Below, one piece after another: positions 1-64,000 of a stretch of 64,000 nucleotides of DNA (the first letter of the stretch is position 1; the number at the start of each line of letters is the position of its first letter). Source of the stretch: Bacteroidota bacterium (GTDB taxonomy: Bacteria > Bacteroidota > Bacteroidia > B-17B0 > Aurantibacillaceae); contig JAFDXR010000008.1 in assembly GCA_018267825.1 (NCBI GenBank), forward strand, positions 434,001 to 498,000. The letters run 5' to 3'. Under the pieces are notes generated by a model, which was not told where the DNA came from, made no database searches, and saw only the letters and a program-made list of their open reading frames with translations. The translations under genes were made by a program, and so were the position numbers.

Positions 1-362
1 ATTTCACGTTCGCCCACCACCAGTGAATCGAGTGATGATGCCACTTCAAATATATGGTTCAGGGCATCCTCACCTTCATAAACAGTGGCCGCATCTTCCA
101 GAAGTTTGTTTTCTGCGATGGTATTCAGGGGGTTAATAGCCAGGAACAGGTTTTTTAAAAAGGTAGAATCCTCTGCAACTCCCGAACGATATATAATCTC
201 CACGCGGTTGCAGGTGCTCAGAAACATCAGCTCATCAAAGCCAAACAGGGCCTTTACGGCTGGTAAGGCCTGTCGCTGTTGTGCCTCATCGAGGTGCAGT
301 TTACCGATCAGCTCCAGGGGGGCTGTGCGGTGAGTAATGGCTATGATCTTAAATGTATTCAA
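1..362 (-). CDS. hemA: Glutamyl-tRNA reductase, N-terminal part (cut by left edge)
   Basis: Reduces glutamyl-tRNA(Glu) to glutamate-1-semialdehyde with NADPH, the first step of C5 tetrapyrrole (haem) synthesis in the cytoplasm. About 120 N-terminal residues are present. The reading frame shows the family's catalytic block STCNRVEI with the nucleophilic Cys near residue 51, and the ASSLDSLVVGERE block at residues 108-120 where the window ends. No ATG lies in frame between the preceding stop and the conserved N-terminus, so the start is a TTG at 362-360 giving MNTFKIIAITHR, the usual beginning of this family in Bacteroidota, with a purine-rich AGAAGAAAC stretch just upstream. It is divergent from acs with about 214 bp between. 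The catalytic domain is recognisable; the NADPH and dimerisation domains lie outside the window. Confidence 0.93.
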   Translation of the reverse strand, partial: MNTFKIIAITHRTAPLELIGKLHLDEAQQRQALPAVKALFGFDELMFLSTCNRVEIIYRSGVAEDSTFLKNLFLAINPLNTIAENKLLEDAATVYEGEDALNHIFEVASSLDSLVVGERE

Positions 363-576
363 GGAGTTTCTTCTGCAAATGTCGGAAGAGCCGCGCTTTT
401 CTTTGTCATCGTATTGTCATTTGCAAATATTTAGAATGGTTATAAATACCCTGTGGCTGATATATATCAGTGCTTACATGCGTTTTTTTTCTATAGATTT
501 ATGCTCCCCAACAAACCGGTAAAATTCTTTTTTACTTCAGCCATTCATTATCTTTATTAAACAAAAACCGAACAAC

Positions 577-2466
577 ATGCTGATCCGCTCTTTTGACGAT
601 TACACGCGTGCCTATGAGCATAGTGTTAACAACCCTTCTGATTTCTGGAATACAGTCGCCTCCGGCTTCTCATGGAAAAAACCCTGGAGCCAAACCCTGG
701 AATGGAATTTCGAAACACCGGATGTAAAATGGTTTATCGACGGCAAACTCAATATCACCGAAAATTGCATCGATCGCCATTTACCGGCCAAAAAAAATGA
801 TATCGCGTTTTACTTTGAACCCAACGACCCTAAAGGACAAGCCCGCAGCATAAGCTACCAGCAACTGCACGACGACGTTTGCAGACTCGCCAATACCCTT
901 AAAAAGCTTGGTGTTACAAAAGGCGACCGGGTATGCATATACATGCCCATGATTCCCGAAGCCGTATTTGCCATGCTGGCCTGTGCCCGTATCGGCGCGG
1001 TGCATTCGGTGGTATTTGCCGGTTTTTCGGCCTCTTCACTCGCCGGGCGTATCCAGGATTGCGATTGTAAAGTGGTCCTCACAACCGATGGTGCCTTCCG
1101 CGGCGCCAAAGACATTTCCATTAAATCGGTGGTTGACGAGGCTCTGGAAGTGTGTTCGTCTGTAACCAATGTGTTGGTTTACAAACATACAGGCACTGCC
1201 GTCAACATGAGTGCCGGCCGCGACCTGTGGTGGCAGGATGAAGTGCCACAGGCTGCTGCAAGTTGCCCGGCCGAAACAATGGACAGCGAAGACCTCCTGT
1301 TTATTTTATATACTTCCGGATCTACCGGCAAGCCAAAAGGTGTGGTACATACCTGCGGTGGTTATATGGTATATACCTGTTATACGTTTCAGAATGTGTT
1401 TCAGTACAATGCCGGCGACCTGTTCTGGTGTACCGCTGATGTGGGCTGGATCACCGGCCACTCCTACATTACATACGGTCCTTTACTGGCTGGTGCCTCT
1501 ACCGTATTATTCGAAGGTGTTCCTACGTATCCCGATGCGGGGCGTTTCTGGCAGGTTATAGACAAATACAAAGTCACCCATTTTTATACCGCACCAACCG
1601 CCATCCGTGCGTTGGAAGCAGCCGGTCTCGACTTTGTTACGCCATACAAACTCGACAGCCTTCGGGTGCTCGGAAGTGTCGGAGAGCCTATTAATGAAGA
1701 GGCCTGGCAGTGGTATCATAAAAACATCGGAAAAGAAAAATGCCCCATTGTAGATACCTGGTGGCAAACCGAAACGGGCGGCATGCTCATATCGCCTATT
1801 GCCGGCATCACACCGTTGAAGCCAAGTTATGCAACTCTTCCTTTACCAGGCGTGCAGCCTATCCTGGTGGATGAAAAGGGAAATGAGATTGTGGGCAATA
1901 ATGTAGAAGGAAACCTCTGCATTAAATTTCCATGGCCGTCGATTATCCGTACCACTTATGGCGATCACGAACGCTGCCGCCAGACCTACTTTGCTACATA
2001 CAAAGGGCTTTACTTTACCGGCGACGGCTGCAAGCGCGACGAGAACGGATATTACCGCATCACCGGCCGTGTCGACGATGTGATCAACGTGAGTGGACAC
2101 CGCATAGGCACTGCCGAAGTGGAGAGCGCCATTAACATGCATGCTGATGTGGTGGAGAGCGCCGTAGTGGGCTACCCGCACGACATCAAAGGACAGGGTA
2201 TTTATGCTTATGTGATTGCTCCCTCTACTGCCAAAGATCATGAGGCGCTGAAAAAAGAGATCATTGCCGAAGTCAATAAGATCATTGGCCCGATTGCCAA
2301 ACCGGATAAGATTCAGATCGTGAGCGGCCTGCCGAAAACACGCAGCGGCAAGATCATGCGCCGCATTCTGCGCAAGGTAGCCGAAGGCGATACCAGCAAC
2401 CTGGGCGACACCTCAACGCTCTTGGATCCATCGGTTGTGGATGAGATTGTGAGAGGGAAACAATAA
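577..2466 (+). CDS. acs: Acetyl-CoA synthetase (acetate-CoA ligase)
   Basis: Activates acetate with ATP and CoA to acetyl-CoA through acetyl-AMP, a scavenging route for low acetate. The 629-residue protein has the normal length and the complete ANL-family signature: the P-loop TSGSTGKPKG at residues 246-255, WWQTETGG around 400, the ACS-type ADVGWITGHSY block near 287-297 and the C-terminal GRVDDVINVSGHR hinge. The catalytic and potentially acetylated lysine is K592 in KTRSGKIMRR. It is a monocistronic-looking gene with its own leader. A TATCTTTA element at 549-556 matches the Bacteroidota -7 box at 7 of 8 positions and would give a leader of roughly 15 nt. Two hairpins follow the gene. No key residue is missing. 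Propionyl-CoA synthetase is the closest alternative but is less likely given the motif set. Confidence 0.96.
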   Translation: MLIRSFDDYTRAYEHSVNNPSDFWNTVASGFSWKKPWSQTLEWNFETPDVKWFIDGKLNITENCIDRHLPAKKNDIAFYFEPNDPKGQARSISYQQLHDDVCRLANTLKKLGVTKGDRVCIYMPMIPEAVFAMLACARIGAVHSVVFAGFSASSLAGRIQDCDCKVVLTTDGAFRGAKDISIKSVVDEALEVCSSVTNVLVYKHTGTAVNMSAGRDLWWQDEVPQAAASCPAETMDSEDLLFILYTSGSTGKPKGVVHTCGGYMVYTCYTFQNVFQYNAGDLFWCTADVGWITGHSYITYGPLLAGASTVLFEGVPTYPDAGRFWQVIDKYKVTHFYTAPTAIRALEAAGLDFVTPYKLDSLRVLGSVGEPINEEAWQWYHKNIGKEKCPIVDTWWQTETGGMLISPIAGITPLKPSYATLPLPGVQPILVDEKGNEIVGNNVEGNLCIKFPWPSIIRTTYGDHERCRQTYFATYKGLYFTGDGCKRDENGYYRITGRVDDVINVSGHRIGTAEVESAINMHADVVESAVVGYPHDIKGQGIYAYVIAPSTAKDHEALKKEIIAEVNKIIGPIAKPDKIQIVSGLPKTRSGKIMRRILRKVAEGDTSNLGDTSTLLDPSVVDEIVRGKQ

Positions 2467-2473
2467 TAAAAAA

Positions 2474-2499
2474 CCCGGCGGGTGATAACACCCGCCGGG
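2474..2499. terminator. Strong GC hairpin after acs
   Basis: A perfect 11-bp stem, cccggcgggtg paired with cacccgccggg around a 4-nt ATAA loop, starts 8 nt after the acs stop. An A-run on the plus strand precedes it, so the T-run needed for intrinsic termination lies on the minus strand. It probably ends transcripts from both directions between the convergent acs and the minus-strand gene at 2559. Confidence 0.75.
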
Positions 2500-2519
2500 G
2501 CAATAGATAGTGAAAATAC

Positions 2520-2542
2520 AAAAGGGAGCAAATGCTCCTTTT
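2520..2542. terminator. Second hairpin, GGGAGCA-type terminator
   Basis: AAAAGGGAGCA pairs with TGCTCCTTTT (one G-T pair), flanked by A-runs on one side and T-runs on the other. This gives a bidirectional intrinsic terminator between convergent genes. The same core, GGGAGCAAATGCTCC, recurs at 9973-9996. Confidence 0.75.
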
Positions 2543-2558
2543 GTATTTTGTAGGTTGA

Positions 2559-3287
2559 TTACGGTTTTTGCTGTATCAGTTCGTTGTAGCGCTTAATCAG
2601 CCTCTTTTTGTACACCTTCCGCTTTATAGACGCCATAATAAACGTGGTTGCTGATGCTGCAACAATTGCCGTGCCCGCATATAATAGACTGTTATCGCGC
2701 ATGCTAGCACCACCAAAAGCGTTTTCAGAAAGCACCACAACACCTATATTAAATGTACCCAATGCGGCTAAGCCTGAAATAGGAGCTGTAATTTGTTTTA
2801 CAATTCCCGCCTTACGATACTTTCGATAGAGCAGATCTATCTCCTGCTGTTGCAAACCAAGAACGCTTCTCTTAAAAACAATTTCCGATAGCTTATTGGC
2901 ACTGGATTCGATATATACGAGCCCGTGCCGCATATACATTGGCTTCCTGTATGGCAGACTTTCTGTCGGTTTATGAAATTCAAGGTATTTGAACCATGGA
3001 TTATAAATAGTATCTGCTCCACGGATGATGCCCAAAAAACGATGCCGCTTCAACCGGTGGGGTCCGGTGAGATTATTAAATTTATAGCATTTATAAAATA
3101 CTAATTCATCTGTGGTATCACGTATGATTTTTATCGGATGACTTGTATAGACCTTTGTCAAAAGCCTTACATTTTCTAATCCTTTCGCTGATCTGACATC
3201 TGTCTCACCTATCTGTGCAAAGCCAGTGTTGCTCATCAACAAAAGGAAGAGAAATATCGCTCTGGAGGCACCCGGCTTTTGCAACAT
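2559..3287 (-). CDS. Exported protein of unknown function
   Basis: Not recognised. It is 242 residues and starts with a clear signal peptide: a short charged segment, then IFLFLLLMSNTGFA with cleavage likely after GFA-Q at about residue 24. The mature part is basic. A central region is rich in aromatic residues (residues 60-110), and two moderately hydrophobic stretches near 163-185 and 196-215 could be membrane segments or a hydrophobic core. These are followed by a Lys/Arg-rich tail (KRKVYKKRLIKRYNELIQQ). It is convergent with acs and follows the large T9SS gene upstream, with a hairpin at 3311-3346 between them. It is probably a Bacteroidota-specific envelope protein; no catalytic motif was seen. 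Confidence 0.7.
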   Translation of the reverse strand: MLQKPGASRAIFLFLLLMSNTGFAQIGETDVRSAKGLENVRLLTKVYTSHPIKIIRDTTDELVFYKCYKFNNLTGPHRLKRHRFLGIIRGADTIYNPWFKYLEFHKPTESLPYRKPMYMRHGLVYIESSANKLSEIVFKRSVLGLQQQEIDLLYRKYRKAGIVKQITAPISGLAALGTFNIGVVVLSENAFGGASMRDNSLLYAGTAIVAASATTFIMASIKRKVYKKRLIKRYNELIQQKP

Positions 3288-3310
3288 GTGCGAAAATTGG
3301 TTCTATTTAT

Positions 3311-3346
3311 ACATAAAAGAGGGATTGATGAATTCCTCTTTTATGT
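3311..3346. terminator. Hairpin between the T9SS gene and the next minus-strand gene
   Basis: ACATAAAAGAGG at 3311-3322 is perfectly complementary to CCTCTTTTATGT at 3335-3346 around a 12-nt loop. It lies 9 nt after the stop of the large minus-strand gene, so it probably terminates or attenuates its transcript. The T-tract beyond it is weak. Confidence 0.6.
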
Positions 3347-3354
3347 AGCAGCGT

Positions 3355-6300
3355 TTAGTTTGCAATCACAATTTTTTTATTCATCAGTATTTTTCCGTCT
3401 CCGGTGATGCGGTAAAGATAAACACCATTTTCCAGATTAAGATTTCGCAAACTCATCTCTTTAGCGTCCGAAGACAATTCGTATTGACGCATCTCCCGTC
3501 CGTGAATATCATAAATAGTAAAGGTGATTTGGTTAAACCCTTTCAGGTCGTAACTCACGTGGAGCTCTTGCCCGGCCGGATTCGGAAACACCGCAATAGC
3601 ATAATCGCCGGCAAAAGCAACCTGATTCTCAGAACTGCCGGCCGTAGCCTTTCTTGTGTTATTTCCAGCTAAGGAGCCACTATTGTACTTTTCGCGGCAG
3701 TCGTTGATATTGCGAAGAGCATCGGTAACAGAAATTGTGTGCTGGAGTGCCTGTTGCTCGTTTGCAATAACACAGTTCCAGTATTCATACAGGTAGCGAT
3801 GTGCGGTTTTCGGGTTGGATTGGATAATGGCGTTGATTGCGCTCAGAGCCGATGTGCGGTCTTCTTTCAGAAGATAAACCATAGCTTTGTCCAGCAGCAT
3901 CAGGTCATTTACTTCTTTATAATCTACGTCGGCTGACGACTTTCTGACCTGACGTAAATTGATGATCTGCAACAGATCTGTGTAGCGGGCCTGCAAGCCG
4001 GCAGGAGCCTGACCTAAACTATCGATCCACGGCTTATACACTTGTGTTAGCTGTGCCACGCATGAAAACAATTTCTGATAAGCCAGCTCTAAGAGATATT
4101 TATCGGCATAATTCGTAAGCGGGGCCTGGTAATTGTATTTCAGGATCTCTGTTAATAAATTGGCAGCCTTGTTCACCTTGGTGGTGTCATCCAGATTGTC
4201 CATTTTATCTACCGAAAACGTGAGTGCCTTGCTTAGTTTTTTGTTATAAAAAGAAGTCGTTGTGATGCTTGAGCTTGGGCTATTGTCTGCGAGCGGATGA
4301 ATAAATGCCTGTTGTCCCCCTCCGCCATTATTTTGTCCGCCGCCATTTCCCTGGCAAGGTAAGGGCGCCATATTGAGTGGTGTGGCATCTATCATCACGG
4401 CTGGCGTTATCATATTATTGCCATTGCTGACAGTGAGCTTCGACAGCTTGTTGTAATCATACTCCAATGGGTGGCCGTTGGGCAGACGCCAATAGTTTGC
4501 CGTACCCACAAGCTCGCAATTGCCTGTGGTTGGATTAAATGGTGTCACCGGGTTGATGATCGTACCATCACTAATGGTTGGGCAAACCGTATAGACCGGA
4601 TGCCCTGGGCCTCCACTAATCACTTGCTGGCAAGGAGAGCTGTTATTGATGCTAAAGTTGTTGGCGCCCTGCTCTGTTTCCCAATACCAGGCTTCTTCAA
4701 AATGCGCAAACTGATCGTTGGATCCCCCATTCACGAAGCCTCCACCCAACAAAGTACTGGTATTGAGTTTACTCCCCGCTTCTCCGTAATATGCCAAATT
4801 GTTATTGGTGATCCCGGTGCAACGAAGCTTGGCCTCCATGTCTCCGGAGATTAGCATCCCTCTATATTGATGTTGTATGCTATTTGCCTGCATATATAAG
4901 GTCACCGGATCTCCTGATAAGATCACACCGTAAGTGTTGTACTGATAGGTTCCTGTTGAGTTAATCGTATTGTTTTGTATCGTACTGTTACCACCGATGT
5001 AGCCGGCAACAGCATATTGATTATTGATGAAATCATTGTTCCTGATATTCATGCCATGATCCATAACGGTTAATCCCTGGTTACAGCGCGTGAATGTGCA
5101 GTTCTTCACCTGGTTCAGGTCATAGCCACCATAGAACAAGGCAGCCTGAATGCCATACCCAAGGTCTTCGAAATCGCAATTGGTAAAATTTTGAAGAATG
5201 GTTCCATACACAACCACGCCGCGGGTTTTCTGACCCCCCTGAACAAATGTGGGATTACCTTTGAACCAGGTTTTGTCGAACACACACTTAACCGGCACCG
5301 ATAGCATGGCATTGGCAGCATTGAACTCTACTTTGCCTTTTGTAATTGTCATCACAGAGAGCTGATCAGGCATGTGTACATCCTGCTGGTTGATCTCCAT
5401 CACCTTGTCGTTTTTATTCTGCCCATTCAGTTTAAAAGACGCGCCGCTCCCGCAGCTGATCATGGCATTACCCGGAGCATAATTGTCCCACCAGGTGTTT
5501 CCACGGTTGAACTTAATGTAACCGCTATTGTTGCCCGTATAGTTGAATGTAAACTGGGCGTTGTTTCCGATATATAATTGCCCATTAAACTCCAGCACCG
5601 CATTGTCGCCATTGAGCTGAATTTGTGCTCCCTGGTTGTAAGTTAATTTACCGTAGGTGCCGCTGGTACCACTTGGGTCAATCTTGCCTTGAATGATCAC
5701 CTGGCCACCGTCTTCGACGATGAGTTTGGAGCCGTTTCTCAAATAAAAATTGGCCCCAGGTTCAATGATCAGTTTGGATCCAGTCCGGACAATAATGGTT
5801 GCATTATTACCGAGAGCCTCTAAGATGGACGCCTTTTTACAAATCAATTTGGTGTTGTTGCCAATATCTATTAAACCGTTGGCTAATACGGTTAATGAGG
5901 AATTGGTGTTAACAATTGTTTTTACGGAGTCATTGATCAAGCTATTACTGTTTTTAAATATGCCGTTAGTGCCCACAGTAACGTCACCTTCACATATTAC
6001 AAGCTCTGTCTTATTCGTCAGGGTTTTATTATTAATATATAATACTTGCGTGATGTACTCTTTTAAGCTGATACCATACTTTAGATAATCGCTAAAAATT
6101 CGTTTCACGGTCACCGATTGTGATAACTCCAGGGTGTTTGGATTGGTGTTTGTCTCTATTGCTGGTGATTTTTTGCAGTTGCAGCTATTGTCATCGTACT
6201 CAGGAAATGAACTATCCCCAAATTTCAATCTATACATATTATATAACCACATCCAATCGTTAGCGTTGTAATCTCCAAAATAATATGAGTCAGGATTTAT

Positions 6301-7839
6301 GTTATCATTTGTTGGATGCTCAAAGCTGTTTCCATTGTTCCAAAAAGACGTAAAGTCGCTGGAGCCGTAATTGTGTGGGCCGTTACAGTTCAGTTTACTT
6401 AGGAGCGTTGTATAGTGTGATTTTGAATTGTTCGGTGTTTTGTCATTTAAACAGGAATAAACCAGGTCCATGTTCTCGTGATTGTATTGATTGGCGAATT
6501 TCGAAACGTTTGTATGACTCCAGGTTCCACTCAAGGCGCCAAGCGCTTCCATCAAATACATGTTACGTCCTAGTGATGAAAGATCAACGATATAGTCTTT
6601 AGGATTTATCTTAAAACAAACCGGGTTCTTTTGAACATTGACTTCGAAAAAGGAAACAATAAGTTCATCGTTAATGGCTGGGAATCCCTCTAAGACATCC
6701 CACACGTGCTCTTTGGTCCATGACAAAGGAATGTGATAATCATGCGCATCGAGGCACCAATAACCATCCCCTGCCTGATCAACTATTTTATGGTGAATCT
6801 CTCGACCCATATAGGAGTTTCCGGTCAATTGCTCTCCTATTTTAGCGAGGGGGTATGCAAAAGGTCGGATGTCCTGGTTTTTTGTATCACTTGAACTCGC
6901 TCCAACTTTCCTGTTTGTAACCGGATTCATTAAAATCCAATTACCCCGGACATCATTGTCGGCACATTGACTTATTGCATATACTGTTCCTCCAAGACCC
7001 GGAGAAGCAAATAAATAACTGGATGGGCTTTGCTGGCTGTATAAGTATTCGGTATCCTGATCCGCTCTCAAAAGAGAAACATCGTTCGCACTCATATAGT
7101 CCATTATGCGCTCTGTAATTTCCTTAACCTTATCCAATAAATAAAAACCGGCATCAGTAGCCGTTGGCTTTACATACACATTTGGCACATATTTTTTGAT
7201 AAACTTAAAGCCTTGGAAAATGGTTACTATTTGGTCAAAGCCTGCTTCATTCACGGCTGAGTTTCCATGCGGCCCTCCCGCCTTATCAAAGTTGCCGCTC
7301 CGGCTGGCATCCAGGCATTGATAATTGAGCCAGGTATCATAAGAGCCCGGATACTCATCGTTCCATTTTTGAACAGTAGACTGGACAACATCGTCCCGAA
7401 GAAAAAAACCGTTGAATTGATCTGGTGGTTGTACGATATCAAATACTCTCTCTGCACCTCCATCCAATCGATCAATAGCATTAATGGCATAATATAATTC
7501 ATTGAGTGTGGCTGTTGTGCTCTTGCCCTCAGCAACTAAAAGGGCATATTCCGTAGCCAAAGTACACATGTAATCGCCCAGGTAACCGGTAGCGTCCCCC
7601 CAATAGACACAGCCTGCCGAGTTTGGCTTGTCGCTGGTGCATCTGTCGCCTGGCGCCTGGCGCTGAGCCATGGGGATACTTTGCCCCTGATTACTGCCAA
7701 TGCTGATAAAATATTTTCTAAATCGGTTTCTCATGGTCCAATAGGTTTGATTGAGCTTTTCATCGGTGGTTTGGCCATAAATAAGGTTGCCAATTAAAGA
7801 AACCGTAATAAATGCAAATAATACTCCCTTTTTTTTCAT
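3355..7839 (-). CDS. Large T9SS-secreted protein with a parallel beta-helix region
   Basis: A secreted or cell-surface protein of 1494 residues. The ATG at 7839 is chosen because the signal peptide MKKKGVLFAFITVSLIGN begins there; a TTG seven codons upstream is the alternative. Visible regions in order: signal peptide; an uncharacterised helical/aromatic region to about residue 580; a long Asn- and Gly-rich stretch (about 640-1110) with short beta-strand repeats such as NNATIIVRTGSKLIIEPGA, typical of right-handed parallel beta-helices; a Gly/Asn/Gln-rich linker near 1190; a helical stretch; and a C-terminal type A T9SS sorting domain with FPNPAGQELHVSYD, IYDIHGREM and GVYLYRI. The last domain implies export through the type IX system and surface anchoring or release. 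Beta-helix proteins of this kind are often polysaccharide-active or adhesive, but no catalytic residues could be assigned. Confidence 0.85.
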   Translation of the reverse strand: MKKKGVLFAFITVSLIGNLIYGQTTDEKLNQTYWTMRNRFRKYFISIGSNQGQSIPMAQRQAPGDRCTSDKPNSAGCVYWGDATGYLGDYMCTLATEYALLVAEGKSTTATLNELYYAINAIDRLDGGAERVFDIVQPPDQFNGFFLRDDVVQSTVQKWNDEYPGSYDTWLNYQCLDASRSGNFDKAGGPHGNSAVNEAGFDQIVTIFQGFKFIKKYVPNVYVKPTATDAGFYLLDKVKEITERIMDYMSANDVSLLRADQDTEYLYSQQSPSSYLFASPGLGGTVYAISQCADNDVRGNWILMNPVTNRKVGASSSDTKNQDIRPFAYPLAKIGEQLTGNSYMGREIHHKIVDQAGDGYWCLDAHDYHIPLSWTKEHVWDVLEGFPAINDELIVSFFEVNVQKNPVCFKINPKDYIVDLSSLGRNMYLMEALGALSGTWSHTNVSKFANQYNHENMDLVYSCLNDKTPNNSKSHYTTLLSKLNCNGPHNYGSSDFTSFWNNGNSFEHPTNDNINPDSYYFGDYNANDWMWLYNMYRLKFGDSSFPEYDDNSCNCKKSPAIETNTNPNTLELSQSVTVKRIFSDYLKYGISLKEYITQVLYINNKTLTNKTELVICEGDVTVGTNGIFKNSNSLINDSVKTIVNTNSSLTVLANGLIDIGNNTKLICKKASILEALGNNATIIVRTGSKLIIEPGANFYLRNGSKLIVEDGGQVIIQGKIDPSGTSGTYGKLTYNQGAQIQLNGDNAVLEFNGQLYIGNNAQFTFNYTGNNSGYIKFNRGNTWWDNYAPGNAMISCGSGASFKLNGQNKNDKVMEINQQDVHMPDQLSVMTITKGKVEFNAANAMLSVPVKCVFDKTWFKGNPTFVQGGQKTRGVVVYGTILQNFTNCDFEDLGYGIQAALFYGGYDLNQVKNCTFTRCNQGLTVMDHGMNIRNNDFINNQYAVAGYIGGNSTIQNNTINSTGTYQYNTYGVILSGDPVTLYMQANSIQHQYRGMLISGDMEAKLRCTGITNNNLAYYGEAGSKLNTSTLLGGGFVNGGSNDQFAHFEEAWYWETEQGANNFSINNSSPCQQVISGGPGHPVYTVCPTISDGTIINPVTPFNPTTGNCELVGTANYWRLPNGHPLEYDYNKLSKLTVSNGNNMITPAVMIDATPLNMAPLPCQGNGGGQNNGGGGQQAFIHPLADNSPSSSITTTSFYNKKLSKALTFSVDKMDNLDDTTKVNKAANLLTEILKYNYQAPLTNYADKYLLELAYQKLFSCVAQLTQVYKPWIDSLGQAPAGLQARYTDLLQIINLRQVRKSSADVDYKEVNDLMLLDKAMVYLLKEDRTSALSAINAIIQSNPKTAHRYLYEYWNCVIANEQQALQHTISVTDALRNINDCREKYNSGSLAGNNTRKATAGSSENQVAFAGDYAIAVFPNPAGQELHVSYDLKGFNQITFTIYDIHGREMRQYELSSDAKEMSLRNLNLENGVYLYRITGDGKILMNKKIVIAN

Positions 7840-7914
7840 ATCGTTTAGTTTTGGTTTCAATGTACAAGGCTATTTACCACATGGGAGTTGTTATGGTAAG
7901 CCACAATCAATCAA

Positions 7915-7936
7915 AGAAATGACCATGGTCATTTCT
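7915..7936. promoter_or_regulatory. Perfect 22-bp palindrome upstream of the large T9SS gene
   Basis: The 11-base half-site AGAAATGACCA is followed directly by its exact reverse complement, with no spacer. It lies about 75 bp upstream of the T9SS gene start and downstream of the lipoprotein gene. A spacer-less palindrome of this length suits a dimeric regulator; it is less suited to being a terminator because there is no loop. The function is inferred. Confidence 0.45.
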
Positions 7937-7948
7937 GAAAAAAATGCG

Positions 7949-7973
7949 TAGAAAAACATAATATGTTTTTCTA
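7949..7973 (-). terminator. Inverted repeat followed by a T-run (candidate terminator)
   Basis: TAGAAAAACATA and its exact complement TATGTTTTTCTA are separated by one base. On the minus strand the repeat is followed within 4 nt by seven Ts. It lies 36 nt after the stop of the minus-strand lipoprotein at 8010, so it is most simply read as that gene's terminator. Its AT-richness makes the hairpin weak, and a regulator site is possible. Confidence 0.5.
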
Positions 7974-8009
7974 AATAAAAATTTAAAGGGAGATTTTAGT
8001 TCAAGACAG

Positions 8010-8696
8010 TTACTGCACGATGTGGTAACGAACTAGTTTCCATACATGATTACTATCCGCTTGTTCACGGCGTATTATTCCAATATTCCGAGCAATGTAA
8101 TAGTTAGTGTTTTGCTTATCGTCAATGATGCTTTTACTATTATACCATTTTTCAACGCTACTAAAATTCAAACCATTTTCAGAGTAGATATTATATAAAT
8201 AAACGTATTCTGTATAATCTGGATATGTCCCCAGTTTTTTATTAAGGTTGGCGTTCGCCATCAGAATAGTCTGCCCTGTATTATAAGAGCTATTGGCAGT
8301 AGAATATTTTTCTCTATTGAGAGCTGTAATGCTCTTATCCGAATAATTCACATTCCATGTCTGATCCACCCAATTCTCATATTGGTAATGATCGTAGCTA
8401 CTCTCCGACCAGCAACTATACCAGCCAAACGTACCGGTATAAGGATAGTCGTTACTTTCGCTTATCGTTTTATTGCCGCCATTGGCTTTGAAAACCCATA
8501 CGCTATCTATTATATGGCTGATACTATCTTCATACACCCAATAGGTGCCTGGTTTGAAACAACCATAGTCCCATAACTCCTGCGGAATCTCAAAATGATA
8601 ATTTGGCTTAGCCTCCGGATCTTTCTTACACTTTTGGCAAGCGGTTAAAACCAACATTAAAAACAACATTTTCAAATATGTACCCGCATGTTTCAT
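8010..8696 (-). CDS. Lipoprotein, copy A of a tandem pair
   Basis: An envelope lipoprotein of unknown function. From the ATG at 8696 it is about 228 residues: a signal sequence ending in the lipobox LTAC, then a Lys-rich CQKCKKDPEAK tail. A -7 promoter box (TATCTTTG) ends only six bases before this ATG, which supports it over upstream codons, although a start at the later ATG giving MLFLMLVLTAC cannot be excluded. The mature part has many Trp and Tyr residues (YWVYEDS, FGWYSCWSESSYDHYQYENWVDQTW), suggesting a beta-rich domain. It is a duplicate of the gene at 8816-9472. The first ~98 mature residues differ at one position, the last 39 at about four, and the ~90 residues between are largely unrelated. 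Confidence 0.8.
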   Translation of the reverse strand: MKHAGTYLKMLFLMLVLTACQKCKKDPEAKPNYHFEIPQELWDYGCFKPGTYWVYEDSISHIIDSVWVFKANGGNKTISESNDYPYTGTFGWYSCWSESSYDHYQYENWVDQTWNVNYSDKSITALNREKYSTANSSYNTGQTILMANANLNKKLGTYPDYTEYVYLYNIYSENGLNFSSVEKWYNSKSIIDDKQNTNYYIARNIGIIRREQADSNHVWKLVRYHIVQ

Positions 8697-8702
8697 GTTT
8701 CC

Positions 8703-8710
8703 CAAAGATA
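8703..8710 (-). promoter_or_regulatory. -7 promoter box TATCTTTG for lipoprotein copy A
   Basis: The minus strand reads TATCTTTG, an exact match to the Bacteroidota TAnnTTTG -7 element, six bases before the ATG at 8696. No convincing -33 TTTG was seen. Transcription would begin at or near the start codon, leaving almost no leader. Confidence 0.55.
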
Positions 8711-8815
8711 TAAAAAATCTCATGCCCGACTTGATTTTTAACATTTACAGTCGTTTAAATCGCCCGTCAGATAAGGCTTCCGGCACTCCTGTGAAGTAAA
8801 TAATTACTAAATCAA

Positions 8816-9472
8816 TCACTGCACGATGTGGTAACGAACTAGCTTCCATACATGGTTACTGTCCGCTTGTTCACGTTTTATAATGCCTATATTTCTTGCA
8901 ATATAATATATTGTATTTTGTCCATCGTCAATGACACACTTATCATTTTTCCATTTTTCCACATCAATGTATGAATATCCGGCTAATAAAAAGTTGCTGT
9001 AAAACGTTTCATAATTAGTCGCTCCCTGACGTGTATAAAGCGTTTTTCCTTTTTGTATATCCGACGTCAAAATTGTTTCTCCTGTATTAGATTGACTGGA
9101 TGGTGTTGAGTATCGGTCTCTATTAACATTGGTGTTTGTATATCCTGCCGCTGCACCATTCACATTCCATGTCTGATCCACCCAATTCTCGTACTGGTAA
9201 TGATCATAGCTACTCTCCGACCAGCAACTATACCAGCCAAATGTGCCGGTATAAGGATAATCGTTACTTTCGCTTATCGTTTTATTGCCGCCGTTGGCTT
9301 TGAATACCCATACGCTATCTATTATATGGGTGATACTATCTTCATACACCCAATAGGTGCCTGGTTTAAAACAACCATAATCCCATAACTCCTGTGGAAT
9401 CTCAAAATGATAATTTGGTTTAGCCTCCGGATCTTTCTTACACTTTTGGCAAGCGGCCAGGGTCATTATCAA
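8816..9472 (-). CDS. Lipoprotein, copy B of the tandem pair (signal peptide apparently frameshifted)
   Basis: Paralogue of the gene at 8010-8696, of unknown function. The longest open frame with a usable start begins at a TTG (9472) and would give only MIMTLAAC before the lipobox cysteine, far too short for a signal peptide. Translation of the same frame upstream still resembles a lipoprotein signal (KLRRLSIYLKVLCLIMTLAAC) but has no ATG. An ATG does exist at 9539 in the +1 frame, four bases after the stop of the upstream gene and preceded by GGAAAAAG. Removing one A from the four-A run at 9524-9521 (minus strand) joins it exactly to the rest, giving about 240 residues. So this copy is either a recent frameshift mutant or carries a sequencing error. 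A TTG start without export is the third option. Confidence 0.7.
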   Translation of the reverse strand: MIMTLAACQKCKKDPEAKPNYHFEIPQELWDYGCFKPGTYWVYEDSITHIIDSVWVFKANGGNKTISESNDYPYTGTFGWYSCWSESSYDHYQYENWVDQTWNVNGAAAGYTNTNVNRDRYSTPSSQSNTGETILTSDIQKGKTLYTRQGATNYETFYSNFLLAGYSYIDVEKWKNDKCVIDDGQNTIYYIARNIGIIKREQADSNHVWKLVRYHIVQ

Positions 9473-9543
9473 ACACAGTACTTTTAGATATATCGATAAT
9501 CTTCTCAGCTTATATAATCGTTTTGAAACGAGGCTTCATCGCT

Positions 9544-9870
9544 TTACTTTTTCCATAACGTCACATCATAATGCTTCAGATCACTAGCCGATAAGAATTT
9601 CTTGTAATAATCCCCGCTATCACAGTCAACACTGATTCCAAAGTATTGACCCCTGCCTGCCCAAAAATTGAACGTAAAATGCCCGGCATCGTCGGTCGTT
9701 GCCTGTTCTTCGGTAAACGGCTCATCGGAGCCTGATGTAAATCTTGGGATAAAAACCTTAACATGACTCATCGGGTAGTGATGTTTTGAATACACGATCC
9801 CCTCTGACTTTACATGCCTCGTACACGAGGTGACAACCGCCACCAAAAGAAATAAGCCCACCTGTTTCAT
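9544..9870 (-). CDS. Small lipoprotein with a carboxypeptidase-regulatory-like fold
   Basis: A lipoprotein of about 108 residues, starting at the ATG at 9870 (MKQVGLFLLVAVVTSC; lipobox VTSC). An upstream TTG would add eight polar residues before the hydrophobic core and is less likely. The mature part reads GIVYSKHHYPMSHVKVFIP then TTDDAGHFTFNF. This is the usual pattern of CarboxypepD_reg or transthyretin-like beta-sandwich domains, where a short loop precedes a 'T-D-x-x-G-x-F' strand. The gene ends four bases before the ATG (9539) that appears to be the original start of lipoprotein copy B, so the two were probably one translationally coupled operon. Its partner or substrate is unknown. Confidence 0.75.
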   Translation of the reverse strand: MKQVGLFLLVAVVTSCTRHVKSEGIVYSKHHYPMSHVKVFIPRFTSGSDEPFTEEQATTDDAGHFTFNFWAGRGQYFGISVDCDSGDYYKKFLSASDLKHYDVTLWKK

Positions 9871-9972
9871 AACCTGTTTTTGTTCCTGGCACAACTATCG
9901 TGCCCCGAAAACCAATGTTGATAAGGGTTGTAGACATTTACTATAGTATTTTCGGTTGGTTTTCTCCATAAA

Positions 9973-9996
9973 AAAAGGGAGCAAATGCTCCCTTTT
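9973..9996. terminator. GGGAGCA-type terminator hairpin
   Basis: AAAAGGGAGCA pairs perfectly with TGCTCCCTTTT. It lies just after the stop of the minus-strand lipoprotein gene at 10020, and an A/T symmetric flank makes it usable in both directions. Its core is the same as the hairpin at 2520-2542. Confidence 0.8.
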
Positions 9997-10019
9997 CTAC
10001 ATATAAACAAAACGTTTTT

Positions 10020-10658
10020 CTATTTGATGAACTTCCTCAGAGATGTACCAAATCCGGCACCCATTACCACCCATTGAATGGTTGTATCAGGACCCGATAC
10101 GGTCAGTTTTGAGTTTGTACAATAGATATCATCGCCCAGCGGGTTTGGCTGATCCGGCACAACAATGTCCGTGTCGTTTACCATACCAAAGTAAACCGGG
10201 AAGATATAGGCTGTATTGCCGGCTACACCACCCACGTTATCGGTTGTGTATAACCCTGTGCCCAATTTGGTAACGTTCATGGTTTGTCCGTTCGAAGTAC
10301 GCGTATAAACGCCGCTGTAATCGATCGCCGAAGAAACCGGTGTTACAAGCACCAGGCGCGAAATAGAAACGTTATAGCCATACTCTGTTCTTTTGGAATA
10401 CGTTGCCGAATAAAAACCAGGTGTGGTCAAATCCACATTGCTGCTGGTTGGTGTGGTCAATACAGTTGTATTGCCGTTCTCATCAATCAGCTTAGCGCCA
10501 GGATCCGAGTATGTGCCCGTTCCCACAGGCGTGCTGTAAACCGCCGTGCCAATCAGTTCCATCTTAGGAACATTCACCACTTTGGTTGTGCTCTCTTTTT
10601 TCTTACAGGCCGTAATCAATACGAGTCCGGCCAATGCTGTTATTACAATATTTTTCAT
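10020..10658 (-). CDS. Lipoprotein of the SusCD operon, DUF5012/BT_2262-like
   Basis: The third gene of the susC-susD operon, 19 bp after susD. It is 212 residues. The lipoprotein signal MKNIVITALAGLVLITACKKK (lipobox ITAC) places it on the outer membrane. The N-terminal half contains an Ig-like segment (YSDPGAKLIDENGNTT...VDLTTPGFYSATYSKRTEYGYN) characteristic of the surface 'DUF5012/BT_2262' proteins that often accompany SusD-like lipoproteins. The C-terminal half is a beta-rich domain with many Tyr, Thr and Gly residues. By position it is probably an accessory surface ligand-binding lipoprotein of the uptake complex. It is followed by a strong hairpin at 9973-9996. Family assignment is by eye. 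Confidence 0.75.
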   Translation of the reverse strand: MKNIVITALAGLVLITACKKKESTTKVVNVPKMELIGTAVYSTPVGTGTYSDPGAKLIDENGNTTVLTTPTSSNVDLTTPGFYSATYSKRTEYGYNVSISRLVLVTPVSSAIDYSGVYTRTSNGQTMNVTKLGTGLYTTDNVGGVAGNTAYIFPVYFGMVNDTDIVVPDQPNPLGDDIYCTNSKLTVSGPDTTIQWVVMGAGFGTSLRKFIK

Positions 10659-10676
10659 CGTGTCTGTCTTTTTAAA

Positions 10677-12137
10677 TTAGTTTACATCCCACCATACTTT
10701 ATCGTAAATCAAGTGCTGCGCCGGAACATTCGGGTTACGGGTAAGCTCTGAGCTTGGATAGAACATGCGATTCGGCATTTTGCCAGGACCAATGATCGAG
10801 TGCACCGAAGGAACCAAGAATGAAGGATAGCCTGTTCTTCTGTATTCTGTCCAGGCCTCATTTCCCTGTGTTCCGCACATCGCAAACCATTTTTGTGTAA
10901 TGATCGCTTCAACCTGTTGGGCAACGGTTCCTGAAGCAGGATAGGCCACCTGCGGCTGAGCAAAATAATATGGAGCCAGGGTATCAGATAAACCACAGTC
11001 TACGTAACTGGCAGTAATACCAGACTCGTAAAATGTTTGAGCTGTTCCCGGCAGCCAGGTACGGGCTGCGGCTTCGGCCTGTAAAAACAAGCTTTCATAA
11101 TCGCTCATCAGTTTTACCGGCGCATTGGCCGATGTAGCATCGTTTACATTGGCACCAGTAATAGCGCCTGGCAACGATAACGATGTTACAGGAATATTAG
11201 ATGTATAATCACCCTGTGCATTACCCTGGAACGAACCATTACTCAACGGTGTATACACCACAGCAATACGATCATCAAACCAGTTATACATGGTATCGAG
11301 ACAGGTGGAGCTGGCCACAAAGTTCTGTGTTCCATTAATCTCAGAGAATACAGAATAGTATGGATTTGTATTACCCGGAGTAGAAGTGTACTTAATTTGT
11401 ACATTTTCGCCGGCACCAAGGAAGGTTGCACTGGCCATAGAGGCAATACCCGCCTGGGCTTTAGCAGCATCTACATAAGCCATACGCAGATATACGCGCA
11501 GCTTGAGGGTGTTCGCAAACTTGGTCCACATGGTCATGTCGCCACCCAGCAGGATGTCGTCTGTAGTCGGGCCATCTGTAGCAGAAGGATCGATCAGTGC
11601 CAGACCGTCATCAATCAGCTTAATGATCCCGTCATACACGTCTTTCTGTGTGTCATATTTTGGGGAAATCACGCCATCTTCACCCTTCAGGGCATCAGAA
11701 AACGGAATATCACCAAAGTTGTCGGTCAACACCTGATACGTATACGCCTGCAGAATTTTGGCGCAAGCCACATACTGGAATTTACCTTCTTCTGTACCTT
11801 TCTTCACTACATAGTTCAGATCCTGTAAGGCATCTGAATAGCAAAGTCTCCATGGCGCATCAAAATCGTCGGCAGCCGGAGAATATTGCTCCAGTGTTTT
11901 ATACTGAGATGAATACGGATTTTGTGTCCAGTATTCTCCCCAGATACAGCCATATACCTGGAAGTTGTTCCCCATGGCATGTCCGATCGCTAACTCCGCA
12001 GAAGGAAGCACATCCTTTACCTCAACCTTTGACGGTGAGTTAGGGTTGTCGTTGATGTCGAGGAAATCTTTTTTACAGCTCACAAATAACATGGACCCCA
12101 TGGCGGCTGTAAGAATATATCGATTGATTGTTTTCAT
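10677..12137 (-). CDS. SusD/RagB-family nutrient-binding lipoprotein
   Basis: An outer-membrane lipoprotein that acts as the lid and binding partner of the SusC porin. It is 486 residues, with lipobox VSC in MLFVSCKKDFLDINDNPNSP. The FLDINDNPN start and a C-terminal end with EAWTEYRRTGYPSFLVPS and the LTRNPNVP block match the SusD-like_2 subfamily. Helical TPR-like stretches (FQYVACAKILQAYTYQVLTDNFGDIPFSDAL) are visible at about 125-155. It is encoded 21 bp after susC, in the usual order. SusD-like_2 pairs are often not linked to glycan PULs, and no glycoside hydrolase is nearby, so the ligand may be a peptide or another oligomer. Confidence 0.93.
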   Translation of the reverse strand: MKTINRYILTAAMGSMLFVSCKKDFLDINDNPNSPSKVEVKDVLPSAELAIGHAMGNNFQVYGCIWGEYWTQNPYSSQYKTLEQYSPAADDFDAPWRLCYSDALQDLNYVVKKGTEEGKFQYVACAKILQAYTYQVLTDNFGDIPFSDALKGEDGVISPKYDTQKDVYDGIIKLIDDGLALIDPSATDGPTTDDILLGGDMTMWTKFANTLKLRVYLRMAYVDAAKAQAGIASMASATFLGAGENVQIKYTSTPGNTNPYYSVFSEINGTQNFVASSTCLDTMYNWFDDRIAVVYTPLSNGSFQGNAQGDYTSNIPVTSLSLPGAITGANVNDATSANAPVKLMSDYESLFLQAEAAARTWLPGTAQTFYESGITASYVDCGLSDTLAPYYFAQPQVAYPASGTVAQQVEAIITQKWFAMCGTQGNEAWTEYRRTGYPSFLVPSVHSIIGPGKMPNRMFYPSSELTRNPNVPAQHLIYDKVWWDVN

Positions 12138-12158
12138 ATCTTTTCTTTTTTACGGGGT

Positions 12159-15100
12159 TTAGAAGTTAAAGTTGAACTTAAAACCAAAGTTTCGCTGAGA
12201 TGGGTTCGCGGCAAACTCAAAGCCCTGAACGTTACCCGAGCCCGATGAACCCATTTCCGGATCTGAATACACGTTTGTTTTGTGTGTCCAGAGGAACAGG
12301 TTGTTCGCAAATAAACCTACACTGATTGCACCGAAAGGTGTTTTTGTGAGGTATTTGCTTGGGATGCGGTACGACATAGACACCTCGCGCAGTTTGATAT
12401 AACTGGCGTTCAGAATATGCTGTCCGTCCGGAATCTTATTGGTGTAGTAGTTATACACATCATATTTGCGATTCGTGTTTGTTACGTATTCGCCTTTGTA
12501 GTTCTTATACACCGAGTTATCCCACAGTTTATCTTCACGTCCGCCTTCAGCCGTTTCAGGAGCAGTTCCTACGAAATCCATCAAGCTCTTGGTGTAAGAG
12601 TAGAACACGCCACCTTGTTTTGTATCAAACATAAAGCTGAATGAAAAGTTTTTGTAGCTGATCTGAGCGCCTAATGAAGCCTGGAATTTAGGTTGGTAGT
12701 TCCCTAAAATAACCGAGTTCGTTGTTGTCATTGGTAAACCGGTTGCAGAGTCAACAACCGTGTGACCGTTTCCGTCTGTTTGCAGACTTACGCCGTAAAA
12801 CGCACCATAAGGTTGCCCCTGCTGTGCCACAACTGCCATACGCGAGAAACCACCTAACACAATCTGGTCAACACCGTCCTGGATAGATACAACCTTGTTG
12901 CGGTTGCGTGTATAGGTTGCGGTAACATCCACTTTCAGACCGTTCGGACGGCTGATTGGTGTACCGCGTACGAGTAACTCCACCCCTTTGTTTTCGATTT
13001 TACCGGCATTGATCGTTTTCGATGTAAAGCCTGATGCATTCGAAATAGGTACGTTAATGATCTGGTTGGTAGAGTTGTTCACATAATAAGAGAAGTCAAA
13101 ACCTAAACGATCGTGGAAGAAACTTAACTCTGTTCCGATTTCAAACGCTGTTGTGATCTCCGGTTTCAGATTCGGGTTTCCTAAGCGATCGCCCTGTGTA
13201 AAGGCGTTCACTGTACCGAATGGTGTGGTAGTAGTACCAAAGCCACCGTCGATAGTTGTTTTGTTGAAAATAGATGTTGTCAGGTACTCATCTGCATCTT
13301 TACCAACTTTTGCGTAGCTCGCACGGAGTTTACCGTAGTTGAACCAGCTGTTTTTAAGGCTGTCGTTAAACAGTTCGGAAAACACCCATGATGCATTCAC
13401 ACTCGGGTAGAAATACGAACGGTTGCTTTTCGGTAAAGTCGAAGACCAGTCGTTACGGGCCGTCACGCCTAAGAAGAGCATGTTTTTATACGCCACGTTC
13501 GCATCCATATAAGCACCGATCAGACGGCGTTTAAAGGTATTGTTTGTTGTAAGCGCAGCACCATTGGAGTTAGAGATGTTGTAGTAATCAGCAATAGCCA
13601 GACCACCTTGTGCATTGGTTTGAGCAAACAGCTCTGTCGTTGTTTTCTGGCGTACGTTGTGGCCCAGTGTTCCGTATACACGCCAGTTGCTGTTGATCTG
13701 CTTATCGAAGTTCAGCATGAGGTCGTTCGTGATCTCATTCACGTTATAGATATCCTCAGAGTATTTACCCTGGTAAATTTTGTTGTTACCGGCCCAGAAC
13801 GGATCAATCGGCTCGTAGCTGTATTTTTTCCATTTCTGGTAGCGGCGGTCCGAGTAAATATCACCCCCGATACGCTCGGTGATAGTCAGCCATTTGGTAG
13901 CGGCGTAAGACAATGTTGTATTACCCTGTAAGTGGTCTACCTTGTTACTGTTACGATAGTTCTGCAATACAAAGTAAGGATCGGTTGTATAAGCACCGTA
14001 GAAACCGTATTTACCGGTTTGGTCGTTGTACTGGTTGAACGGGTTGTTCAGGTCTTTTCCTTCCGTAATAGGAATATCGCGCGGCGTCTGGATCAGGTTT
14101 GCATAAATCGATCCGTCGCTCTGACCACCTGTTGGCAGGTCACTGTTGATGCTGTTGTAGCTGGCAGAGATCGATGATGTGAATTTGTTGGTGAGCTGTG
14201 TCGTTCCGTTGAAACGAATGCTGTATTTGTTGTAGTCTGTTGTTTTGATGATCCCTTTATTGTTCAGGGCATTCATCGAAAGGTAGTATGTCGATTTTTC
14301 GTTACCACCCGAGATCGCCAGGTTGTTGTTGTATGTATAACCGGTTGTGAAGAAATCCTTGATGTTGTTTGGAAGGTTCTCGTATTTCTTTACACGCTGC
14401 TGGCCATCGATGATCTGACCCCACGGACGGTATTCGCCGTCAAAGGCTTTACCCCACGAGAAGTTCTCACGACGGTCATCAGCAATGTTATGCAAGTCAC
14501 CCTCACCATACTCACCCTGTGTTCTCGGCACCCTCAGGATACGTGAGAATGTGGTGCTTGAGCTGAAGGTGATATCCATCTTACGGTTTTCGTTTGTCAT
14601 ATTACGACCGTGTTTGGTCGTAATGATGATCGCACCGTTCGATGCACGCGATCCATAAAGGGCCGCTGCAGCCGGACCTTTCAGTACCGAAATGCTTTCG
14701 ATGTCGTCCGGGTTAATATCGTTGGCACGGTTACCGTAGTCAACCTGATTGTTCAGGTCATCACCGGTTCTGAATGCCGAGTTATCGATAGGAATACCAT
14801 CTACTACCATCAGTGCCTGGTTGTTTCCCGTGAGTGAGGTACCCCCACGAATCACGATACGGTTCGAGGTACCCGGACCGCCGGTACTGCTGGTAACGTT
14901 TACCCCTGATACTTTACCCTGTAAACCACTGATGATATTGGTGCTCTGACCTTTGGTGAGCTCATCATTGCTTACCTGCTGGGTTGAATACCCGAGGCTT
15001 CGTTTTTCACGTTTGATCGCGTTGGCTGTTACAACTGTTTCATCGAGTTGCAAAGCTTCCTGCGTCATCACAGCATCAATGTTGTCGGCTACCGCATATT

Positions 15101-15353
15101 CTTTCGGTTTGTAGCCAAATAAGCGTAAAGAGATCTTCTTTACAGAATCCGGTAAAGCAATGGTAAACTGCCCGTCAACATTAGTGAATGCCGAGAGTGA
15201 AGTGTTCTTTACCCCAATAGCAACCCCAAACAATGGCTCTTTGGTAGAAGCATCTTTAACAGTACCCGTCACAACCCGTGTCTGCGCCTGCGTAAGCAAA
15301 CCCAGAAACAGGAATACAAATACCATTATGGATTTTTGTGTTTTTACTTTCAT
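12159..15353 (-). CDS. SusC/RagA-family TonB-dependent outer-membrane transporter
   Basis: A 1064-residue outer-membrane transporter. Order of parts: signal peptide to QAQ (about residue 24); a carboxypeptidase-regulatory-like domain (VVTGTVKDASTKEPLFGVAIGVKNTSLSAFTNVDGQF) to about 105; a TonB plug domain with the family signature VDGIPIDNSAF and DINPDDIESISVLKGPAAAALYGSRASNGAIIITTK at about 185-245; and a beta-barrel ending in an aromatic terminal residue (FKFNFNF). No N-terminal anti-sigma extension is seen. It is the first gene of an operon with susD and a lipoprotein. TATATTCG on the minus strand, about 21 bases before the start, matches the -7 consensus at 7 of 8 positions. The divergent neighbour is an S46 dipeptidyl-peptidase, which fits peptide uptake, although that is inference. 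Confidence 0.96.
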   Translation of the reverse strand: MKVKTQKSIMVFVFLFLGLLTQAQTRVVTGTVKDASTKEPLFGVAIGVKNTSLSAFTNVDGQFTIALPDSVKKISLRLFGYKPKEYAVADNIDAVMTQEALQLDETVVTANAIKREKRSLGYSTQQVSNDELTKGQSTNIISGLQGKVSGVNVTSSTGGPGTSNRIVIRGGTSLTGNNQALMVVDGIPIDNSAFRTGDDLNNQVDYGNRANDINPDDIESISVLKGPAAAALYGSRASNGAIIITTKHGRNMTNENRKMDITFSSSTTFSRILRVPRTQGEYGEGDLHNIADDRRENFSWGKAFDGEYRPWGQIIDGQQRVKKYENLPNNIKDFFTTGYTYNNNLAISGGNEKSTYYLSMNALNNKGIIKTTDYNKYSIRFNGTTQLTNKFTSSISASYNSINSDLPTGGQSDGSIYANLIQTPRDIPITEGKDLNNPFNQYNDQTGKYGFYGAYTTDPYFVLQNYRNSNKVDHLQGNTTLSYAATKWLTITERIGGDIYSDRRYQKWKKYSYEPIDPFWAGNNKIYQGKYSEDIYNVNEITNDLMLNFDKQINSNWRVYGTLGHNVRQKTTTELFAQTNAQGGLAIADYYNISNSNGAALTTNNTFKRRLIGAYMDANVAYKNMLFLGVTARNDWSSTLPKSNRSYFYPSVNASWVFSELFNDSLKNSWFNYGKLRASYAKVGKDADEYLTTSIFNKTTIDGGFGTTTTPFGTVNAFTQGDRLGNPNLKPEITTAFEIGTELSFFHDRLGFDFSYYVNNSTNQIINVPISNASGFTSKTINAGKIENKGVELLVRGTPISRPNGLKVDVTATYTRNRNKVVSIQDGVDQIVLGGFSRMAVVAQQGQPYGAFYGVSLQTDGNGHTVVDSATGLPMTTTNSVILGNYQPKFQASLGAQISYKNFSFSFMFDTKQGGVFYSYTKSLMDFVGTAPETAEGGREDKLWDNSVYKNYKGEYVTNTNRKYDVYNYYTNKIPDGQHILNASYIKLREVSMSYRIPSKYLTKTPFGAISVGLFANNLFLWTHKTNVYSDPEMGSSGSGNVQGFEFAANPSQRNFGFKFNFNF

Positions 15354-15722
15354 ACTTGTTTTTTGGTTAGGCCGCGAATATATGCTATTTTTTGTGTGTT
15401 AAAAAAGCGAAAAATCGACGAATTTGCCTTTTTCTCCTTCAGAATCTGATTTTTGATAGACGCGCTTTCACTTAAGTGATTTATTGTCAGAGAGATGTGG
15501 CCGAACGGTTGCGATTTAGGATTACTGGTTTATTTCGATGGTTGTTGGTATTTTTTTCGCTGAAATGCCTGCTTTTTGCCTTTGCTTGTCTTTTTATGCA
15601 ATTAATAGCCTTAAAATCGCCGGTCATCCCCTATAAATCCTGCTTATCTATTTTTTGCATTTCCCTTCGATTTTTCTCTTAGATTCGCTCCTGCTTATAT
15701 TTTTTAAAACAATTTAACCCTC
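15354..15722. other. Divergent intergenic region between susC and the S46 peptidase gene
   Basis: About 370 bp, T-rich on the plus strand. It should hold the promoters of both flanking genes. On the minus strand TATATTCG (15375-15382) is a near-consensus -7 box for susC. On the plus side no confident box was found before 15723. Short open frames here have no plausible start or protein-like composition. No RNA structure was recognised. Confidence 0.5.
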
Positions 15723-17888
15723 ATGAAAAAAACCGTACTATCCCTGATTATTTTTTCTTTTTTCCTGCGGCCAATCGCAAAGGCCGACGAAGGCATGTGG
15801 CTCCCGATGCTCCTTGGCGAGCAGGTTTACGCCGACATGGTAAAACGTGGTCTTAAGGTCAGCAAGGAACAGCTGTATAGCATGAACCAGGCGTCTATTA
15901 AAGATGCTATTGTGATTTTTGGTGGCGGCTGCACCGGTGAGATCGTAAGTAAAGAAGGTCTTATTTTCACCAATCACCACTGTGGTTACAATGCCATTGC
16001 CTCTGCAAGCTCCGTAGAACATAACTATCTCAAAGATGGTTTCTGGGCAAAAAGCAAAGACCAGGAAATTTCTTCCCCCGGCCTGAGCGTTCAGTTCCTC
16101 GTGAAAATTACAGACGTAACCGACAAAGTAAATGAGCGCATTAAAGGGCTCAGTGCTACAGAACTTACCCAGAAACTTCCGGGAATCCTTACGGAGATCG
16201 CCAATAAGGAAACAGAAGGCTCGGGCTACGAAGGTCGCATCGCCTCTATGTTCAAGGCTAACCAGTTTTTACTGTTTACCTACGAACGCTTTAAAGACGT
16301 GCGCCTGGTAGGTACACCGCCTGAAAGTATCGGTAAATTCGGCGGCGATACCGACAACTGGGAATGGCCACGCCACACTGGTGATTTCTCTATTTTTCGT
16401 GTATACATGAGTAAAGACGGAAAACCAGCCGACTTCGCAGCCGACAACGTGCCTTACAAACCAAAATACTCATTGCCTGTATCTATCAAAGGTGTGAAAG
16501 ACGGCGATTACTCCATGATCTACGGTTACCCGGGTGGAACCAACCGCTATGAAACCTCTTTTGGTGTAAAACTGAAAACAGATGTCGAAAACCCTTCGCT
16601 TGTTGGCCTCCGCGATGTGCGCCTGAAATACATGTTCGAAGAAATGAAAAAAGATCCGGCCACAAAACTACAGCTCGCCGGTTCTTACGCCGGTATTGCC
16701 AACTACTGGAAGTTTTTCGACGGTGAAACACAGCAGTTATTGAAATACCATGTGTATGAAGAAAAACAGGCCAACGAAGCAGCTTTCGCTGCCTGGGCCA
16801 AAGGAAAAACAGAATACGACAACCTGTTTGCCGATTACCAAAAAATTTATGATGCCTGGAGGCCTTATGCCAAACAACGTGTGTACCTCAACGAAGGTAT
16901 CCTGGGCTCTCCGCTTGTAGCATTTGCTTCATCTCTCCAAAAACTGGACGCAACCCTGAGCAAAAAAGATGCAACCAAAGAAGAGATTACAAAAGCCACA
17001 GATGCTGTTAAAACAGCACGTGCCAACTTTATTAAATCAGAAAATATTACATCCGATAAAAATATCCTGGGTGCTGTTACCCAGATGTTCTTTAATGATG
17101 TGGATGCCAGCCAGCATCCATCCAACTTCTACCACTGGCTTGGCACGACATTCGGTGACCTGAAAAGCAAAAAATCGTACGAAGCCTATGCCGACTACGT
17201 GTTCAGCAACACCATGATTCTGGATGATGCCAAATGGAACAGGTTCCTGGAAGCTCCGGATACCGCTACATTACACAAAGACGCAGCGTATATGACTGCC
17301 AGCGCGTTCAACAGCAATTTCAATAACAACTATGCGAAATTCTTTACCGATTTTTCAGCGCAGAATTTCTACCTGGGTAAAACATACCTGAAAGGAATCC
17401 TGGAAATGAACAAGGGTAAGAAAATGTATCCGGATGCCAACTTCACCATGCGTGTGAGTTATGGTAATGTGAAATCGTATACTCCCCGCGATGCCGTAAA
17501 ATACAATTACGTGTGTACATTAAGCGGTGTACTCGAAAAATACAAACCGGGCGATTATGAGTTTGACCTTCCTGCCAACCTGCTCGAAAAAGCCAAAGCA
17601 AAAGATTTTGGTCAGTATATGGATGCTACCGCAAAAGACATTGTAGTTACCTATATTACTACCAACGATATTACCGGCGGTAACTCCGGTTCTCCGGTGC
17701 TCAATGCAAAAGGCGAGCTCATTGGCCTGGCATTCGATGGAAACTACGAGGCACTCAGCCATAAAATTGCATTCGACAAAAACCTCAACCGTACCATTTG
17801 CCTGGATGTGCGCTACCTGCTTTGGGTTGTCGACAAACTGGGCGGAGCAAGCAACCTGATTCAGGAGCTTGATCTGAAAAAAATCTAA
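15723..17888 (+). CDS. S46-family dipeptidyl-peptidase, DPP7-like
   Basis: A periplasmic serine exopeptidase that removes dipeptides from the N-termini of oligopeptides. It is 721 residues with a signal peptide (cleavage near AKA-DEG, residue 21) and the mature start DEGMWLPM typical of the family. The catalytic triad is visible as NHHC (His85/86), HTGDFS (Asp221) and GGNSGSPV (Ser655). Eighteen residues after the Ser, in FDGN, position 673 is Gly. Published work on the family links Gly here to DPP7 (hydrophobic/aliphatic P1) and Arg or Ser to DPP11 (acidic P1), so a DPP7-type specificity is inferred. The region 300-560 is the alpha-helical lid. A strong terminator follows. Confidence 0.93.
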   Translation: MKKTVLSLIIFSFFLRPIAKADEGMWLPMLLGEQVYADMVKRGLKVSKEQLYSMNQASIKDAIVIFGGGCTGEIVSKEGLIFTNHHCGYNAIASASSVEHNYLKDGFWAKSKDQEISSPGLSVQFLVKITDVTDKVNERIKGLSATELTQKLPGILTEIANKETEGSGYEGRIASMFKANQFLLFTYERFKDVRLVGTPPESIGKFGGDTDNWEWPRHTGDFSIFRVYMSKDGKPADFAADNVPYKPKYSLPVSIKGVKDGDYSMIYGYPGGTNRYETSFGVKLKTDVENPSLVGLRDVRLKYMFEEMKKDPATKLQLAGSYAGIANYWKFFDGETQQLLKYHVYEEKQANEAAFAAWAKGKTEYDNLFADYQKIYDAWRPYAKQRVYLNEGILGSPLVAFASSLQKLDATLSKKDATKEEITKATDAVKTARANFIKSENITSDKNILGAVTQMFFNDVDASQHPSNFYHWLGTTFGDLKSKKSYEAYADYVFSNTMILDDAKWNRFLEAPDTATLHKDAAYMTASAFNSNFNNNYAKFFTDFSAQNFYLGKTYLKGILEMNKGKKMYPDANFTMRVSYGNVKSYTPRDAVKYNYVCTLSGVLEKYKPGDYEFDLPANLLEKAKAKDFGQYMDATAKDIVVTYITTNDITGGNSGSPVLNAKGELIGLAFDGNYEALSHKIAFDKNLNRTICLDVRYLLWVVDKLGGASNLIQELDLKKI

Positions 17889-17907
17889 GCTTTTCTTTTC
17901 TGAAAAC

Positions 17908-17942
17908 AAAAAAAAGAGGTCTCGTATGAGGCCTCTTTTTTT
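17908..17942. terminator. Bidirectional terminator
   Basis: AAAAAAGAGG with inner CTC pairs with GAG and CCTCTTTTTT around a GTAT loop (14 bp, one G-T pair), with A- and T-runs on either side. It separates the convergent S46 peptidase and VIT/vWA genes. Confidence 0.88.
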
Positions 17943-17947
17943 GCTGC

Positions 17948-20900
17948 TTATTTTGCAAAGGTAAGTGTCCCCAGATCAACCACCTCTTTATTATCCGATA
18001 AGCGGAGCGTAATGTCTTTCTTAACCTCGTTCGGTTTTCCGTAATTGGTATACAATTCCGCATGGACGGTTGTTGGGCCGAAAAGGGTTTGCTGGCGCGT
18101 ACCGTAGTAATTAACCTGTATGAGATACTTGCCTGCAGCGCCGCGCTTCAGCAGAAATTCCTCAGGACCATAACCTCCCGTAAAATCATTGGATAACCTT
18201 CCGCCAAGCTGGGTAAGTTTATTCTGATAAAAACATTTTTCACCACAAGGGTCGGTCACCCACAAATCCATATCGCAGTTATCACTGTCCCAGTTAATAA
18301 CTACGCGCACATCGGTTTGCATCGGGTTTCTGAATCTACGGTCGAGCGAATCGAGCTGCACCTCCGGCGCTTTTGCATGAATGTGGTTTATTTCATTGAT
18401 CGCGATGACTTCTATGCCTGGAAAACGTCCGTCCCAGTTTTTATTAACCACATGGCATAACTCATTAACCGCATCCTGGTATTTTTTGGCCTGTTCGAGC
18501 GCCAGGCCAAGATCGCGATAGGCCTGCGGTTCCTCACTTCTGATCTCCCTGATCTGGCGGAAGGTTTCAATAGCAAGATCGTTTTGTTGCCATTGTTGCA
18601 GGCGATGTGCCAGCATGCGCAGCAATTCTGCGTTTTCTGTTTCCAGTTCTGCCAGATTCGACAGCACCCGAACGGCCAGTGCTTTCTGACCCTGCTGATA
18701 CAGGTAATCGGCTGCATCTACATAAAACGCCGGCGTGTGCAGGTTGTTTATTCTGAGCTTCAGGTACGTTTCGTAAATAGCCGCTGCCGGAGCCTTTTTC
18801 AGGTCGGTCATATATGGTGCGTTGGAACTCCAGTTGTTCAATGCAATGTCCGATTTCAGGTTCTCCCCTTCATGTTCTTTTGCTTCTTCCATCAGCCTTC
18901 GCCGGCCCTCTACAGATATGTCGGCCAACGCTGTCGTGGCGCTATTGGCGTTAGAAGCAGAAAAATAATAGTTTGCGTTGGTGCCCATCACCACGCCCTC
19001 CTGCAAAACAACCGGTGGAGAAAAACGGACTTCTGCCGCCGCCGGCATGGCATCCATGGAAACCGAGAGAGAGTCCGTCATCATTATCATTGTATCATCT
19101 GTTGTTCTTGGTTCTTTATTTTTGGCGGCACACAGTCCTGAGAACTGCCTGGAATACCACTCTCTGAGGCCCTGGTATTCTTCCCATACCTGGTTCAGAT
19201 GTTCAGTCTGATGATCGCGTTTGACTGCCTCCTCTTCTTTCAGCGCTGCAAAATACCGTTCTTTCATTTCAGGCGTTGGTGGCTCAACCCGGTACCTGAT
19301 ATAATCCTCAACGGCATCCAGAATAAGCAATGACGTATAACGGGTCACAATGCCAAATTCTTTTCCGAGTGCTGTAATCTGTGCTTCATTGGCTTTAGGA
19401 TTCAGATCCAGTTCGCTGATCTGCAACTGTGCCCAATGCCGGCCTATCTGCTTTCCGGCGAGCGGTACCGTGCGCTGTATTTTTACTTTTTGCTGATGCA
19501 TCACTTCTCCCGCAACCCCAAAATTGAGAATGATCTCTGCTTCCGGCGCTTTTATGATACCGCACACTGATAAGCCATTGGCAATGGTTTTGGGCATCGA
19601 CGGATACACATGCGAGACATTGTTGCCGGCCCATGTGGCTGATATAAACTGGTATGGTGCCTGCGACAGGAGTTTTTGTGCGTCGGGTAAGGTTGTAGCA
19701 GCCAGGTTAATGAATACACCACCCGTGCGGAGGGCCATTCGTTTCAACAATGAATAGTCGGCCTGCAGAGACGAACAAATTGTATACGCAGGTTTTGTGC
19801 CGGTTTTAAAATCGTCGCGGCCAAAGTTCTGCATCCCATCTGAAAACAGCAGGTACTCATCGTACTGCTTGCTGCTCAGATCAAGCGCTCCAAAACAGGA
19901 GCCTCCGTCGTAAACCATCCTGCTGAGTGTCGAATGCAGCGCACTCCATCGACCCTGGCTTATGTCAAAATGCCTGAGGGCCTGGGGAGTATTGCTGAAT
20001 GCCACGAGGTCGACACTGACATTTCCCAACGATTGGAAATAGGCTTCAAGGAGTTTAAACTCTTTGCTGGTATCGCGACCGGCACCTGACGCAGAGGCAT
20101 CCCATAGCATGCAAATTTTGGTGGCTTTGGGTTTAGGAACCAGGTATTTTTCAGGCTGAAGGTTGATGTAGAAATAAGAAGAGTCTCCTCCTAAAGTCTG
20201 TGTATACACTGTTCCAGCCGGATTAACCGGTAATTCAAAGGCGATATTTTTCGCCATAGCCGTCTGTTCTTCGTGGGCATGGGCTTTCCATACATCCTGC
20301 CATTTTCCGAAATTCAGGTTAATTCTTTCGTCACCATACAACTCGGGTTTTACCTCCTGTTTAAGCACTTCAACATCCAGATCGAATGCCTTGAGTTTAT
20401 CTTTGAATAAAAGGGGTTGCTGGTAAATGCTGCTCCTGCCGGCTGATATGAGTTCCTGATCAAAACCAACAATAATCTTTTTATAACCATGTGCCGGGAT
20501 CGGGTAAATCCTCGATCTGAAATTATTGCCCTTGGTCCATTCCAGGAGTCCCGGATCTACATTACGTCTTAACACACTCTCAAAAACTTCACGGGCCTTT
20601 GCTTTTTCAACCACAACACCCTCCCGGAGTTTTCCTTCTGTTTCAAACGCAAAATACGACATGTTCTGATCCTCGCCCAGGGGGCAAACAAACTCGCCCT
20701 CCAGAACCCGATCCGTTTGGTTATAAAATAGAAGCGATATACGGGTTGTGGCTATATGGCCCAATACCTGTACCTGCACAGACACCTCGCTCACAGCAAG
20801 GGGCACCGACGTTGTGTCGGCTTTTTCTTTCTTGACCAGCAATGCCGGCGATAAAACAGCGTGCTTTGGAAAAACAATGCTTGTATCGCGTTGTTTTAAT

Positions 20901-21022
20901 TGTGGGCTGTCCGGTTTCAGTTCCGGTAGCTCCTCGTTCTGATGGCGCATCATAAAAGGAAGGCTGGTCATGATCAGTGTTGATGCAACCAGGATGGTGG
21001 TGGAAAGAGAAGATTTTGTCAT
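17948..21022 (-). CDS. VIT-vWA-TPR-DUF2135 exported protein
   Basis: A 1024-residue multidomain protein with an N-terminal membrane anchor or signal (STTILVASTLIMTSLPFM). Order: a VIT domain at about 75-200 (TTRISLLFYNQTDRVLEGEFVCPLGEDQ...GYKKIIVGFDQEL); a von Willebrand A domain from about 305, whose MIDAS motif reads DASAS, with a later DGG and SDG; a Ser/Glu-rich linker near 630-740; TPR-like helices at about 765-890 (NLAELETENAELLRMLAHRLQQW, AYRDLGLALEQAKKYQDAVNELCHVV); and a C-terminal DUF2135/YfaP-like domain with INWDSDNCDMDLWVTDPCGEKC. It resembles inter-alpha-trypsin-inhibitor-like bacterial proteins of unknown role, probably a protein-protein or metal-dependent adhesion scaffold in the periplasm. 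It is transcribed alone. Confidence 0.85.
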   Translation of the reverse strand: MTKSSLSTTILVASTLIMTSLPFMMRHQNEELPELKPDSPQLKQRDTSIVFPKHAVLSPALLVKKEKADTTSVPLAVSEVSVQVQVLGHIATTRISLLFYNQTDRVLEGEFVCPLGEDQNMSYFAFETEGKLREGVVVEKAKAREVFESVLRRNVDPGLLEWTKGNNFRSRIYPIPAHGYKKIIVGFDQELISAGRSSIYQQPLLFKDKLKAFDLDVEVLKQEVKPELYGDERINLNFGKWQDVWKAHAHEEQTAMAKNIAFELPVNPAGTVYTQTLGGDSSYFYINLQPEKYLVPKPKATKICMLWDASASGAGRDTSKEFKLLEAYFQSLGNVSVDLVAFSNTPQALRHFDISQGRWSALHSTLSRMVYDGGSCFGALDLSSKQYDEYLLFSDGMQNFGRDDFKTGTKPAYTICSSLQADYSLLKRMALRTGGVFINLAATTLPDAQKLLSQAPYQFISATWAGNNVSHVYPSMPKTIANGLSVCGIIKAPEAEIILNFGVAGEVMHQQKVKIQRTVPLAGKQIGRHWAQLQISELDLNPKANEAQITALGKEFGIVTRYTSLLILDAVEDYIRYRVEPPTPEMKERYFAALKEEEAVKRDHQTEHLNQVWEEYQGLREWYSRQFSGLCAAKNKEPRTTDDTMIMMTDSLSVSMDAMPAAAEVRFSPPVVLQEGVVMGTNANYYFSASNANSATTALADISVEGRRRLMEEAKEHEGENLKSDIALNNWSSNAPYMTDLKKAPAAAIYETYLKLRINNLHTPAFYVDAADYLYQQGQKALAVRVLSNLAELETENAELLRMLAHRLQQWQQNDLAIETFRQIREIRSEEPQAYRDLGLALEQAKKYQDAVNELCHVVNKNWDGRFPGIEVIAINEINHIHAKAPEVQLDSLDRRFRNPMQTDVRVVINWDSDNCDMDLWVTDPCGEKCFYQNKLTQLGGRLSNDFTGGYGPEEFLLKRGAAGKYLIQVNYYGTRQQTLFGPTTVHAELYTNYGKPNEVKKDITLRLSDNKEVVDLGTLTFAK

Positions 21023-21188
21023 ACAGTGAATTTAGTGGTGTTTTTGCTTTGTCCCCGGTTTGTTTTAGCAAATGGTATGTTTGGCTTTGCCGGCTAACAA
21101 TAAGAGGCAATAAGTGGTCTGTTTCCATACACTTTTATCTTTTTATTCTGATTTTTATCAAATACAGCATAAAAGCTCCGAAAAACAG

Positions 21189-21196
21189 TAGATTTG
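21189..21196 (+). promoter_or_regulatory. -7 promoter box TAGATTTG
   Basis: An exact match to TAnnTTTG, 30 bases upstream of the PLP-enzyme start, predicting a leader of roughly 25 nt. The divergent VIT/vWA gene starts 167 bp to the left. No clear -33 TTTG was seen at the usual spacing. Confidence 0.5.
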
Positions 21197-21226
21197 CTCT
21201 GAACAACACACAAAAACACACGTATC

Positions 21227-22525
21227 ATGAAAGGACGATTTACCTGGTGGGATGAATGGATGAAGCGAAAGAAGAGCTACGCCCGCTCCGCCGAAAAACA
21301 ACTGGATGCCGATAAGTTTAATGCCATCTGCGCAGGAACAGGCCTGCCGAATATTCATCAGAAATCCACCTTCAAATTTAGAGATGTAGCTGATGGTGCT
21401 GCGCGTTTCGTGGGCCACTCGCCAAGCGGTGAAAAGCCTTTTGCACGAATTTATACACGCCTCGGAAATCCGAATACGGAGTATCTCGAAAAAGTGCTGT
21501 TTCAGCTCGAGTGCCAGCATATTATAGATAACGCCCTGGCTCATGACGAAAAAACGCCTACCATTGCTTCGCTCGTGTTTGCCTCGGGCATGGCGGCTAT
21601 TACAACGGTTATTATGGGCTTTGTGAGGCCGGGCGATGGTATTATTGTAGGAAATGTATATGGCTGCACCGATTCATTCATGCGCTTTCTGCAACATCGC
21701 TTTGGTATCGATATTTATTTTGTAGACGCTACTGATCCTGAAAATATACGAAAAACATTAGAGGCACATCCTCACGTTTGTGCTGTATTGCTCGAAACCC
21801 CCGATAATCCGACGCTTCAGCTCTGCGATATAGAGGCTATTGCCAAACACACAGAGGCACATGAAGCCATGCTGATTGTCGACAACACATTCTGCTCACC
21901 ATACCTGCAACAACCTTTCCGCCTGGGAGCCGATGTGGTTGTGCACTCGCTGACCAAATATGTCAACGGACACTCCGCCTCTATTGCTGGCGCAGCACTT
22001 GGCCCTTACGAGTATTTCAGCAAGGATGTTTACCCTGTATATAAAGATTTCGGCCCCACACCTTCGCCATTCGACAGCTGGCTCAACAGCCTCACGATCC
22101 AGGAAATGGGCGTTCGTATGGAACACCAGTGTAAAACAGCATTGCGTATTGCCGAGTTTCTCGAAAAACATCCACGCATTGAACGCGTATGGTATCCGGG
22201 TCTTAAAAGCCATCCGCATTATGAGCTTTGCCAGTCGCAAATGCGCAATGGCGGCGGTATGATCGCTTTTGAAGTAAAAGGTGGTTTTGATGCCGGTGTT
22301 AAACTCATGAATTATTTTGCGCGCCCCGATACCCCTATGGAACTTGCTGTAAGCCTCGGTTCCGTGATCAGCTATATTGAACACCCGGCCAGCATGACTC
22401 ACTCTGTAGTGCCGGAGGAAGACCGTGTTAAACGTGGTATTACCAATGCCCTGGTGCGTCTTTCTATCGGTGTGGAAGGGTACAGCATTCTGAGTGATGC
22501 GCTTGATAAAGGCCTGCATTTATAA
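21227..22525 (+). CDS. Cys/Met-metabolism PLP-dependent enzyme (cystathionine gamma-synthase/methionine gamma-lyase family)
   Basis: A fold-type I PLP enzyme acting on sulfur amino acids. It is 432 residues, slightly longer than the usual ~400 because of a basic N-terminal extension (KGRFTWWDEWMKRKKSYARSAEK). Family landmarks: YTRLGNPNTEYLE (PLP phosphate contact from the neighbouring subunit), SGMAAITTVIM, ETPDNPTLQLCDI, IVDNTFCSPYLQQP, and the Schiff-base lysine K244 in HSLTKYVNGHS. The C-terminal SLGSVISYIEHPASMTHSVVP is typical. Synthase, beta-lyase and gamma-lyase cannot be told apart by eye. The next gene starts 16 bp downstream on the same strand and is probably cotranscribed. Confidence 0.88.
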   Translation: MKGRFTWWDEWMKRKKSYARSAEKQLDADKFNAICAGTGLPNIHQKSTFKFRDVADGAARFVGHSPSGEKPFARIYTRLGNPNTEYLEKVLFQLECQHIIDNALAHDEKTPTIASLVFASGMAAITTVIMGFVRPGDGIIVGNVYGCTDSFMRFLQHRFGIDIYFVDATDPENIRKTLEAHPHVCAVLLETPDNPTLQLCDIEAIAKHTEAHEAMLIVDNTFCSPYLQQPFRLGADVVVHSLTKYVNGHSASIAGAALGPYEYFSKDVYPVYKDFGPTPSPFDSWLNSLTIQEMGVRMEHQCKTALRIAEFLEKHPRIERVWYPGLKSHPHYELCQSQMRNGGGMIAFEVKGGFDAGVKLMNYFARPDTPMELAVSLGSVISYIEHPASMTHSVVPEEDRVKRGITNALVRLSIGVEGYSILSDALDKGLHL

Positions 22526-22540
22526 CCAACCCTTTTTTGC

Positions 22541-24199
22541 TTGAAAAAAACAGGTCATACAAGCCGGGAAGCCTTGTCGCAACTGAAAGCGGCGGCTACC
22601 CTGTTCGGAGGCGATGCCCCTGTTCAAAAACAAAAATGGCTCCATGTATGCTCTGGCCTACAGTTCAGGGCGGCTAAAGACCTGGTTGCTTACCACGATT
22701 GCCTCCTGTTTTTACTGGCCTATCCGGAGTCGGCTCCATTGTATGCGCTGGCCGAAGCAGAGCTGATGCGGCTTGGCACATTTCTGAAAAAACTGAAACC
22801 ATCCTCGGCACTTTATGAAGCACTCTCCCGCAGTGGACTGGCTTACACCAGCACACAAAGCGCTTACAGTCTGGAGCTCATCCGCTGGATGCTGCAAACC
22901 TTTCCGGGACAGGTAGAGTTACACTCGCTCGACGAGCAGGGCAAACACCCACAAAGCCTCTTAAGATACAGCCTTCCGGCACTTGAGTTTGAGCTGGCCG
23001 CCGAAGATTCGCTTAAGCCCCTGGCATGGCTCGAAAAAGCCTGCGGAAGTAAAAATAAGGGGCGCGTGTTGCGTTGGATCGTCGACCAGGTTGATCGCCT
23101 GCCCGCATCCGGACCCGCACGCGAACTCCTGTTCGAGTCGTTGCAGCTTTACGTAAACATAAAGCCTGCAATTCCTGAATTGTCGCGTAGTTTCGGCCGT
23201 TCATTGTTACATCCTGTTTACATACATGACAAAGAACTTCTCAAAAAGTTTGATGCAAAGGCCGTTTTAAATACAAAATTAAACACGCGCAAAAAGCTCC
23301 AGGCTGCGGCAGAAGAGCACCTGCTCAAAACCTCGCGCGTAGCCTTAGCCATGCTGAACCGGGAAACCGAACCCATTACCTATTGCCGGCCCGGCCAGGT
23401 CGAATACTATGAGCTCGACCGCGGTTTGTCAATTGCGCTGTTCAGCATGAATCCCGATCAACGCATGCCGCTGGAATCATACATTGGTTATATGATGTTT
23501 AAAAACGGGCAGCCAATGGCTTATGGTGGTTGCTGGATCCTGGGCAAACGGGCCCTGGCGGGTGTCAATATTTTTGAACCATTCAGGGGTGGTGAGTCGG
23601 CCCTGGTGTTCTGTAACATATTGCGTGTATACAGGCAACGCTTTGGTATTTCTTATTTTGAGGTAGAACCATACCAGTTTGGTAAAGGAAACCCCGAAGG
23701 CATCCGTTCCGGCGCTTTCTGGTTCTATTACCGTTTTGGATTCCGTCCGCTCCGTGCAGACCTGGCCGCACTTGCAGAACAGGAACAGGCTAAGATTGCG
23801 GCCGATAAAACATACCGCAGTTCGTATGCCACCCTTAAACAACTTACCGGCTCCAATATCGGCTGGCATATTGATGCGGGCGTAAATACGATAAATCCTT
23901 CTGAAATAAGTAAAACCATCACGGCCTATATTCACAGGGAACATCTCGGAAACCGCGCTGCTGCCGAAAAGCATGCACATCGGTTTGTTTCCGGACAATT
24001 GGGCGTCGGCTCTCAGAAAAGCTGGACCGAAGCCGAAAAACAATCCTATCATAACCTATGCTTATGGGTTGTGGTTTCTTTCCCTGACCTGGCACGCTGG
24101 AGCACCGGCCGAAAGCAAAACCTCCTGAAGCTGATGCGACTCAAGGGTTCCGATGAGTTTGCCTATGTAGACTTTTATCCGCGGGTAGCCGGCAAATAG
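22541..24199 (+). CDS. Protein of unknown function with a GNAT-like central domain
   Basis: Not confidently recognised. It is 552 residues from a TTG start 16 bp after the PLP-enzyme stop; no ATG lies near the N-terminus. Residues 1-290 are helical and repeat-like (Leu/Ala-rich, several 'LRWxxxQ' style helices). Residues about 295-410 look like an N-acetyltransferase fold: a strand (LSIALFSMNP), a helix, then MAYGGCWILGKRALAGVNIFEPFRGGESALVFCNILRVYRQRFGISYFEVEPYQFGKG, with FWFYYRFGFRPL resembling the C-terminal GNAT strand. Residues 420-552 form a helical tail with RxxSTGRKQNLLKLMRLKG. The coupling to a sulfur-amino-acid enzyme suggests metabolic rather than mobile function. The acetyltransferase assignment is inference. 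Confidence 0.7.
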   Translation: MKKTGHTSREALSQLKAAATLFGGDAPVQKQKWLHVCSGLQFRAAKDLVAYHDCLLFLLAYPESAPLYALAEAELMRLGTFLKKLKPSSALYEALSRSGLAYTSTQSAYSLELIRWMLQTFPGQVELHSLDEQGKHPQSLLRYSLPALEFELAAEDSLKPLAWLEKACGSKNKGRVLRWIVDQVDRLPASGPARELLFESLQLYVNIKPAIPELSRSFGRSLLHPVYIHDKELLKKFDAKAVLNTKLNTRKKLQAAAEEHLLKTSRVALAMLNRETEPITYCRPGQVEYYELDRGLSIALFSMNPDQRMPLESYIGYMMFKNGQPMAYGGCWILGKRALAGVNIFEPFRGGESALVFCNILRVYRQRFGISYFEVEPYQFGKGNPEGIRSGAFWFYYRFGFRPLRADLAALAEQEQAKIAADKTYRSSYATLKQLTGSNIGWHIDAGVNTINPSEISKTITAYIHREHLGNRAAAEKHAHRFVSGQLGVGSQKSWTEAEKQSYHNLCLWVVVSFPDLARWSTGRKQNLLKLMRLKGSDEFAYVDFYPRVAGK

Positions 24200-24264
24200 C
24201 CCGCAGTGCGCAACGGCAGCTGCCATATTTCTTAAACGGGACAAACAATCTGTCGAAATAAATT

Positions 24265-24272
24265 TATCTTTG
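24265..24272 (+). promoter_or_regulatory. -7 promoter box TATCTTTG abutting gmk
   Basis: An exact TAnnTTTG match ending three bases before the gmk ATG. Transcription is expected to start at or next to the ATG, so the mRNA would be leaderless or nearly so. Confidence 0.6.
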
Positions 24273-24275
24273 CGC

Positions 24276-24848
24276 ATGCCAAACGGAAAACTCATCATAT
24301 TTTCTGCACCTTCCGGATCCGGAAAAACAACCATTGTTCGTCATCTCCTGAAAGTATTTGCCGACCAGATTGAATTTTCGATCTCTGCTACAAGCCGTAC
24401 AAGACGCGGTGTTGAGGAGAACGGGAAGGATTATTATTACCTGAGTGTAGATGAGTTCAAACAAAAAATTGAAAATAAGGAATTTCTGGAATGGGAAGAA
24501 GTATATGCTGGTGTGCATTACGGCACGCTGCGCAGTGAGGTAGAACGCATCTGGGCCAAGGGCAAACATGTTATTTTTGATATTGATGTAGAAGGGGGTT
24601 TAAACCTGAAACGTCAGTTTGGTAAACAGGCCCTCGCTGTTTTTGTGATGCCACCCAGCATTAAAATTCTGGAAGAACGTCTTAATTCGCGCAGTACAGA
24701 CACACCCGAAAGCATTGCCCGCCGGGTTGCAAAAGCCGAAAAAGAATTGAAAACAGCCGATCTTTTCGATACGTTTATACTGAACGAAGACCTGGAAGAC
24801 GCGCTGGCAAAAGCCGAAAAAGTAGTCGGTGAATTTCTGAAAGCTTAA
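24276..24848 (+). CDS. gmk: Guanylate kinase
   Basis: Phosphorylates GMP to GDP with ATP in purine nucleotide synthesis. From the ATG at 24276 it is 190 residues, the usual size; a TTG two codons earlier lies inside the promoter box and is rejected. The P-loop APSGSGKTTIV is at the N-terminus, followed by the GMP-binding block SATSRTRRGVEENGKDYYYLS with the conserved Arg and Tyr residues, EFLEWEEVYAGVHYGT, and DIDVEGGLNLKRQF. The C-terminal RLNSRSTDTPESIARRV contains the lid arginines. The gene is single, with its stop directly abutting the stop of the convergent thioredoxin-fold gene and no terminator between. Confidence 0.97.
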   Translation: MPNGKLIIFSAPSGSGKTTIVRHLLKVFADQIEFSISATSRTRRGVEENGKDYYYLSVDEFKQKIENKEFLEWEEVYAGVHYGTLRSEVERIWAKGKHVIFDIDVEGGLNLKRQFGKQALAVFVMPPSIKILEERLNSRSTDTPESIARRVAKAEKELKTADLFDTFILNEDLEDALAKAEKVVGEFLKA

Positions 24849-25373
24849 TTACTCGATAGCATCTTCGAGTTTCTCCATTTTTACTTCACTGTAATTGCCA
24901 CTTACGGCCTCCACAATTTTACCGTTGGCATCCAGTATATAGAAATACGGGATTTTATCGTCGGTTATTTTAAGCTGTTTTTTTACATCATCGATATTGG
25001 TTTCCGCATCAATAATGTATTGGTGAAACTCTTTATCTGTGCCCTTTTTAAACTCTTCGCGGGCTTTCTTAAAGCCCGATATCAGGGGTATAAAATAGAA
25101 ATTCACATCATATAACTCCGCTACATCAAACTGGCCGTTTGCATCGCCTTTCTTAATGAAATTGTAATAGGTCGGGTTCAGCCATTTTTTGAGTTCCTCT
25201 TCTGCAGCACGGTTATAGGCGATTCCGATGACGGTGTATTTGCCATTGTGGGTGGGTATAGACACGGCTTTATCGGCCAGAGAGGTGCCTTTAATATCCG
25301 GAAACTGTTGTCCTTTCTGGGCTTGTGTGAGCAGTGCTATAAACAAACCTATAATGCATAATAATTTTCCCAT
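24849..25373 (-). CDS. Exported thioredoxin-fold protein lacking a CxxC motif
   Basis: 174 residues from the ATG at 25373 (MGKLLCIIGLFIALLTQAQ signal peptide, cleavage after QAQ); the longer frame upstream is the tail of the preceding gene read in another phase. The mature protein has a peroxiredoxin/TlpA-like layout: FPDIKGTSLADKAVSIP, then a strand (KYTVIGIAY), a long helical insert (EEELKKWLNPTYYNFIKKG), and KIPYFYILDANGKIV with the cis-Pro type strand. The positions where a redox CxxC would sit contain no cysteines, so it is probably not a disulfide oxidoreductase; ATP10-like thioredoxin folds share this look. It overlaps the upstream lipoprotein gene by 25 bp. The role is unknown. Confidence 0.75.
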   Translation of the reverse strand: MGKLLCIIGLFIALLTQAQKGQQFPDIKGTSLADKAVSIPTHNGKYTVIGIAYNRAAEEELKKWLNPTYYNFIKKGDANGQFDVAELYDVNFYFIPLISGFKKAREEFKKGTDKEFHQYIIDAETNIDDVKKQLKITDDKIPYFYILDANGKIVEAVSGNYSEVKMEKLEDAIE

Positions 25374-25987
25374 TGTTTTATTTTTTGTATAGTGCCATTT
25401 TCGTGAATAATATATTTCATATAAATAGTATCGCATTTTTCGCTGCCCTCTTCTTCCTGCGATTCGCATGCCAATTCTCTGTATATATAAGTTGTATCGT
25501 TCATAAATTTTCCTTCTCCCGTGGTATACCAACCGCCATCGCCACCAACACAATACAAATAAAAGCTATCTATAAATTTTCCTGATAAATCATAGCTTCT
25601 GTATTCCAGAAAGTCGACCCATCCGTCCGTCATTCCTTTGATAAGCAGTGCTGTGTGCCCATGTGTCGGCATAAAACCATATAAATAAGGGGTTCCTTCT
25701 GTCTGTGTTTTCTGGTGAAAAGAATAACCTGCCGTGTCTTGATATACATTTAAATATACTTTTCTGACAATGGCCAGGGTTGTATCTCTCTGTTCCTGAT
25801 CCAATCCCAAAAAACCGAGTGATTTGACATCGAACTTTTTCCGCCCGATGTTCGGCAGCTTGCTGTATTCCTCTTTTTCCAATCGAAGCGAATCTTTGGT
25901 AAGAACCCGATCATTGGATTTATTTTCGTTTTGCCTGCATGAAATCAGTAAAACAAACAATGAAATTACAATGCAACGACATTGCAT
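25349..25987 (-). CDS. Lipoprotein of unknown function, middle gene of the rpiB operon
   Basis: 212 residues from the ATG at 25987, two bases from the rpiB stop; the lipobox is LISC in MQCRCIVISLFVLLISCRQ. An in-frame longer reading overlaps the end of rpiB and would bury the signal sequence. The mature part is polar with a Lys/Glu/Asn-rich linker, then a beta-rich domain (GTPYLYGFMPTHGHTALLIKGMTDGWVDFLEYRSYDLSGKF...YLYCVGGDGGWYTTGEGKF). Cys residues near the C-terminus (ACESQ...EKCDT) could pair. It overlaps the downstream thioredoxin-fold gene by 25 bp, implying translational coupling and related function, possibly an envelope pair. No known family was recognised. Confidence 0.75.
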   Translation of the reverse strand: MQCRCIVISLFVLLISCRQNENKSNDRVLTKDSLRLEKEEYSKLPNIGRKKFDVKSLGFLGLDQEQRDTTLAIVRKVYLNVYQDTAGYSFHQKTQTEGTPYLYGFMPTHGHTALLIKGMTDGWVDFLEYRSYDLSGKFIDSFYLYCVGGDGGWYTTGEGKFMNDTTYIYRELACESQEEEGSEKCDTIYMKYIIHENGTIQKIKQWENYYAL

Positions 25988-25988
25988 A

Positions 25989-26417
25989 TTAACAATCAAT
26001 TTTTTCAATACGTTGCTGATGGCGGCCGCCTTCAAATTTTTCTGTTAAAAAAACATCCACACATTTAAATGCCTCTTCTTTGCTGATATACCTTGCCGGA
26101 AGTGTTAATATATTAGCGTCATTGTGTTGGCGCGCCAGCGCCGAAATTTCAGCATTCCAGCATAATGCTGCACGAATCCCCTTATGCTTGTTAGCACTCA
26201 TATTAATGCCATTGCCACTTCCACACATCAGTATCCCGAAATCGCATTCCTTATTCACCACCGAAATAGCCACGGCATGTCCATAATCGGCATAGTCGGC
26301 CCGCTCTGCACTATAAGTGCCTTTATCGTCGATGGTTACACCTTTTTGCTTTAAATAACCAATCAGCTCCTGTTTAAGTTCAAAACCGGCATGATCACTG
26401 CCAATGCTTATTTTCAT
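25989..26417 (-). CDS. rpiB: Ribose 5-phosphate isomerase B
   Basis: Interconverts ribose 5-phosphate and ribulose 5-phosphate in the pentose phosphate pathway. It is 142 residues from the ATG at 26417, where the family's conserved start MKISIGSDHAGFELK begins; the frame is open further upstream but that part is not conserved. LacAB/RpiB signatures: the SDHAG substrate loop, MCGSGNGINMSANKHKGIRAALCWN with the active-site Cys in CGSGNG, and ARQHNDANILTLPARY with the catalytic-site His and Asn. It is first in an operon with two exported proteins of unknown role, an unusual combination for a cytosolic sugar isomerase. The upstream region is the long AT-rich spacer shared with nadA. Confidence 0.96.
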   Translation of the reverse strand: MKISIGSDHAGFELKQELIGYLKQKGVTIDDKGTYSAERADYADYGHAVAISVVNKECDFGILMCGSGNGINMSANKHKGIRAALCWNAEISALARQHNDANILTLPARYISKEEAFKCVDVFLTEKFEGGRHQQRIEKIDC

Positions 26418-26922
26418 GGTATCTGGCTTATAATGAATAAAAATGAATATGCTTCTTTTTGTTGATAATAAGTAATTAAGGTTAATTAACACCCATAACT
26501 TTCGGGCCTGTAAATTAACAACTTAATACGCATGCTAATTAACAAAATGTATGTGAAGAATTTATTTTATAGTTAATAAAATGCAATAATATTTTATAGC
26601 ATTGTTAATTAAACATTGTCCTTATGCCTTTTCGTGTTAATTCAAAATTTAGTTTCCAGAATCTTTCGCATAATTCACACAAAACATGCACCGTTGCAAA
26701 CATACAAAAGCACGAAAAGTTATACGGTAATAAACTAAAACATCTTCTTGTTAATTAGTATACAATCTCTTCTTTATCAAAACATTAATAGTTTAAAAGC
26801 CGTTTAATAATTGTTAATAGCAGCTCAAAACCCATTAATACAAGCAAATAAAGAAGTACTTTTACACAGAATTAACAGCTATTAATAATACACCATATTT
26901 TCTTTTTAAATAAAAAATATAA
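26418..26922. promoter_or_regulatory. AT-rich divergent region with a GTTAAT motif array (rpiB/nadA)
   Basis: 505 bp without a gene, much richer in A and T than its surroundings. The hexamer GTTAAT or its complement ATTAAC occurs ten times between 26481 and 26876: at 26481, 26485 (together forming the palindrome GTTAATTAAC), 26514, 26538, 26572, 26604, 26636, 26750, 26813 and 26871. Related TTAATA/ATTAAT words add more. By base composition one would expect about one copy (rough hand estimate). It should carry the promoters of rpiB (left) and nadA (right); TACTTTTA near 26857 is a possible -7 box for nadA. The motif may bind a regulator or nucleoid protein. No DnaA box was recognised. Confidence 0.5.
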
Positions 26923-27909
26923 ATGAATAGTATTAGTATAGAGAAAGGTTACGTCGAAAAAAAAATTGATCCGACGCTTGATTTGTTTGAAGAGATTTCG
27001 CATCTTAAGAAGACCAAGAACGCCATTATCCTGGCTCACTACTATCAAAATGCTGATATACAGGATATTGCAGACTATATTGGGGATAGTTTAGGCCTCG
27101 CTCAACAAGCCGAAAAAACACAGGCCGACATCATTTTATTTGCAGGCGTACATTTCATGGCCGAAACAGCTAAAATTCTGAACCCTTCCAAAAAAGTATT
27201 GATCCCGGATCTCAAAGCCGGCTGTTCCCTGGCCGATTCCTGTCCACCCAATGATTTTGCGGCATTCAAAGCCAGTCATCCCGATCATGTGGTACTTACC
27301 TATGTCAACTGTACTGCCGAAATCAAGGCTTTGTCGGATGTTATTGTAACTTCTACCAATGCCGAGCAAATCGTGGAATCATTTCCGAAAGATCAGAAAA
27401 TTATTTTTGCTCCCGATAAAAACCTGGGTGCTTATCTCAATAAGAAAACCGGCCGTAATATGGTATTATGGGACGGTTCATGCATGGTACATGAAATTTT
27501 TTCGCTCGAAAAACTCATTAAACTCAAAGCACAAAATCCTTCTGCCAAAATTATTGCGCATCCTGAATGTGAAGCAGCTATTCTCGAACATGCCGATTTC
27601 ATTGGCAGTACATCGGCATTACTGGCTTATACAAAAAAAACAGAGCATAAAGAGTTTATTGTGCTTACCGAAACAGGTATTATTTACCAGATGCAGAAAG
27701 CAAGTCCCGATAAAACGTTTATTCCCGCTCCACCCAATAACAACTGTGCCTGCAACGATTGCCCTTACATGAAACTGAATACGCTCGAGAAAATATACAA
27801 TACCCTGAAATATGAGCAACCCGAACTCCACATGGATCCATTGCTTATTGAAAGGGCTAAAAAGCCTATTTTAAAAATGCTTGAGCTTTCTGCACGCTTT
27901 GGTTTGTAA
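26923..27909 (+). CDS. nadA: Quinolinate synthase
   Basis: Condenses iminoaspartate (from NadB) with dihydroxyacetone phosphate to quinolinate in NAD synthesis, using an oxygen-sensitive [4Fe-4S] cluster. It is 328 residues, normal for the family. The cluster ligands are C101 (AGCSLAD), C187 (GSCMVH) and C280 (NDCPYM). Other conserved blocks: [21 protein letters not shown] with substrate-binding His and Tyr; [36 protein letters not shown]. nadB and nadC are not adjacent. The ATG at 26923 is the first in frame. The long GTTAAT-rich leader upstream hints at regulation, though no NAD-responsive repressor is encoded here. Confidence 0.97.
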
Positions 27910-27959
27910 AAATTTAGTATATTTATTAGGTTAAATAAACTATCTCTGGTACTCAAATC

Positions 27960-29666
27960 GTGTCGTTTACATTCAAATATATTTTTTCTGTACTCCTTTT
28001 CGTTTTTCTCTACAACATTTCACTGGCACAGGTAGCTAACCCTAGCGGATACAATGTGTTTTACTACGATAATGGAAAGAAATCATCCGAGGGCTACATG
28101 CGCGATGGTAAACCCGATGGCTATTGGAAAAACTACTATAAATCGGGACTTGTAAAAATAGAAGGAAACCGGAAAAACTTTCTGCTCGACAGTATCTGGA
28201 AATTCTACTCCGAAAAAGGCCGGATAACCCGCATTATCAATTATGCAGAAGGTAAGAAAAATGGCTATACATACAACTACGATACCAACCAGCGTGTTAC
28301 GTCCAAAGAAGCCTTTATAAACGATATTAAGCAGGGAAACTCATTCACCTATTACCCTTCCGGTAAAACGCACCAGCTCACGCCATATACCAATGGTAAA
28401 CCCGATGGACTGGCCTATGAATATTCCGAAGATTCGGTCATTATTTCCATAATCCGCTACCAGGGAGGCATTCTGGCCGGAATTGAAAAAATAAACCGCA
28501 AAGACGAAAAAGGGAATAAACAAGGAGTATGGAAGGATTTCTATGAAAACGGTAAACTCAAAAGCGAGGTCAAATTCAAGGATGGAGTTAAAGATGGTTA
28601 TGAGAAAAGCTATGATCAGAAAGGAAACCTTACAAACACCGAAAAATTCAATAATGGCAAACAGGTAAAAAATGCACCGGAACTGGCTAAACTGGAAGTT
28701 TACAAAGAGTATTACGATGATGGTACACTGAAATACGAGGGCGGATATGCCAATAATATACCCGTAGGAACACATTATCACTACAAACGTAAATACATGT
28801 GCGATTCATTACCCGTATCGCGCGATGATACCTCGGATGTGATGATTAAAAAAATGGTTTGCCGTAATTATCCTGTTCCTGATTCGGCTACTGTATACAA
28901 CGAAGGCATGCGTGTGGAATACGGACCAGTAGATAGCCTCAGAAATAAAACCGGCACCTGGACAGAATATCACTTAACCGGCGAATTCAGGGCCAAAGGG
29001 CTTTATGCCAATAACAATAAAATAGGTGAGTGGATTTATTACTATCCCAACGGCCAGGTAGAACAGCGTGGTCGTTACGATAAAAAAGGAAGAGCACAGG
29101 ATGTATGGAAATGGTACTATGAAAATGGCGCCATCATGCGTGAAGAAAATTATGTGAATAATCTCCGGAATGGCATCATGACCGATTATACTGAAGATGG
29201 AAAGATATTGACCAAAGGCGAGTATGTCGACGATGAACGTGAAGGGCTTTGGGTATACGAAAACGTACAATACAAGGAAATAGGTAAGTATACCGACGAT
29301 AAGCCCGACAGCCTCTGGAAAAGCTATTATATGCCAAAGGAAAAACTACGGTTTGAAGGTAAATTCATGAATGGCGACCCCGAAGGCATTCACACCTGGT
29401 ATTACGAAAATGGCCGGAAAATGGCCAGCGGTTTATATACTGGTGGTCTCAAACAGGGCGATTGGAAGTATTATGATGAGTATGGTGTCAATTACCTGAC
29501 CATTACCTATGAAAATGATATTGAACGTAAATTCCAGGGAACAAAGATTATCCCAACATTTGAAGAAAGTCAGCGCGATTATTCATCAGCTTATAAAAAG
29601 AAACCGGATCAAACCATTAATTTAGATAAAAAGAAAAAAGAGGATGAAGAAGCCCCTGGTAACTAA
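27960..29666 (+). CDS. Exported MORN-repeat (YwqK-type) protein
   Basis: 568 residues beginning at a GTG (27960) so that the signal peptide MSFTFKYIFSVLLFVFLYNISLAQ is intact. TATCTCTG 12 bases upstream is a near-consensus -7 box. The mature part is almost entirely MORN_2/YwqK-like repeats: the pattern 'YYxNGxxxxEGxYxxGxxxGxWxxYYxNG' is seen more than ten times between about residues 30 and 520, for example YYDNGKKSSEGYMRDGKPDGYWKNYYKSG and YYPNGQVEQRGRYDKKGRAQDVWKWYYENG. The C-terminus is Lys/Glu-rich. It ends 23 bp inside the following histidine kinase gene, so translation is probably coupled. By analogy with other such proteins it may be a periplasmic scaffold or sensor for the kinase; this is inference. 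Confidence 0.85.
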   Translation: MSFTFKYIFSVLLFVFLYNISLAQVANPSGYNVFYYDNGKKSSEGYMRDGKPDGYWKNYYKSGLVKIEGNRKNFLLDSIWKFYSEKGRITRIINYAEGKKNGYTYNYDTNQRVTSKEAFINDIKQGNSFTYYPSGKTHQLTPYTNGKPDGLAYEYSEDSVIISIIRYQGGILAGIEKINRKDEKGNKQGVWKDFYENGKLKSEVKFKDGVKDGYEKSYDQKGNLTNTEKFNNGKQVKNAPELAKLEVYKEYYDDGTLKYEGGYANNIPVGTHYHYKRKYMCDSLPVSRDDTSDVMIKKMVCRNYPVPDSATVYNEGMRVEYGPVDSLRNKTGTWTEYHLTGEFRAKGLYANNNKIGEWIYYYPNGQVEQRGRYDKKGRAQDVWKWYYENGAIMREENYVNNLRNGIMTDYTEDGKILTKGEYVDDEREGLWVYENVQYKEIGKYTDDKPDSLWKSYYMPKEKLRFEGKFMNGDPEGIHTWYYENGRKMASGLYTGGLKQGDWKYYDEYGVNYLTITYENDIERKFQGTKIIPTFEESQRDYSSAYKKKPDQTINLDKKKKEDEEAPGN

Positions 29667-32289
29667 ACATATCAATCCATCTTCCTCAACCGAAGCCCTG
29701 ATTAGTGCATTTGACACACTACCTGTAGGTATTGTTATTTTTAATGAAAATCATGTCCTGTTTATTAATCAGTGTGCTAAAACCATCTTTAAATTATCGC
29801 CCACACAGTCTAAACAGATAACCAGTAAATCTATTTACGATTTTATTCTTCCCGAATATTATAAACGGATCAAGGGCAACAATAAAAAAATACTTAAAGG
29901 CGAAAGATTTCCGCCGCTGCATATCCGCGCTCTCAATGGCAAAAAGGAAGTGATCGATCTGGAAGTCACTTCAAACGTCATTATGTTTAATGGCAAAAAG
30001 GTAATACAAACCGTATTTACTGATATTTCCGATAGGGTCAGGTATCAGCAGAAACTCAATGAATCAGAAGAAAAATTTAAACTCATTGCCGAAAATGCCA
30101 ATGACATTATTTATTTCTTTACCTATCATCCTAATGCAGAATATCTGTATATAAGTCCTTCTGCCGAGAAAATACTGGGTTATCCGCTTCGTAAATTTTA
30201 CACAGATCCTTATTTTATCAGTAAACACGTGACTGATCCAAAAGCCTTTAATGCGCTGGAACGTAAACTCAAAAACGAGCAGAAGAAAAACGTGTTGCAG
30301 TCTACCAGCTGTGTGTTCGAATACATCACTAAATCCGGTAAACACATCTGGCTCGAAGATAACTATGCACCCATTTATGATAGTGAGGGTAAAATAAAAT
30401 TTATACTGGGAATCAGTCGCGATATAACCAGTGAGAAAATTCACAACCAGGAAATAGAACAAAAATGGATGAATTATCAGAACCTGGTAGAAGGGTTGCC
30501 GGTTGGTATTTTTATTCATGAAAACGGTAAGATTATTTTTGGAAATAAAATAGCCTATGAAATTGCAGGTCTAAGTCCTGAAGATGATAACAGCACCATA
30601 TCCCTTGTTAATCTTATTGCTCCGCATCAGCGCGATGCAGCCCGCAAACGTCTGGCACAGTCAATGCGCGGTATAAAGGTTGAACAACGCTATTATGATC
30701 TTATCAATCATAAAAAACAACACCTGCATATTGTTCTGAATTCTACGCCTATTTTGTTTAATGGCAAACGGGCCGTGCAGCTTACTTTTCAGGATATAAC
30801 GCGCGAAAAACAACTGGAACAGGAACAAATCAGAGCCGAGCTGGCCGAGCAAACCAATAAAAAACTGCTCGACGAAATCGCTCAGCGGTCCAAAATAGAA
30901 GCAAAACTAAACTCTATTTTTGAAAGCACCACCCACCTCATATGGACTGTAAACAGGAACTTTGAACTCACCACCTTCAACAAGAATATGGGCGATGTGT
31001 TCGAAGATAAATTTAAAATAGCACCTTTACTTGGCAGGCGACTCGATGAACTGCTCCCCGAAAAACTCAGGCAGGATTATGCCGACTACTGGTATCCGTT
31101 CTATGCCAAGGTATTGCTTGGAAATACACTGAAATTTGAGAGAAAAGACTGGGATAGCCAGGGAAATGAGCATTTCCGCGAGATATTCATTAATCCGATC
31201 CGCAACGAATCCGGCGAGATCATCGAAATTGCATGCCTGGCACACGATATATCAGACAGCAAACGATTTGAACAGCAGATTGTCGATCAGACCTCTAAAC
31301 TCAAAGCTATTTTTGAGAGTGGCAATCAGCTCATGTGGACCATTAACAATAAAAACCAGATTACCTCATTCAATAAAAATTATGCCTCTGCAGTATTCAA
31401 TCTGTATGGGTTTTATCCACAGATCAATAAAAGTATCCGCGACCTGAGCGATGGCAGCACAAACCCTTACCACGCTTTCTGGGACGAAAAATATGAAAAA
31501 GCCTTCAACGGTCATGCTGTAGAATTTACAACCGACCGTATAAACCGCGACGGGTCTAAAGTATACAGGCAATACGTACTTTACCCCATTAAAAACGAGA
31601 AAGGCGAAGTACTCGAAGTATCGGGCCTTGGCTTTGATATCACCGAGAATAAACTGAACGAGGAAAAAATAAAGCAGTCACTCCAGGAAAAAGAAGTACT
31701 CCTCAAAGAAGTACATCACCGCGTTAAGAACAATATGCAGGTAATATCAAGCATCCTCAACCTGCAATCCTCTTACGTAAAAGACACCTATGCCCTCAAT
31801 CTGCTTAAAGAATGTCAGAACAGGATCAAGTCGATGGCCTTTATTCATGAGGCTTTGTACCAGAACAAAAACTTTGAGTCCGTCAATTTCACAGAGTATA
31901 TTTCTACCATTTCCAAGAACCTGCTTCACTCCTATTCCGTCAACAGTGAGAAGATAAAACTCATTTTATCACTCGATAACCTGCTTCTGAACCTCGATAC
32001 ATCTATTCCGTGTGGCCTTATTATTAACGAAATTTTATCAAATTCATTAAAATATGCGTTTCCGGATAATAGGGAAGGAATTATCTTTGTAACTTTGAAA
32101 AGAAATAATAAAAAAGTATATATTGAAGTCGGCGATAACGGTATAGGAATTCCGGAAAACGTTGACATCAAAAATACCCAGTCACTAGGGCTCCAACTGG
32201 TAGACACACTGATCGAACAGATAAACGGAACACTGACTTTACAACGAAATAAGGGCACCAAATTTATAATAGAATTTAACGCGAATTAA
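29644..32289 (+). CDS. Soluble multi-PAS sensor histidine kinase (HisKA_2 type)
   Basis: 881 residues with no transmembrane segment, so probably cytoplasmic. It contains five PAS/PAC units at about 15-135, 140-270, 275-395, 420-540 and 550-670 (repeating 'FESxxxLxWTxNxxxxLTSFN' starts and 'DITxxK' ends), then a HisKA_2 dimerisation domain with EVHHRVKNNMQVISSIL (probable phosphorylated His692) and an HATPase_c domain with NEILSNSLKYAF (N box), GDNGIGIPE (G1) and LGLQLVDTL plus GTKFIIEF (G2). It starts 23 bp before the end of the MORN-repeat gene and is followed by its likely cognate LytTR regulator after 5 bp. The set forms a plausible operon for a two-component system sensing an internal redox, ligand or light signal. 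Confidence 0.92.
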   Translation: MKKPLVTKHINPSSSTEALISAFDTLPVGIVIFNENHVLFINQCAKTIFKLSPTQSKQITSKSIYDFILPEYYKRIKGNNKKILKGERFPPLHIRALNGKKEVIDLEVTSNVIMFNGKKVIQTVFTDISDRVRYQQKLNESEEKFKLIAENANDIIYFFTYHPNAEYLYISPSAEKILGYPLRKFYTDPYFISKHVTDPKAFNALERKLKNEQKKNVLQSTSCVFEYITKSGKHIWLEDNYAPIYDSEGKIKFILGISRDITSEKIHNQEIEQKWMNYQNLVEGLPVGIFIHENGKIIFGNKIAYEIAGLSPEDDNSTISLVNLIAPHQRDAARKRLAQSMRGIKVEQRYYDLINHKKQHLHIVLNSTPILFNGKRAVQLTFQDITREKQLEQEQIRAELAEQTNKKLLDEIAQRSKIEAKLNSIFESTTHLIWTVNRNFELTTFNKNMGDVFEDKFKIAPLLGRRLDELLPEKLRQDYADYWYPFYAKVLLGNTLKFERKDWDSQGNEHFREIFINPIRNESGEIIEIACLAHDISDSKRFEQQIVDQTSKLKAIFESGNQLMWTINNKNQITSFNKNYASAVFNLYGFYPQINKSIRDLSDGSTNPYHAFWDEKYEKAFNGHAVEFTTDRINRDGSKVYRQYVLYPIKNEKGEVLEVSGLGFDITENKLNEEKIKQSLQEKEVLLKEVHHRVKNNMQVISSILNLQSSYVKDTYALNLLKECQNRIKSMAFIHEALYQNKNFESVNFTEYISTISKNLLHSYSVNSEKIKLILSLDNLLLNLDTSIPCGLIINEILSNSLKYAFPDNREGIIFVTLKRNNKKVYIEVGDNGIGIPENVDIKNTQSLGLQLVDTLIEQINGTLTLQRNKGTKFIIEFNAN

Positions 32290-32294
32290 AACGT

Positions 32295-33053
32295 ATGGAA
32301 AATGTAAATGTGTATATCGTAGAAGATGAAAGCATCGTAGCGAAAGACATCCAGAACAGCCTCAAAAAATTAGGCTACAATGTTTTGGGTATCAGCAACA
32401 ACGGTGAAGATGCCCTCAAAAACATTGCAGAAACAGAACCGGATATTGTACTCATGGATATCATGATCAAAGGCAATATGACCGGTATCGACGTCGCCGA
32501 AAAAGTAAAAAGCGAATACAACATCCCTGTTATTTTCCTGACTGCTTATGCCGATGAAAGCACACTGAGCAAGGCAAAAATTACAGAACCCTATGGCTAT
32601 ATTCTGAAACCATTCAAAGAAGTGGATCTGCATTCTACCATCGAAATGGCGATCTATAAGCATAAGAAAGATACAGAGGTTCAGAAGGAGCGCGATTTTT
32701 TGTACTCACTCGTAGAAAATAAAGACGAAGCAAGCCGCGACATCCTCTTTGTAAAAGCCAATAGCCGCCTGGTGAAGGTAAACCTCAAAGATATTTTCTA
32801 TGTGGAAGCACTTAAGGATTATGTCGTAATCAACACGCAATACACACGCTATACCATCCACTCAACCATGAAAGACATTGAGAAAAAACTGGATAATGGC
32901 GATTTTCTGCGTGTTCACAGATCATTTATTGCACGCATAGATAAAATACAAACAATTGAAAATCAGACAGTTGTACTCGAGGAAAATAAAAAAGTCATTC
33001 CGATCGGTGGCTCATACCGCGATGAACTGCTGAATAAACTCAATATGATCTGA
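32295..33053 (+). CDS. LytTR-family response regulator
   Basis: 252 residues. The N-terminal receiver domain (1-120) has the acidic pocket E10 D11, the phospho-acceptor D55 in IVLMDIM, and K106-type Lys in YILKPF. The C-terminal LytTR DNA-binding domain (about 150-250) has ILFVKANSRLVKVNLKDIFYVEALKDYVVINTQYTRY, HSTMKDIEKKL and FLRVHRSFIARIDKI. LytTR regulators bind direct repeats of about 9 bp. The gene starts 5 bp after the kinase stop, so the pair is coexpressed and almost certainly cognate. Its target promoters cannot be identified here; the promoter of the MORN gene is a natural candidate for autoregulation. Confidence 0.95.
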   Translation: MENVNVYIVEDESIVAKDIQNSLKKLGYNVLGISNNGEDALKNIAETEPDIVLMDIMIKGNMTGIDVAEKVKSEYNIPVIFLTAYADESTLSKAKITEPYGYILKPFKEVDLHSTIEMAIYKHKKDTEVQKERDFLYSLVENKDEASRDILFVKANSRLVKVNLKDIFYVEALKDYVVINTQYTRYTIHSTMKDIEKKLDNGDFLRVHRSFIARIDKIQTIENQTVVLEENKKVIPIGGSYRDELLNKLNMI

Positions 33054-33058
33054 TAATC

Positions 33059-33190
33059 ATGACCTGGTTTGTAGCCGGAATTTATCTTCCGTTTTATATA
33101 TACTGGCTTATTGACACAAAACCCTATAAACGGGCCAAATACCATGTTCTGCAACAATGCCATCTCACCATACCGGTAAAAAGATGGTAA
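33059..33190 (+). CDS. Possible 43-residue membrane peptide
   Basis: A short open frame starting at an ATG 6 bp after the regulator stop. Its product has a hydrophobic, aromatic N-terminal half (WFVAGIYLPFYIYWLI) followed by a basic tail (TKPYKRAKYH). Spacing and composition fit a tiny membrane protein cotranscribed with the two-component system, but no family is known and it may be chance. Confidence 0.25.
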   Translation: MTWFVAGIYLPFYIYWLIDTKPYKRAKYHVLQQCHLTIPVKRW

Positions 33191-33220
33191 AGCTGATTTC
33201 GGAGATCCGAATAACTCATG

Positions 33221-33228
33221 TAACTTTG
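33221..33228 (+). promoter_or_regulatory. -7 promoter box TAACTTTG for mnmG
   Basis: An exact TAnnTTTG match, 22 bases before the TTG start of mnmG, predicting a leader of about 15 nt. No consensus -33 TTTG is present at the normal spacing. Confidence 0.55.
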
Positions 33229-33249
33229 CAGCACAATTAACTTCAGAAC

Positions 33250-35160
33250 TTGCAAAATCAATACGATATTATTGTAGTTGGTGCCGGCCACGCCGGATGT
33301 GAAGCAGCTGCAGCTGCAGCCAATATGGGCTCACGGGTGCTGCTTATCACCATGAACATGCAAACCATTGCCCAGATGAGTTGTAACCCGGCTATGGGCG
33401 GTATTGCCAAAGGACAGATCGTTCGTGAAATTGACGCCATGGGCGGATACAGCGGTATTGTGTCTGATAAATCGGCCATACAGTTCCGCATGCTCAACCG
33501 GAGTAAAGGCCCGGCCATGTGGAGCCCCCGTACACAAAACGATCGCATGCTCTTTGCTTCGCTCTGGCGCGAAATGCTCGAACAAACCCCCAATGTCGAT
33601 TTCTGGCAGGATATGGTACGTTCCCTCATCCTGTCATCTGATGGTAAACGTGTGGAAGGTGTTATTACAGGTATGGGCATGGAGTTTAAAGCAAAGGCTG
33701 TTGTGCTTACCAATGGAACCTTCCTGAACGGTATCATTCATATTGGTGAGAAACAAATCGGTGGAGGCCGAACAGGCGAATCGGCAGCCTATGGCATTAC
33801 TGAACAGTTGGTTAAAATAGGTTTCGAAAGTGGCCGCATGAAAACCGGCACACCTCCAAGAATAGATGGCCGATCCCTGGATTATTCTAAAATGGAAGTT
33901 CAGGAAGGCGATGAGTTTCTGGATAAATTCTCTTACCTCGATAATACATCTCCGTTTTATAATTCCTTTAGTGGAACGTCTCAAACACGCGAATTAAAAA
34001 AACAAATACCTTGTCACATAACTTATACCAACGACAAGGTTCATGATATACTTCGTACGGGTTTCGAAAAATCACCGATGTTTGCCGGGCGCATACAGGG
34101 ACTTGGCCCGCGTTACTGCCCAAGCATCGAAGATAAAATTACCCGTTTCTCAGAACGCGAAAGACATCAGCTTTTTGTTGAACCGGAAGGCTGGAATACT
34201 GTCGAGATATACGTCAATGGGTTTTCGACCTCATTACCTGAGGATGTTCAGTACAAAGCATTGCGTTTAATCCCCGGATTCGAAAACGCCAAAATGTTCC
34301 GTCCCGGCTATGCTATCGAGTACGATTATTTCCCCCCTACCCAATTGAATCTGACTCTTGAAACCAAGTTGGTAGAGGGACTTTATTTTGCCGGTCAAAT
34401 CAACGGCACTACAGGTTATGAAGAAGCGGCATGCCAGGGTCTTATGGCCGGAATCAATGCCCACCTCAAAATCAACGAAAAAGAACCATTGATCCTGAAA
34501 CGCTATGATGCCTATATTGGGGTATTAATTGATGACCTGGTTACCAAAGGCACGGAAGAACCCTACAGGATGTTTACCTCGCGATCAGAGTATCGTTTAT
34601 TACTTCGCCAGGATAATGCCGACGCACGCCTCACCCCTTTATCGCATGGTATCGGACTTGCCTCTGATGAGCGATTGGAAAAGGTAAATACCAAGCTTGC
34701 TACCTGTAATCAGGTAATAGAGTTCTTTAAGAACAACAGTGCTGATCCGGCGGAAGTAAACCCATACCTGGAAACAATTTCCTCCTCCCCCCTTACTCAA
34801 AAATGGAGATTGTTCAACATTCTGTCGAGACCGGATGTTTCTATAAAAGGACTTGCTTTATACAGTGAGGCTGTTGAGAAGCTCGTAGAAGGATTGAATA
34901 ACGAGACCATTGAGCAGTCAGAAATCCTGATGAAATATGAGGGATATATTGAACGCGAACGCGAAAATGCCGATAAACTGAAACGACTCGAAGACGTAAA
35001 GATTCGGGCAGACTTTGATTATAAAAACGTGGCAAGCCTATCGCTTGAAGCCAGAGATAAATTATCGAAACTACGCCCTTCAACCATTGGACAGGCCAGC
35101 CGCATATCCGGAATAAACCCGGCTGACATTTCTGTTCTTCTGGTTCATATGGGACGTTAA
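33250..35160 (+). CDS. mnmG: tRNA uridine-5-carboxymethylaminomethyl synthesis enzyme MnmG (GidA)
   Basis: Flavoprotein that, with MnmE, builds the cmnm5 group on wobble U34 of several tRNAs. It is 636 residues, the normal size. The FAD-binding motif [10 protein letters not shown] is at residues 11-20, followed by [24 protein letters not shown] with the catalytic-site Cys, [56 protein letters not shown] and the C-terminal tRNA-binding helices with [26 protein letters not shown] stop lies three codons upstream of the TTG at 33250, so TTG must be the start ([13 protein letters not shown]). A parS-like site begins directly after its stop codon; gidA genes lie close to the replication origin in many bacteria. 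Confidence 0.97.
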
Positions 35161-35176
35161 TGTTTCACGTGGAACA
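35161..35176. promoter_or_regulatory. parS-like centromere site 1 (TGTTTCACGTGGAACA)
   Basis: The 16-mer fits the ParB/Spo0J site consensus TGTTYCACGTGRAACA at every position. It lies immediately after the mnmG stop codon and before the methyltransferase gene. ParB loads at such sites and spreads along DNA to guide chromosome segregation near oriC. Confidence 0.85.
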
Positions 35177-35182
35177 AATATT

Positions 35183-36073
35183 ATGATGCATCAAAACAAT
35201 ACCTGTTTAGTTTGTGGCTCAAATCAGTTTGAGCCATTTTTAGTTTGTAAGGACTACACCGTGAGCAAGGAAGATTTTCAAATTGTTAGCTGTAAATCCT
35301 GCGGATTCAAATTTACCAATCCCCGTCCTGCAGATAGTGTGATCGGCGTGTACTACAAGTCGGAGGATTACGTCTCCCACTCCAACACACGCAAGGGGTT
35401 AATCAACCGCGTATATCATTGGGTACGGAATTATACTTTGGGAAAGAAATTAGCCCTGGTGTCCAGGCATGTTTCACGTGGAACAATCCTGGATTATGGT
35501 TGTGGAACAGGCATGTTTCTTTCTGTCTGCCACAAGGCCGGATGGACTTGTTTTGGTATGGAACCAGACACTGATGCCAGAGCTTTGGCAAAAGAGCAAG
35601 ACCTGCCCGAGATTTATTCCAATAAAGCAGAGCTTGTAGCCTCTATGGGAAACAAACAAGCAGATGCAATAACCCTTTGGCATGTGTTGGAACACGTTAC
35701 TGACATGGATGAAACCCTTTCTTTTTTTAAGAAAACCCTGTCTGAAAAAGGGATACTGATCATTGCTGTGCCAAATTACAAGAGTTTTGATGCCGCATAT
35801 TATAAAGAGTATTGGGCTGCTTACGATGTGCCCAGACACCTCTACCACTTCAGCCAGGACACCATGCAAAAATTATTGGATAAATCGGGCTTTAAGCTTG
35901 TCGAAACCCTTCCGATGAAATTTGATAGTTTTTATGTAAGTATGTTAAGTGAGAAGTATAAAACAGGTAGCTCTAGTTTGTTTAAAGCATTTTCAACGGG
36001 CCTTAAATCAAATGTGAGGGCCAAGTCTGCCGCAGAATATTCGAGTGTTATATATGTCTTCAAACACGCTTAA
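35183..36073 (+). CDS. Class I SAM-dependent methyltransferase with N-terminal zinc-binding motif
   Basis: 296 residues. An N-terminal zinc ribbon uses C8/C11 and C37/C40 (CLVCG...CKSCGFKFTNPRP). A Rossmann methyltransferase domain of the Methyltransf_23/UbiG-like group follows, with motif I ILDYGCGTGMF at 102-112, the acidic SAM-ribose residue in GMEPD, LWHVLEHVTD at motif IV and IIAVPNYKSFDA after it. Such proteins often act on sugar nucleotides, cell-surface glycans or small metabolites; no substrate can be assigned. The gene begins 22 bp after mnmG and contains parS-like site 2 inside its coding sequence at residues 96-101, read as His-Val-Ser-Arg-Gly-Thr. A thioesterase gene follows after 11 bp. 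Confidence 0.88.
   Translation: MMHQNNTCLVCGSNQFEPFLVCKDYTVSKEDFQIVSCKSCGFKFTNPRPADSVIGVYYKSEDYVSHSNTRKGLINRVYHWVRNYTLGKKLALVSRHVSRGTILDYGCGTGMFLSVCHKAGWTCFGMEPDTDARALAKEQDLPEIYSNKAELVASMGNKQADAITLWHVLEHVTDMDETLSFFKKTLSEKGILIIAVPNYKSFDAAYYKEYWAAYDVPRHLYHFSQDTMQKLLDKSGFKLVETLPMKFDSFYVSMLSEKYKTGSSSLFKAFSTGLKSNVRAKSAAEYSSVIYVFKHA
35470..35485. promoter_or_regulatory. parS-like centromere site 2, inside the methyltransferase gene
   Basis: An exact copy of the 16-mer TGTTTCACGTGGAACA, 309 bp from site 1, embedded in the open frame where it encodes part of HVSRGT. Location within a gene is common for parS sites. Confidence 0.88.
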
Positions 36074-36076
36074 AAA

Positions 36077-36092
36077 GGTTTCACGTGGAACA
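36077..36092. promoter_or_regulatory. parS-like centromere site 3, covering the thioesterase start codon
   Basis: GGTTTCACGTGGAACA, 15 of 16 bases identical to sites 1 and 2 (first T replaced by G). The GTG start codon of the thioesterase (36085-36087) is the GTG of the site itself, so ParB binding could affect expression. Confidence 0.78.
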
Positions 36093-36507
36093 TATATTAC
36101 CTTTGAGATTAGATTTGCGTATTGACTGGAGCGAACAGGATCTTTTCGGACACATAAACAATGTTATGTACGCTAAGTACATTCAGGCGGCACGGGTTAA
36201 TTTGTGGGAAAAGATCGGCCTGACCAAACACTATTCTGAAACCAATGTCGGCCCCACCCTGGCAGCCACATCTATTCAATTCAAATCCCCCCTCTTCTAC
36301 CCCGGGACTATTTACCTTCTTTCAGGTATTAAAGAAATACGAACCACCAGCTTCATTATTTCACACGAGTTGTATACTGAACAAGACACGCTGTCGGCAA
36401 GAGCCGAAGATGTTGTTGTTATCCTGGATTACAATACACACCAAAAGGTTTCCATGTCTGAGAATATCCGCGAAGCGTATTTTAAGTTGCTCAATACAAG
36501 AAGCTAG
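36085..36507 (+). CDS. Acyl-CoA thioesterase, 4HBT hot-dog family
   Basis: 140 residues starting at a GTG that lies inside parS-like site 3 (MEHILPLRLDLRIDW). The 4-hydroxybenzoyl-CoA/YbgC-type signature is clear: DWSEQDLFGHINNVMYAKYIQAARVNLWEKIG, with the catalytic-region Asp and the GHxNN loop, then an Ala-Thr-Ser-Ile-Gln-Phe-Lys strand and IISHELYTEQDTLSARAEDVVVILD. It hydrolyses acyl-CoA or acyl-ACP thioesters in the cytoplasm; chain preference unknown. It follows the methyltransferase by 11 bp and is probably cotranscribed with it and possibly with mnmG. Confidence 0.9.
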   Translation: MEHILPLRLDLRIDWSEQDLFGHINNVMYAKYIQAARVNLWEKIGLTKHYSETNVGPTLAATSIQFKSPLFYPGTIYLLSGIKEIRTTSFIISHELYTEQDTLSARAEDVVVILDYNTHQKVSMSENIREAYFKLLNTRS

Positions 36508-37006
36508 AAAAATCACACCACGCCCCGGAAATTCTTTCTGCACTTCTTTCCTTTGTCAAGCATCTTTCTTTTCCGCAGGAAAGCGCACTGCCGCATCCTG
36601 TAAAACACTGTTTTCATTTGGGGCAGATATTACCAAAATAATATAAGGTTACCCTTGTGCCTCGGATATCCCCAATTGGGTTTATTTTAAAAAGCAAAGA
36701 AAAGAGAGCATCTCCCCCCGGGAATTTTTTATGCTTGCTATGAGCACACACCGAACTTTTAGACCATAATCCGAAATGCAGATTTCCTGTTCGGAATTCC
36801 ATGTAGAAAATGGATTGAGGGCACATCAAAGAATTAAATCGATTTGCATTTGTAAAAGATGACCGGGTAATGCCGGGAATAACCTTTCCGCTACCGGAAC
36901 GACTTTCATCTAATGAAGCCGCCAGAAAGGACCGCTGTGTTTTGTTAAGGGTTATTGTCCAGGCTCAATCCTATTGCAGAAGAAACCGAAACGGTAATCC
37001 AAAAAA
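36508..37006. other. 500-bp non-coding gap beyond the parS cluster
   Basis: No gene with a credible start or protein-like composition was found on either strand. There is a 10-bp palindrome CCCAATTGGG around 36674 and mixed GC-rich patches, but no tRNA, RNase P, tmRNA or SRP RNA signature and no DnaA box was recognised. The gap could hold an unrecognised small RNA. It ends at a terminator hairpin for the minus-strand gene beyond. Confidence 0.4.
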
Positions 37007-37030
37007 AAAGGCGCCGTGGTAGGCGCCTTT
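37007..37030 (-). terminator. Intrinsic terminator for the TolB-like lipoprotein
   Basis: AAAGGCGCC pairs with GGCGCCTTT around a 6-nt loop. On the minus strand nine Ts follow immediately, making it a strong intrinsic terminator 20 bp past the stop at 37051. Confidence 0.9.
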
Positions 37031-37050
37031 AATTCATTGCTGAAAGTGCG

Positions 37051-38109
37051 TCAGGGGAGTGTAACAATCACAATCTTTCCTTCCTGGGTTATCAGGCTGG
37101 TTTGCATACCGCCAACAAAACGGCTACCGGCCGGATTAAAAGATCCTAATCCACACCATACGGCTGTGGGTTGGGTTTGAGATGTTCCTTTGGTATTGAA
37201 ATACGAGAGTTTCTTTTTGTCGCTTCCGTCCGGGTTCATTATCCACCAATCGGTTCCGCTGCTAAGTCCTGTATTTGTCATCCATACAATCCTGCTTCCA
37301 TCGGGCTTGTAAAATGCATGCTCATTATAATCCGTGTCCGTCAGCTTTATGATGTTTTTCCCGCTTGTATCCATTGTATAAATATGCTGATCCCAAACGG
37401 ATGGTTTATTCATGCTGCTGCAGAAAATAATTTTACTATCGTCGGGTGAGAAGCCATAGCATTCAAAAAAGGAATTGACGACAGGCTCAAAGTTTCGGAT
37501 ATTGCTTATTGCAGGCATGCTGTCGCTGACCCCAAAGGCAAAGTCAGCCATTTTTATGGTCCAGAAACCAAAGGTTTGTGTTGGGTTCAACACATTAGGC
37601 TGTGTTTTTCTATCGGTCCAAACAATGTGTTTTCCATCGTGCGAGAATCTGGGGGCAATAACTCCGTGATCATAATCATTCGGAATGTCCACAAGTTTAT
37701 ATGCTTTGCTGCCATCTTTGCTCATAATCCAGATATCGCAATAAGCGCCAAATCCCGGCAGGGCATCAGCAGAACTTCCGGGGTGACTGGCTTTTTCAAC
37801 CGTCAGTAACAGCCACTTGCCGGAAGGATGCCAGTAGGGGCTGGCGATGTGCTTGTTTGGCAATGCCGGGTGGTTACAGGTCAGGCAAACGTCATTGGAT
37901 CCATCGGGTTGTGCAAAATGAATATCGTAGTACTGATCACTTTCCTTCATCGAATATGCAATCAGGTCGCTCCCCGACTGATCCCAGCTTACATCCAGGC
38001 CATGTTCACGAAACAAAATATAAGAAGAACCAACCTTGGGAGGTTCTGGTTTTTTACAGGTACATAGAAACATCAGCGCGAAAGCAAAGCACCATACGAT
38101 TGTTTTCAT
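37051..38109 (-). CDS. Beta-propeller (TolB/PD40-like) lipoprotein
   Basis: 352 residues. Lipoprotein signal with LCTC lipobox (MKTIVWCFAFALMFLCTCKKPEPPK). The mature protein has six or so repeats of about 45-50 residues ending in 'xxPxFSxDGKxIxxxS/T', as in APRFSHDGKHIVWTDRK, YGFSPDDSKIIFCSSM, AFYKPDGSRIVWMTN and SFNPAGSRFVGGM, with intervening 'DIWIMSKDGSKAYKL' blades. This is the six-bladed TolB-type propeller of WD40-like PD40 repeats, which in Bacteroidota often binds peptides or cell-envelope partners. It is transcribed alone, with a strong terminator after it. No enzymatic motif was seen. Confidence 0.85.
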   Translation of the reverse strand: MKTIVWCFAFALMFLCTCKKPEPPKVGSSYILFREHGLDVSWDQSGSDLIAYSMKESDQYYDIHFAQPDGSNDVCLTCNHPALPNKHIASPYWHPSGKWLLLTVEKASHPGSSADALPGFGAYCDIWIMSKDGSKAYKLVDIPNDYDHGVIAPRFSHDGKHIVWTDRKTQPNVLNPTQTFGFWTIKMADFAFGVSDSMPAISNIRNFEPVVNSFFECYGFSPDDSKIIFCSSMNKPSVWDQHIYTMDTSGKNIIKLTDTDYNEHAFYKPDGSRIVWMTNTGLSSGTDWWIMNPDGSDKKKLSYFNTKGTSQTQPTAVWCGLGSFNPAGSRFVGGMQTSLITQEGKIVIVTLP

Positions 38110-38231
38110 GGGAAATTATTTTTTGAAAAGTAATAAAAATAATTGCAAGAATAAGGCCACGAAAACTAAATCGTTATAGTAAATCGCTGATTTTCAGGCT
38201 GTTGAAAAACTAACGGTCGCTGCATGCCGCA

Positions 38232-41042
38232 CTATTTACCGTCTTTCTTCTCTGCATATTTCTTGAAGTTGTAGGTAAACATGAGCATATAGTAGCGTTT
38301 CAGTACATTGGTCTGTGAATCCTGGATATAGCTGTCGGTATTGGTCCGCTGCACATTGTTATTCTGGTTAAGCATATCATATACTATGAGGCGGAGTTCG
38401 GCTTGTTTGTTTTTGAGGAATTTATATCCCACCGCAGCGTTCCATAAGGAAATACTCTGGTTGTAGGTGCTCGACAGGCCGGAGTAATATTGGTTATTGT
38501 ATTCTGTCTGCAAAACGAGCCATTTCCAGGGCATCACATTAATTTTGACTTTGGAAGCCTGGATCAGGTATGTTGAGTTTGAGGAGGTTTGCAGGGTATT
38601 GTTGATATTGCTGTACGATGAGTTGGACGACAGCGTAAAATCGATTTTCTCGCTGATGTTACTGCTGAAAACAAGGCCCAGGATACCGGTAGCTGTATTC
38701 GCATAGTTTGTGTTGCCATTGATAACACCGGGTACGTGATTATAATTGGCAGATGCGTTGATATTGAGGTTTGTCCGGATCTTTTTAAGCGGAAAGCTAT
38801 AGTTTACAAAAGACCGGAGCGTGTAATATCCGTCTATATTCACCGGACGCTGAATCTGAGAGCCTTTGGCGAGGTACACATTGTTGTATACAACGGTATC
38901 GCGACTTGCGATAAGCGTACTATTTCCGATATAATTGGACGAAGCGTTGCCACTGAACAAAACGAATAAGGATGTGGCTTTTTCTGTATTTACAGATGAA
39001 TAGCGGATGTTGAGGGTTTGCTGAAAGTCCTGTTTCAGATCAGGGTTACCGGTGCTGAGCTGCAGCGAATTGCTGTTGTTGATCACGTTCTGGAGCTGAT
39101 CTACAGAGGGCGCATCATTGTTGGTCCGGTAGTTTATGCGCAGGTTTTTTTTCTGGCTGAAACGGTACTGGAACTGGGCTGTGGGCAGCACCGACTCAAA
39201 TGTTTTGCCAAGGGTATAGCTGCTCGGAATTTGCTGTGATTTGGTAAGATCGGCCCACTGATAAGCTACGCTGGTTGAGAAGTTGAGCTTGTCTTTCTGG
39301 TAGCGGTAGCCAAGGCTTCCGGCCTGCGACTGGTAGGTATTTCCGAATACATTGGTAAGTGAACTGTCGAGGCTGGTATAATCGGTCAGGGGATAGTCGC
39401 GGTTGTATGTCTTTTTGGAAGAATAGTTGTTGATGTAGCTTGTGTTATAATTCAGGAGCAGGAAATGGTTTTTGCTGAGCGGTTCTGTATATGAAATATT
39501 CCCGGTGCCGGAAAAGCCTTGTTTATTGATGTTTGAATGCTGATCGATGGTGTCGCTTACCAGGGACGTATCGGTATAAAAATTATTTAGGGTATATAAG
39601 GTACTGTTTCCGGCATTGCTGTTGATACTGGGGGAGAGATTAACAGAAAGGGTGCGTCCGCGTTTCGCAAAGGAATGCCTGTAGAGTATAGGAAAGGAGA
39701 TATTATAGCCATTGAGGTTCGATGAAGATCCGTTTTGTGTATTGCTCAGAAGGCTTGATATCCGTGTATTTGCGCCGTTAAGGTTTTTGGTGCTGTTGTT
39801 GGTCTGAAACGAAAGTTTTGGCTGGAGAATAATGGAGTTCTGTGAGTCGAGCTTTGTTTCAAATCGGAGGTTCAGGCGGTTGTTGTAATTGTCGCTTTTG
39901 GCCACATTGTTTTCGTTGTATACCTGGCCGTGGCTTGAGCCTATAATGTATTGGCGAAAGAGGGTAGAGGTAGAGTTGTTGTTGGTCCAGTTGAAAAAGT
40001 ATGCCGCCGTAATATCTGTTTTTTTATTCCATTTGTCGGAATAGTTTATACCAAAAGCGCTAGTTGTATTGATCCCGTTTTGATTATTTACCAGGAAATT
40101 ATCGCTGTTTGAGGGTGGGCCGCCTTGTCCGCCACCACGGCCACCGCCTCTTGAGCCACCACCACTGCTTCCGGAGCTGCTGCTTACCCCAACGAGGTCT
40201 TCGGCCGAGAAGTTTTGTTCGTTTATGTTATTGGATTGTGCCAGGACACTGATACGCCGGTTTCCCTTGAAAATATTGACCGTGGCGCCACCCTTGTATT
40301 TATCTTCATAGCCATAGCCTCCATAAATTTTACCAAAAACCCCGTTTCTGAATTGCTGTTTGGTAACGATGTTAATCGTTTTACTGGCATTGCCGTCGTC
40401 GAAACCGGTGAACTGCGCCTGATCGCTTTTTTTGTCGAATACCTGCACCTTGTCGATAATTTCTGCAGGCAGGTTCTTAAGCACGGCATTGGGATCATCG
40501 CCAAAGAAGGGTTTCCCATCAACCAAAACCTGTTTCACGTCTTCGCCCTGGGCCTGTACTTTTCCGTCGGTAATGGTCACTCCGGGCATTTTAGTTACGA
40601 GATCTTCTGCTGTAGCATCTTTGTTTACTTTATAGGCATTGGAACTATAGCTGGTTGTATCTCCGTTTTGCGTGGCCAGCGGTATTTTTGCCTCTACGGT
40701 TACTTCCTTAAGTTTTGTGGCGTTTTGTTTGAGGGCAATCGTACCAAGCTCGAGTGTGGAATTAGGAACGTCTATGGGCTTTAAAATCGTTTTATAGCCC
40801 AGCATAACCAGTTTGAGTATATAGGCCCTGGGTTCGAGCCCCTCCAGTTTGAAATTACCGTCGATACCTGTGGTAATGCCCTTTATAATAGCAGAGTCGG
40901 CGGGGTTTAAGAGAATAACGGATGCGCCAATGGCCGGCGAGTTTGTTTCATCGACCAGTATGCCATGAACGGCGCCCGACTGAGCACGCACCGTAAAGGA
41001 AAGAAGTCCGAAGAAAAGGAGAAAACACGTATGTTTAAACAT
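38232..41042 (-). CDS. TonB-dependent receptor-like outer-membrane beta-barrel protein
   Basis: About 936 residues from the ATG at 41042, chosen because the signal peptide MFKHTCFLLFFGLLSFTVRAQ begins there; an ATG at 41084 would add 14 residues. Order: a carboxypeptidase-regulatory-like domain (GILVDETNSPAIGASVIL...GIDGNFKLEG) at about 25-105; a plug-like segment with VTVEAKIPLATQNGDTTSY, VTKMPGVTITDG and QVLVDGKPFFGDDPNAVLKNLPAEIIDKVQVFDKKSDQ; a low-complexity Ser/Gly/Arg-rich run around 281-303; then a C-terminal beta-barrel of the OMP_b-brl_3 type with many Asn and Thr residues. It belongs to the Bacteroidota 'outer membrane beta-barrel' receptor family that lacks a SusD partner. It starts about 50 bp after nuoN on the same strand and could be read through from the nuo operon. 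Confidence 0.85.
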   Translation of the reverse strand: MFKHTCFLLFFGLLSFTVRAQSGAVHGILVDETNSPAIGASVILLNPADSAIIKGITTGIDGNFKLEGLEPRAYILKLVMLGYKTILKPIDVPNSTLELGTIALKQNATKLKEVTVEAKIPLATQNGDTTSYSSNAYKVNKDATAEDLVTKMPGVTITDGKVQAQGEDVKQVLVDGKPFFGDDPNAVLKNLPAEIIDKVQVFDKKSDQAQFTGFDDGNASKTINIVTKQQFRNGVFGKIYGGYGYEDKYKGGATVNIFKGNRRISVLAQSNNINEQNFSAEDLVGVSSSSGSSGGGSRGGGRGGGQGGPPSNSDNFLVNNQNGINTTSAFGINYSDKWNKKTDITAAYFFNWTNNNSTSTLFRQYIIGSSHGQVYNENNVAKSDNYNNRLNLRFETKLDSQNSIILQPKLSFQTNNSTKNLNGANTRISSLLSNTQNGSSSNLNGYNISFPILYRHSFAKRGRTLSVNLSPSINSNAGNSTLYTLNNFYTDTSLVSDTIDQHSNINKQGFSGTGNISYTEPLSKNHFLLLNYNTSYINNYSSKKTYNRDYPLTDYTSLDSSLTNVFGNTYQSQAGSLGYRYQKDKLNFSTSVAYQWADLTKSQQIPSSYTLGKTFESVLPTAQFQYRFSQKKNLRINYRTNNDAPSVDQLQNVINNSNSLQLSTGNPDLKQDFQQTLNIRYSSVNTEKATSLFVLFSGNASSNYIGNSTLIASRDTVVYNNVYLAKGSQIQRPVNIDGYYTLRSFVNYSFPLKKIRTNLNINASANYNHVPGVINGNTNYANTATGILGLVFSSNISEKIDFTLSSNSSYSNINNTLQTSSNSTYLIQASKVKINVMPWKWLVLQTEYNNQYYSGLSSTYNQSISLWNAAVGYKFLKNKQAELRLIVYDMLNQNNNVQRTNTDSYIQDSQTNVLKRYYMLMFTYNFKKYAEKKDGK

Positions 41043-41092
41043 CGGAGCATAGACCATAAACCGGGTTATGGGTTTAATGGCCATGGCATAAA

Positions 41093-42505
41093 TTATTTAA
41101 AAATACCGATAATATAGCCCGGAACTATGCCAATGGCCAGAGTAAACAGGGTTGTAATAATGAGCAATACGGTGTGCGACATTTCTACTTTAACCGGTTC
41201 GGTGCTGATGGCCGGCTTGAAGTACATGGCAATAAGCACTTTAAAGTAATAGTATGCACCAATGGCCGATGTTACAACAGCCACACCAAGCAACCATTTG
41301 TAAGGTGTTCCGATGAGGGTGGTGAAAATAAAGTATTTGGCAAAGAATCCGGCAGTAACCGGGATCCCAGCCAGCGAAAGGAGCGCTACTACCATACAAA
41401 CCGCCAGGAATGGATTCCGTTTTGAAAGGCCGTTGAATGCTTCGATATGACCGTTGTTGTCTTTTGAAACATTGTAGAGCACCGTGAAAGAGGCGATAGA
41501 TCCTACAGAGTAGGCCAGTGAATAATACAGAATGCTGCTGATGCTGTCGAAACCGTTTTTGTTTGCCAGAACGCCCATGAGCATGAATGCGGCATGACTG
41601 ATGCTGGAATAGGCGAGCATACGTTTAACGCTCTGTTGAGACGCAGCCGTAATGTTTGAAATAACCAGTGAAAGACCGATAACAACGGCCATAATCTGAC
41701 CCCATACATCGCCAATGTGGTGGAACCCTACATTGAACAGGCGCATCAGGGCTGCAAAGGCAGCCGTTTTAACCACGGTGCTCATGAGGGCAGTAATAAC
41801 GGTTGGAGAACCTTCGTATACATCCGGTGCCCAGAAATGGAAAGGCGCTGCAGATACCTTGAAACAAAGTGCAATGAGCATCATGATAACACCGGCATAG
41901 AAGAATGCAGGAACATCACCGTGGCTGTTTGAAATGTAATGGCTGATTCCGCCCAGGTCGAATGTGCCTGTAGCTCCGTATACCAGGGCAATACCAAAGA
42001 GCAGGAAACCTGATGCAAAAGATCCCATGATCAGATATTTGAAACCGGCCTCGTTGGAAGCAATATCTTTTTTGCGACTGGCTGCCAGCACATACATTGG
42101 AATAGAAAGAATCTCAACGCCAAGGAAGAGGGTTGTCATGTTGGAGAACGAGGTGAGCATAAGTGCGCCAACCAATGCAAACAACACCAGGGCGAAATGG
42201 TCGGTGATATTGGTTTCGTTTTCAAAATAATGACTGGCCAGGATAAACCAGAAAAAGGCCGTCACGAGGATCACGCCACTGAAAGCCAGAGCTACCTGAT
42301 CGAAACGGATCATATTGCTGAAACTGGCCGTGAGCTCATCAAGCCGGCTCAGGTGGTCGGTTGGTGGATTCCAGTCGACAAAGGTCATGGCATAGGCTGC
42401 CAGTATCCCGACGAGCACCAATGGATATAATATCTTTTTGAATTTGAAGATTTCGGCCAGCATGGCTAAAATCCCTAATCCGCTGATAATAAAAAGTCCC
42501 TTCAT
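41093..42505 (-). CDS. nuoN: NADH-quinone oxidoreductase subunit N
   Basis: Antiporter-like membrane subunit of respiratory complex I that carries part of the proton path. It is 470 residues with about 14 hydrophobic helices and the Mrp/NuoLMN core, including FLGVEILSIPMYVLAAS with the conserved Glu, the lysine-containing ALCFKVSAAPFHFWAPDVYEGSPT, and the helix around RMLAYSSISHAAFMLMG. It is the last nuo gene, following nuoM by 11 bp. Confidence 0.96.
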   Translation of the reverse strand: MKGLFIISGLGILAMLAEIFKFKKILYPLVLVGILAAYAMTFVDWNPPTDHLSRLDELTASFSNMIRFDQVALAFSGVILVTAFFWFILASHYFENETNITDHFALVLFALVGALMLTSFSNMTTLFLGVEILSIPMYVLAASRKKDIASNEAGFKYLIMGSFASGFLLFGIALVYGATGTFDLGGISHYISNSHGDVPAFFYAGVIMMLIALCFKVSAAPFHFWAPDVYEGSPTVITALMSTVVKTAAFAALMRLFNVGFHHIGDVWGQIMAVVIGLSLVISNITAASQQSVKRMLAYSSISHAAFMLMGVLANKNGFDSISSILYYSLAYSVGSIASFTVLYNVSKDNNGHIEAFNGLSKRNPFLAVCMVVALLSLAGIPVTAGFFAKYFIFTTLIGTPYKWLLGVAVVTSAIGAYYYFKVLIAMYFKPAISTEPVKVEMSHTVLLIITTLFTLAIGIVPGYIIGIFK

Positions 42506-42516
42506 ATATATCTAAA

Positions 42517-43980
42517 TCACTTAATGTTTAATAAAAATTCTTTCACTCCGCTTTCTGCCAGGTCATTCAATGGTTTTGGATACACACCAAATGCAATCAC
42601 AGCCATACATACAATAATCAATACCGCTTTATCGCTTGTTGCCAGCGGGCCAAAGGCCACAGCAGAATCTTTGCGCTCACCAAGCATGATACCCTGGTAG
42701 CTGCGAAGCATGTATACAGCACCCAGAATAACAGTAAGTCCGGCAATGGCAGCTACCCATGCGCCATATTGATACACACCGTTGATTAATAAAAACTCAC
42801 CCACGAAACCGTTTGTCAATGGCAGCGCCACAGAGCCCAGGAGAATGATTAAAAAGAGTACGGCAAAATTTCCATTCATGCTGCGGATCCCACCGAGGCG
42901 ATCGATCTCGCGGGTGCCGGTATGACGTACGAGGATATCAGCAATAAGGAATAGGCCTACAACGTTTACACCGTGAGCCAGCATCTGCATCATGGCGCCC
43001 TGTAATCCCTGTTGATTGGCCGATAAAATACCGGCAGCAATAAGACCCACGTGAGCAATAGAGGAGTAGGCGATAAGGCGCTTGTAATCTTTTTGTACAA
43101 TGGCAATGCACGATGCATAAAGGATACCGAACACCGCCATACCCATAGCTACACCGCCCCATTCCTGAATTGCCAGGGGCGTAACAGGCAATAACCATTT
43201 CATTAAACCAAAGGTTCCCATTTTGAGCATGATACCCGAAAGCAGCATGGTGCCTTGTGTAGGAGCATTCACGTATGTATCGGGCTGCCAGGTGTGAAGC
43301 GGGAACAAAGGCATTTTGATGGCAAAGGCCAGGAAAATGCACCAGAATACAACCGATTGCTGGGCCAGGGTCATATTACGGCCTGCTTCATATAAATCGT
43401 TGATGGCCCAGGACTTGATACCGCTATCGAAGCCCGTGTGGCTGTATAAGTATATGAGGGCCACCAGCATAAAGAGCGATCCGAAGAGGGTGTATACAAA
43501 AAACTTGAAGGTAATGCGTGCACGGCCTTCGCCACCCCAAAGCAGGCAGATAAAGTAAATAGGAATAAGAGCGAGCTCCCAGAATACATAAAACAGGAAA
43601 CCGTCGTTGGCAGTAAACACACCAACAAGAGCCATCTGCATGAGCATAATGAGGCCGTAGAACGCGTTCGGACGCTCGTAAGTGGTGCCAAACGATGATA
43701 AAATAATCAGGGGTACAAGGAATGTGGTAAGCAGCACAAGCAGCATCGACAAGCTGTCGAGACCTACCGCAAAATGAATGCCCATAGATTCTACCCAGGT
43801 GCAGTTTAAAACCAGTTCTTTGCTGGCCGGGTTATGTTTTAGCTGCATGAATGCAACGATCGAAAGAGCAAACTCAACTACCGAGAGTCCCAGCGCCAGG
43901 TTGCGGCTGCCATTTCCCTTTACCAGGAACAACAGCAAGCTTGCAATGAGGGGAACAATAATTAATAATCCTGTTAACAT
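42517..43980 (-). CDS. nuoM: NADH-quinone oxidoreductase subunit M
   Basis: Proton-pumping antiporter-like subunit of complex I, 487 residues and about 14 transmembrane helices. Conserved blocks: YVFWELALIPIYFICLLWGGEGR with the key Glu, LAFAIKMPLFPLHTWQPDTYVNAPTQGTMLLSGIMLKMGTFGL with the catalytic-type Lys and His, and DYKRLIAYSSIAHVGLIAAGI. It follows nuoL by 18 bp. Confidence 0.97.
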   Translation of the reverse strand: MLTGLLIIVPLIASLLLFLVKGNGSRNLALGLSVVEFALSIVAFMQLKHNPASKELVLNCTWVESMGIHFAVGLDSLSMLLVLLTTFLVPLIILSSFGTTYERPNAFYGLIMLMQMALVGVFTANDGFLFYVFWELALIPIYFICLLWGGEGRARITFKFFVYTLFGSLFMLVALIYLYSHTGFDSGIKSWAINDLYEAGRNMTLAQQSVVFWCIFLAFAIKMPLFPLHTWQPDTYVNAPTQGTMLLSGIMLKMGTFGLMKWLLPVTPLAIQEWGGVAMGMAVFGILYASCIAIVQKDYKRLIAYSSIAHVGLIAAGILSANQQGLQGAMMQMLAHGVNVVGLFLIADILVRHTGTREIDRLGGIRSMNGNFAVLFLIILLGSVALPLTNGFVGEFLLINGVYQYGAWVAAIAGLTVILGAVYMLRSYQGIMLGERKDSAVAFGPLATSDKAVLIIVCMAVIAFGVYPKPLNDLAESGVKEFLLNIK

Positions 43981-43998
43981 ATATTCTTTTAATTAAGG

Positions 43999-45885
43999 CT
44001 ATTTAATAAATGTGTAAAACAAAATGGCAATGATACCAACCACCATACTTAAAATGTAGAAGCTGATGTTCCCGGTCTGTAACAGGCGAACCACGCTGCT
44101 GAGGCCGTCTACAGCGGTACCCACACCGTTTACAACACCATCTACCATTTTCTTATCAACGTATCTGCTGAGAATATCGGAAATGAAATCAAGTGGTTTG
44201 CGGATCAGGAAGTCATATACCTCATCCACATAATATTTGTTGTATACCAGTTTCTGGAAAGGTTTCATGTCGCTTTCCTTTTCAAGCGGAAGCACATTGT
44301 TTTTGCGATACACCATATAGGCAAAATAAATAACGACAATGGCACCTACAGAGGCAATGCTCATCAGGATTATTTCCTGATCGTGGCCAAGCATGTTCAA
44401 TGGTTGTGTTGCTACCGGCTCAAGGAATTCGCCGATCCAGTTTTTAGCTCCCCAGAATTCCGGAAGGCCAATAAGACCTCCGACCACAGAGAGAATAGCC
44501 AATACCACCAGCGGAAAGGTCATGCTTTTTGGCGATTCGTGTAAGTGATGTTCCTGTTCGTGTGTGCCGCGGAAGCCTCCCCAGAAGGTAAGGAACATGA
44601 GACGGAACATATAAAAGGCGGTGAGTAAAGAAGTTACAGAACCAAAGAACCAGATCACAGGACTGTATTCGTATGTGTGTGCAAGAATTTCGTCTTTGGA
44701 GAAGAAACCGGAGAAGCCAAAAACACCACTGATGGCAAGCGTTCCAAGAAACATGGTCATAAAGGTTACCGGCAGGGCTTTTTTAAGACCACCCATGCGG
44801 CGGATATCCTGTTCGCCACCCATGGCGTGAATTACAGAACCGGCACCAAGGAACAACAGGGCTTTAAAGAAGGCGTGTGTCATCACGTGGAATACCGATG
44901 AGCTGTAGGCACCGGCACCAAGGCCCATAAACATGAGGCCCAACTGAGACACAGTAGAGTAGGCGAGAATCTTTTTAATATCGTTCTGGAATAAACCAAT
45001 GGTTGCGGCAAACAGTGCTGTAGCCACACCAACCACTGCTACCACTTCGGAAGCGGCAGGGCTCATGATGTAAAACACATTGGAACGAACCACCATATAG
45101 ATACCGGCAGTAACCATAGTGGCTGCGTGAATGAGGGCAGACACGGGCGTAGGACCCGCCATGGCATCGGGTAACCAGGTGTATAAAGGCAGCTGTGCCG
45201 ATTTACCCATAGCACCGATAAAGAGCAGGAGTGCAATGGCTGTGGCTGTGCTTTCGTTGGCACCACGGGCCACACCAAATACATCGCCGTAACTGATGCT
45301 GCCATAGGTTACAAAAATGAGGATAATACCGAGCAGGAAACCAAGGTCACCGATACGGTTCATAATGAAGGCTTTCTTGGCCGCATTGTTATAAGCTGTG
45401 TTTTTGAACCAGAAGCCAATGAGCAGGTAAGAACAAAGTCCGACACCTTCCCAACCCACAAACATAATGAGGTAGTTATTGCCCAATACGAGCAGGAGCA
45501 TGAAGAACACGAACAGGTTCAGGTAGGTAAAGAAACGGGAGAAGCCTTCATCCTCGTGCATATAACCGATAGAGTAGATGTGAATGAGGAAGCCGATGCC
45601 TGTAATTATAAGCAGGAACAGCGACGACAGGTGATCTACCAGAAACTCAAACGGAATATGAAGCGTGTCTGAATTGATCCATGAGAAAATAGAAACCACA
45701 TGCGATGTTGTATCGGGGTGCTCGAGCAGATCAAAGAAAACAAGCAGCGATACAATAAAAGACGCCAGGATGGCGATGCTGGCAATGGCTCCGGAGAGGC
45801 CTTTGCTCATTTTTTTTCCAAAGAATCCATTGATCAGGAAACCGATCAGCGGAAACAGGGGTACGAGTCCAATTAGTTTTACCAT
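43999..45885 (-). CDS. nuoL: NADH-quinone oxidoreductase subunit L
   Basis: The largest membrane subunit of complex I, 628 residues, distal proton channel. It shows MFVGWEGVGLCSYLLIGFW with the conserved Glu, GKSAQLPLYTWLPDAMAGPTPVSALIHAATMVTAGIYMV with the essential Lys, and KKILAYSTVSQLGLMFMGLG. The long C-terminal part includes the lateral amphipathic helix region (LEKESDMKPFQKLVYNKYYVDEVYDFLIRKPLDFIS) that braces NuoM and NuoN. It starts 17 bp after the VOC-family guest gene. Confidence 0.97.
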   Translation of the reverse strand: MVKLIGLVPLFPLIGFLINGFFGKKMSKGLSGAIASIAILASFIVSLLVFFDLLEHPDTTSHVVSIFSWINSDTLHIPFEFLVDHLSSLFLLIITGIGFLIHIYSIGYMHEDEGFSRFFTYLNLFVFFMLLLVLGNNYLIMFVGWEGVGLCSYLLIGFWFKNTAYNNAAKKAFIMNRIGDLGFLLGIILIFVTYGSISYGDVFGVARGANESTATAIALLLFIGAMGKSAQLPLYTWLPDAMAGPTPVSALIHAATMVTAGIYMVVRSNVFYIMSPAASEVVAVVGVATALFAATIGLFQNDIKKILAYSTVSQLGLMFMGLGAGAYSSSVFHVMTHAFFKALLFLGAGSVIHAMGGEQDIRRMGGLKKALPVTFMTMFLGTLAISGVFGFSGFFSKDEILAHTYEYSPVIWFFGSVTSLLTAFYMFRLMFLTFWGGFRGTHEQEHHLHESPKSMTFPLVVLAILSVVGGLIGLPEFWGAKNWIGEFLEPVATQPLNMLGHDQEIILMSIASVGAIVVIYFAYMVYRKNNVLPLEKESDMKPFQKLVYNKYYVDEVYDFLIRKPLDFISDILSRYVDKKMVDGVVNGVGTAVDGLSSVVRLLQTGNISFYILSMVVGIIAILFYTFIK

Positions 45886-45901
45886 AAAATCTCTTTCTTG
45901 C

Positions 45902-46312
45902 TTATTGTTTTATATCGTGGTTAAACATCCAGTTAATACCGTATTTGTCGGTGAGCATACCAAAACGGGCGCCCCAGAAGGTATCCTGAAGGGGCATGGT
46001 AATGTTGGATCCGGCCGACATATTGTTAAAGGCTTTTTCAATGGCATCCATGGTGTGAAAATTCAGGGAAATGGAAATGTTGTTGCCTGATGTGATCGTG
46101 TCGCTGCTTCTGCCATCGGAAGCCATTACCTGCGCACCACAGATGCTGATAATAGCATGCATCACCCGGTTTTTTTCGTTCTCAGGCATCGAAGGATCCT
46201 GATCGCCCATGCGCGCCAGGGAGATCATTTCGCCGCCGAGAGCTTTTATATAAAAATGAAGTGCTTCTTCAGCTGTGCCCGGAAATACCAGGTATGGAAT
46301 TAAATCGCTCAT
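45902..46312 (-). CDS. VOC-family (PhnB/glyoxalase-like) protein inserted in the nuo operon
   Basis: 136 residues. The fold is the PhnB type of the vicinal oxygen chelate superfamily: IPYLVFPGTAEEALHFYIKALGGEMISLARMGD at the N-terminus, VMHAIISICGAQVMASDG, and the end block DTFWGARFGMLTDKYGINWMFNH. It sits between nuoK (8 bp away) and nuoL (17 bp away) in the same direction, so it is cotranscribed with complex I although it is not a complex I subunit. PhnB-like proteins have no settled function; some relate to glyoxalase or bleomycin-resistance proteins. The canonical metal ligands are not obvious by eye. Confidence 0.88.
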   Translation of the reverse strand: MSDLIPYLVFPGTAEEALHFYIKALGGEMISLARMGDQDPSMPENEKNRVMHAIISICGAQVMASDGRSSDTITSGNNISISLNFHTMDAIEKAFNNMSAGSNITMPLQDTFWGARFGMLTDKYGINWMFNHDIKQ

Positions 46313-46320
46313 CAGACAGA

Positions 46321-46632
46321 TTAATGTTTTAGTTTGCTTAACTCGTCAATATCAATGGTTTTCATGTTGCGGTAGATCATGGACAGGATGGCCAGGCCCA
46401 CGGCTACTTCCGCGGCGGCAACGGCCATTACGAAAAACACAAACACCTGTCCTTTGGCGTCGACATGAAGGGTAGAAAAAGCCACGAGGAGCAGGTTAAC
46501 GGCATTCAGCATAAGCTCAATGCACATGAAAAGAATAATGGAGTTACGGCGGGCCATGACGCCTACAGCGCCAATGATAAAGAGCACAGCGCTGAGCATA
46601 ATGTACATATTAATGGATATTCCGTTGAGCAT
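46321..46632 (-). CDS. nuoK: NADH-quinone oxidoreductase subunit K
   Basis: 103 residues with three transmembrane helices, the Mrp MnhC-like subunit of complex I. Typical features are [23 protein letters not shown] with the conserved membrane glutamate, and [26 protein letters not shown] with the second. The spacer to nuoJ (46633-46688) contains an AT-rich TTAGTGTTTAGTTTTTAAT tract. Confidence 0.96.
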
Positions 46633-46650
46633 GTATGTTAATTTTTAATT

Positions 46651-46669
46651 CTTAGTGTTTAGTTTTTAA
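46651..46669. repeat. Short AT-rich spacer repeat (nuoJ/nuoK)
   Basis: The tract CTTAGTGTTTAGTTTTTAA lies between two nuo genes. A close relative, TTTTTAGTGTTGAGTTTTTA, lies between nuoD and nuoE at 52915-52934, with a similar inverted copy at 52992-53021. Such spacer words are not needed for a terminator and look like a dispersed small repeat. Confidence 0.35.
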
Positions 46670-46688
46670 TGTTCTCTTTTTAGTGCTT

Positions 46689-47201
46689 TTATTTAATTTC
46701 TTTTTTACCGATCATAATGGCGCCGACCATGGCAGCCAGTAAGAGTACAGAGGCAATTTCGAATGGGAACAGGAAATCGTGGAACAACACGTTGCCGAGG
46801 TTTTTCACGAGGCCAATGTCGGAGTGTCCATATTGCTTGATTTGCAGTTGCTCGCTGCCGCGCAGTGCACCAACCATGACAAAGAGCAGCAGTCCGCCGG
46901 CAATAGCGGCCACAACCTTGGAGATCACTGTTTTTTGTGGTTCTGTATCCTGGTTGAGGTTCATGAGCATGATCACAAAGAGGAAGAGTACCATAATAGC
47001 TCCGGCATAAACGACGATGTGAACAACGGCCAGGAACTGTGCATTGAGGAGCAGGTAATGCCCGGCAATGCAAAAGAAGGTAAGTACCAGGTAGAGAACC
47101 GAGTTGATCGGGTTACGGGTAAATACAACCATCAGGGCGAACATGATCGCCAGGAAGGAGAGTATTCCGAAAAGCCATTGTGTAATTGTATATCCTAACA
47201 T
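46689..47201 (-). CDS. nuoJ: NADH-quinone oxidoreductase subunit J
   Basis: 170 residues, five predicted transmembrane helices. Recognised by the N-terminal FGILSFLAIMFALMVVFTRNPINSVLYLVLTFFCIAGHYLLLNAQFLA and the AGAIMVLFLFVIMLMNL block. It forms part of the proton-translocating arm next to NuoA, K and N. There is a 72-bp spacer to nuoI with a repeated AGATTTAAGAC word (47211 and 47226). Confidence 0.96.
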   Translation of the reverse strand: MLGYTITQWLFGILSFLAIMFALMVVFTRNPINSVLYLVLTFFCIAGHYLLLNAQFLAVVHIVVYAGAIMVLFLFVIMLMNLNQDTEPQKTVISKVVAAIAGGLLLFVMVGALRGSEQLQIKQYGHSDIGLVKNLGNVLFHDFLFPFEIASVLLLAAMVGAIMIGKKEIK

Positions 47202-47273
47202 AAGATTTTAAGATTTAAGACCTTGAGATTTAAGACAGATCCTCAGTCTCTTTTAATAAAAAGTTTCTTGCGA

Positions 47274-47882
47274 TTAGTGTTTTTTTCCTTTTCCCAATTG
47301 TTTACTGCTATCAAACAGTTCGTTGTGTTTCAGGCCCGGTTTCTTTTTAAACTCGAGTACCTCCGGGGTCTGACGCTTGCTCACATCAATGCGCTCGGTC
47401 ATTTTCTCTACCAGCTTGTCTTTACCGTAAATAAAGTCGCCACGCTCAAACTCTGTATCCACCAGCCTGTCGGTAAGGAAAATAGCCTCTTTAGGGCAGG
47501 CTTCTTCGCAGAGCCCGCAGAAAATGCAACGCAGCATATTGATCTCATACACAGCAGCGTATTTTTCTTCACGGTACAGCGCTTCTTCACCTTTTTTACG
47601 CTCGGCGCTTTCCATGGTAATGGCTTCGGCCGGGCAGGCCACAGCACACATTCCGCAGGCGGTACAGCGTTCGGCGCCGTTGTCGTCGCGCTTCAGCACA
47701 TGTTGCCCACGATACACGGGTGCAATCGGGCGGGTTTCTTCCGGATAGTTTATGGTCGGTGATTTCTTGAACAGGTGGCTGGCTGTAATGGCCATACCTT
47801 TCAGGATTGCCGGTAAATAGATCTTCTCGGCAATGCTCTGTTCTTTATGCGAAACCTCTTTTCTTCTGTTCGTTAATTGCAT
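47274..47882 (-). CDS. nuoI: NADH-quinone oxidoreductase subunit I
   Basis: A peripheral subunit carrying two [4Fe-4S] clusters (N6a and N6b) that pass electrons to NuoB. 202 residues. Both ferredoxin motifs are intact: CTACGMCAVACPAEAI and CIFCGLCEEACPKEAI. The N-terminal hydrophobic segment contacts the membrane arm. The C-terminal 50 residues are basic and extended (KKPGLKHNELFDSSKQLGKGKKH). It lies 12 bp downstream of nuoH. Confidence 0.97.
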   Translation of the reverse strand: MQLTNRRKEVSHKEQSIAEKIYLPAILKGMAITASHLFKKSPTINYPEETRPIAPVYRGQHVLKRDDNGAERCTACGMCAVACPAEAITMESAERKKGEEALYREEKYAAVYEINMLRCIFCGLCEEACPKEAIFLTDRLVDTEFERGDFIYGKDKLVEKMTERIDVSKRQTPEVLEFKKKPGLKHNELFDSSKQLGKGKKH

Positions 47883-47893
47883 AGTTAGTCTTT

Positions 47894-48952
47894 TTACAAC
47901 TGAATAGTGCCTCTAATAAAAATCTCTACCAAAACCGTAATGGCCAGGTTAAGTAAAGACAGGGGAATTAATACTCTCCAACCCAGATTCATGAGTTGAT
48001 CGTAACGGAAGCGTGGCAGGGTCCAGCGGATCCACATAAACACGCTGATAAATATAAACGTTTTGATGAGGTATACTCCTGCACCGATCAACGAAATCCA
48101 GGCAGAGCCGTCTTCGAGCCCGATCATGTGGTAAAACTCTTTGGCAAACGGGAAGTTGTATCCGCCAAAATACAGGCCCGCCATAATGGCCGAAGACACA
48201 AACATGTTGATGTATTCGCCAAACATGAATGCACCCAGCTTAAAGGCGGAGTACTCAGTGTGGTAACCTCCAACGAGTTCGGTTTCGCACTCGGCTAAGT
48301 CGAAAGGTGCGCGGTTGGTTTCCGCCAGGGCGCAGATAAAGAAAATGAGGAAACCCAGGGGCTGGTAGCAGATGTTGGCAAGTCCGGCATCCTGTGTGTC
48401 CAGAATCTCGCGGAAGCTCAGGGTTCCTCCGGCAGTAATAACCAGGGCAATGATAGAAATACCCATGGCAATTTCATAACTGATCATTTGCGATGAAGCG
48501 CGCACGGCACCCAGAAGCGAGTATTTATTATTGGAAGCCCAGCCACCGATAATAATACCATATACAGCGATGGATGTAACGCCAAGGATATACAGTAAAC
48601 CCACATTGATGTCGGTTAACTGAAGGGCGAGCGCATGGCCGTCGTATGTAAAGTCTTTTCCCCACGGAATAAGCACACCGGTAAGAAAAGAAAGAAACAG
48701 GAACAGGCTGGGACCTAAAATGAAAAGGAATTTGTTGGATACATTGGGAATGATCTCCTCTTTCATAAACATTTTACCGCCATCGGCCAGGGGCTGGAAT
48801 AAACCCAGGGGGCCAGCGCGGTTAGGGCCTTTACGGTCCTGCAGCAGGGCGGCAAACTTACGCTCCCACCAGGTGGCATAAGCGGCTACACCAAGCGAAA
48901 CCGCGAAAATGAGCACACATAAAATGGCTTTATAAATTAAAAAAACGGTCAT
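47894..48952 (-). CDS. nuoH: NADH-quinone oxidoreductase subunit H
   Basis: 352 residues with about eight transmembrane helices, forming the quinone-binding cavity with NuoB and NuoD. Signature: WWERKFAALLQDRKGPNRAGPLGLFQPLADGGKMFMKE, SSQMISYEIAMGISI, and AETNRAPFDLAECETELVGGYHTEYSAFKLGAFMFGEYINM with its cluster of conserved Glu residues near the E-channel. Its start is 2 bp after nuoG stop, so the two are translationally coupled. Confidence 0.97.
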   Translation of the reverse strand: MTVFLIYKAILCVLIFAVSLGVAAYATWWERKFAALLQDRKGPNRAGPLGLFQPLADGGKMFMKEEIIPNVSNKFLFILGPSLFLFLSFLTGVLIPWGKDFTYDGHALALQLTDINVGLLYILGVTSIAVYGIIIGGWASNNKYSLLGAVRASSQMISYEIAMGISIIALVITAGGTLSFREILDTQDAGLANICYQPLGFLIFFICALAETNRAPFDLAECETELVGGYHTEYSAFKLGAFMFGEYINMFVSSAIMAGLYFGGYNFPFAKEFYHMIGLEDGSAWISLIGAGVYLIKTFIFISVFMWIRWTLPRFRYDQLMNLGWRVLIPLSLLNLAITVLVEIFIRGTIQL

Positions 48953-48954
48953 AC

Positions 48955-49962
48955 TTACGGTCTTTTATTAATGTTTATGAATCCTAATGCCTTCTGATGT
49001 TTCATCACTTCCACTTTCAGTTCGTTGAGGTGGTTGTAATGGTTCTGGGAAATTACCGAATGACGGTTAACGGGTGATGGGCCTTCAATGGTCCAGTCGC
49101 TTGTTTTCTTATGTTCAAATCGGCAATCGTTGCAGATAAATTCTTCTACTTCTCCCCACTGATCTTTACGGGCGGTAACACGTAAAATGTCTTCGCCTTT
49201 GTACCAGAGGCGGACTTTTCCGCTGCAGGTCTGGCCTGTAGCCGATTTGGTAGTACACTTGCGGTGCGCTTCTACGGGTTTGGTAAACCACACGCGCTGT
49301 TTGAAGCGGAATGTTTTGTCGGTTAATGCACCCACAGGGCACACATCGATCACGTTTCCGGAGAACTCGTTATCAATGGCTTTTTCAATATAGGTAGAGA
49401 TCTCGCCGGCATCGCCACGGTGAATCACACCGTGTACGCGGTTGTCGGTAATTTGTTCGGCTGTTTTTACACAGCGGTAGCAAAGGATACAGCGGGTCAT
49501 ATGGAGCTGTACGTATTTTCCGATATCGATGCGTTCGAACTCGCGGCGTTTAAATTCGTAGCGTGTTTTGGCAGCACCATGCTCATAACCGAGATCCTGC
49601 AGGCTGCATTCGCCAGCCTGGTCGCACACCGGGCAGTCGAGCGGGTGATTGATGAGCAGGAACTCCACCACGCCTTTGCGGGCCTCGAGAATTTCGGGTG
49701 AAGTCACGTTCTGTACTTCCATACCATCCATGACCTCTGTGCGGCACGATGCCACAGGCTTAGGCATTGGGTTCGGGTTTTGCGCCGAGCCTTTTGTGAC
49801 TTTCACAATACAGGTACGGCAGTAGCCGCCACTGGTTTTGAGCTTGCTGTAATAGCACATGGTTGGCGGAGCTACCTCCGGACCAATCATGCGCGCTGCT
49901 TGCAGAATGGTGGTACCCTTAGGCACCTCAATTTCTATTCCGTCTATGGTTACTTTAGGCAT
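48955..49962 (-). CDS. nuoG: NADH-quinone oxidoreductase subunit G, short form (Fe-S domain only)
   Basis: 335 residues, against about 700-900 in enterobacteria; the molybdopterin-like C-terminal domain is missing. The N-terminal domains are present: a [2Fe-2S] ferredoxin fold with CYYSKLKTSGGYCRTCIVKV and CRTEV (N1b), the His-Cys3 site HPLDCPVCDQAGECSLQDLG (N5), MTRCILCYRCVKTAEQ (N4) and DVCPVGALTDK. The remaining tail has CSGKVRLWYKG and FICNDCRFEHKK, a degenerate start of the missing domain. Short NuoG forms appear to be usual in this phylum. It lies 5 bp downstream of the TonB-like guest gene and 2 bp before nuoH. Confidence 0.93.
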   Translation of the reverse strand: MPKVTIDGIEIEVPKGTTILQAARMIGPEVAPPTMCYYSKLKTSGGYCRTCIVKVTKGSAQNPNPMPKPVASCRTEVMDGMEVQNVTSPEILEARKGVVEFLLINHPLDCPVCDQAGECSLQDLGYEHGAAKTRYEFKRREFERIDIGKYVQLHMTRCILCYRCVKTAEQITDNRVHGVIHRGDAGEISTYIEKAIDNEFSGNVIDVCPVGALTDKTFRFKQRVWFTKPVEAHRKCTTKSATGQTCSGKVRLWYKGEDILRVTARKDQWGEVEEFICNDCRFEHKKTSDWTIEGPSPVNRHSVISQNHYNHLNELKVEVMKHQKALGFININKRP

Positions 49963-49967
49963 CTTAG

Positions 49968-50978
49968 TTATTTACAATATTTTTGCATGTATTCGTAGCT
50001 GTTGCTTTTAATTGTGCTGGTAATCGGGATATCGCTTAAACACACTTTTTCAAAGCAAGAACAAGACTTTTTTTTCTCCTTTTGAATAAAAAGAAGAACG
50101 CCGTAGTTATAAATAAAATCTAAATCGGTAAGAGTTTTATTTTCTTCGAAAAACCGATTAACATCTTTGAAATTCCCACCCTCAATCAGGCTTTTATATT
50201 TAATAGAGATCGCATCATCTTTATCTGAGTTGAAAACAAATGTTGGTTCACCAACGGTAAAGTTCAATGGCAAATTAAAATAAACATTAACCGCTTTCCC
50301 ATCCTGATAGCCAGGTTTCCAACGCGGCATTGACTTAACAACCCTAACAGCCTCATTGTCTAGAAGGACCATGCCTGAGCTTTTCATGATTGTCACATCC
50401 GAAATGTCACCGGAGCCGGAAACGACAAATTTTAAAAACACCTTGCCCCCAATAGAATTGTCTCTGCAAGAACGAGGATATGAAATGTTACCTTGAATAA
50501 ACTTAAACAGGGCATTTATGCCACCTGGAAATTCAGGCATTTCTTCAGTAACAGTATAAATTTTTTCCAAAACGGTCCCACTAAAGTCTTCATCATGAAT
50601 AAATAGCCCATTATGAAATACGGAGATGACAGAGTCTTTTCCGTTGTTGTGGTAATATATCCAGTTGCCACTGTACTCATCATTTTTATAAATACCCCGA
50701 TGATCTAAAGCCCCATTTTCCAGGTAGTAAACACAATAACCTTCTTTAATATCTTTAGGCTTTACGGCAGAAGCCTCAGCAACCATTTGGTTTTGACCAC
50801 TCAAGTATTTGTCGTAGATAATAAATCCTTTTGGTGTTTTCTTATAAATTCGGTAAAACTTCGCGTCAGAGCGGGTCGATTCCTTCCACTCCGCGTTAAA
50901 CCACGTCGTATCCATAAAGTCATTTTGTGAGAACAACTTTACAGTGAGAAATAAGAATATAAAAAAACTATGCTTCAA
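49968..50978 (-). CDS. TonB-C-terminal-domain/MORN protein inserted in the nuo operon
   Basis: 336 residues from a TTG start at 50978, which lies inside the last codons of nuoF (11-bp overlap) and gives the signal peptide MKHSFFIFLFLTVKLFSQ. The middle contains two or three MORN-like repeats (VYYLENGALDHRGIYKNDEYSGNWIYYHNNGK). Residues about 140-235 are a TonB C-terminal domain: MPEFPGGINALFKFIQGNISYPRSC, GGKVFLKFVVSGSGDISDVTIMKSSG and MPRWKPGYQDGKAVNVYFNLPLNFTV. The last 100 residues are unrelated. The gene is visibly richer in A and T than its neighbours. It has no role in complex I known to me; a cell-envelope TonB-like transducer energised by the same operon is one guess. Confidence 0.85.
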   Translation of the reverse strand: MKHSFFIFLFLTVKLFSQNDFMDTTWFNAEWKESTRSDAKFYRIYKKTPKGFIIYDKYLSGQNQMVAEASAVKPKDIKEGYCVYYLENGALDHRGIYKNDEYSGNWIYYHNNGKDSVISVFHNGLFIHDEDFSGTVLEKIYTVTEEMPEFPGGINALFKFIQGNISYPRSCRDNSIGGKVFLKFVVSGSGDISDVTIMKSSGMVLLDNEAVRVVKSMPRWKPGYQDGKAVNVYFNLPLNFTVGEPTFVFNSDKDDAISIKYKSLIEGGNFKDVNRFFEENKTLTDLDFIYNYGVLLFIQKEKKKSCSCFEKVCLSDIPITSTIKSNSYEYMQKYCK

Positions 50979-52311
50979 CTAAATTGTTTAATCTATAATA
51001 ATGTTTCACATCCTTAATCGAGGATGGATTTTTTACATACGCTTCAAACTCATGTTTAAAGTGACGCAGGGCAGCGGCCACAGGCCATGCAGCGGCTTCG
51101 CCCAGCGGGCAAATGGTTTTACCTTCGATCTTCGATTGAATATCCCAGAGCAGATCTACATCGGCCAGGGTACCTTTTCCATCCAGGATCTTTTTCAGGA
51201 TTTTCTCCATCCACCCGGTTCCTTCGCGGCAAGGCGAACATTGTCCGCACGACTCGTGATGGTAGAAACGGGTAAACGTGAATAAATTTTTTACAATGCT
51301 GGTGTCTTCATCCATCACTATAAACCCGCCGGAACCCAGCATGGTACCTGTTTGGAAGCCGCCATCAGCAAGGCTTTCGTATGTCATTAAGCGGGGCTCG
51401 CCTTTGGCTGTTTTCAAAATGAGCTCCGTTGGCAGAATCGGCACGGAAGAACCACCGGCCACAACCGCTTTCATTTTTTTGCCATTGCGGATGCCACCAC
51501 AATATTCTTCACTATAAATAAATTCTTCGACCGGAAGGCCGAGTTCAATTTCATAAACACCCGGTTTATTGATATGACCTGAAGCCGAAATGAGTTTTGT
51601 ACCGGTCGATTTTCCGACACCGATCTTCGCATACTCTTCGCCACCCATCATTACAATCGGGCAAACGGCCGCAATGGTTTCCACGTTGTTTACCACAGTC
51701 GGGCAACCCCACAACCCGGCTACAGCGGGGAACGGGGGCTTGATGCGCGGGTTACCGCGTTTTCCTTCGAGCGATTCGAGCAGGGCTGTTTCTTCGCCAC
51801 AGATATAGGCACCGCCACCTACCTGAACCGAAAGTTCGAGGGAGTAATTGGTACCCAGAATATTTTTTCCGAGCCAGCCGGCCGCGTAAGCTTCGGCAAT
51901 GGCGGTTTCGAGAATACGGGCTACATAAAAATATTCGCCGCGGATGTAAATGTATGATTGATTGGCACCGAGGGCATAAGAAGAGGTAATCATCCCCTCA
52001 ATGAGGGCATGCGGAATTTTCTCCATCAGGTAACGGTCCTTGAAGGTGCCAGGCTCCGACTCATCGGCATTGCATACCAGGTAGCGCGGAACGCCTTCGG
52101 GTTTAGCCAGGAAGCTCCATTTCATACCGGTAGGGAACCCCGCACCACCACGGCCACGAAGCCCTGATTTTTTTACTTCTTCTGTCACCTGATCCGGTGT
52201 CATGGATTTCAGCGCCTTTTCAACAGAGGCATATCCGCCATGTGCACGGTATACATCCAGTGTGTGGATGCCGGGAACGCGATCATTGTGTATTAATAAT
52301 TTTTTGCCCAT
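50968..52311 (-). CDS. nuoF: NADH-quinone oxidoreductase subunit F
   Basis: The NADH-oxidising flavoprotein, 447 residues, holding FMN and the N3 cluster. It shows GLRGRGGAGFPTGMKWSFLAK (NADH loop), CNADESEPGTFKDR (FMN contacts), ECGQCSPCREGTGWMEKIL-type cysteines written here as CGQCSPCREGTGW plus KTICPLGEAAAWP for the cluster. The operon order A-B-C-D-E-F is normal up to this gene. Its stop overlaps the start of the TonB-like guest gene by 11 bp. Confidence 0.97.
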   Translation of the reverse strand: MGKKLLIHNDRVPGIHTLDVYRAHGGYASVEKALKSMTPDQVTEEVKKSGLRGRGGAGFPTGMKWSFLAKPEGVPRYLVCNADESEPGTFKDRYLMEKIPHALIEGMITSSYALGANQSYIYIRGEYFYVARILETAIAEAYAAGWLGKNILGTNYSLELSVQVGGGAYICGEETALLESLEGKRGNPRIKPPFPAVAGLWGCPTVVNNVETIAAVCPIVMMGGEEYAKIGVGKSTGTKLISASGHINKPGVYEIELGLPVEEFIYSEEYCGGIRNGKKMKAVVAGGSSVPILPTELILKTAKGEPRLMTYESLADGGFQTGTMLGSGGFIVMDEDTSIVKNLFTFTRFYHHESCGQCSPCREGTGWMEKILKKILDGKGTLADVDLLWDIQSKIEGKTICPLGEAAAWPVAAALRHFKHEFEAYVKNPSSIKDVKHYYRLNNLVEA

Positions 52312-52323
52312 CCGATAAGCGAA

Positions 52324-52905
52324 TTATAATGTGTTTTGGTAATCGAGATCTGTGTAACTCCTTAAGCGGCCTTCGCTTCTGTATTTTTCGAGCAGCGCGT
52401 CAACTTTTTCAAGGGTGAGGTTTTCGTGAAACGAAGCCCCGCACTGCATCATCGGCGCTGTGCCGCATGAACCCAGGCACTCAGCCACCTTGAGGGTAAA
52501 CATACCGTCTTTGGTGGTTTCTCCGACTTTGATATTTAATTTCTTTTCGATGTACCGAACAATGTCTTCAGCGCCATTGAGCCAACAGGAGCTGGTCTGG
52601 CAAACCTCGAGGGTGCATTTCCCAACCGGTTTCAGGTTGAACATGGTGTAAAACGAAGCCACTTCAAACACCTCAATCGGTTTGATATTCAAAACTTCTG
52701 CTACATAATCCATCACCTCAGCACTGAGCCAGCCGCCGAATTCGGCCTGTGCCACGTGCAATACCGGTAAAAGGGCCGACTTCTGTTTGCCCTGCGGATA
52801 GCGGCTGATAATGGTTTTAACAGTTTCCATGGCGGCGTCACTGAATTTTATTTCAGCGCGTTTCGCTTTGTTAAACTCCTGTGTTCCGTGTACTTGACTT
52901 CCCAT
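52324..52905 (-). CDS. nuoE: NADH-quinone oxidoreductase subunit E
   Basis: 193 residues, the thioredoxin-fold [2Fe-2S] subunit (cluster N1a). The four ligands are in CQTSSCWLNG and CLGSCGTAPM, in the normal spacing. The helical N-terminal part (ETVKTIISRYPQGKQKSALLPVLHVAQAEFGGWLS) packs on NuoF. It is preceded by a 116-bp spacer from nuoD that carries AT-rich repeats. Confidence 0.97.
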   Translation of the reverse strand: MGSQVHGTQEFNKAKRAEIKFSDAAMETVKTIISRYPQGKQKSALLPVLHVAQAEFGGWLSAEVMDYVAEVLNIKPIEVFEVASFYTMFNLKPVGKCTLEVCQTSSCWLNGAEDIVRYIEKKLNIKVGETTKDGMFTLKVAECLGSCGTAPMMQCGASFHENLTLEKVDALLEKYRSEGRLRSYTDLDYQNTL

Positions 52906-53021
52906 TTTTTTTAATTTTTAGTGTTGAGTTTTTAGTTTTAAATACCCGACACGTCTAAAATATTTTGGTTTTCTCTTTTGTGATTTGTATTCAAAACTAA
53001 ACCCTTAAAACTCAAAACTCA

Positions 53022-54236
53022 TTATGCATCCAGCTCCCCTGCAATCACGTTCATGCTACTCATGGTCAGGATCGCATCACTGAGCATGGCGCCTTTAATC
53101 ATTTCAGGATAAGCCTGGTAATAAATAAAACAAGGCCGGCGGAAATGCAGACGGTATGGTGTTCTGCCGCCATCGCTCACCAGGTAGAAGCCTAATTCGC
53201 CGTTACCGCCTTCCACACAGTGGTATACTTCACCGGCCGGAATATCGGTTTCTCCCATCACAATTTTGAAATGGTAGATGAGCGCCTCCATGTTGTTGTA
53301 TACTTCTTCTTTCGGTGGCAGGTAAAAATCAGGAATGTTGGCATGCATCGGTTCATCTTTCGGCATGTTTTTGATAGCCTGTTCGATGATGCTCAGTGAT
53401 TGCCACATTTCTTCCTGGCGCACCATGAAACGATCGTAGGTGTCACCGCTTTTTCCAACCGGAATATCAAATTTGAAATCCTGGTAAGAAGAGTAAGGAT
53501 TCATAACGCGCACATCATAATCAACACCCGCAGCGCGCAGGTTTGGCCCGGTAAAGCTGTATTGAAGCGCCATTTCGGCACTGATAGGCCCGCAGTTAAT
53601 GGTGCGGTCCATAAATATTTTGTTGCGTTCCAGCAGGTTTGAGAACTCGCGGAAAGCTTTCGGAAACTCAGCCAGAAAGGCGTTGATTTTGTCCCAGGTT
53701 GTTTTGCTCCATTCGCGGTCAAAACCACCGATGCGACCGATGTTGGTGGTTAAACGCGCGCCGCAGATCTCTTCGAAAATCTCATAGATTTTTTCGCGCC
53801 ACTGGAAAATGTAAAGAAACCCGGTCATAGCACCCGTATCTACACCGATAACGGAGTTACAGATAATGTGATCGGCAATACGCGACAGTTCCATGATAAT
53901 AACGCGGTGATATTGCGCGCGTTTCGGAAGTTCCGCTTTGATCAGTTTTTCTACGGTCATGTACCAGCCCATGTTGTTGATTGGCGACGAACAGTAGTTT
54001 AAACGATCGGTAATAGGAGTGATCTGTGCATACGGGCGACGCTCAGCCAGCTTTTCGAAAGCGCGGTGAATGTACCCGATGGTTGGTGTTGCTTCATGAA
54101 TGATCTCACCATCCATCTTCAGCACGTTCTGAAAAATACCGTGCGTGGCAGGGTGAGTAGGGCCGAGGTTGAGAATAGAATATTCTTTTTCTTCGATGTG
54201 CTCTGCCTTTATATGTTTATCATCTTTCTTGCTCAT
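53022..54236 (-). CDS. nuoD: NADH-quinone oxidoreductase subunit D
   Basis: The 49-kDa-type quinone-site subunit, 404 residues. It shows NLGPTHPATHGIFQNVLKMDGE near the N-terminus with the quinone-site His (in THPATHG), YCSSPINNMGWYMTVEKLI, GVDTGAMTGFLYIFQWREKIYEIFEE, RIGGFDRE, and the C-terminal DAILTMSSMNVIAGELD. Subunits C and D are separate genes here rather than fused as in E. coli. Confidence 0.97.
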   Translation of the reverse strand: MSKKDDKHIKAEHIEEKEYSILNLGPTHPATHGIFQNVLKMDGEIIHEATPTIGYIHRAFEKLAERRPYAQITPITDRLNYCSSPINNMGWYMTVEKLIKAELPKRAQYHRVIIMELSRIADHIICNSVIGVDTGAMTGFLYIFQWREKIYEIFEEICGARLTTNIGRIGGFDREWSKTTWDKINAFLAEFPKAFREFSNLLERNKIFMDRTINCGPISAEMALQYSFTGPNLRAAGVDYDVRVMNPYSSYQDFKFDIPVGKSGDTYDRFMVRQEEMWQSLSIIEQAIKNMPKDEPMHANIPDFYLPPKEEVYNNMEALIYHFKIVMGETDIPAGEVYHCVEGGNGELGFYLVSDGGRTPYRLHFRRPCFIYYQAYPEMIKGAMLSDAILTMSSMNVIAGELDA

Positions 54237-54266
54237 GAGAATGTGTTCTTTTTAACCGGTAAGAAA

Positions 54267-54770
54267 TTATCTTCCGAACATTTTATCGTCTTTATCGTCG
54301 CGGGTCTGGTCTTCGAGCGGGAACTCTTTCCGCAGCGGGAAGATATCCATTTCATCCACATTCAGAATGCGTTTCAGGTTGGGATGGCCCTTGAACTTGA
54401 CACCGAAGAAATCGTAGGTTTCGCGCTCCATCCAGTTAGCACCCGGCCACAGGTCGGTGGCGGTAGGCACTTCGGGATGAGTAATCGGGAAAAAAGTTTT
54501 GATACGAACCCTCAGGTTGGAAGGCATGTTGTGCAGGTGATAAATAACAGCCAGGTGTTGTTCATCGGGAGTTTGAAAACCGGTAAGGTCTGTCAGGAAA
54601 TGAAAATGAAGTTCATCGTCTTCTTTCAGAAATTTCAGAACATCATGAATCTGTTCTCTTTTGATATGAAAAACAGGGAAGTCATATAGAACTTCTGCTT
54701 TTTCAATACAACCCGGCAGGGTTTCGTTTAAACGCTGGTTGATTTTTTCAAATAATGCTTGTGTCTCCAT
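54267..54770 (-). CDS. nuoC: NADH-quinone oxidoreductase subunit C
   Basis: The 30-kDa-type hydrophilic subunit, 167 residues. It shows HFHFLTDLTGFQTPDEQHLAVIYHLHNMPSNLRVRIKTFF and the characteristic ATDLWPGANWMERETYDFFGVKFKGHPNLKRIL, then FPLRKEFPLEDQ. It lies 30 bp before nuoD and 22 bp after nuoB. Confidence 0.97.
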   Translation of the reverse strand: METQALFEKINQRLNETLPGCIEKAEVLYDFPVFHIKREQIHDVLKFLKEDDELHFHFLTDLTGFQTPDEQHLAVIYHLHNMPSNLRVRIKTFFPITHPEVPTATDLWPGANWMERETYDFFGVKFKGHPNLKRILNVDEMDIFPLRKEFPLEDQTRDDKDDKMFGR

Positions 54771-54792
54771 GAAATCGCTGGGTTCCTTATAT

Positions 54793-55356
54793 TTATTCCA
54801 TTCCGTAGCTGTTCAGTAAACGCTTGTATTCAGGTGATTCGCGGCGTCGGAAAGACTCGTTCTGCGCAAGTTCCTGAATTTTTAAAACGCCTTCCAGAAT
54901 TTGTTCCGGACGCGGCGGGCAACCGGGAACGTATACATCCACCGGAATGATACGATCAATACCCTGCAATACGCTGTATGTGTCAAAAATACCGCCGCTG
55001 CTGGCACAGGCACCAACCGACAGAACCCATTTAGGCTCGGCCATCTGTTCATATACCTGGCGTAGTGTTGGTCCCATTTTTTTGGCAATGGTTCCCATCA
55101 CCATCAGCATATCGGCCTGGCGTGGAGAAAAGCTTAAACGCTCTGATCCAAAACGACCCAGGTCGTAATGCGAAGCCATTGTGGCCATAAATTCAATACC
55201 GCAGCAGGAAGTTGCAAATGGTAATGGCCATAAGGAGTTTTTACGGGCAAGACCTACCACGTCTTCCAGTTTGGTAGCAAAGAAACCCGGGCCTTCCATG
55301 CCGTCTGGCCTTTTGGCCATTTCCAGTTTCGTTCTTTTTATAATCTCTTTTGCCAT
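54793..55356 (-). CDS. nuoB: NADH-quinone oxidoreductase subunit B
   Basis: 187 residues, carrying the terminal [4Fe-4S] cluster N2. The unusual adjacent-cysteine motif [12 protein letters not shown] is present, with the third and fourth ligands in [10 protein letters not shown] and [42 protein letters not shown] is the expected conserved stretch. Confidence 0.97.
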
Positions 55357-55419
55357 GTGTAATAATCCAATAGAGGAGTAAAATCCGGTTAAAATGTAAA
55401 TACTAAAGCTGCCGGGGGG

Positions 55420-55794
55420 TTAATCTTCCCAGCGCAGAGCTTTTTTCGCCAACAGGTAGTAAAATCCAACCAATAAAAGGATGATAAATGAGAAAACCTC
55501 AATAATCCCCGGGAGACCAAGATCTTTAAAGTTAACAGCCCAGGGGTACATAAAGATCACTTCAACATCAAATAAAACGAATAAAATAGCAACCAGGAAG
55601 TATTTAACCGAAAAAGGTAAGCGGGCATTGCCCTCGCTGTGAATCCCGCACTCAAACGATTCGAGCTTGATTTTAGTCTTACGTTTCGGCCCGAGTTTGT
55701 GAGTGAGGAACATGGTTGTAGCCACAAAGCCAAAAGCCACTAAAAACATCATCACAATCGGGAGATAATCCATGGGGGTGTTGGTCGCATTCAT
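55420..55794 (-). CDS. nuoA: NADH-quinone oxidoreductase subunit A
   Basis: 124 residues, three transmembrane helices, first gene of the operon. It shows YLPIVMMFLVAFGFVATTMFLTHKLGPKRKT and KLESFECGIHSEGNARLPFSVKYFLVAILFVLFDVEVIFMYPWAV, the family hallmark including the loop Cys. The region upstream (55795-55968) should contain the operon promoter, but only weak -7-like words (TAATCTTA) were found. Confidence 0.96.
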   Translation of the reverse strand: MNATNTPMDYLPIVMMFLVAFGFVATTMFLTHKLGPKRKTKIKLESFECGIHSEGNARLPFSVKYFLVAILFVLFDVEVIFMYPWAVNFKDLGLPGIIEVFSFIILLLVGFYYLLAKKALRWED

Positions 55795-55928
55795 GTCGTG
55801 TACAGACTTTAAAAAAACACGGTAAGATTAGGGATATTTTCAGACATCATCAAGCATTCGGTCTAAAATTTTGAAACAGCATCTTATTAAGAACTATTCT
55901 ACATAAGAATAAAATGGCACAAAAAAAA

Positions 55929-55948
55929 CCCCGGAAAATTTTCCGGGG
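55929..55948 (-). terminator. Intrinsic terminator for the T9SS protease-like gene
   Basis: CCCCGGAAAA followed directly by its complement TTTTCCGGGG, with eight Ts following on the minus strand. It lies 20 bp beyond the stop at 55969 and just upstream of the nuoA promoter region. Confidence 0.88.
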
Positions 55949-55968
55949 TCTTGCAAAAAAAACAGGGT

Positions 55969-58900
55969 TTATTCAACAATCAGTTTTACAGTTTTACGGG
56001 AATCGTTATTAAATAATTGCACGTAGTACACGCCTTTGCTGAATGACGACAGGTTTACATGCGTTTCTTTTTTCGTGAGTTTTTCAGAAACAACGAGCTG
56101 ACCAACCGCATTGTAAACATACATGGTCATCTCTGTATTGCCCATGGTTACAGTAAATTCGCCGGTATTTGGATTCGGATACACACGAAGCCCTCCGTCG
56201 GCAAGCACCTCGGAAATACCTGTACATGTTGACACATTGAGCACTTTGGTGGCCAATCCTGTGCAGGTTCCGTTGCTTCCGGAAACGGTATAGGTTGTCG
56301 TTGTGCCAGGGTTTACAACCACGCTGGTTCCGGTTAATCCACCCGGGTTCCAGGTATAGGTTGTGGCGCCCGATGCGGTAAGTGTGGCGCTCTGCCCGGC
56401 ACAGATCAACGATGCAGAAGCCGATGCCGTTACTGTTGGCCCCGGAGTTACAGTAACTGTGCTTGTTTTAGAGGTTCCTGTGCAGCTGCCATTAGCACCG
56501 GTTACGGTATATACGGTTGTAGATCCCGGGCTCACAATCACGCTGGTTCCGGTTAATCCACCCGGGTTCCAGGTATAGGTTGTGGCACCGGTTACATTAA
56601 GTGTGGTGGTGGTGCCGCTGCAAATGGTTGTGTTCGTTGTCGCCACGGCAATAGTAGGCGTTGCGCTCACGGTAAGTGTTTTCATGGACGTAGATGTACA
56701 GCCGGAGCTTGCACCGGTTAAAGTATACGTTGTGGTTACAGTAGGGCTTACAGTCACATTTGTGGTGGTTTGCCCGCCGGGCGCCCAGGTATAGGTTGTG
56801 GCGCCACTTGCCGTAAACGTTGTGGAACCGCCGCTACAGATGCTGGTTGCGCCGCCAATACTAACGGTCGGGCTTGGGTTAACAGTAACGGCCACAGTGC
56901 CGGTCGAAGCGCAACCGGATGTTGTTCCGGTAACCGTATAAACCGTATTGGATGTTGGATTTACAGTAACAGAGGTCGTTGTCTGACCACCCGGATTCCA
57001 CACATACGACGTGGCACCGGTTACAAATAAACTGGTGCTTTGTCCGGAACAGATCGTCGACAACGTGGTTGTTGCAGCAACCGTTGGATTGGCAACAACC
57101 GTGATCGTTTTGGTGCTTGTAGAACTCAGTGTTCCCGTGGCAACCGTGAGCGATATGGTTTTAACCCCGGCCGTTGCATAACTTACGGTGGTACTCGAGG
57201 TGTTGGCTGTAGCCGGTGTTCCACCAGTCATGGTCCAGGTATAGCTTGTAGGACTTCCTGTAGAGGTATTGGTAAGTGTAACAGACTGGCCGGCACATAC
57301 CGTCGAAGCACTTGTGCTGATTGTGGCTGTTGGAGCCGAAGCGGTGGCACCGGTAATATTGATGTTGTCGAGGTACATACCATCACCATAGTGCGAGCGG
57401 TTTACAAAAGAAACCATCACGCTGGCGTTTCCTACATAAGGGGTCAGGTCGATGGAGTCTTTGGCCCACTCGGTTGTTGCCGGCACATAGGTAAAGGAAC
57501 CTGTACCAACACCCGTTCCAATCTGCGAGCCACCTTTCAGATACGCTTGTGTTGTACTGGTTCCGCAATTGGTAGAAATCAGAATTTCGAGTGAGTCTAT
57601 ATTCGGTGAAGCATACGTGAGACCATAAGCCCTGTAGAAGGTCATCTTGGCGGTGTTGTATCCGCTGAGGTTTACATAGGTTTTGAGTTCGTCGCGGGTG
57701 CCGCTCACATCGGTTGTCCAGTTGTCGAACATGGCACTTTGTGTACTGGCCTGACCAGCAGAGGTCGAAAGACTCCATTTTACGCCATCATTACCGCCAT
57801 CATTCAGATACCAGTTGGCCGGTGTAAATGTTGAGGTTTGGAAAGCCTGCACAAGCGGCAGCGTAGCGGCGCTTACAACATTGATGTATGCTAATACAGA
57901 ATAAGTACTGGTACCATTGGTATTGCTTGCAGAAAGCGCTACACTGTATGAGCCCGGCGTGTTGTATGTAACTGCAGGAGGCGTTGTGGCAGTTGATGTA
58001 GCCGGTGTACCACCCTGGAAAGTCCAGGTATAGGATGTGGCACCGCCTGTAGAGGCGTTTGTAAAGGTAATGCTCTGGCCGGCACAAATCGTTGTTTTGT
58101 TGGCGGTGAAACTGGCAGTTGGTGCACCCAATGCACAGTTACCGGAGTTCAGTGCCACCATAATAGGTTTACTGCAAACGGTACCTGCCAGGTTGCGTGT
58201 CATAACAGCAAGTCCGCCGTTGAGGTCGTCGGTATTGAGAGAGCGTTTTTGCTGACCATTGGCCAGGGCGTAGTGCATGAGGTCCGAAGAATTGATCACG
58301 TGCGAAAGCTGGTGTCCGTGCCCGAGTTCGTGAACGGTTACCGATTCAAAGTCATACTGCGAAGAGCTTGGTGCTGCCGGGCCGTATTGCCAGGTTAATC
58401 CGCCCGGAGTAGGGGCAAATACAATGTCGAGCTCATTCACAAACCATTTCATGGTAGCGCCGCTGCCACAACCGCTCCAGTAGCTTGTGCACTGGCCCAG
58501 GATGCCCGCTGCGAGGCCAGTCTGGAATGTAATCACATTCACTGCATCATTGGCTGCGGCAGCCACCGTGGTGGTAGATGCAGAAATCTGCCAGTTGATA
58601 TAGGTGGCACAACGCCAGGTTCCAAACGAACGTTCAAAAGCGGCTTTTGCAGGAGCATTGGTAATAAAAGAACTATTATAGATCCAGGTATAACCACCGG
58701 ATGTCTGCCCGATGTGTTGTGTGTTGTAAATAGCACTCGAATAATCTACGTTCAGGTGGCCATAGCTCACCGTAAGTGTTTGTGTACTTGCAACCCCGTT
58801 TACCTTGATAAGGCCGGTTCCGGCAGTTCCTGAAATAGACGTTTTGGTAGGTACCTGCACCTGGATCTGTGTATTGCTCCACGAAACGATTTGTGCAGGA

Positions 58901-59619
58901 GCTGCATTAATGTAAGTTGCACCGCCATCATCGGCATTGGCAAAACTCACGGTACCGGTGCTCGTTCCGAATCCGCTACCATTGATGGTTAACACAGAAA
59001 ATGTACCGGCCGTAATCGTGCTTGGCGAAAAACTGGTAATAGCGGCGGTATTCTGAACACTGTTTCCGGAAAGCGCAGCAACCTGAAATGGATTTACATT
59101 TTTTACAACCGCATAGCTGGTATTTGTAGCCTGTTGCAGGGTTGTATAGAGTGTGGTGCTGAGGTTGTTGTATTTCTGAAAGGGTTCCGTGGCATAGTCG
59201 CCGGCCACATCGTACTTAATAAAACCCTGTGCCGAAGCAAAGGCTTCATAAACCGGGCGGCCAAACTGACTCGGCTGCGTATTGCCTACCAGGGTAAACA
59301 CGCCTTGGTCGCCGGTATTGAGCTCCAGTGTTGGTTCTACCACATGGCGATCGTTCCCAACGGTACCGCCTTCTGTGATAATCTCCAGATACACAGGAGA
59401 TGTACCTTTAAACGATTTATAAACCTCAACAAGGTTGGAGGTAAAAATTTTATCATGGCTTGTATTCCAGAAACTATGCTGGTTCAGTACTTTTCCCTCG
59501 ACAATGAGGGAAGACTGAGCAACGCGCTGGCTCAGGTTTACAGGGTACATGAGACATTGTGCGACAGCCTGAAAACAGGTTACTGCAAATAATGTACTGA
59601 GAAGTATAATTTTTTTCAT
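55969..59619 (-). CDS. T9SS-secreted zinc metalloprotease-like protein with PKD and tandem repeats
   Basis: 1216 residues. Order: signal peptide to AVAQ (21); N-terminal domain; IPT/TIG domain at about 195-285 (ITSFSPSTITAGTFSVLTINGSGFGTSTGTVSF); a metalloprotease-like domain with VTVHELGHGHQLSH, an HExxHxxxxxH zinc motif (H430, E431, H434, H440), resembling matrixin-type enzymes; PKD domain at about 495-580; a jelly-roll/MAM-like 'choice-of-anchor' domain at about 590-765 (ANWYLNDGGNDGVKW...YLDNINITG); a second PKD; four tandem ~73-residue repeats (ICSGQSTSL...TYTWNPGG...VYTVTG); and a type A T9SS sorting domain (VYPNPNTGEFTV, VYNAVGQLV, GVYYVQLF). It is probably a secreted protease anchored to or released from the surface, with a promoter at 59644-59674. 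Confidence 0.9.
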   Translation of the reverse strand: MKKIILLSTLFAVTCFQAVAQCLMYPVNLSQRVAQSSLIVEGKVLNQHSFWNTSHDKIFTSNLVEVYKSFKGTSPVYLEIITEGGTVGNDRHVVEPTLELNTGDQGVFTLVGNTQPSQFGRPVYEAFASAQGFIKYDVAGDYATEPFQKYNNLSTTLYTTLQQATNTSYAVVKNVNPFQVAALSGNSVQNTAAITSFSPSTITAGTFSVLTINGSGFGTSTGTVSFANADDGGATYINAAPAQIVSWSNTQIQVQVPTKTSISGTAGTGLIKVNGVASTQTLTVSYGHLNVDYSSAIYNTQHIGQTSGGYTWIYNSSFITNAPAKAAFERSFGTWRCATYINWQISASTTTVAAAANDAVNVITFQTGLAAGILGQCTSYWSGCGSGATMKWFVNELDIVFAPTPGGLTWQYGPAAPSSSQYDFESVTVHELGHGHQLSHVINSSDLMHYALANGQQKRSLNTDDLNGGLAVMTRNLAGTVCSKPIMVALNSGNCALGAPTASFTANKTTICAGQSITFTNASTGGATSYTWTFQGGTPATSTATTPPAVTYNTPGSYSVALSASNTNGTSTYSVLAYINVVSAATLPLVQAFQTSTFTPANWYLNDGGNDGVKWSLSTSAGQASTQSAMFDNWTTDVSGTRDELKTYVNLSGYNTAKMTFYRAYGLTYASPNIDSLEILISTNCGTSTTQAYLKGGSQIGTGVGTGSFTYVPATTEWAKDSIDLTPYVGNASVMVSFVNRSHYGDGMYLDNINITGATASAPTATISTSASTVCAGQSVTLTNTSTGSPTSYTWTMTGGTPATANTSSTTVSYATAGVKTISLTVATGTLSSTSTKTITVVANPTVAATTTLSTICSGQSTSLFVTGATSYVWNPGGQTTTSVTVNPTSNTVYTVTGTTSGCASTGTVAVTVNPSPTVSIGGATSICSGGSTTFTASGATTYTWAPGGQTTTNVTVSPTVTTTYTLTGASSGCTSTSMKTLTVSATPTIAVATTNTTICSGTTTTLNVTGATTYTWNPGGLTGTSVIVSPGSTTVYTVTGANGSCTGTSKTSTVTVTPGPTVTASASASLICAGQSATLTASGATTYTWNPGGLTGTSVVVNPGTTTTYTVSGSNGTCTGLATKVLNVSTCTGISEVLADGGLRVYPNPNTGEFTVTMGNTEMTMYVYNAVGQLVVSEKLTKKETHVNLSSFSKGVYYVQLFNNDSRKTVKLIVE
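56320..56586 (-). repeat. Tandem protein-repeat DNA with a perfectly duplicated 48-bp block
   Basis: Part of the four-unit repeat array in the T9SS protein. A 48-bp block beginning CACGCTGGTTCCGGTTAATC at 56320-56367 recurs base for base at 56539-56586, exactly 219 bp (73 codons) away. Synonymous positions are unchanged, which suggests recent unit duplication or gene conversion; the flanking units are more diverged. Confidence 0.75.
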
Positions 59620-59643
59620 GCGGGGCAGGATTTAAAATTTTAA

Positions 59644-59674
59644 CTAAACTATAAAAAAAACAAGATGAAACAAA
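59644..59674 (-). promoter_or_regulatory. Promoter of the T9SS protease-like gene
   Basis: On the minus strand a TTTG -33 element (59674-59671) is followed after 19 bp by TAGTTTAG (59651-59644), 7 of 8 matches to the -7 box. Transcription would start about 18-20 bases before the ATG at 59619. This is the best two-part promoter found in the window. Confidence 0.55.
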
Positions 59675-59864
59675 CTTTTTCAATAAATCGCGGTGAGTTT
59701 TATCTTTCACGCGGTTAAAAGAATACAGTTGTGAAAACCATCGCTGTTTATAGGGCTGTTTCCTGTTGTTCGGGTTTAAACAAATACCTGTTCATTAAAA
59801 AAAAGCGGGTCATAAATATTCCATCATAAAACCGATAGTTTTACAATAATCAAATTCGTTTTGT

Positions 59865-61217
59865 ATGAGGAAAACAAAAGCAGAAAAATCTACCGGACCT
59901 AAAAAGATCTTTGTTCTCGATACCTCGGTTATTATCTACGATCACACAGCCATTAAAAATTTCAAAGAACATGATGTTGTGATCCCCATCACCGTACTGG
60001 AAGAACTCGATAATTTTAAAAAAGGAAACGACACCAAAAATTTCGCGGCACGCGAATTTACCCGTTACATCGACAGCTTGTCCGGTAAAAATACCCTGCA
60101 GGACTGGACCCCGATAAACGGAAGAACACACGGGAAGTTTAAAATCGAAATGAACGGCTCCAAAAAAGTTGATGCCCAGAGAATCTTTGAAGAACGAAAG
60201 GCAGATCACCGGATTTTAAACACCGCACTCTATACGGCCGAAACCAATCCTGGTCGTAAGGTGGTACTGGTTACCAAAGATATTAACCTGCGGATCAAGG
60301 CCAAATCACTCAACCTCCAGGCCGAAGATTACGAGACCGGAAAAATTCTCACCGTCGACGAATTGTATACCGGCGTTTCAGAAGTCCATAAAATTGCGCA
60401 CGAAAGCATCAGCACCATTTACGAAAAAGGAGCCTGCGACGCCAGGAGCATTCTGAAACGCACCGACGCTTTATCCAATCACTATTACGTTCTGAAAAAC
60501 GGCAGCGCCTCTGTTTTATCACGTTACAACAGCGAAGATCAAAGCCTGCACCGTGTGGTGAAATCAGCAGCCTTTGGCGTGATTCCGAAAAATGCCGAGC
60601 AGGCATTTGCACTTGATGCCATTATGAACCCCGACATTAAACTGGTGTCTATACAGGGTGTTGCAGGTACCGGTAAAACCCTGTTGTCGCTGGCCGGAGC
60701 ACTGGAGCAGCGCCGCAACTATCACCAGATTTACCTGGCCCGCCCGATTGTGCCGCTGAGCAATAAAGACATCGGTTATCTGCCGGGCGATGTAAACTCC
60801 AAGTTAAACCCATACATGGAACCGCTCTGGGATAACCTGAAATACATCAAAAGCCAGTTTACCGAAAAAGACAAGGAGTTCAAGCAGATTAATGAAATGG
60901 TGGAGAACCAGAAATTAATTGTTTGTCCGCTGGCCTATATCCGCGGCCGCAGCCTGAGCAACGTGTTCTTTATTGTAGACGAAGCGCAGAACCTGACGCC
61001 ACACGAGGTGAAGACCATCATTACACGCGCCGGCGAGAACACCAAAATTATATTCACCGGCGACATCTACCAGATCGATACACCATACCTCGATGCACAA
61101 AGTAATGGACTGAGCTACCTGATCGACAAAGTAAAAGGTCGCCCATTGTATGCCCACATTACCCTGCAGAAAGGTGAGCGCAGCGAACTGGCAAACCTGG
61201 CCAACGACTTGCTGTAA
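59865..61217 (+). CDS. PIN-PhoH fusion ATPase (YlaK-type)
   Basis: 450 residues. The N-terminal PIN domain (about 14-150) is a metal-dependent ribonuclease fold with acidic residues at FVLDTSVII (D19), ITVLEELDNFKK and DHRILNTALYT...LVTKDINLRIKA. The C-terminal PhoH-type P-loop ATPase (about 245-450) has Walker A GVAGTGKTLLSL with K271, GYLPGDVNSKLNPYMEPLWDNL, and Walker B FFIVDEAQNLTPHEVKTIITRAG. PIN-PhoH proteins act as RNA helicase/nuclease modules in other bacteria. It is divergent from the T9SS gene and lies 38 bp before holB, which has its own promoter box. Confidence 0.94.
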   Translation: MRKTKAEKSTGPKKIFVLDTSVIIYDHTAIKNFKEHDVVIPITVLEELDNFKKGNDTKNFAAREFTRYIDSLSGKNTLQDWTPINGRTHGKFKIEMNGSKKVDAQRIFEERKADHRILNTALYTAETNPGRKVVLVTKDINLRIKAKSLNLQAEDYETGKILTVDELYTGVSEVHKIAHESISTIYEKGACDARSILKRTDALSNHYYVLKNGSASVLSRYNSEDQSLHRVVKSAAFGVIPKNAEQAFALDAIMNPDIKLVSIQGVAGTGKTLLSLAGALEQRRNYHQIYLARPIVPLSNKDIGYLPGDVNSKLNPYMEPLWDNLKYIKSQFTEKDKEFKQINEMVENQKLIVCPLAYIRGRSLSNVFFIVDEAQNLTPHEVKTIITRAGENTKIIFTGDIYQIDTPYLDAQSNGLSYLIDKVKGRPLYAHITLQKGERSELANLANDLL

Positions 61218-61243
61218 ACCGTAAGAAGATTGAAACATCTTTC

Positions 61244-61251
61244 TATCTTTG
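61244..61251 (+). promoter_or_regulatory. -7 promoter box TATCTTTG abutting holB
   Basis: An exact TAnnTTTG match that ends four bases before the holB ATG, so the transcript would be leaderless or nearly so, as at gmk. Confidence 0.55.
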
Positions 61252-61255
61252 CTCC

Positions 61256-62380
61256 ATGCTGTTTAAACAGATCATAGGGCAAACCGATGTAAAAGATCGC
61301 CTGCTGGGCATGGTATCCGAAGGGCGTATTCCGCATGCATTGCTGTTTACAGGGCCTGAGGGATGTGGCAACTTACCGGCCGCATTTGCTTTTGCCCAAT
61401 ACCTTTTCTGTAAAAGCAAAACAGCCGACGATGCCTGTGGGCAATGTCCGTCGTGCCTCAAGGCAGGCAAGCTGGCGCATCCCGACCTGCACCTCGTGTT
61501 TCCGATTGCAAAAAGCAAGGATGTGAGAAAGAGTGACGATGTGGTGAAAGAATTCAGGGAGCTGTTTCTCGAACAACCCTACATGTCGCTCAACGACTGG
61601 TTCAACACACTGGATGCAGAGAACAAACAGCCGATCATTCCTACCGAAGAATCGAACGATATCATTAAGAAACTCAGCTACACCAGCTATGAGGGGGGGT
61701 ACAAGATCATGGTGATCTGGCAACCCGAGAAAATGAATGCCGAATCGGCCAACAAACTTCTGAAAATACTGGAAGAGCCACCAGACCAAACCCTGTTTGT
61801 GATGGTGTGTAATCACCCCGAACAGCTTCTGGCAACCATTATTTCAAGGGTTCAGCAGATTCCGTTTTATAAACTGACGACCGACGATATTACCAAAGCC
61901 CTTGTGAGCCAATATGGCTGCCAGGAACAGGCTGCCAGGCAGGCCTCTTTACTCAGTGACGGCGACTACCGCGAAGCACAACAGCTCCTGCAGCACAACG
62001 ATGCGGGTTCCGGATTCCTGGCCCATTTCCGGGCATTTATGTTGATTGCGCTTAAATTTGATGCATTTAAAGCAACCGCCTGGGTAGACGATAATGCTAA
62101 ATCGGGTCGTGAAAGACAAAAACAATTTCTGCAATACAGCCTTGAGATTTTCCGCGACTGCCTCATGCTGAACTATGCTGGCCCGGAACTGGTAAGGCAT
62201 TCGGGCGAAGAGAAAGAGTTTCTGAATAAATTCGCACGCTTTGTTCATCGCCGCAATTACGAAAAACTGGTGGAGGAATTCAACAGCGCGTATTACTACG
62301 TGGAGCGCAATGCCAATCCAAAGATCCTGTTCATGGACCTGATGCTCAAAACCAATGAGCTCATTAACATTCCTGCCTGA
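61256..62380 (+). CDS. holB: DNA polymerase III delta' subunit
   Basis: Part of the clamp-loader complex that places the sliding clamp on primed DNA. 374 residues, AAA+ fold. The N-terminus FKQIIGQTDVKDRLLGMVSEGRIPHALLFTGPEGCGN is characteristic. The P-loop is degenerate, GPEGCGNLPAA, where the lysine of an active Walker A is Asn, as expected for delta' (a non-hydrolysing stator). The zinc module has Cys residues in FCKSKTADDACGQCPSCLKAG. ESANKLLKILEEPPDQTLFVMVCNHPEQLLATIISRVQQIPF includes the sensor 1 and SRC-like region. Its stop is 2 bp from the convergent lectin-like gene. Confidence 0.94.
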   Translation: MLFKQIIGQTDVKDRLLGMVSEGRIPHALLFTGPEGCGNLPAAFAFAQYLFCKSKTADDACGQCPSCLKAGKLAHPDLHLVFPIAKSKDVRKSDDVVKEFRELFLEQPYMSLNDWFNTLDAENKQPIIPTEESNDIIKKLSYTSYEGGYKIMVIWQPEKMNAESANKLLKILEEPPDQTLFVMVCNHPEQLLATIISRVQQIPFYKLTTDDITKALVSQYGCQEQAARQASLLSDGDYREAQQLLQHNDAGSGFLAHFRAFMLIALKFDAFKATAWVDDNAKSGRERQKQFLQYSLEIFRDCLMLNYAGPELVRHSGEEKEFLNKFARFVHRRNYEKLVEEFNSAYYYVERNANPKILFMDLMLKTNELINIPA

Positions 62381-62382
62381 GC

Positions 62383-64000
62383 CTAGGGATGCTGCACCAC
62401 AAACTTCCGCGAAAGCACCTTAAACCCGTTTACCACACGCAGCACATAAATACCGGTTGCAAACGTTGTGGTTGGAATCACCAGTTTGCCAGGCCCGCTG
62501 CTATGGCCCGTTGAGGTGTATACCAGTTGTCCGCAATCGTTCATAATTTCAAACACCGGGGCATCGCCTGAACTGTATTTTACAAAAAGCTCATCCTGCG
62601 CAGGGTTCGGGTACAGAGTCAATTCTTCTTCATGGAAAATGCAAAGCTTGTTTTGCGTTACGATCATATTAAACAGAACCGATTGTCCGCTGAAATCAAC
62701 CTGTTTCAGGCGGTAGTAATATGTTGTGCCGGAGGCTGCCTGCCGGTCGCTGTAGCTGTAACTGTGCGGCCCCGAGCAGGTTCCGTGTCCGGGCACCTGA
62801 GCTATCGTGATGAATGTTATACCATCTTCGCTTCGCTGCAGGTCGAAATGCTGATTGTTATGTTCCGTAGCTGTTGACCACGACACATCAATGCCATTGC
62901 TATTGCATTCTGATTTAAAATAAGTGAGTTCTACAGGCAGCAGAATGGCCGGATTGCAAAACGATTGTTGGTTCGCCAAACCGCCAGTAGATCCCGTAAA
63001 ACCAAAGAATGGCGTGTTGGTTCCGAAAGTTGTAAGCGGGGTCAGTGTGGTGGAGATCACGCCGTACGTGGTGGTGGCAGCGGCATTCAATACACGGGCG
63101 GTAAGTGTGCCCGGAGAACCTGTAGCCCAGCTCACTCGGAAAATGTGGTTGGCTCCGTTTTCAATGTTGTAATCGGTCCCCGGGGGGTTTTGTAAGCGCA
63201 CGGCGGTGGCTGTTACCGGCCTCTCGCCGGCACTGGTGGTGTTACAATTGCCGTCGAGGTCAGGGTTTATATTTCCATTCAGCCACATATCCAGATGATC
63301 GGGATCTTCTGTGCCGCTGCAACCAATGAAATTTGTATTAAAGTCATCGCGGTCTTCTGTATTCAGGTAGGTATCAATTTCAATTACCAGTGAGTTATTG
63401 ATCCCCCCTGCACCCATAGCACCGCCGGCTGTTCCGCAGGCACAGCGTCCGCGGCTGTCGTTTTGTATCACGAAAGCCATGCCGTCTGCACCGGCATCGC
63501 TGCTGCCCAGGTTTACCATGAAATCGTAAGAGAATGATGCGTTGAAATTAAGGGTTGAGTTTACATCCCATACACAGCCCACCTGGTTGGTGGTGTTGGG
63601 TGTAATGGTGGTACAACTGCCCGAAACTACTGAAGAGCCAAGAATCGTATATTCGGCAGTGTTTGTGGCGCTCGAAACCGCCTTGTAGGCCAGCGTAGCT
63701 CCTGTACCTCCGGTGTTCTGACAACTGTATTGTGTGATCATCACACGCACATAGCCGGAGCTTGTCGGTTGCCATGTGAGTTCAGATTGTGTGCTGCAAT
63801 AGTCGTCGTTGTATGCGCCTGAAATGGCGGTGCCTGTGAGGTCTGTTATTGTGATCTGAGTGTCGAAAGAAGCGGATCCTCCGCCCTGACAAAATGAAAA
63901 GGTGTATATTTTGCAGGGGTCGGCATTCACCACATAATATTTACCGGCGGCAACACTGGTTACCGTCTGAAAACCGGAAGTCGGTGTGAGGGTTCCGCCA
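62383..64000 (-). CDS. L-type lectin-like protein with T9SS sorting domain (cut by right edge)
   Basis: At least 539 residues; the reading frame is open to the end of the window, and a GTG at 63933 is not a credible start because the upstream residues (TPTSGFQTVTSVAAGKYYVVN) continue the domain. Order in the visible part: an N-terminal beta-sandwich with cysteines (CKIYTFSFCQGG); an L-type (legume-like) lectin domain with FSYDFMVNLGSSDAGADGMAFVIQND, AMGAGGINNSLVIEIDTYLN and a metal-type DHLDMWLNG; an Ig/FN3-like domain (LPVELTYFKSECNSNGIDVSWSTATEHNNQHFDLQRS...YYYRLKQVDFSG); and a type A T9SS sorting domain (LYPNPAQDELFVKYS, IMNDCGQLVYTS, GIYVLRV). It is a probable secreted or surface carbohydrate-binding protein; the 5' end is not in the window. 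Confidence 0.88.
   Translation of the reverse strand, partial: GGTLTPTSGFQTVTSVAAGKYYVVNADPCKIYTFSFCQGGGSASFDTQITITDLTGTAISGAYNDDYCSTQSELTWQPTSSGYVRVMITQYSCQNTGGTGATLAYKAVSSATNTAEYTILGSSVVSGSCTTITPNTTNQVGCVWDVNSTLNFNASFSYDFMVNLGSSDAGADGMAFVIQNDSRGRCACGTAGGAMGAGGINNSLVIEIDTYLNTEDRDDFNTNFIGCSGTEDPDHLDMWLNGNINPDLDGNCNTTSAGERPVTATAVRLQNPPGTDYNIENGANHIFRVSWATGSPGTLTARVLNAAATTTYGVISTTLTPLTTFGTNTPFFGFTGSTGGLANQQSFCNPAILLPVELTYFKSECNSNGIDVSWSTATEHNNQHFDLQRSEDGITFITIAQVPGHGTCSGPHSYSYSDRQAASGTTYYYRLKQVDFSGQSVLFNMIVTQNKLCIFHEEELTLYPNPAQDELFVKYSSGDAPVFEIMNDCGQLVYTSTGHSSGPGKLVIPTTTFATGIYVLRVVNGFKVLSRKFVVQHP

What the first reader, a model, noticed from the sequence alone, without database searches (positions are those of the whole stretch)
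8010..9472. Tandem lipoprotein duplication with identical ends and divergent middle
The two copies share about 98 mature residues with one difference and a C-terminal 39 residues with about four, while the ~90 residues between are unrelated in sequence and length. This mosaic pattern fits either recent gene conversion of the ends or replacement of a variable middle domain, as seen in surface antigens or polymorphic receptors.
Basis: seen in the sequence. Interest (0 to 1): 0.52.

Follow-up and report, generated by a model that had tools for sequence, protein, structure and literature searches.

The report
Recombining lipoprotein pair beside secreted surface protein
Two neighbouring lipoprotein genes share near-identical ends but an old, divergent middle because recombination copied the ends between them; relatives in many other bacteria show the same pattern and often sit next to a giant exported surface protein, hinting at matched pairs such as a weapon and its antidote.

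Summary
The mosaic is real. Copy A (8010-8744, -) and copy B (8816-9535, -) share a 294-nt 5' block (97/98 residues; 12 synonymous changes, 1 non-synonymous) and a 57-nt 3' block (19/19 residues). Between them the middle is homologous (24/67 residues identical), not unrelated, and synonymous sites there are saturated, as they also are in the conserved stretch before the 3' block. Relaxed selection cannot do that; recombination between old tandem copies can. The family has no Pfam name but occurs in 54 of 396 sampled genomes of the class. Tandem copies elsewhere show the same low-high-low synonymous profile (0.19/0.38/0.21), whereas between-genome pairs are flat (0.52/0.53/0.48). The gene just downstream encodes a 1501-aa protein with a type IX secretion (T9SS) sorting domain. 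All 8 long (>=1300 aa) relatives of it found in the 396 genomes lie beside such a lipoprotein gene, and lipoprotein similarity follows its variable N-domain. Other arrays sit beside T9SS-type proteins with an invariant metallopeptidase motif. Stubs of the partner gene and a decayed lipoprotein lie inside arrays. Best reading: lipoproteins cognate to a T9SS surface effector, evolving like T7SS immunity arrays (TilA/TipC). Protection itself is untested.

The parts
8010..8744 (-). Lipoprotein copy A (244 aa), next to the T9SS partner gene
   Evidence: Open frame with lipobox LTAC
8816..9535 (-). Lipoprotein copy B (239-codon open frame; start uncertain: CTG 9508, or a too-short TTG 9472)
8349..8642 (-). 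Homogenised 5' block of A (lipobox to NVN)
   Evidence: 97/98 aa, 13/294 nt, 12 synonymous / 1 non-synonymous
9161..9454 (-). Homogenised 5' block of B
8148..8348 (-). Divergent middle of A
   Evidence: 24/67 aa identical, pS 0.76
8954..9160 (-). Divergent middle of B
8070..8147 (-). Old conserved C-terminal stretch of A, outside the recent tract
   Evidence: 19/26 aa but pS 0.82
8876..8953 (-). Old conserved C-terminal stretch of B, outside the recent tract
8013..8069 (-). Homogenised 3' block of A
   Evidence: 19/19 aa, 3/57 nt
8819..8875 (-). Homogenised 3' block of B
3355..7860 (-). Partner: 1501-aa exported protein with T9SS type A sorting domain, directly downstream of A
   Evidence: Por_Secre_tail 1424-1499, E 4.2e-10; adjacency conserved
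6181..7440 (-). Variable N-domain of the partner (residues 141-560) whose similarity the lipoprotein follows
3364..3591 (-). T9SS C-terminal sorting domain of the partner

Best explanation
A and B are two old tandem copies of an unnamed Bacteroidota lipoprotein family. SHOWN: homologous recombination (gene conversion) has recently overwritten the 5' part of the mature coding region and the last 19 codons, leaving the old divergent middles; the same happens in many other tandem arrays of the family but not between genomes. SHOWN: a recurrent neighbour, immediately downstream, is a large protein with a T9SS sorting domain, and array gaps can hold stubs of that partner gene or dead lipoproteins. 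INFERRED: the lipoprotein is the cognate partner of the variable N-domain of that exported protein. The conserved ends are scaffold and recombination tracts, and the variable middle sets the match. When a new partner N-domain arrives with its lipoprotein, the old lipoprotein stays upstream as an orphan, and the array becomes a bank of specificities. INFERRED, least certain: the lipoprotein restrains or neutralises the exported protein at the cell surface (immunity/inhibitor).
For: Breakpoints at synonymous sites in the window pair: pS 0.75 signal, 0.21 5' block, 0.76 middle, 0.82 pre-end, 0.25 end. 30 of 35 tandem pairs with >=50% aa identity show clustered synonymous change at p<=0.05, against 2 of 16 between-genome pairs. 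By partition 22 of 35 pairs and 10 of 16 arrays have ends<middle, against 1 of 12 between-genome pairs. Partner adjacency: 8 of 8 class-1 partners >=1300 aa, but 4 of 43 shorter relatives, lie within 3 kb of a lipoprotein gene; counting both classes, 19 of 20 adjacent partners are downstream and all 20 are on the same strand. Lipoprotein similarity follows the partner N-domain once the C-half is held constant (partial rank r 0.46, p 0.014; converse 0.26, p 0.061; 10 loci); G163a/b: C-half 91%, N-domain 30%, lipoprotein 26%. Relics: partner stubs in G334 and G046; a decayed G044-type lipoprotein in G029, whose partner C-half is G044-like while its N-domain and live lipoproteins are window-like. 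Arrays in five genomes adjoin large proteins with invariant HExGH...EGxAD. Precedent: TslA/TilA and tipC.
Against: Only 20 of 91 lipoprotein clusters (8 of 17 tandem) lie beside a recognised partner of the two classes; large arrays in G322:C3, G196, G160 and G379 have none directly downstream. No toxin or enzyme domain is recognised in the class-1 N-domain, the window's own type. The N-domain correlation rests on 10 loci; lipo_N alone correlates with the C-half as well (rho 0.37, p 0.0035). The G029 pair is not significant alone (p 0.077; 0.226). The middle shows no excess of amino-acid change where synonymous sites are unsaturated (L061), so diversifying selection is not shown. Both structure predictions failed. 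Class-2 adjacency is partly by ascertainment (5 of 8 were picked as neighbours).
Confidence: 0.5

Rival explanations
1. The lipoprotein is a docking, folding or retention factor for the T9SS protein at the outer membrane: it binds the variable N-domain to assemble it, with no antagonism.
For: Same adjacency and N-domain co-variation; both products are predicted to reach the cell envelope (lipobox; sorting domain).
Against: Does not by itself explain surplus copies, arrays without partner, or partner stubs between copies.
Confidence: 0.25
2. Surface antigen or phage/predator-receptor variation: the middle is the exposed part, varied by recombination among tandem copies; the neighbouring T9SS protein is incidental.
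For: Constant-variable-constant mosaics; many arrays with no recognised partner.
Against: 8 of 8 long class-1 partners are adjacent; lipoprotein follows the partner N-domain; only two copies in this genome, so no silent bank.
Confidence: 0.15
3. Glycan-binding accessory (SusE/F-like) of the SusC/SusD genes at 10677-15353.
For: In the window SusD lies about 1.1 kb upstream of B on the same strand (SusC/D named by eye).
Against: No SusC/SusD cluster recurs beside relatives; no Pfam match.
Confidence: 0.05
4. Old duplication with locally relaxed selection in the middle and no recombination.
For: Protein conservation alone looks like this.
Against: Synonymous divergence differs several-fold between segments, and the conserved pre-end stretch is saturated; between-genome pairs are flat.
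Confidence: 0.03

Closest known systems
TilA / DUF576 (Lpl) tandem lipoproteins with the T7SS lipase toxin TslA, Staphylococcus aureus (PMC10730906, passages seen)
   Same: Tandem lipoprotein genes directly upstream of a large exported protein whose N-terminal part is the effector; variable copy number; orphan copies.
   Different: No DUF576 match; partner carries a T9SS sorting domain, no lipase domain found; Gram-negative; no neutralisation shown.
tipC (and esaG) immunity gene arrays, T7SS (PMC9484751, abstract and tipC section read)
   Same: Two blocks of high similarity near start and end, variable centre, lipoprotein signal, recombination between tandem paralogues through the blocks.
   Different: No match was found to a named family; different secretion system; here block edges reach the lipobox and stop codon, and partner stubs can lie between copies.
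TANFOR/BaCT polymorphic toxins of Bacteroidetes (PMC7073777, passages seen)
   Same: Large Bacteroidota proteins linked to T9SS, with variable domains and adjacent immunity genes.
   Different: TANFOR toxins vary at the C-terminus with immunity genes downstream; here the N-domain varies, lipoproteins lie upstream, and the partner has no TANFOR hit.

Membership tests
T7SS-type immunity lipoprotein arrays (TilA/Lpl, TipC) | Tandem lipoprotein copies with conserved start and end and variable centre | tested here: met
T7SS-type immunity lipoprotein arrays (TilA/Lpl, TipC) | Recombination between tandem paralogues through these blocks | tested here: met
   Within-array 30/35 vs between-genome 2/16
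T7SS-type immunity lipoprotein arrays (TilA/Lpl, TipC) | Sequence membership of DUF576 or another named immunity family | tested here: not met
   No Pfam match for 28 members at E<=0.01; A and B none at E<=1
T7SS-type immunity lipoprotein arrays (TilA/Lpl, TipC) | Partner is a T7SS substrate | tested here: not met
   Partner has a T9SS sorting domain
T7SS-type immunity lipoprotein arrays (TilA/Lpl, TipC) | Neutralises the adjacent toxin | not testable with these tools
   Needs binding and protection assays
TANFOR polymorphic toxins | N-terminal TANFOR domain (TIGR02542) in the partner | tested here: not met
   NCBIfam scan of the window partner at E<=0.1 gives only Por_Secre_tail
T9SS type A substrates (partner) | C-terminal sorting domain | tested here: met
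   PF18962 40.2 bits vs cut-off 27; 9 of 14 aligned partners match at E<=0.01
T9SS type A substrates (partner) | T9SS machinery in the genome | tested here: met
   SprA 2411 bits vs cut-off 200; other components not tested
Gluzincin metallopeptidase (class-2 partners in other genomes, not the window's) | HExxH plus a downstream glutamate motif, invariant | tested here: met
   H434 E435 G437 H438 E472 G473 A475 D483 invariant in 5 of 5; gluzincin naming recalled; activity untested
SusE/F-like accessory lipoproteins | Recurrent SusC/SusD neighbourhood | tested here: not met
   No such neighbour cluster in three or more loci

The most novel reading that the evidence does not exclude
A widespread, so far unnamed T9SS-linked effector-immunity-like system of Bacteroidota: large surface-exported proteins with exchangeable N-terminal effector domains (an unrecognised domain, or a metallopeptidase) paired with upstream lipoprotein arrays whose variable middles are the matching antidotes and whose conserved ends serve as recombination tracts; displaced lipoproteins accumulate as orphan immunity.
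Probability: 0.3. Interest if true: 0.82.

Novelty: new variant of a known kind. Interest (0 to 1): 0.6.

Why it matters
The T9SS is widespread in Bacteroidota, and the TANFOR authors wrote that a role in interbacterial competition would follow if their toxins were T9SS substrates (PMC7073777, passage seen). A recurrent, recombining pair of exported protein and lipoprotein gives a directly testable candidate, and shows that constant-variable-constant evolution of tandem lipoproteins, described for Gram-positive T7SS immunity genes, also occurs beside a different secretion system.

Tried and rejected
Rejected: relaxed selection (synonymous profile); 'unrelated middle'; SusE/F-like role. An assembly artefact or merged repeat is unlikely, since 12 synonymous differences with 1 non-synonymous lie inside the shared block. 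B as a long-dead pseudogene is unlikely for the same reason (P 2.8e-8 under neutrality), although its start codon is odd.

Led nowhere: AF2 of mature A with 4 sequences (pLDDT 38); AF2 of the partner N-domain from a single sequence (pLDDT 33); no fold search was run on either. Profile searches of the PDB: the lipoprotein family gave only chance-level hits (best E 0.13), class-1 partners were recognised through the sorting domain and weak beta-rich matches only, class 2 gave none. PADLOC: none for A, B or partner. Phages: no match. Plasmids: one partial Hymenobacter match, 24% of the query. Viral-contig scan with the family alignment: none. Genome contigs: one relative, L032. Paper searches: searches returned no paper; some searches gave the precedents cited; none listed this pair, but most subscription journals are not in the library.

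Rows dropped before counts: one search used 12 of the 16 between-genome pairs (those with >=50% aa identity); one search used 12 loci (10 in the partial test, leaving out G112 and G303); one search took 10 of the 36 rows, leaving out rows that match only the second half of the profile (position 666 on) and the short stub row G112:C39:20936-21424, and merged double rows of one gene.

Full report
WHAT IS THERE. On the minus strand, gene order is SusC/SusD-like genes (named by eye), an Ig-like lipoprotein (10020-10658, PF16403), a 116-aa small lipoprotein (9544-9894), copy B (open frame 9535-8816), copy A (8744-8010) and a 1501-aa exported protein (7860-3355) with a T9SS type A sorting domain. 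A and B have lipoboxes (LTAC, LAAC) and no Pfam match at E<=1. The own genome holds just these two family members at E<=10.

THE MOSAIC. Codon-wise: signal peptide 6/18 residues identical, pS 0.75; codons 35-132 97/98, pS 0.21; codons 133-199 24/67, pS 0.76; codons 200-225 19/26, pS 0.82; last 19 codons 19/19, pS 0.25. The 5' block spans A 8349-8642 and B 9161-9454 with 13 nt differences and no gap (blastn: 299 nt at 95.7%). The pre-end stretch is conserved in protein yet saturated at silent sites, so protein constraint alone cannot make the low-divergence blocks. Inside the 5' block 12 of 13 changes are synonymous (P 2.8e-8 under neutrality), so both copies stayed under purifying selection after the exchange. 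In an N-block tree A and B are sisters (98%); in a tree of middle plus pre-end they are not grouped, with weak support. Reading: old duplication, later homogenisation of the ends.

IS IT GENERAL? Relatives: 38 of 199 near genomes, 25 of 87 in the same taxonomic family, 54 of 396 in the class. In the class sample 118 rows form 91 clusters, 17 with two or more genes. From fetched loci I took 92 distinct members; 23 locus/strand groups had two or more. For tandem pairs with at least 50% aa identity, synonymous changes are clustered at p<=0.05 in 30 of 35; misses are L034, L058, two L066 pairs and L073. In between-genome pairs 2 of 16 reach that level. With fixed partitions the fraction of changed codons among identical residues is signal 0.15, N 0.19, middle 0.38, end 0.21 within arrays (35 pairs, 16 arrays; 22 pairs and 10 arrays at p<=0.05), and 0.53, 0.52, 0.53, 0.48 between genomes (12 pairs, 1 at p<=0.05). 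Pairs within one array are not independent, so the array count matters most. Breakpoints vary: G046 shares only leader and signal peptide; G353 shares everything from upstream of the start to codon about 76 of the alignment, and two of its copies share the last ~20 codons.

THE PARTNER. Taking the window partner's N-terminal part as query gave 51 class-1 genes in 42 of 396 genomes: 12 lie within 3 kb of a lipoprotein gene. All 8 with an open frame of at least 1300 aa do (7 of 7 without the query itself), against 4 of 43 shorter ones. A second, unrelated class (G112, G193, G322, G433, G461) has an invariant HExGH ... EGxAD signature in 5 of 5, typical of gluzincin peptidases (recalled); three of these five scored Por_Secre_tail, and the G433 and G322 frames used there were cut by the locus end. 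Ten class-2 genes were counted, 8 adjacent, 5 of which were chosen as neighbours in the first place. Over both classes 19 of 20 adjacent partners are downstream, all on the same strand.

PAIRING. The class-1 partner is itself mosaic. In G163, partners a and b are about 91% identical in the C-half but 30% in the N-domain, and their lipoproteins are 26% identical; b and c: 43%, 37%, 47%. G029 vs G044: 69%, 28%, 29%. Window vs G029: 40%, 54%, 45%. So the lipoprotein goes with the N-domain. Formally: partial rank correlation with the N-domain given the C-half 0.46 (p 0.014), with the C-half given the N-domain 0.26 (p 0.061), 10 loci. The lipoprotein middle correlates with the N-domain (rho 0.27, p 0.02) and not with the C-half (0.03, p 0.40); the lipoprotein N-block correlates with both (0.30, p 0.028; 0.37, p 0.0035). 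This is suggestive, not strong.

RELICS. G334: [partner stub][lipoprotein][partner stub][lipoprotein][full partner], stubs 93% and 88% identical to the partner's first ~110 residues. G046: a stub of the partner's start lies between the two lipoproteins; no other class-1 match was listed in its 15-kb locus. G112: 5' fragments of the class-2 partner lie next to each lipoprotein. G029: the gap between two live lipoproteins holds a decayed lipoprotein matched only by the G044 and G046b types among 92 queries, while its partner has a G044-like C-half and a window-like N-domain. The simplest account is that lipoprotein and N-domain were replaced together and the old lipoprotein was left to decay.

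MECHANISM AND ITS LIMITS. Recombination of the ends is well supported. Cognate pairing with the partner N-domain is inferred from gene order, co-variation and relics. Immunity or inhibition is inferred by analogy: S. aureus TilA lipoproteins sit upstream of and neutralise the N-terminal lipase domain of TslA (PMC10730906, passages), and tipC arrays have conserved start and end, variable centre and recombination (PMC9484751, section read). Against: 71 of 91 clusters have no recognised class-1/2 partner, several large arrays have none nearby, and the class-1 N-domain resembles nothing known. Docking without antagonism remains the main rival.

NOVELTY. No Pfam match covers the family (28 members; the best NCBIfam matches are E 0.0004-0.001, to two families, one in 3 members and one in 1). 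Searches listed no paper on this pair. It works like T7SS immunity arrays; it is not a member of them, because two defining features (sequence family, secretion system) were tested and not met.

Noticed in passing
window 9449-9540 (-): Copy B has no ATG, GTG or TTG that would give a full signal peptide; CTG at 9508 aligns with the ATG of A, and an ATG at 9540 is in another frame. 84 of 92 family members have an ATG in the expected stretch.
   Followed up: partly
L037, L039, L078 (one genome, G163): Three partner paralogues in one genome; two have nearly identical C-halves and strongly diverged N-domains.
   Followed up: yes
L058:1882-5583 and L071:2105-3414: In G312 each lipoprotein copy is followed by a ~215-aa protein with a cysteine near its start and hydrophobic C-terminus; a similar one follows the G012 pair (similarity judged by eye).
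   Followed up: no
window 9544-9894 (-); L085:11912-12448: A small carboxypeptidase-regulatory-like protein (below Pfam cut-off) precedes the window pair; a protein that looks alike by eye precedes the G322 array.
   Followed up: no
G000:C13:156833-157240 (L092): Weak TANFOR-like match elsewhere in the genome (40.5 bits, cut-off 67).
   Followed up: no
L067:5330-9783: In G303 the class-1 partner is split into two consecutive open frames (740 and 680 aa), by a disrupted gene or a sequence error.
   Followed up: no
window 15723-17888 (+); L089:1040-3214: A protein with an ADEGMW start (S46-peptidase-like, recalled) lies near the lipoprotein genes in the window and in G369.
   Followed up: no
window 2559-3287 (-): An exported-looking 242-aa protein without Pfam match follows the partner gene.
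   Followed up: no
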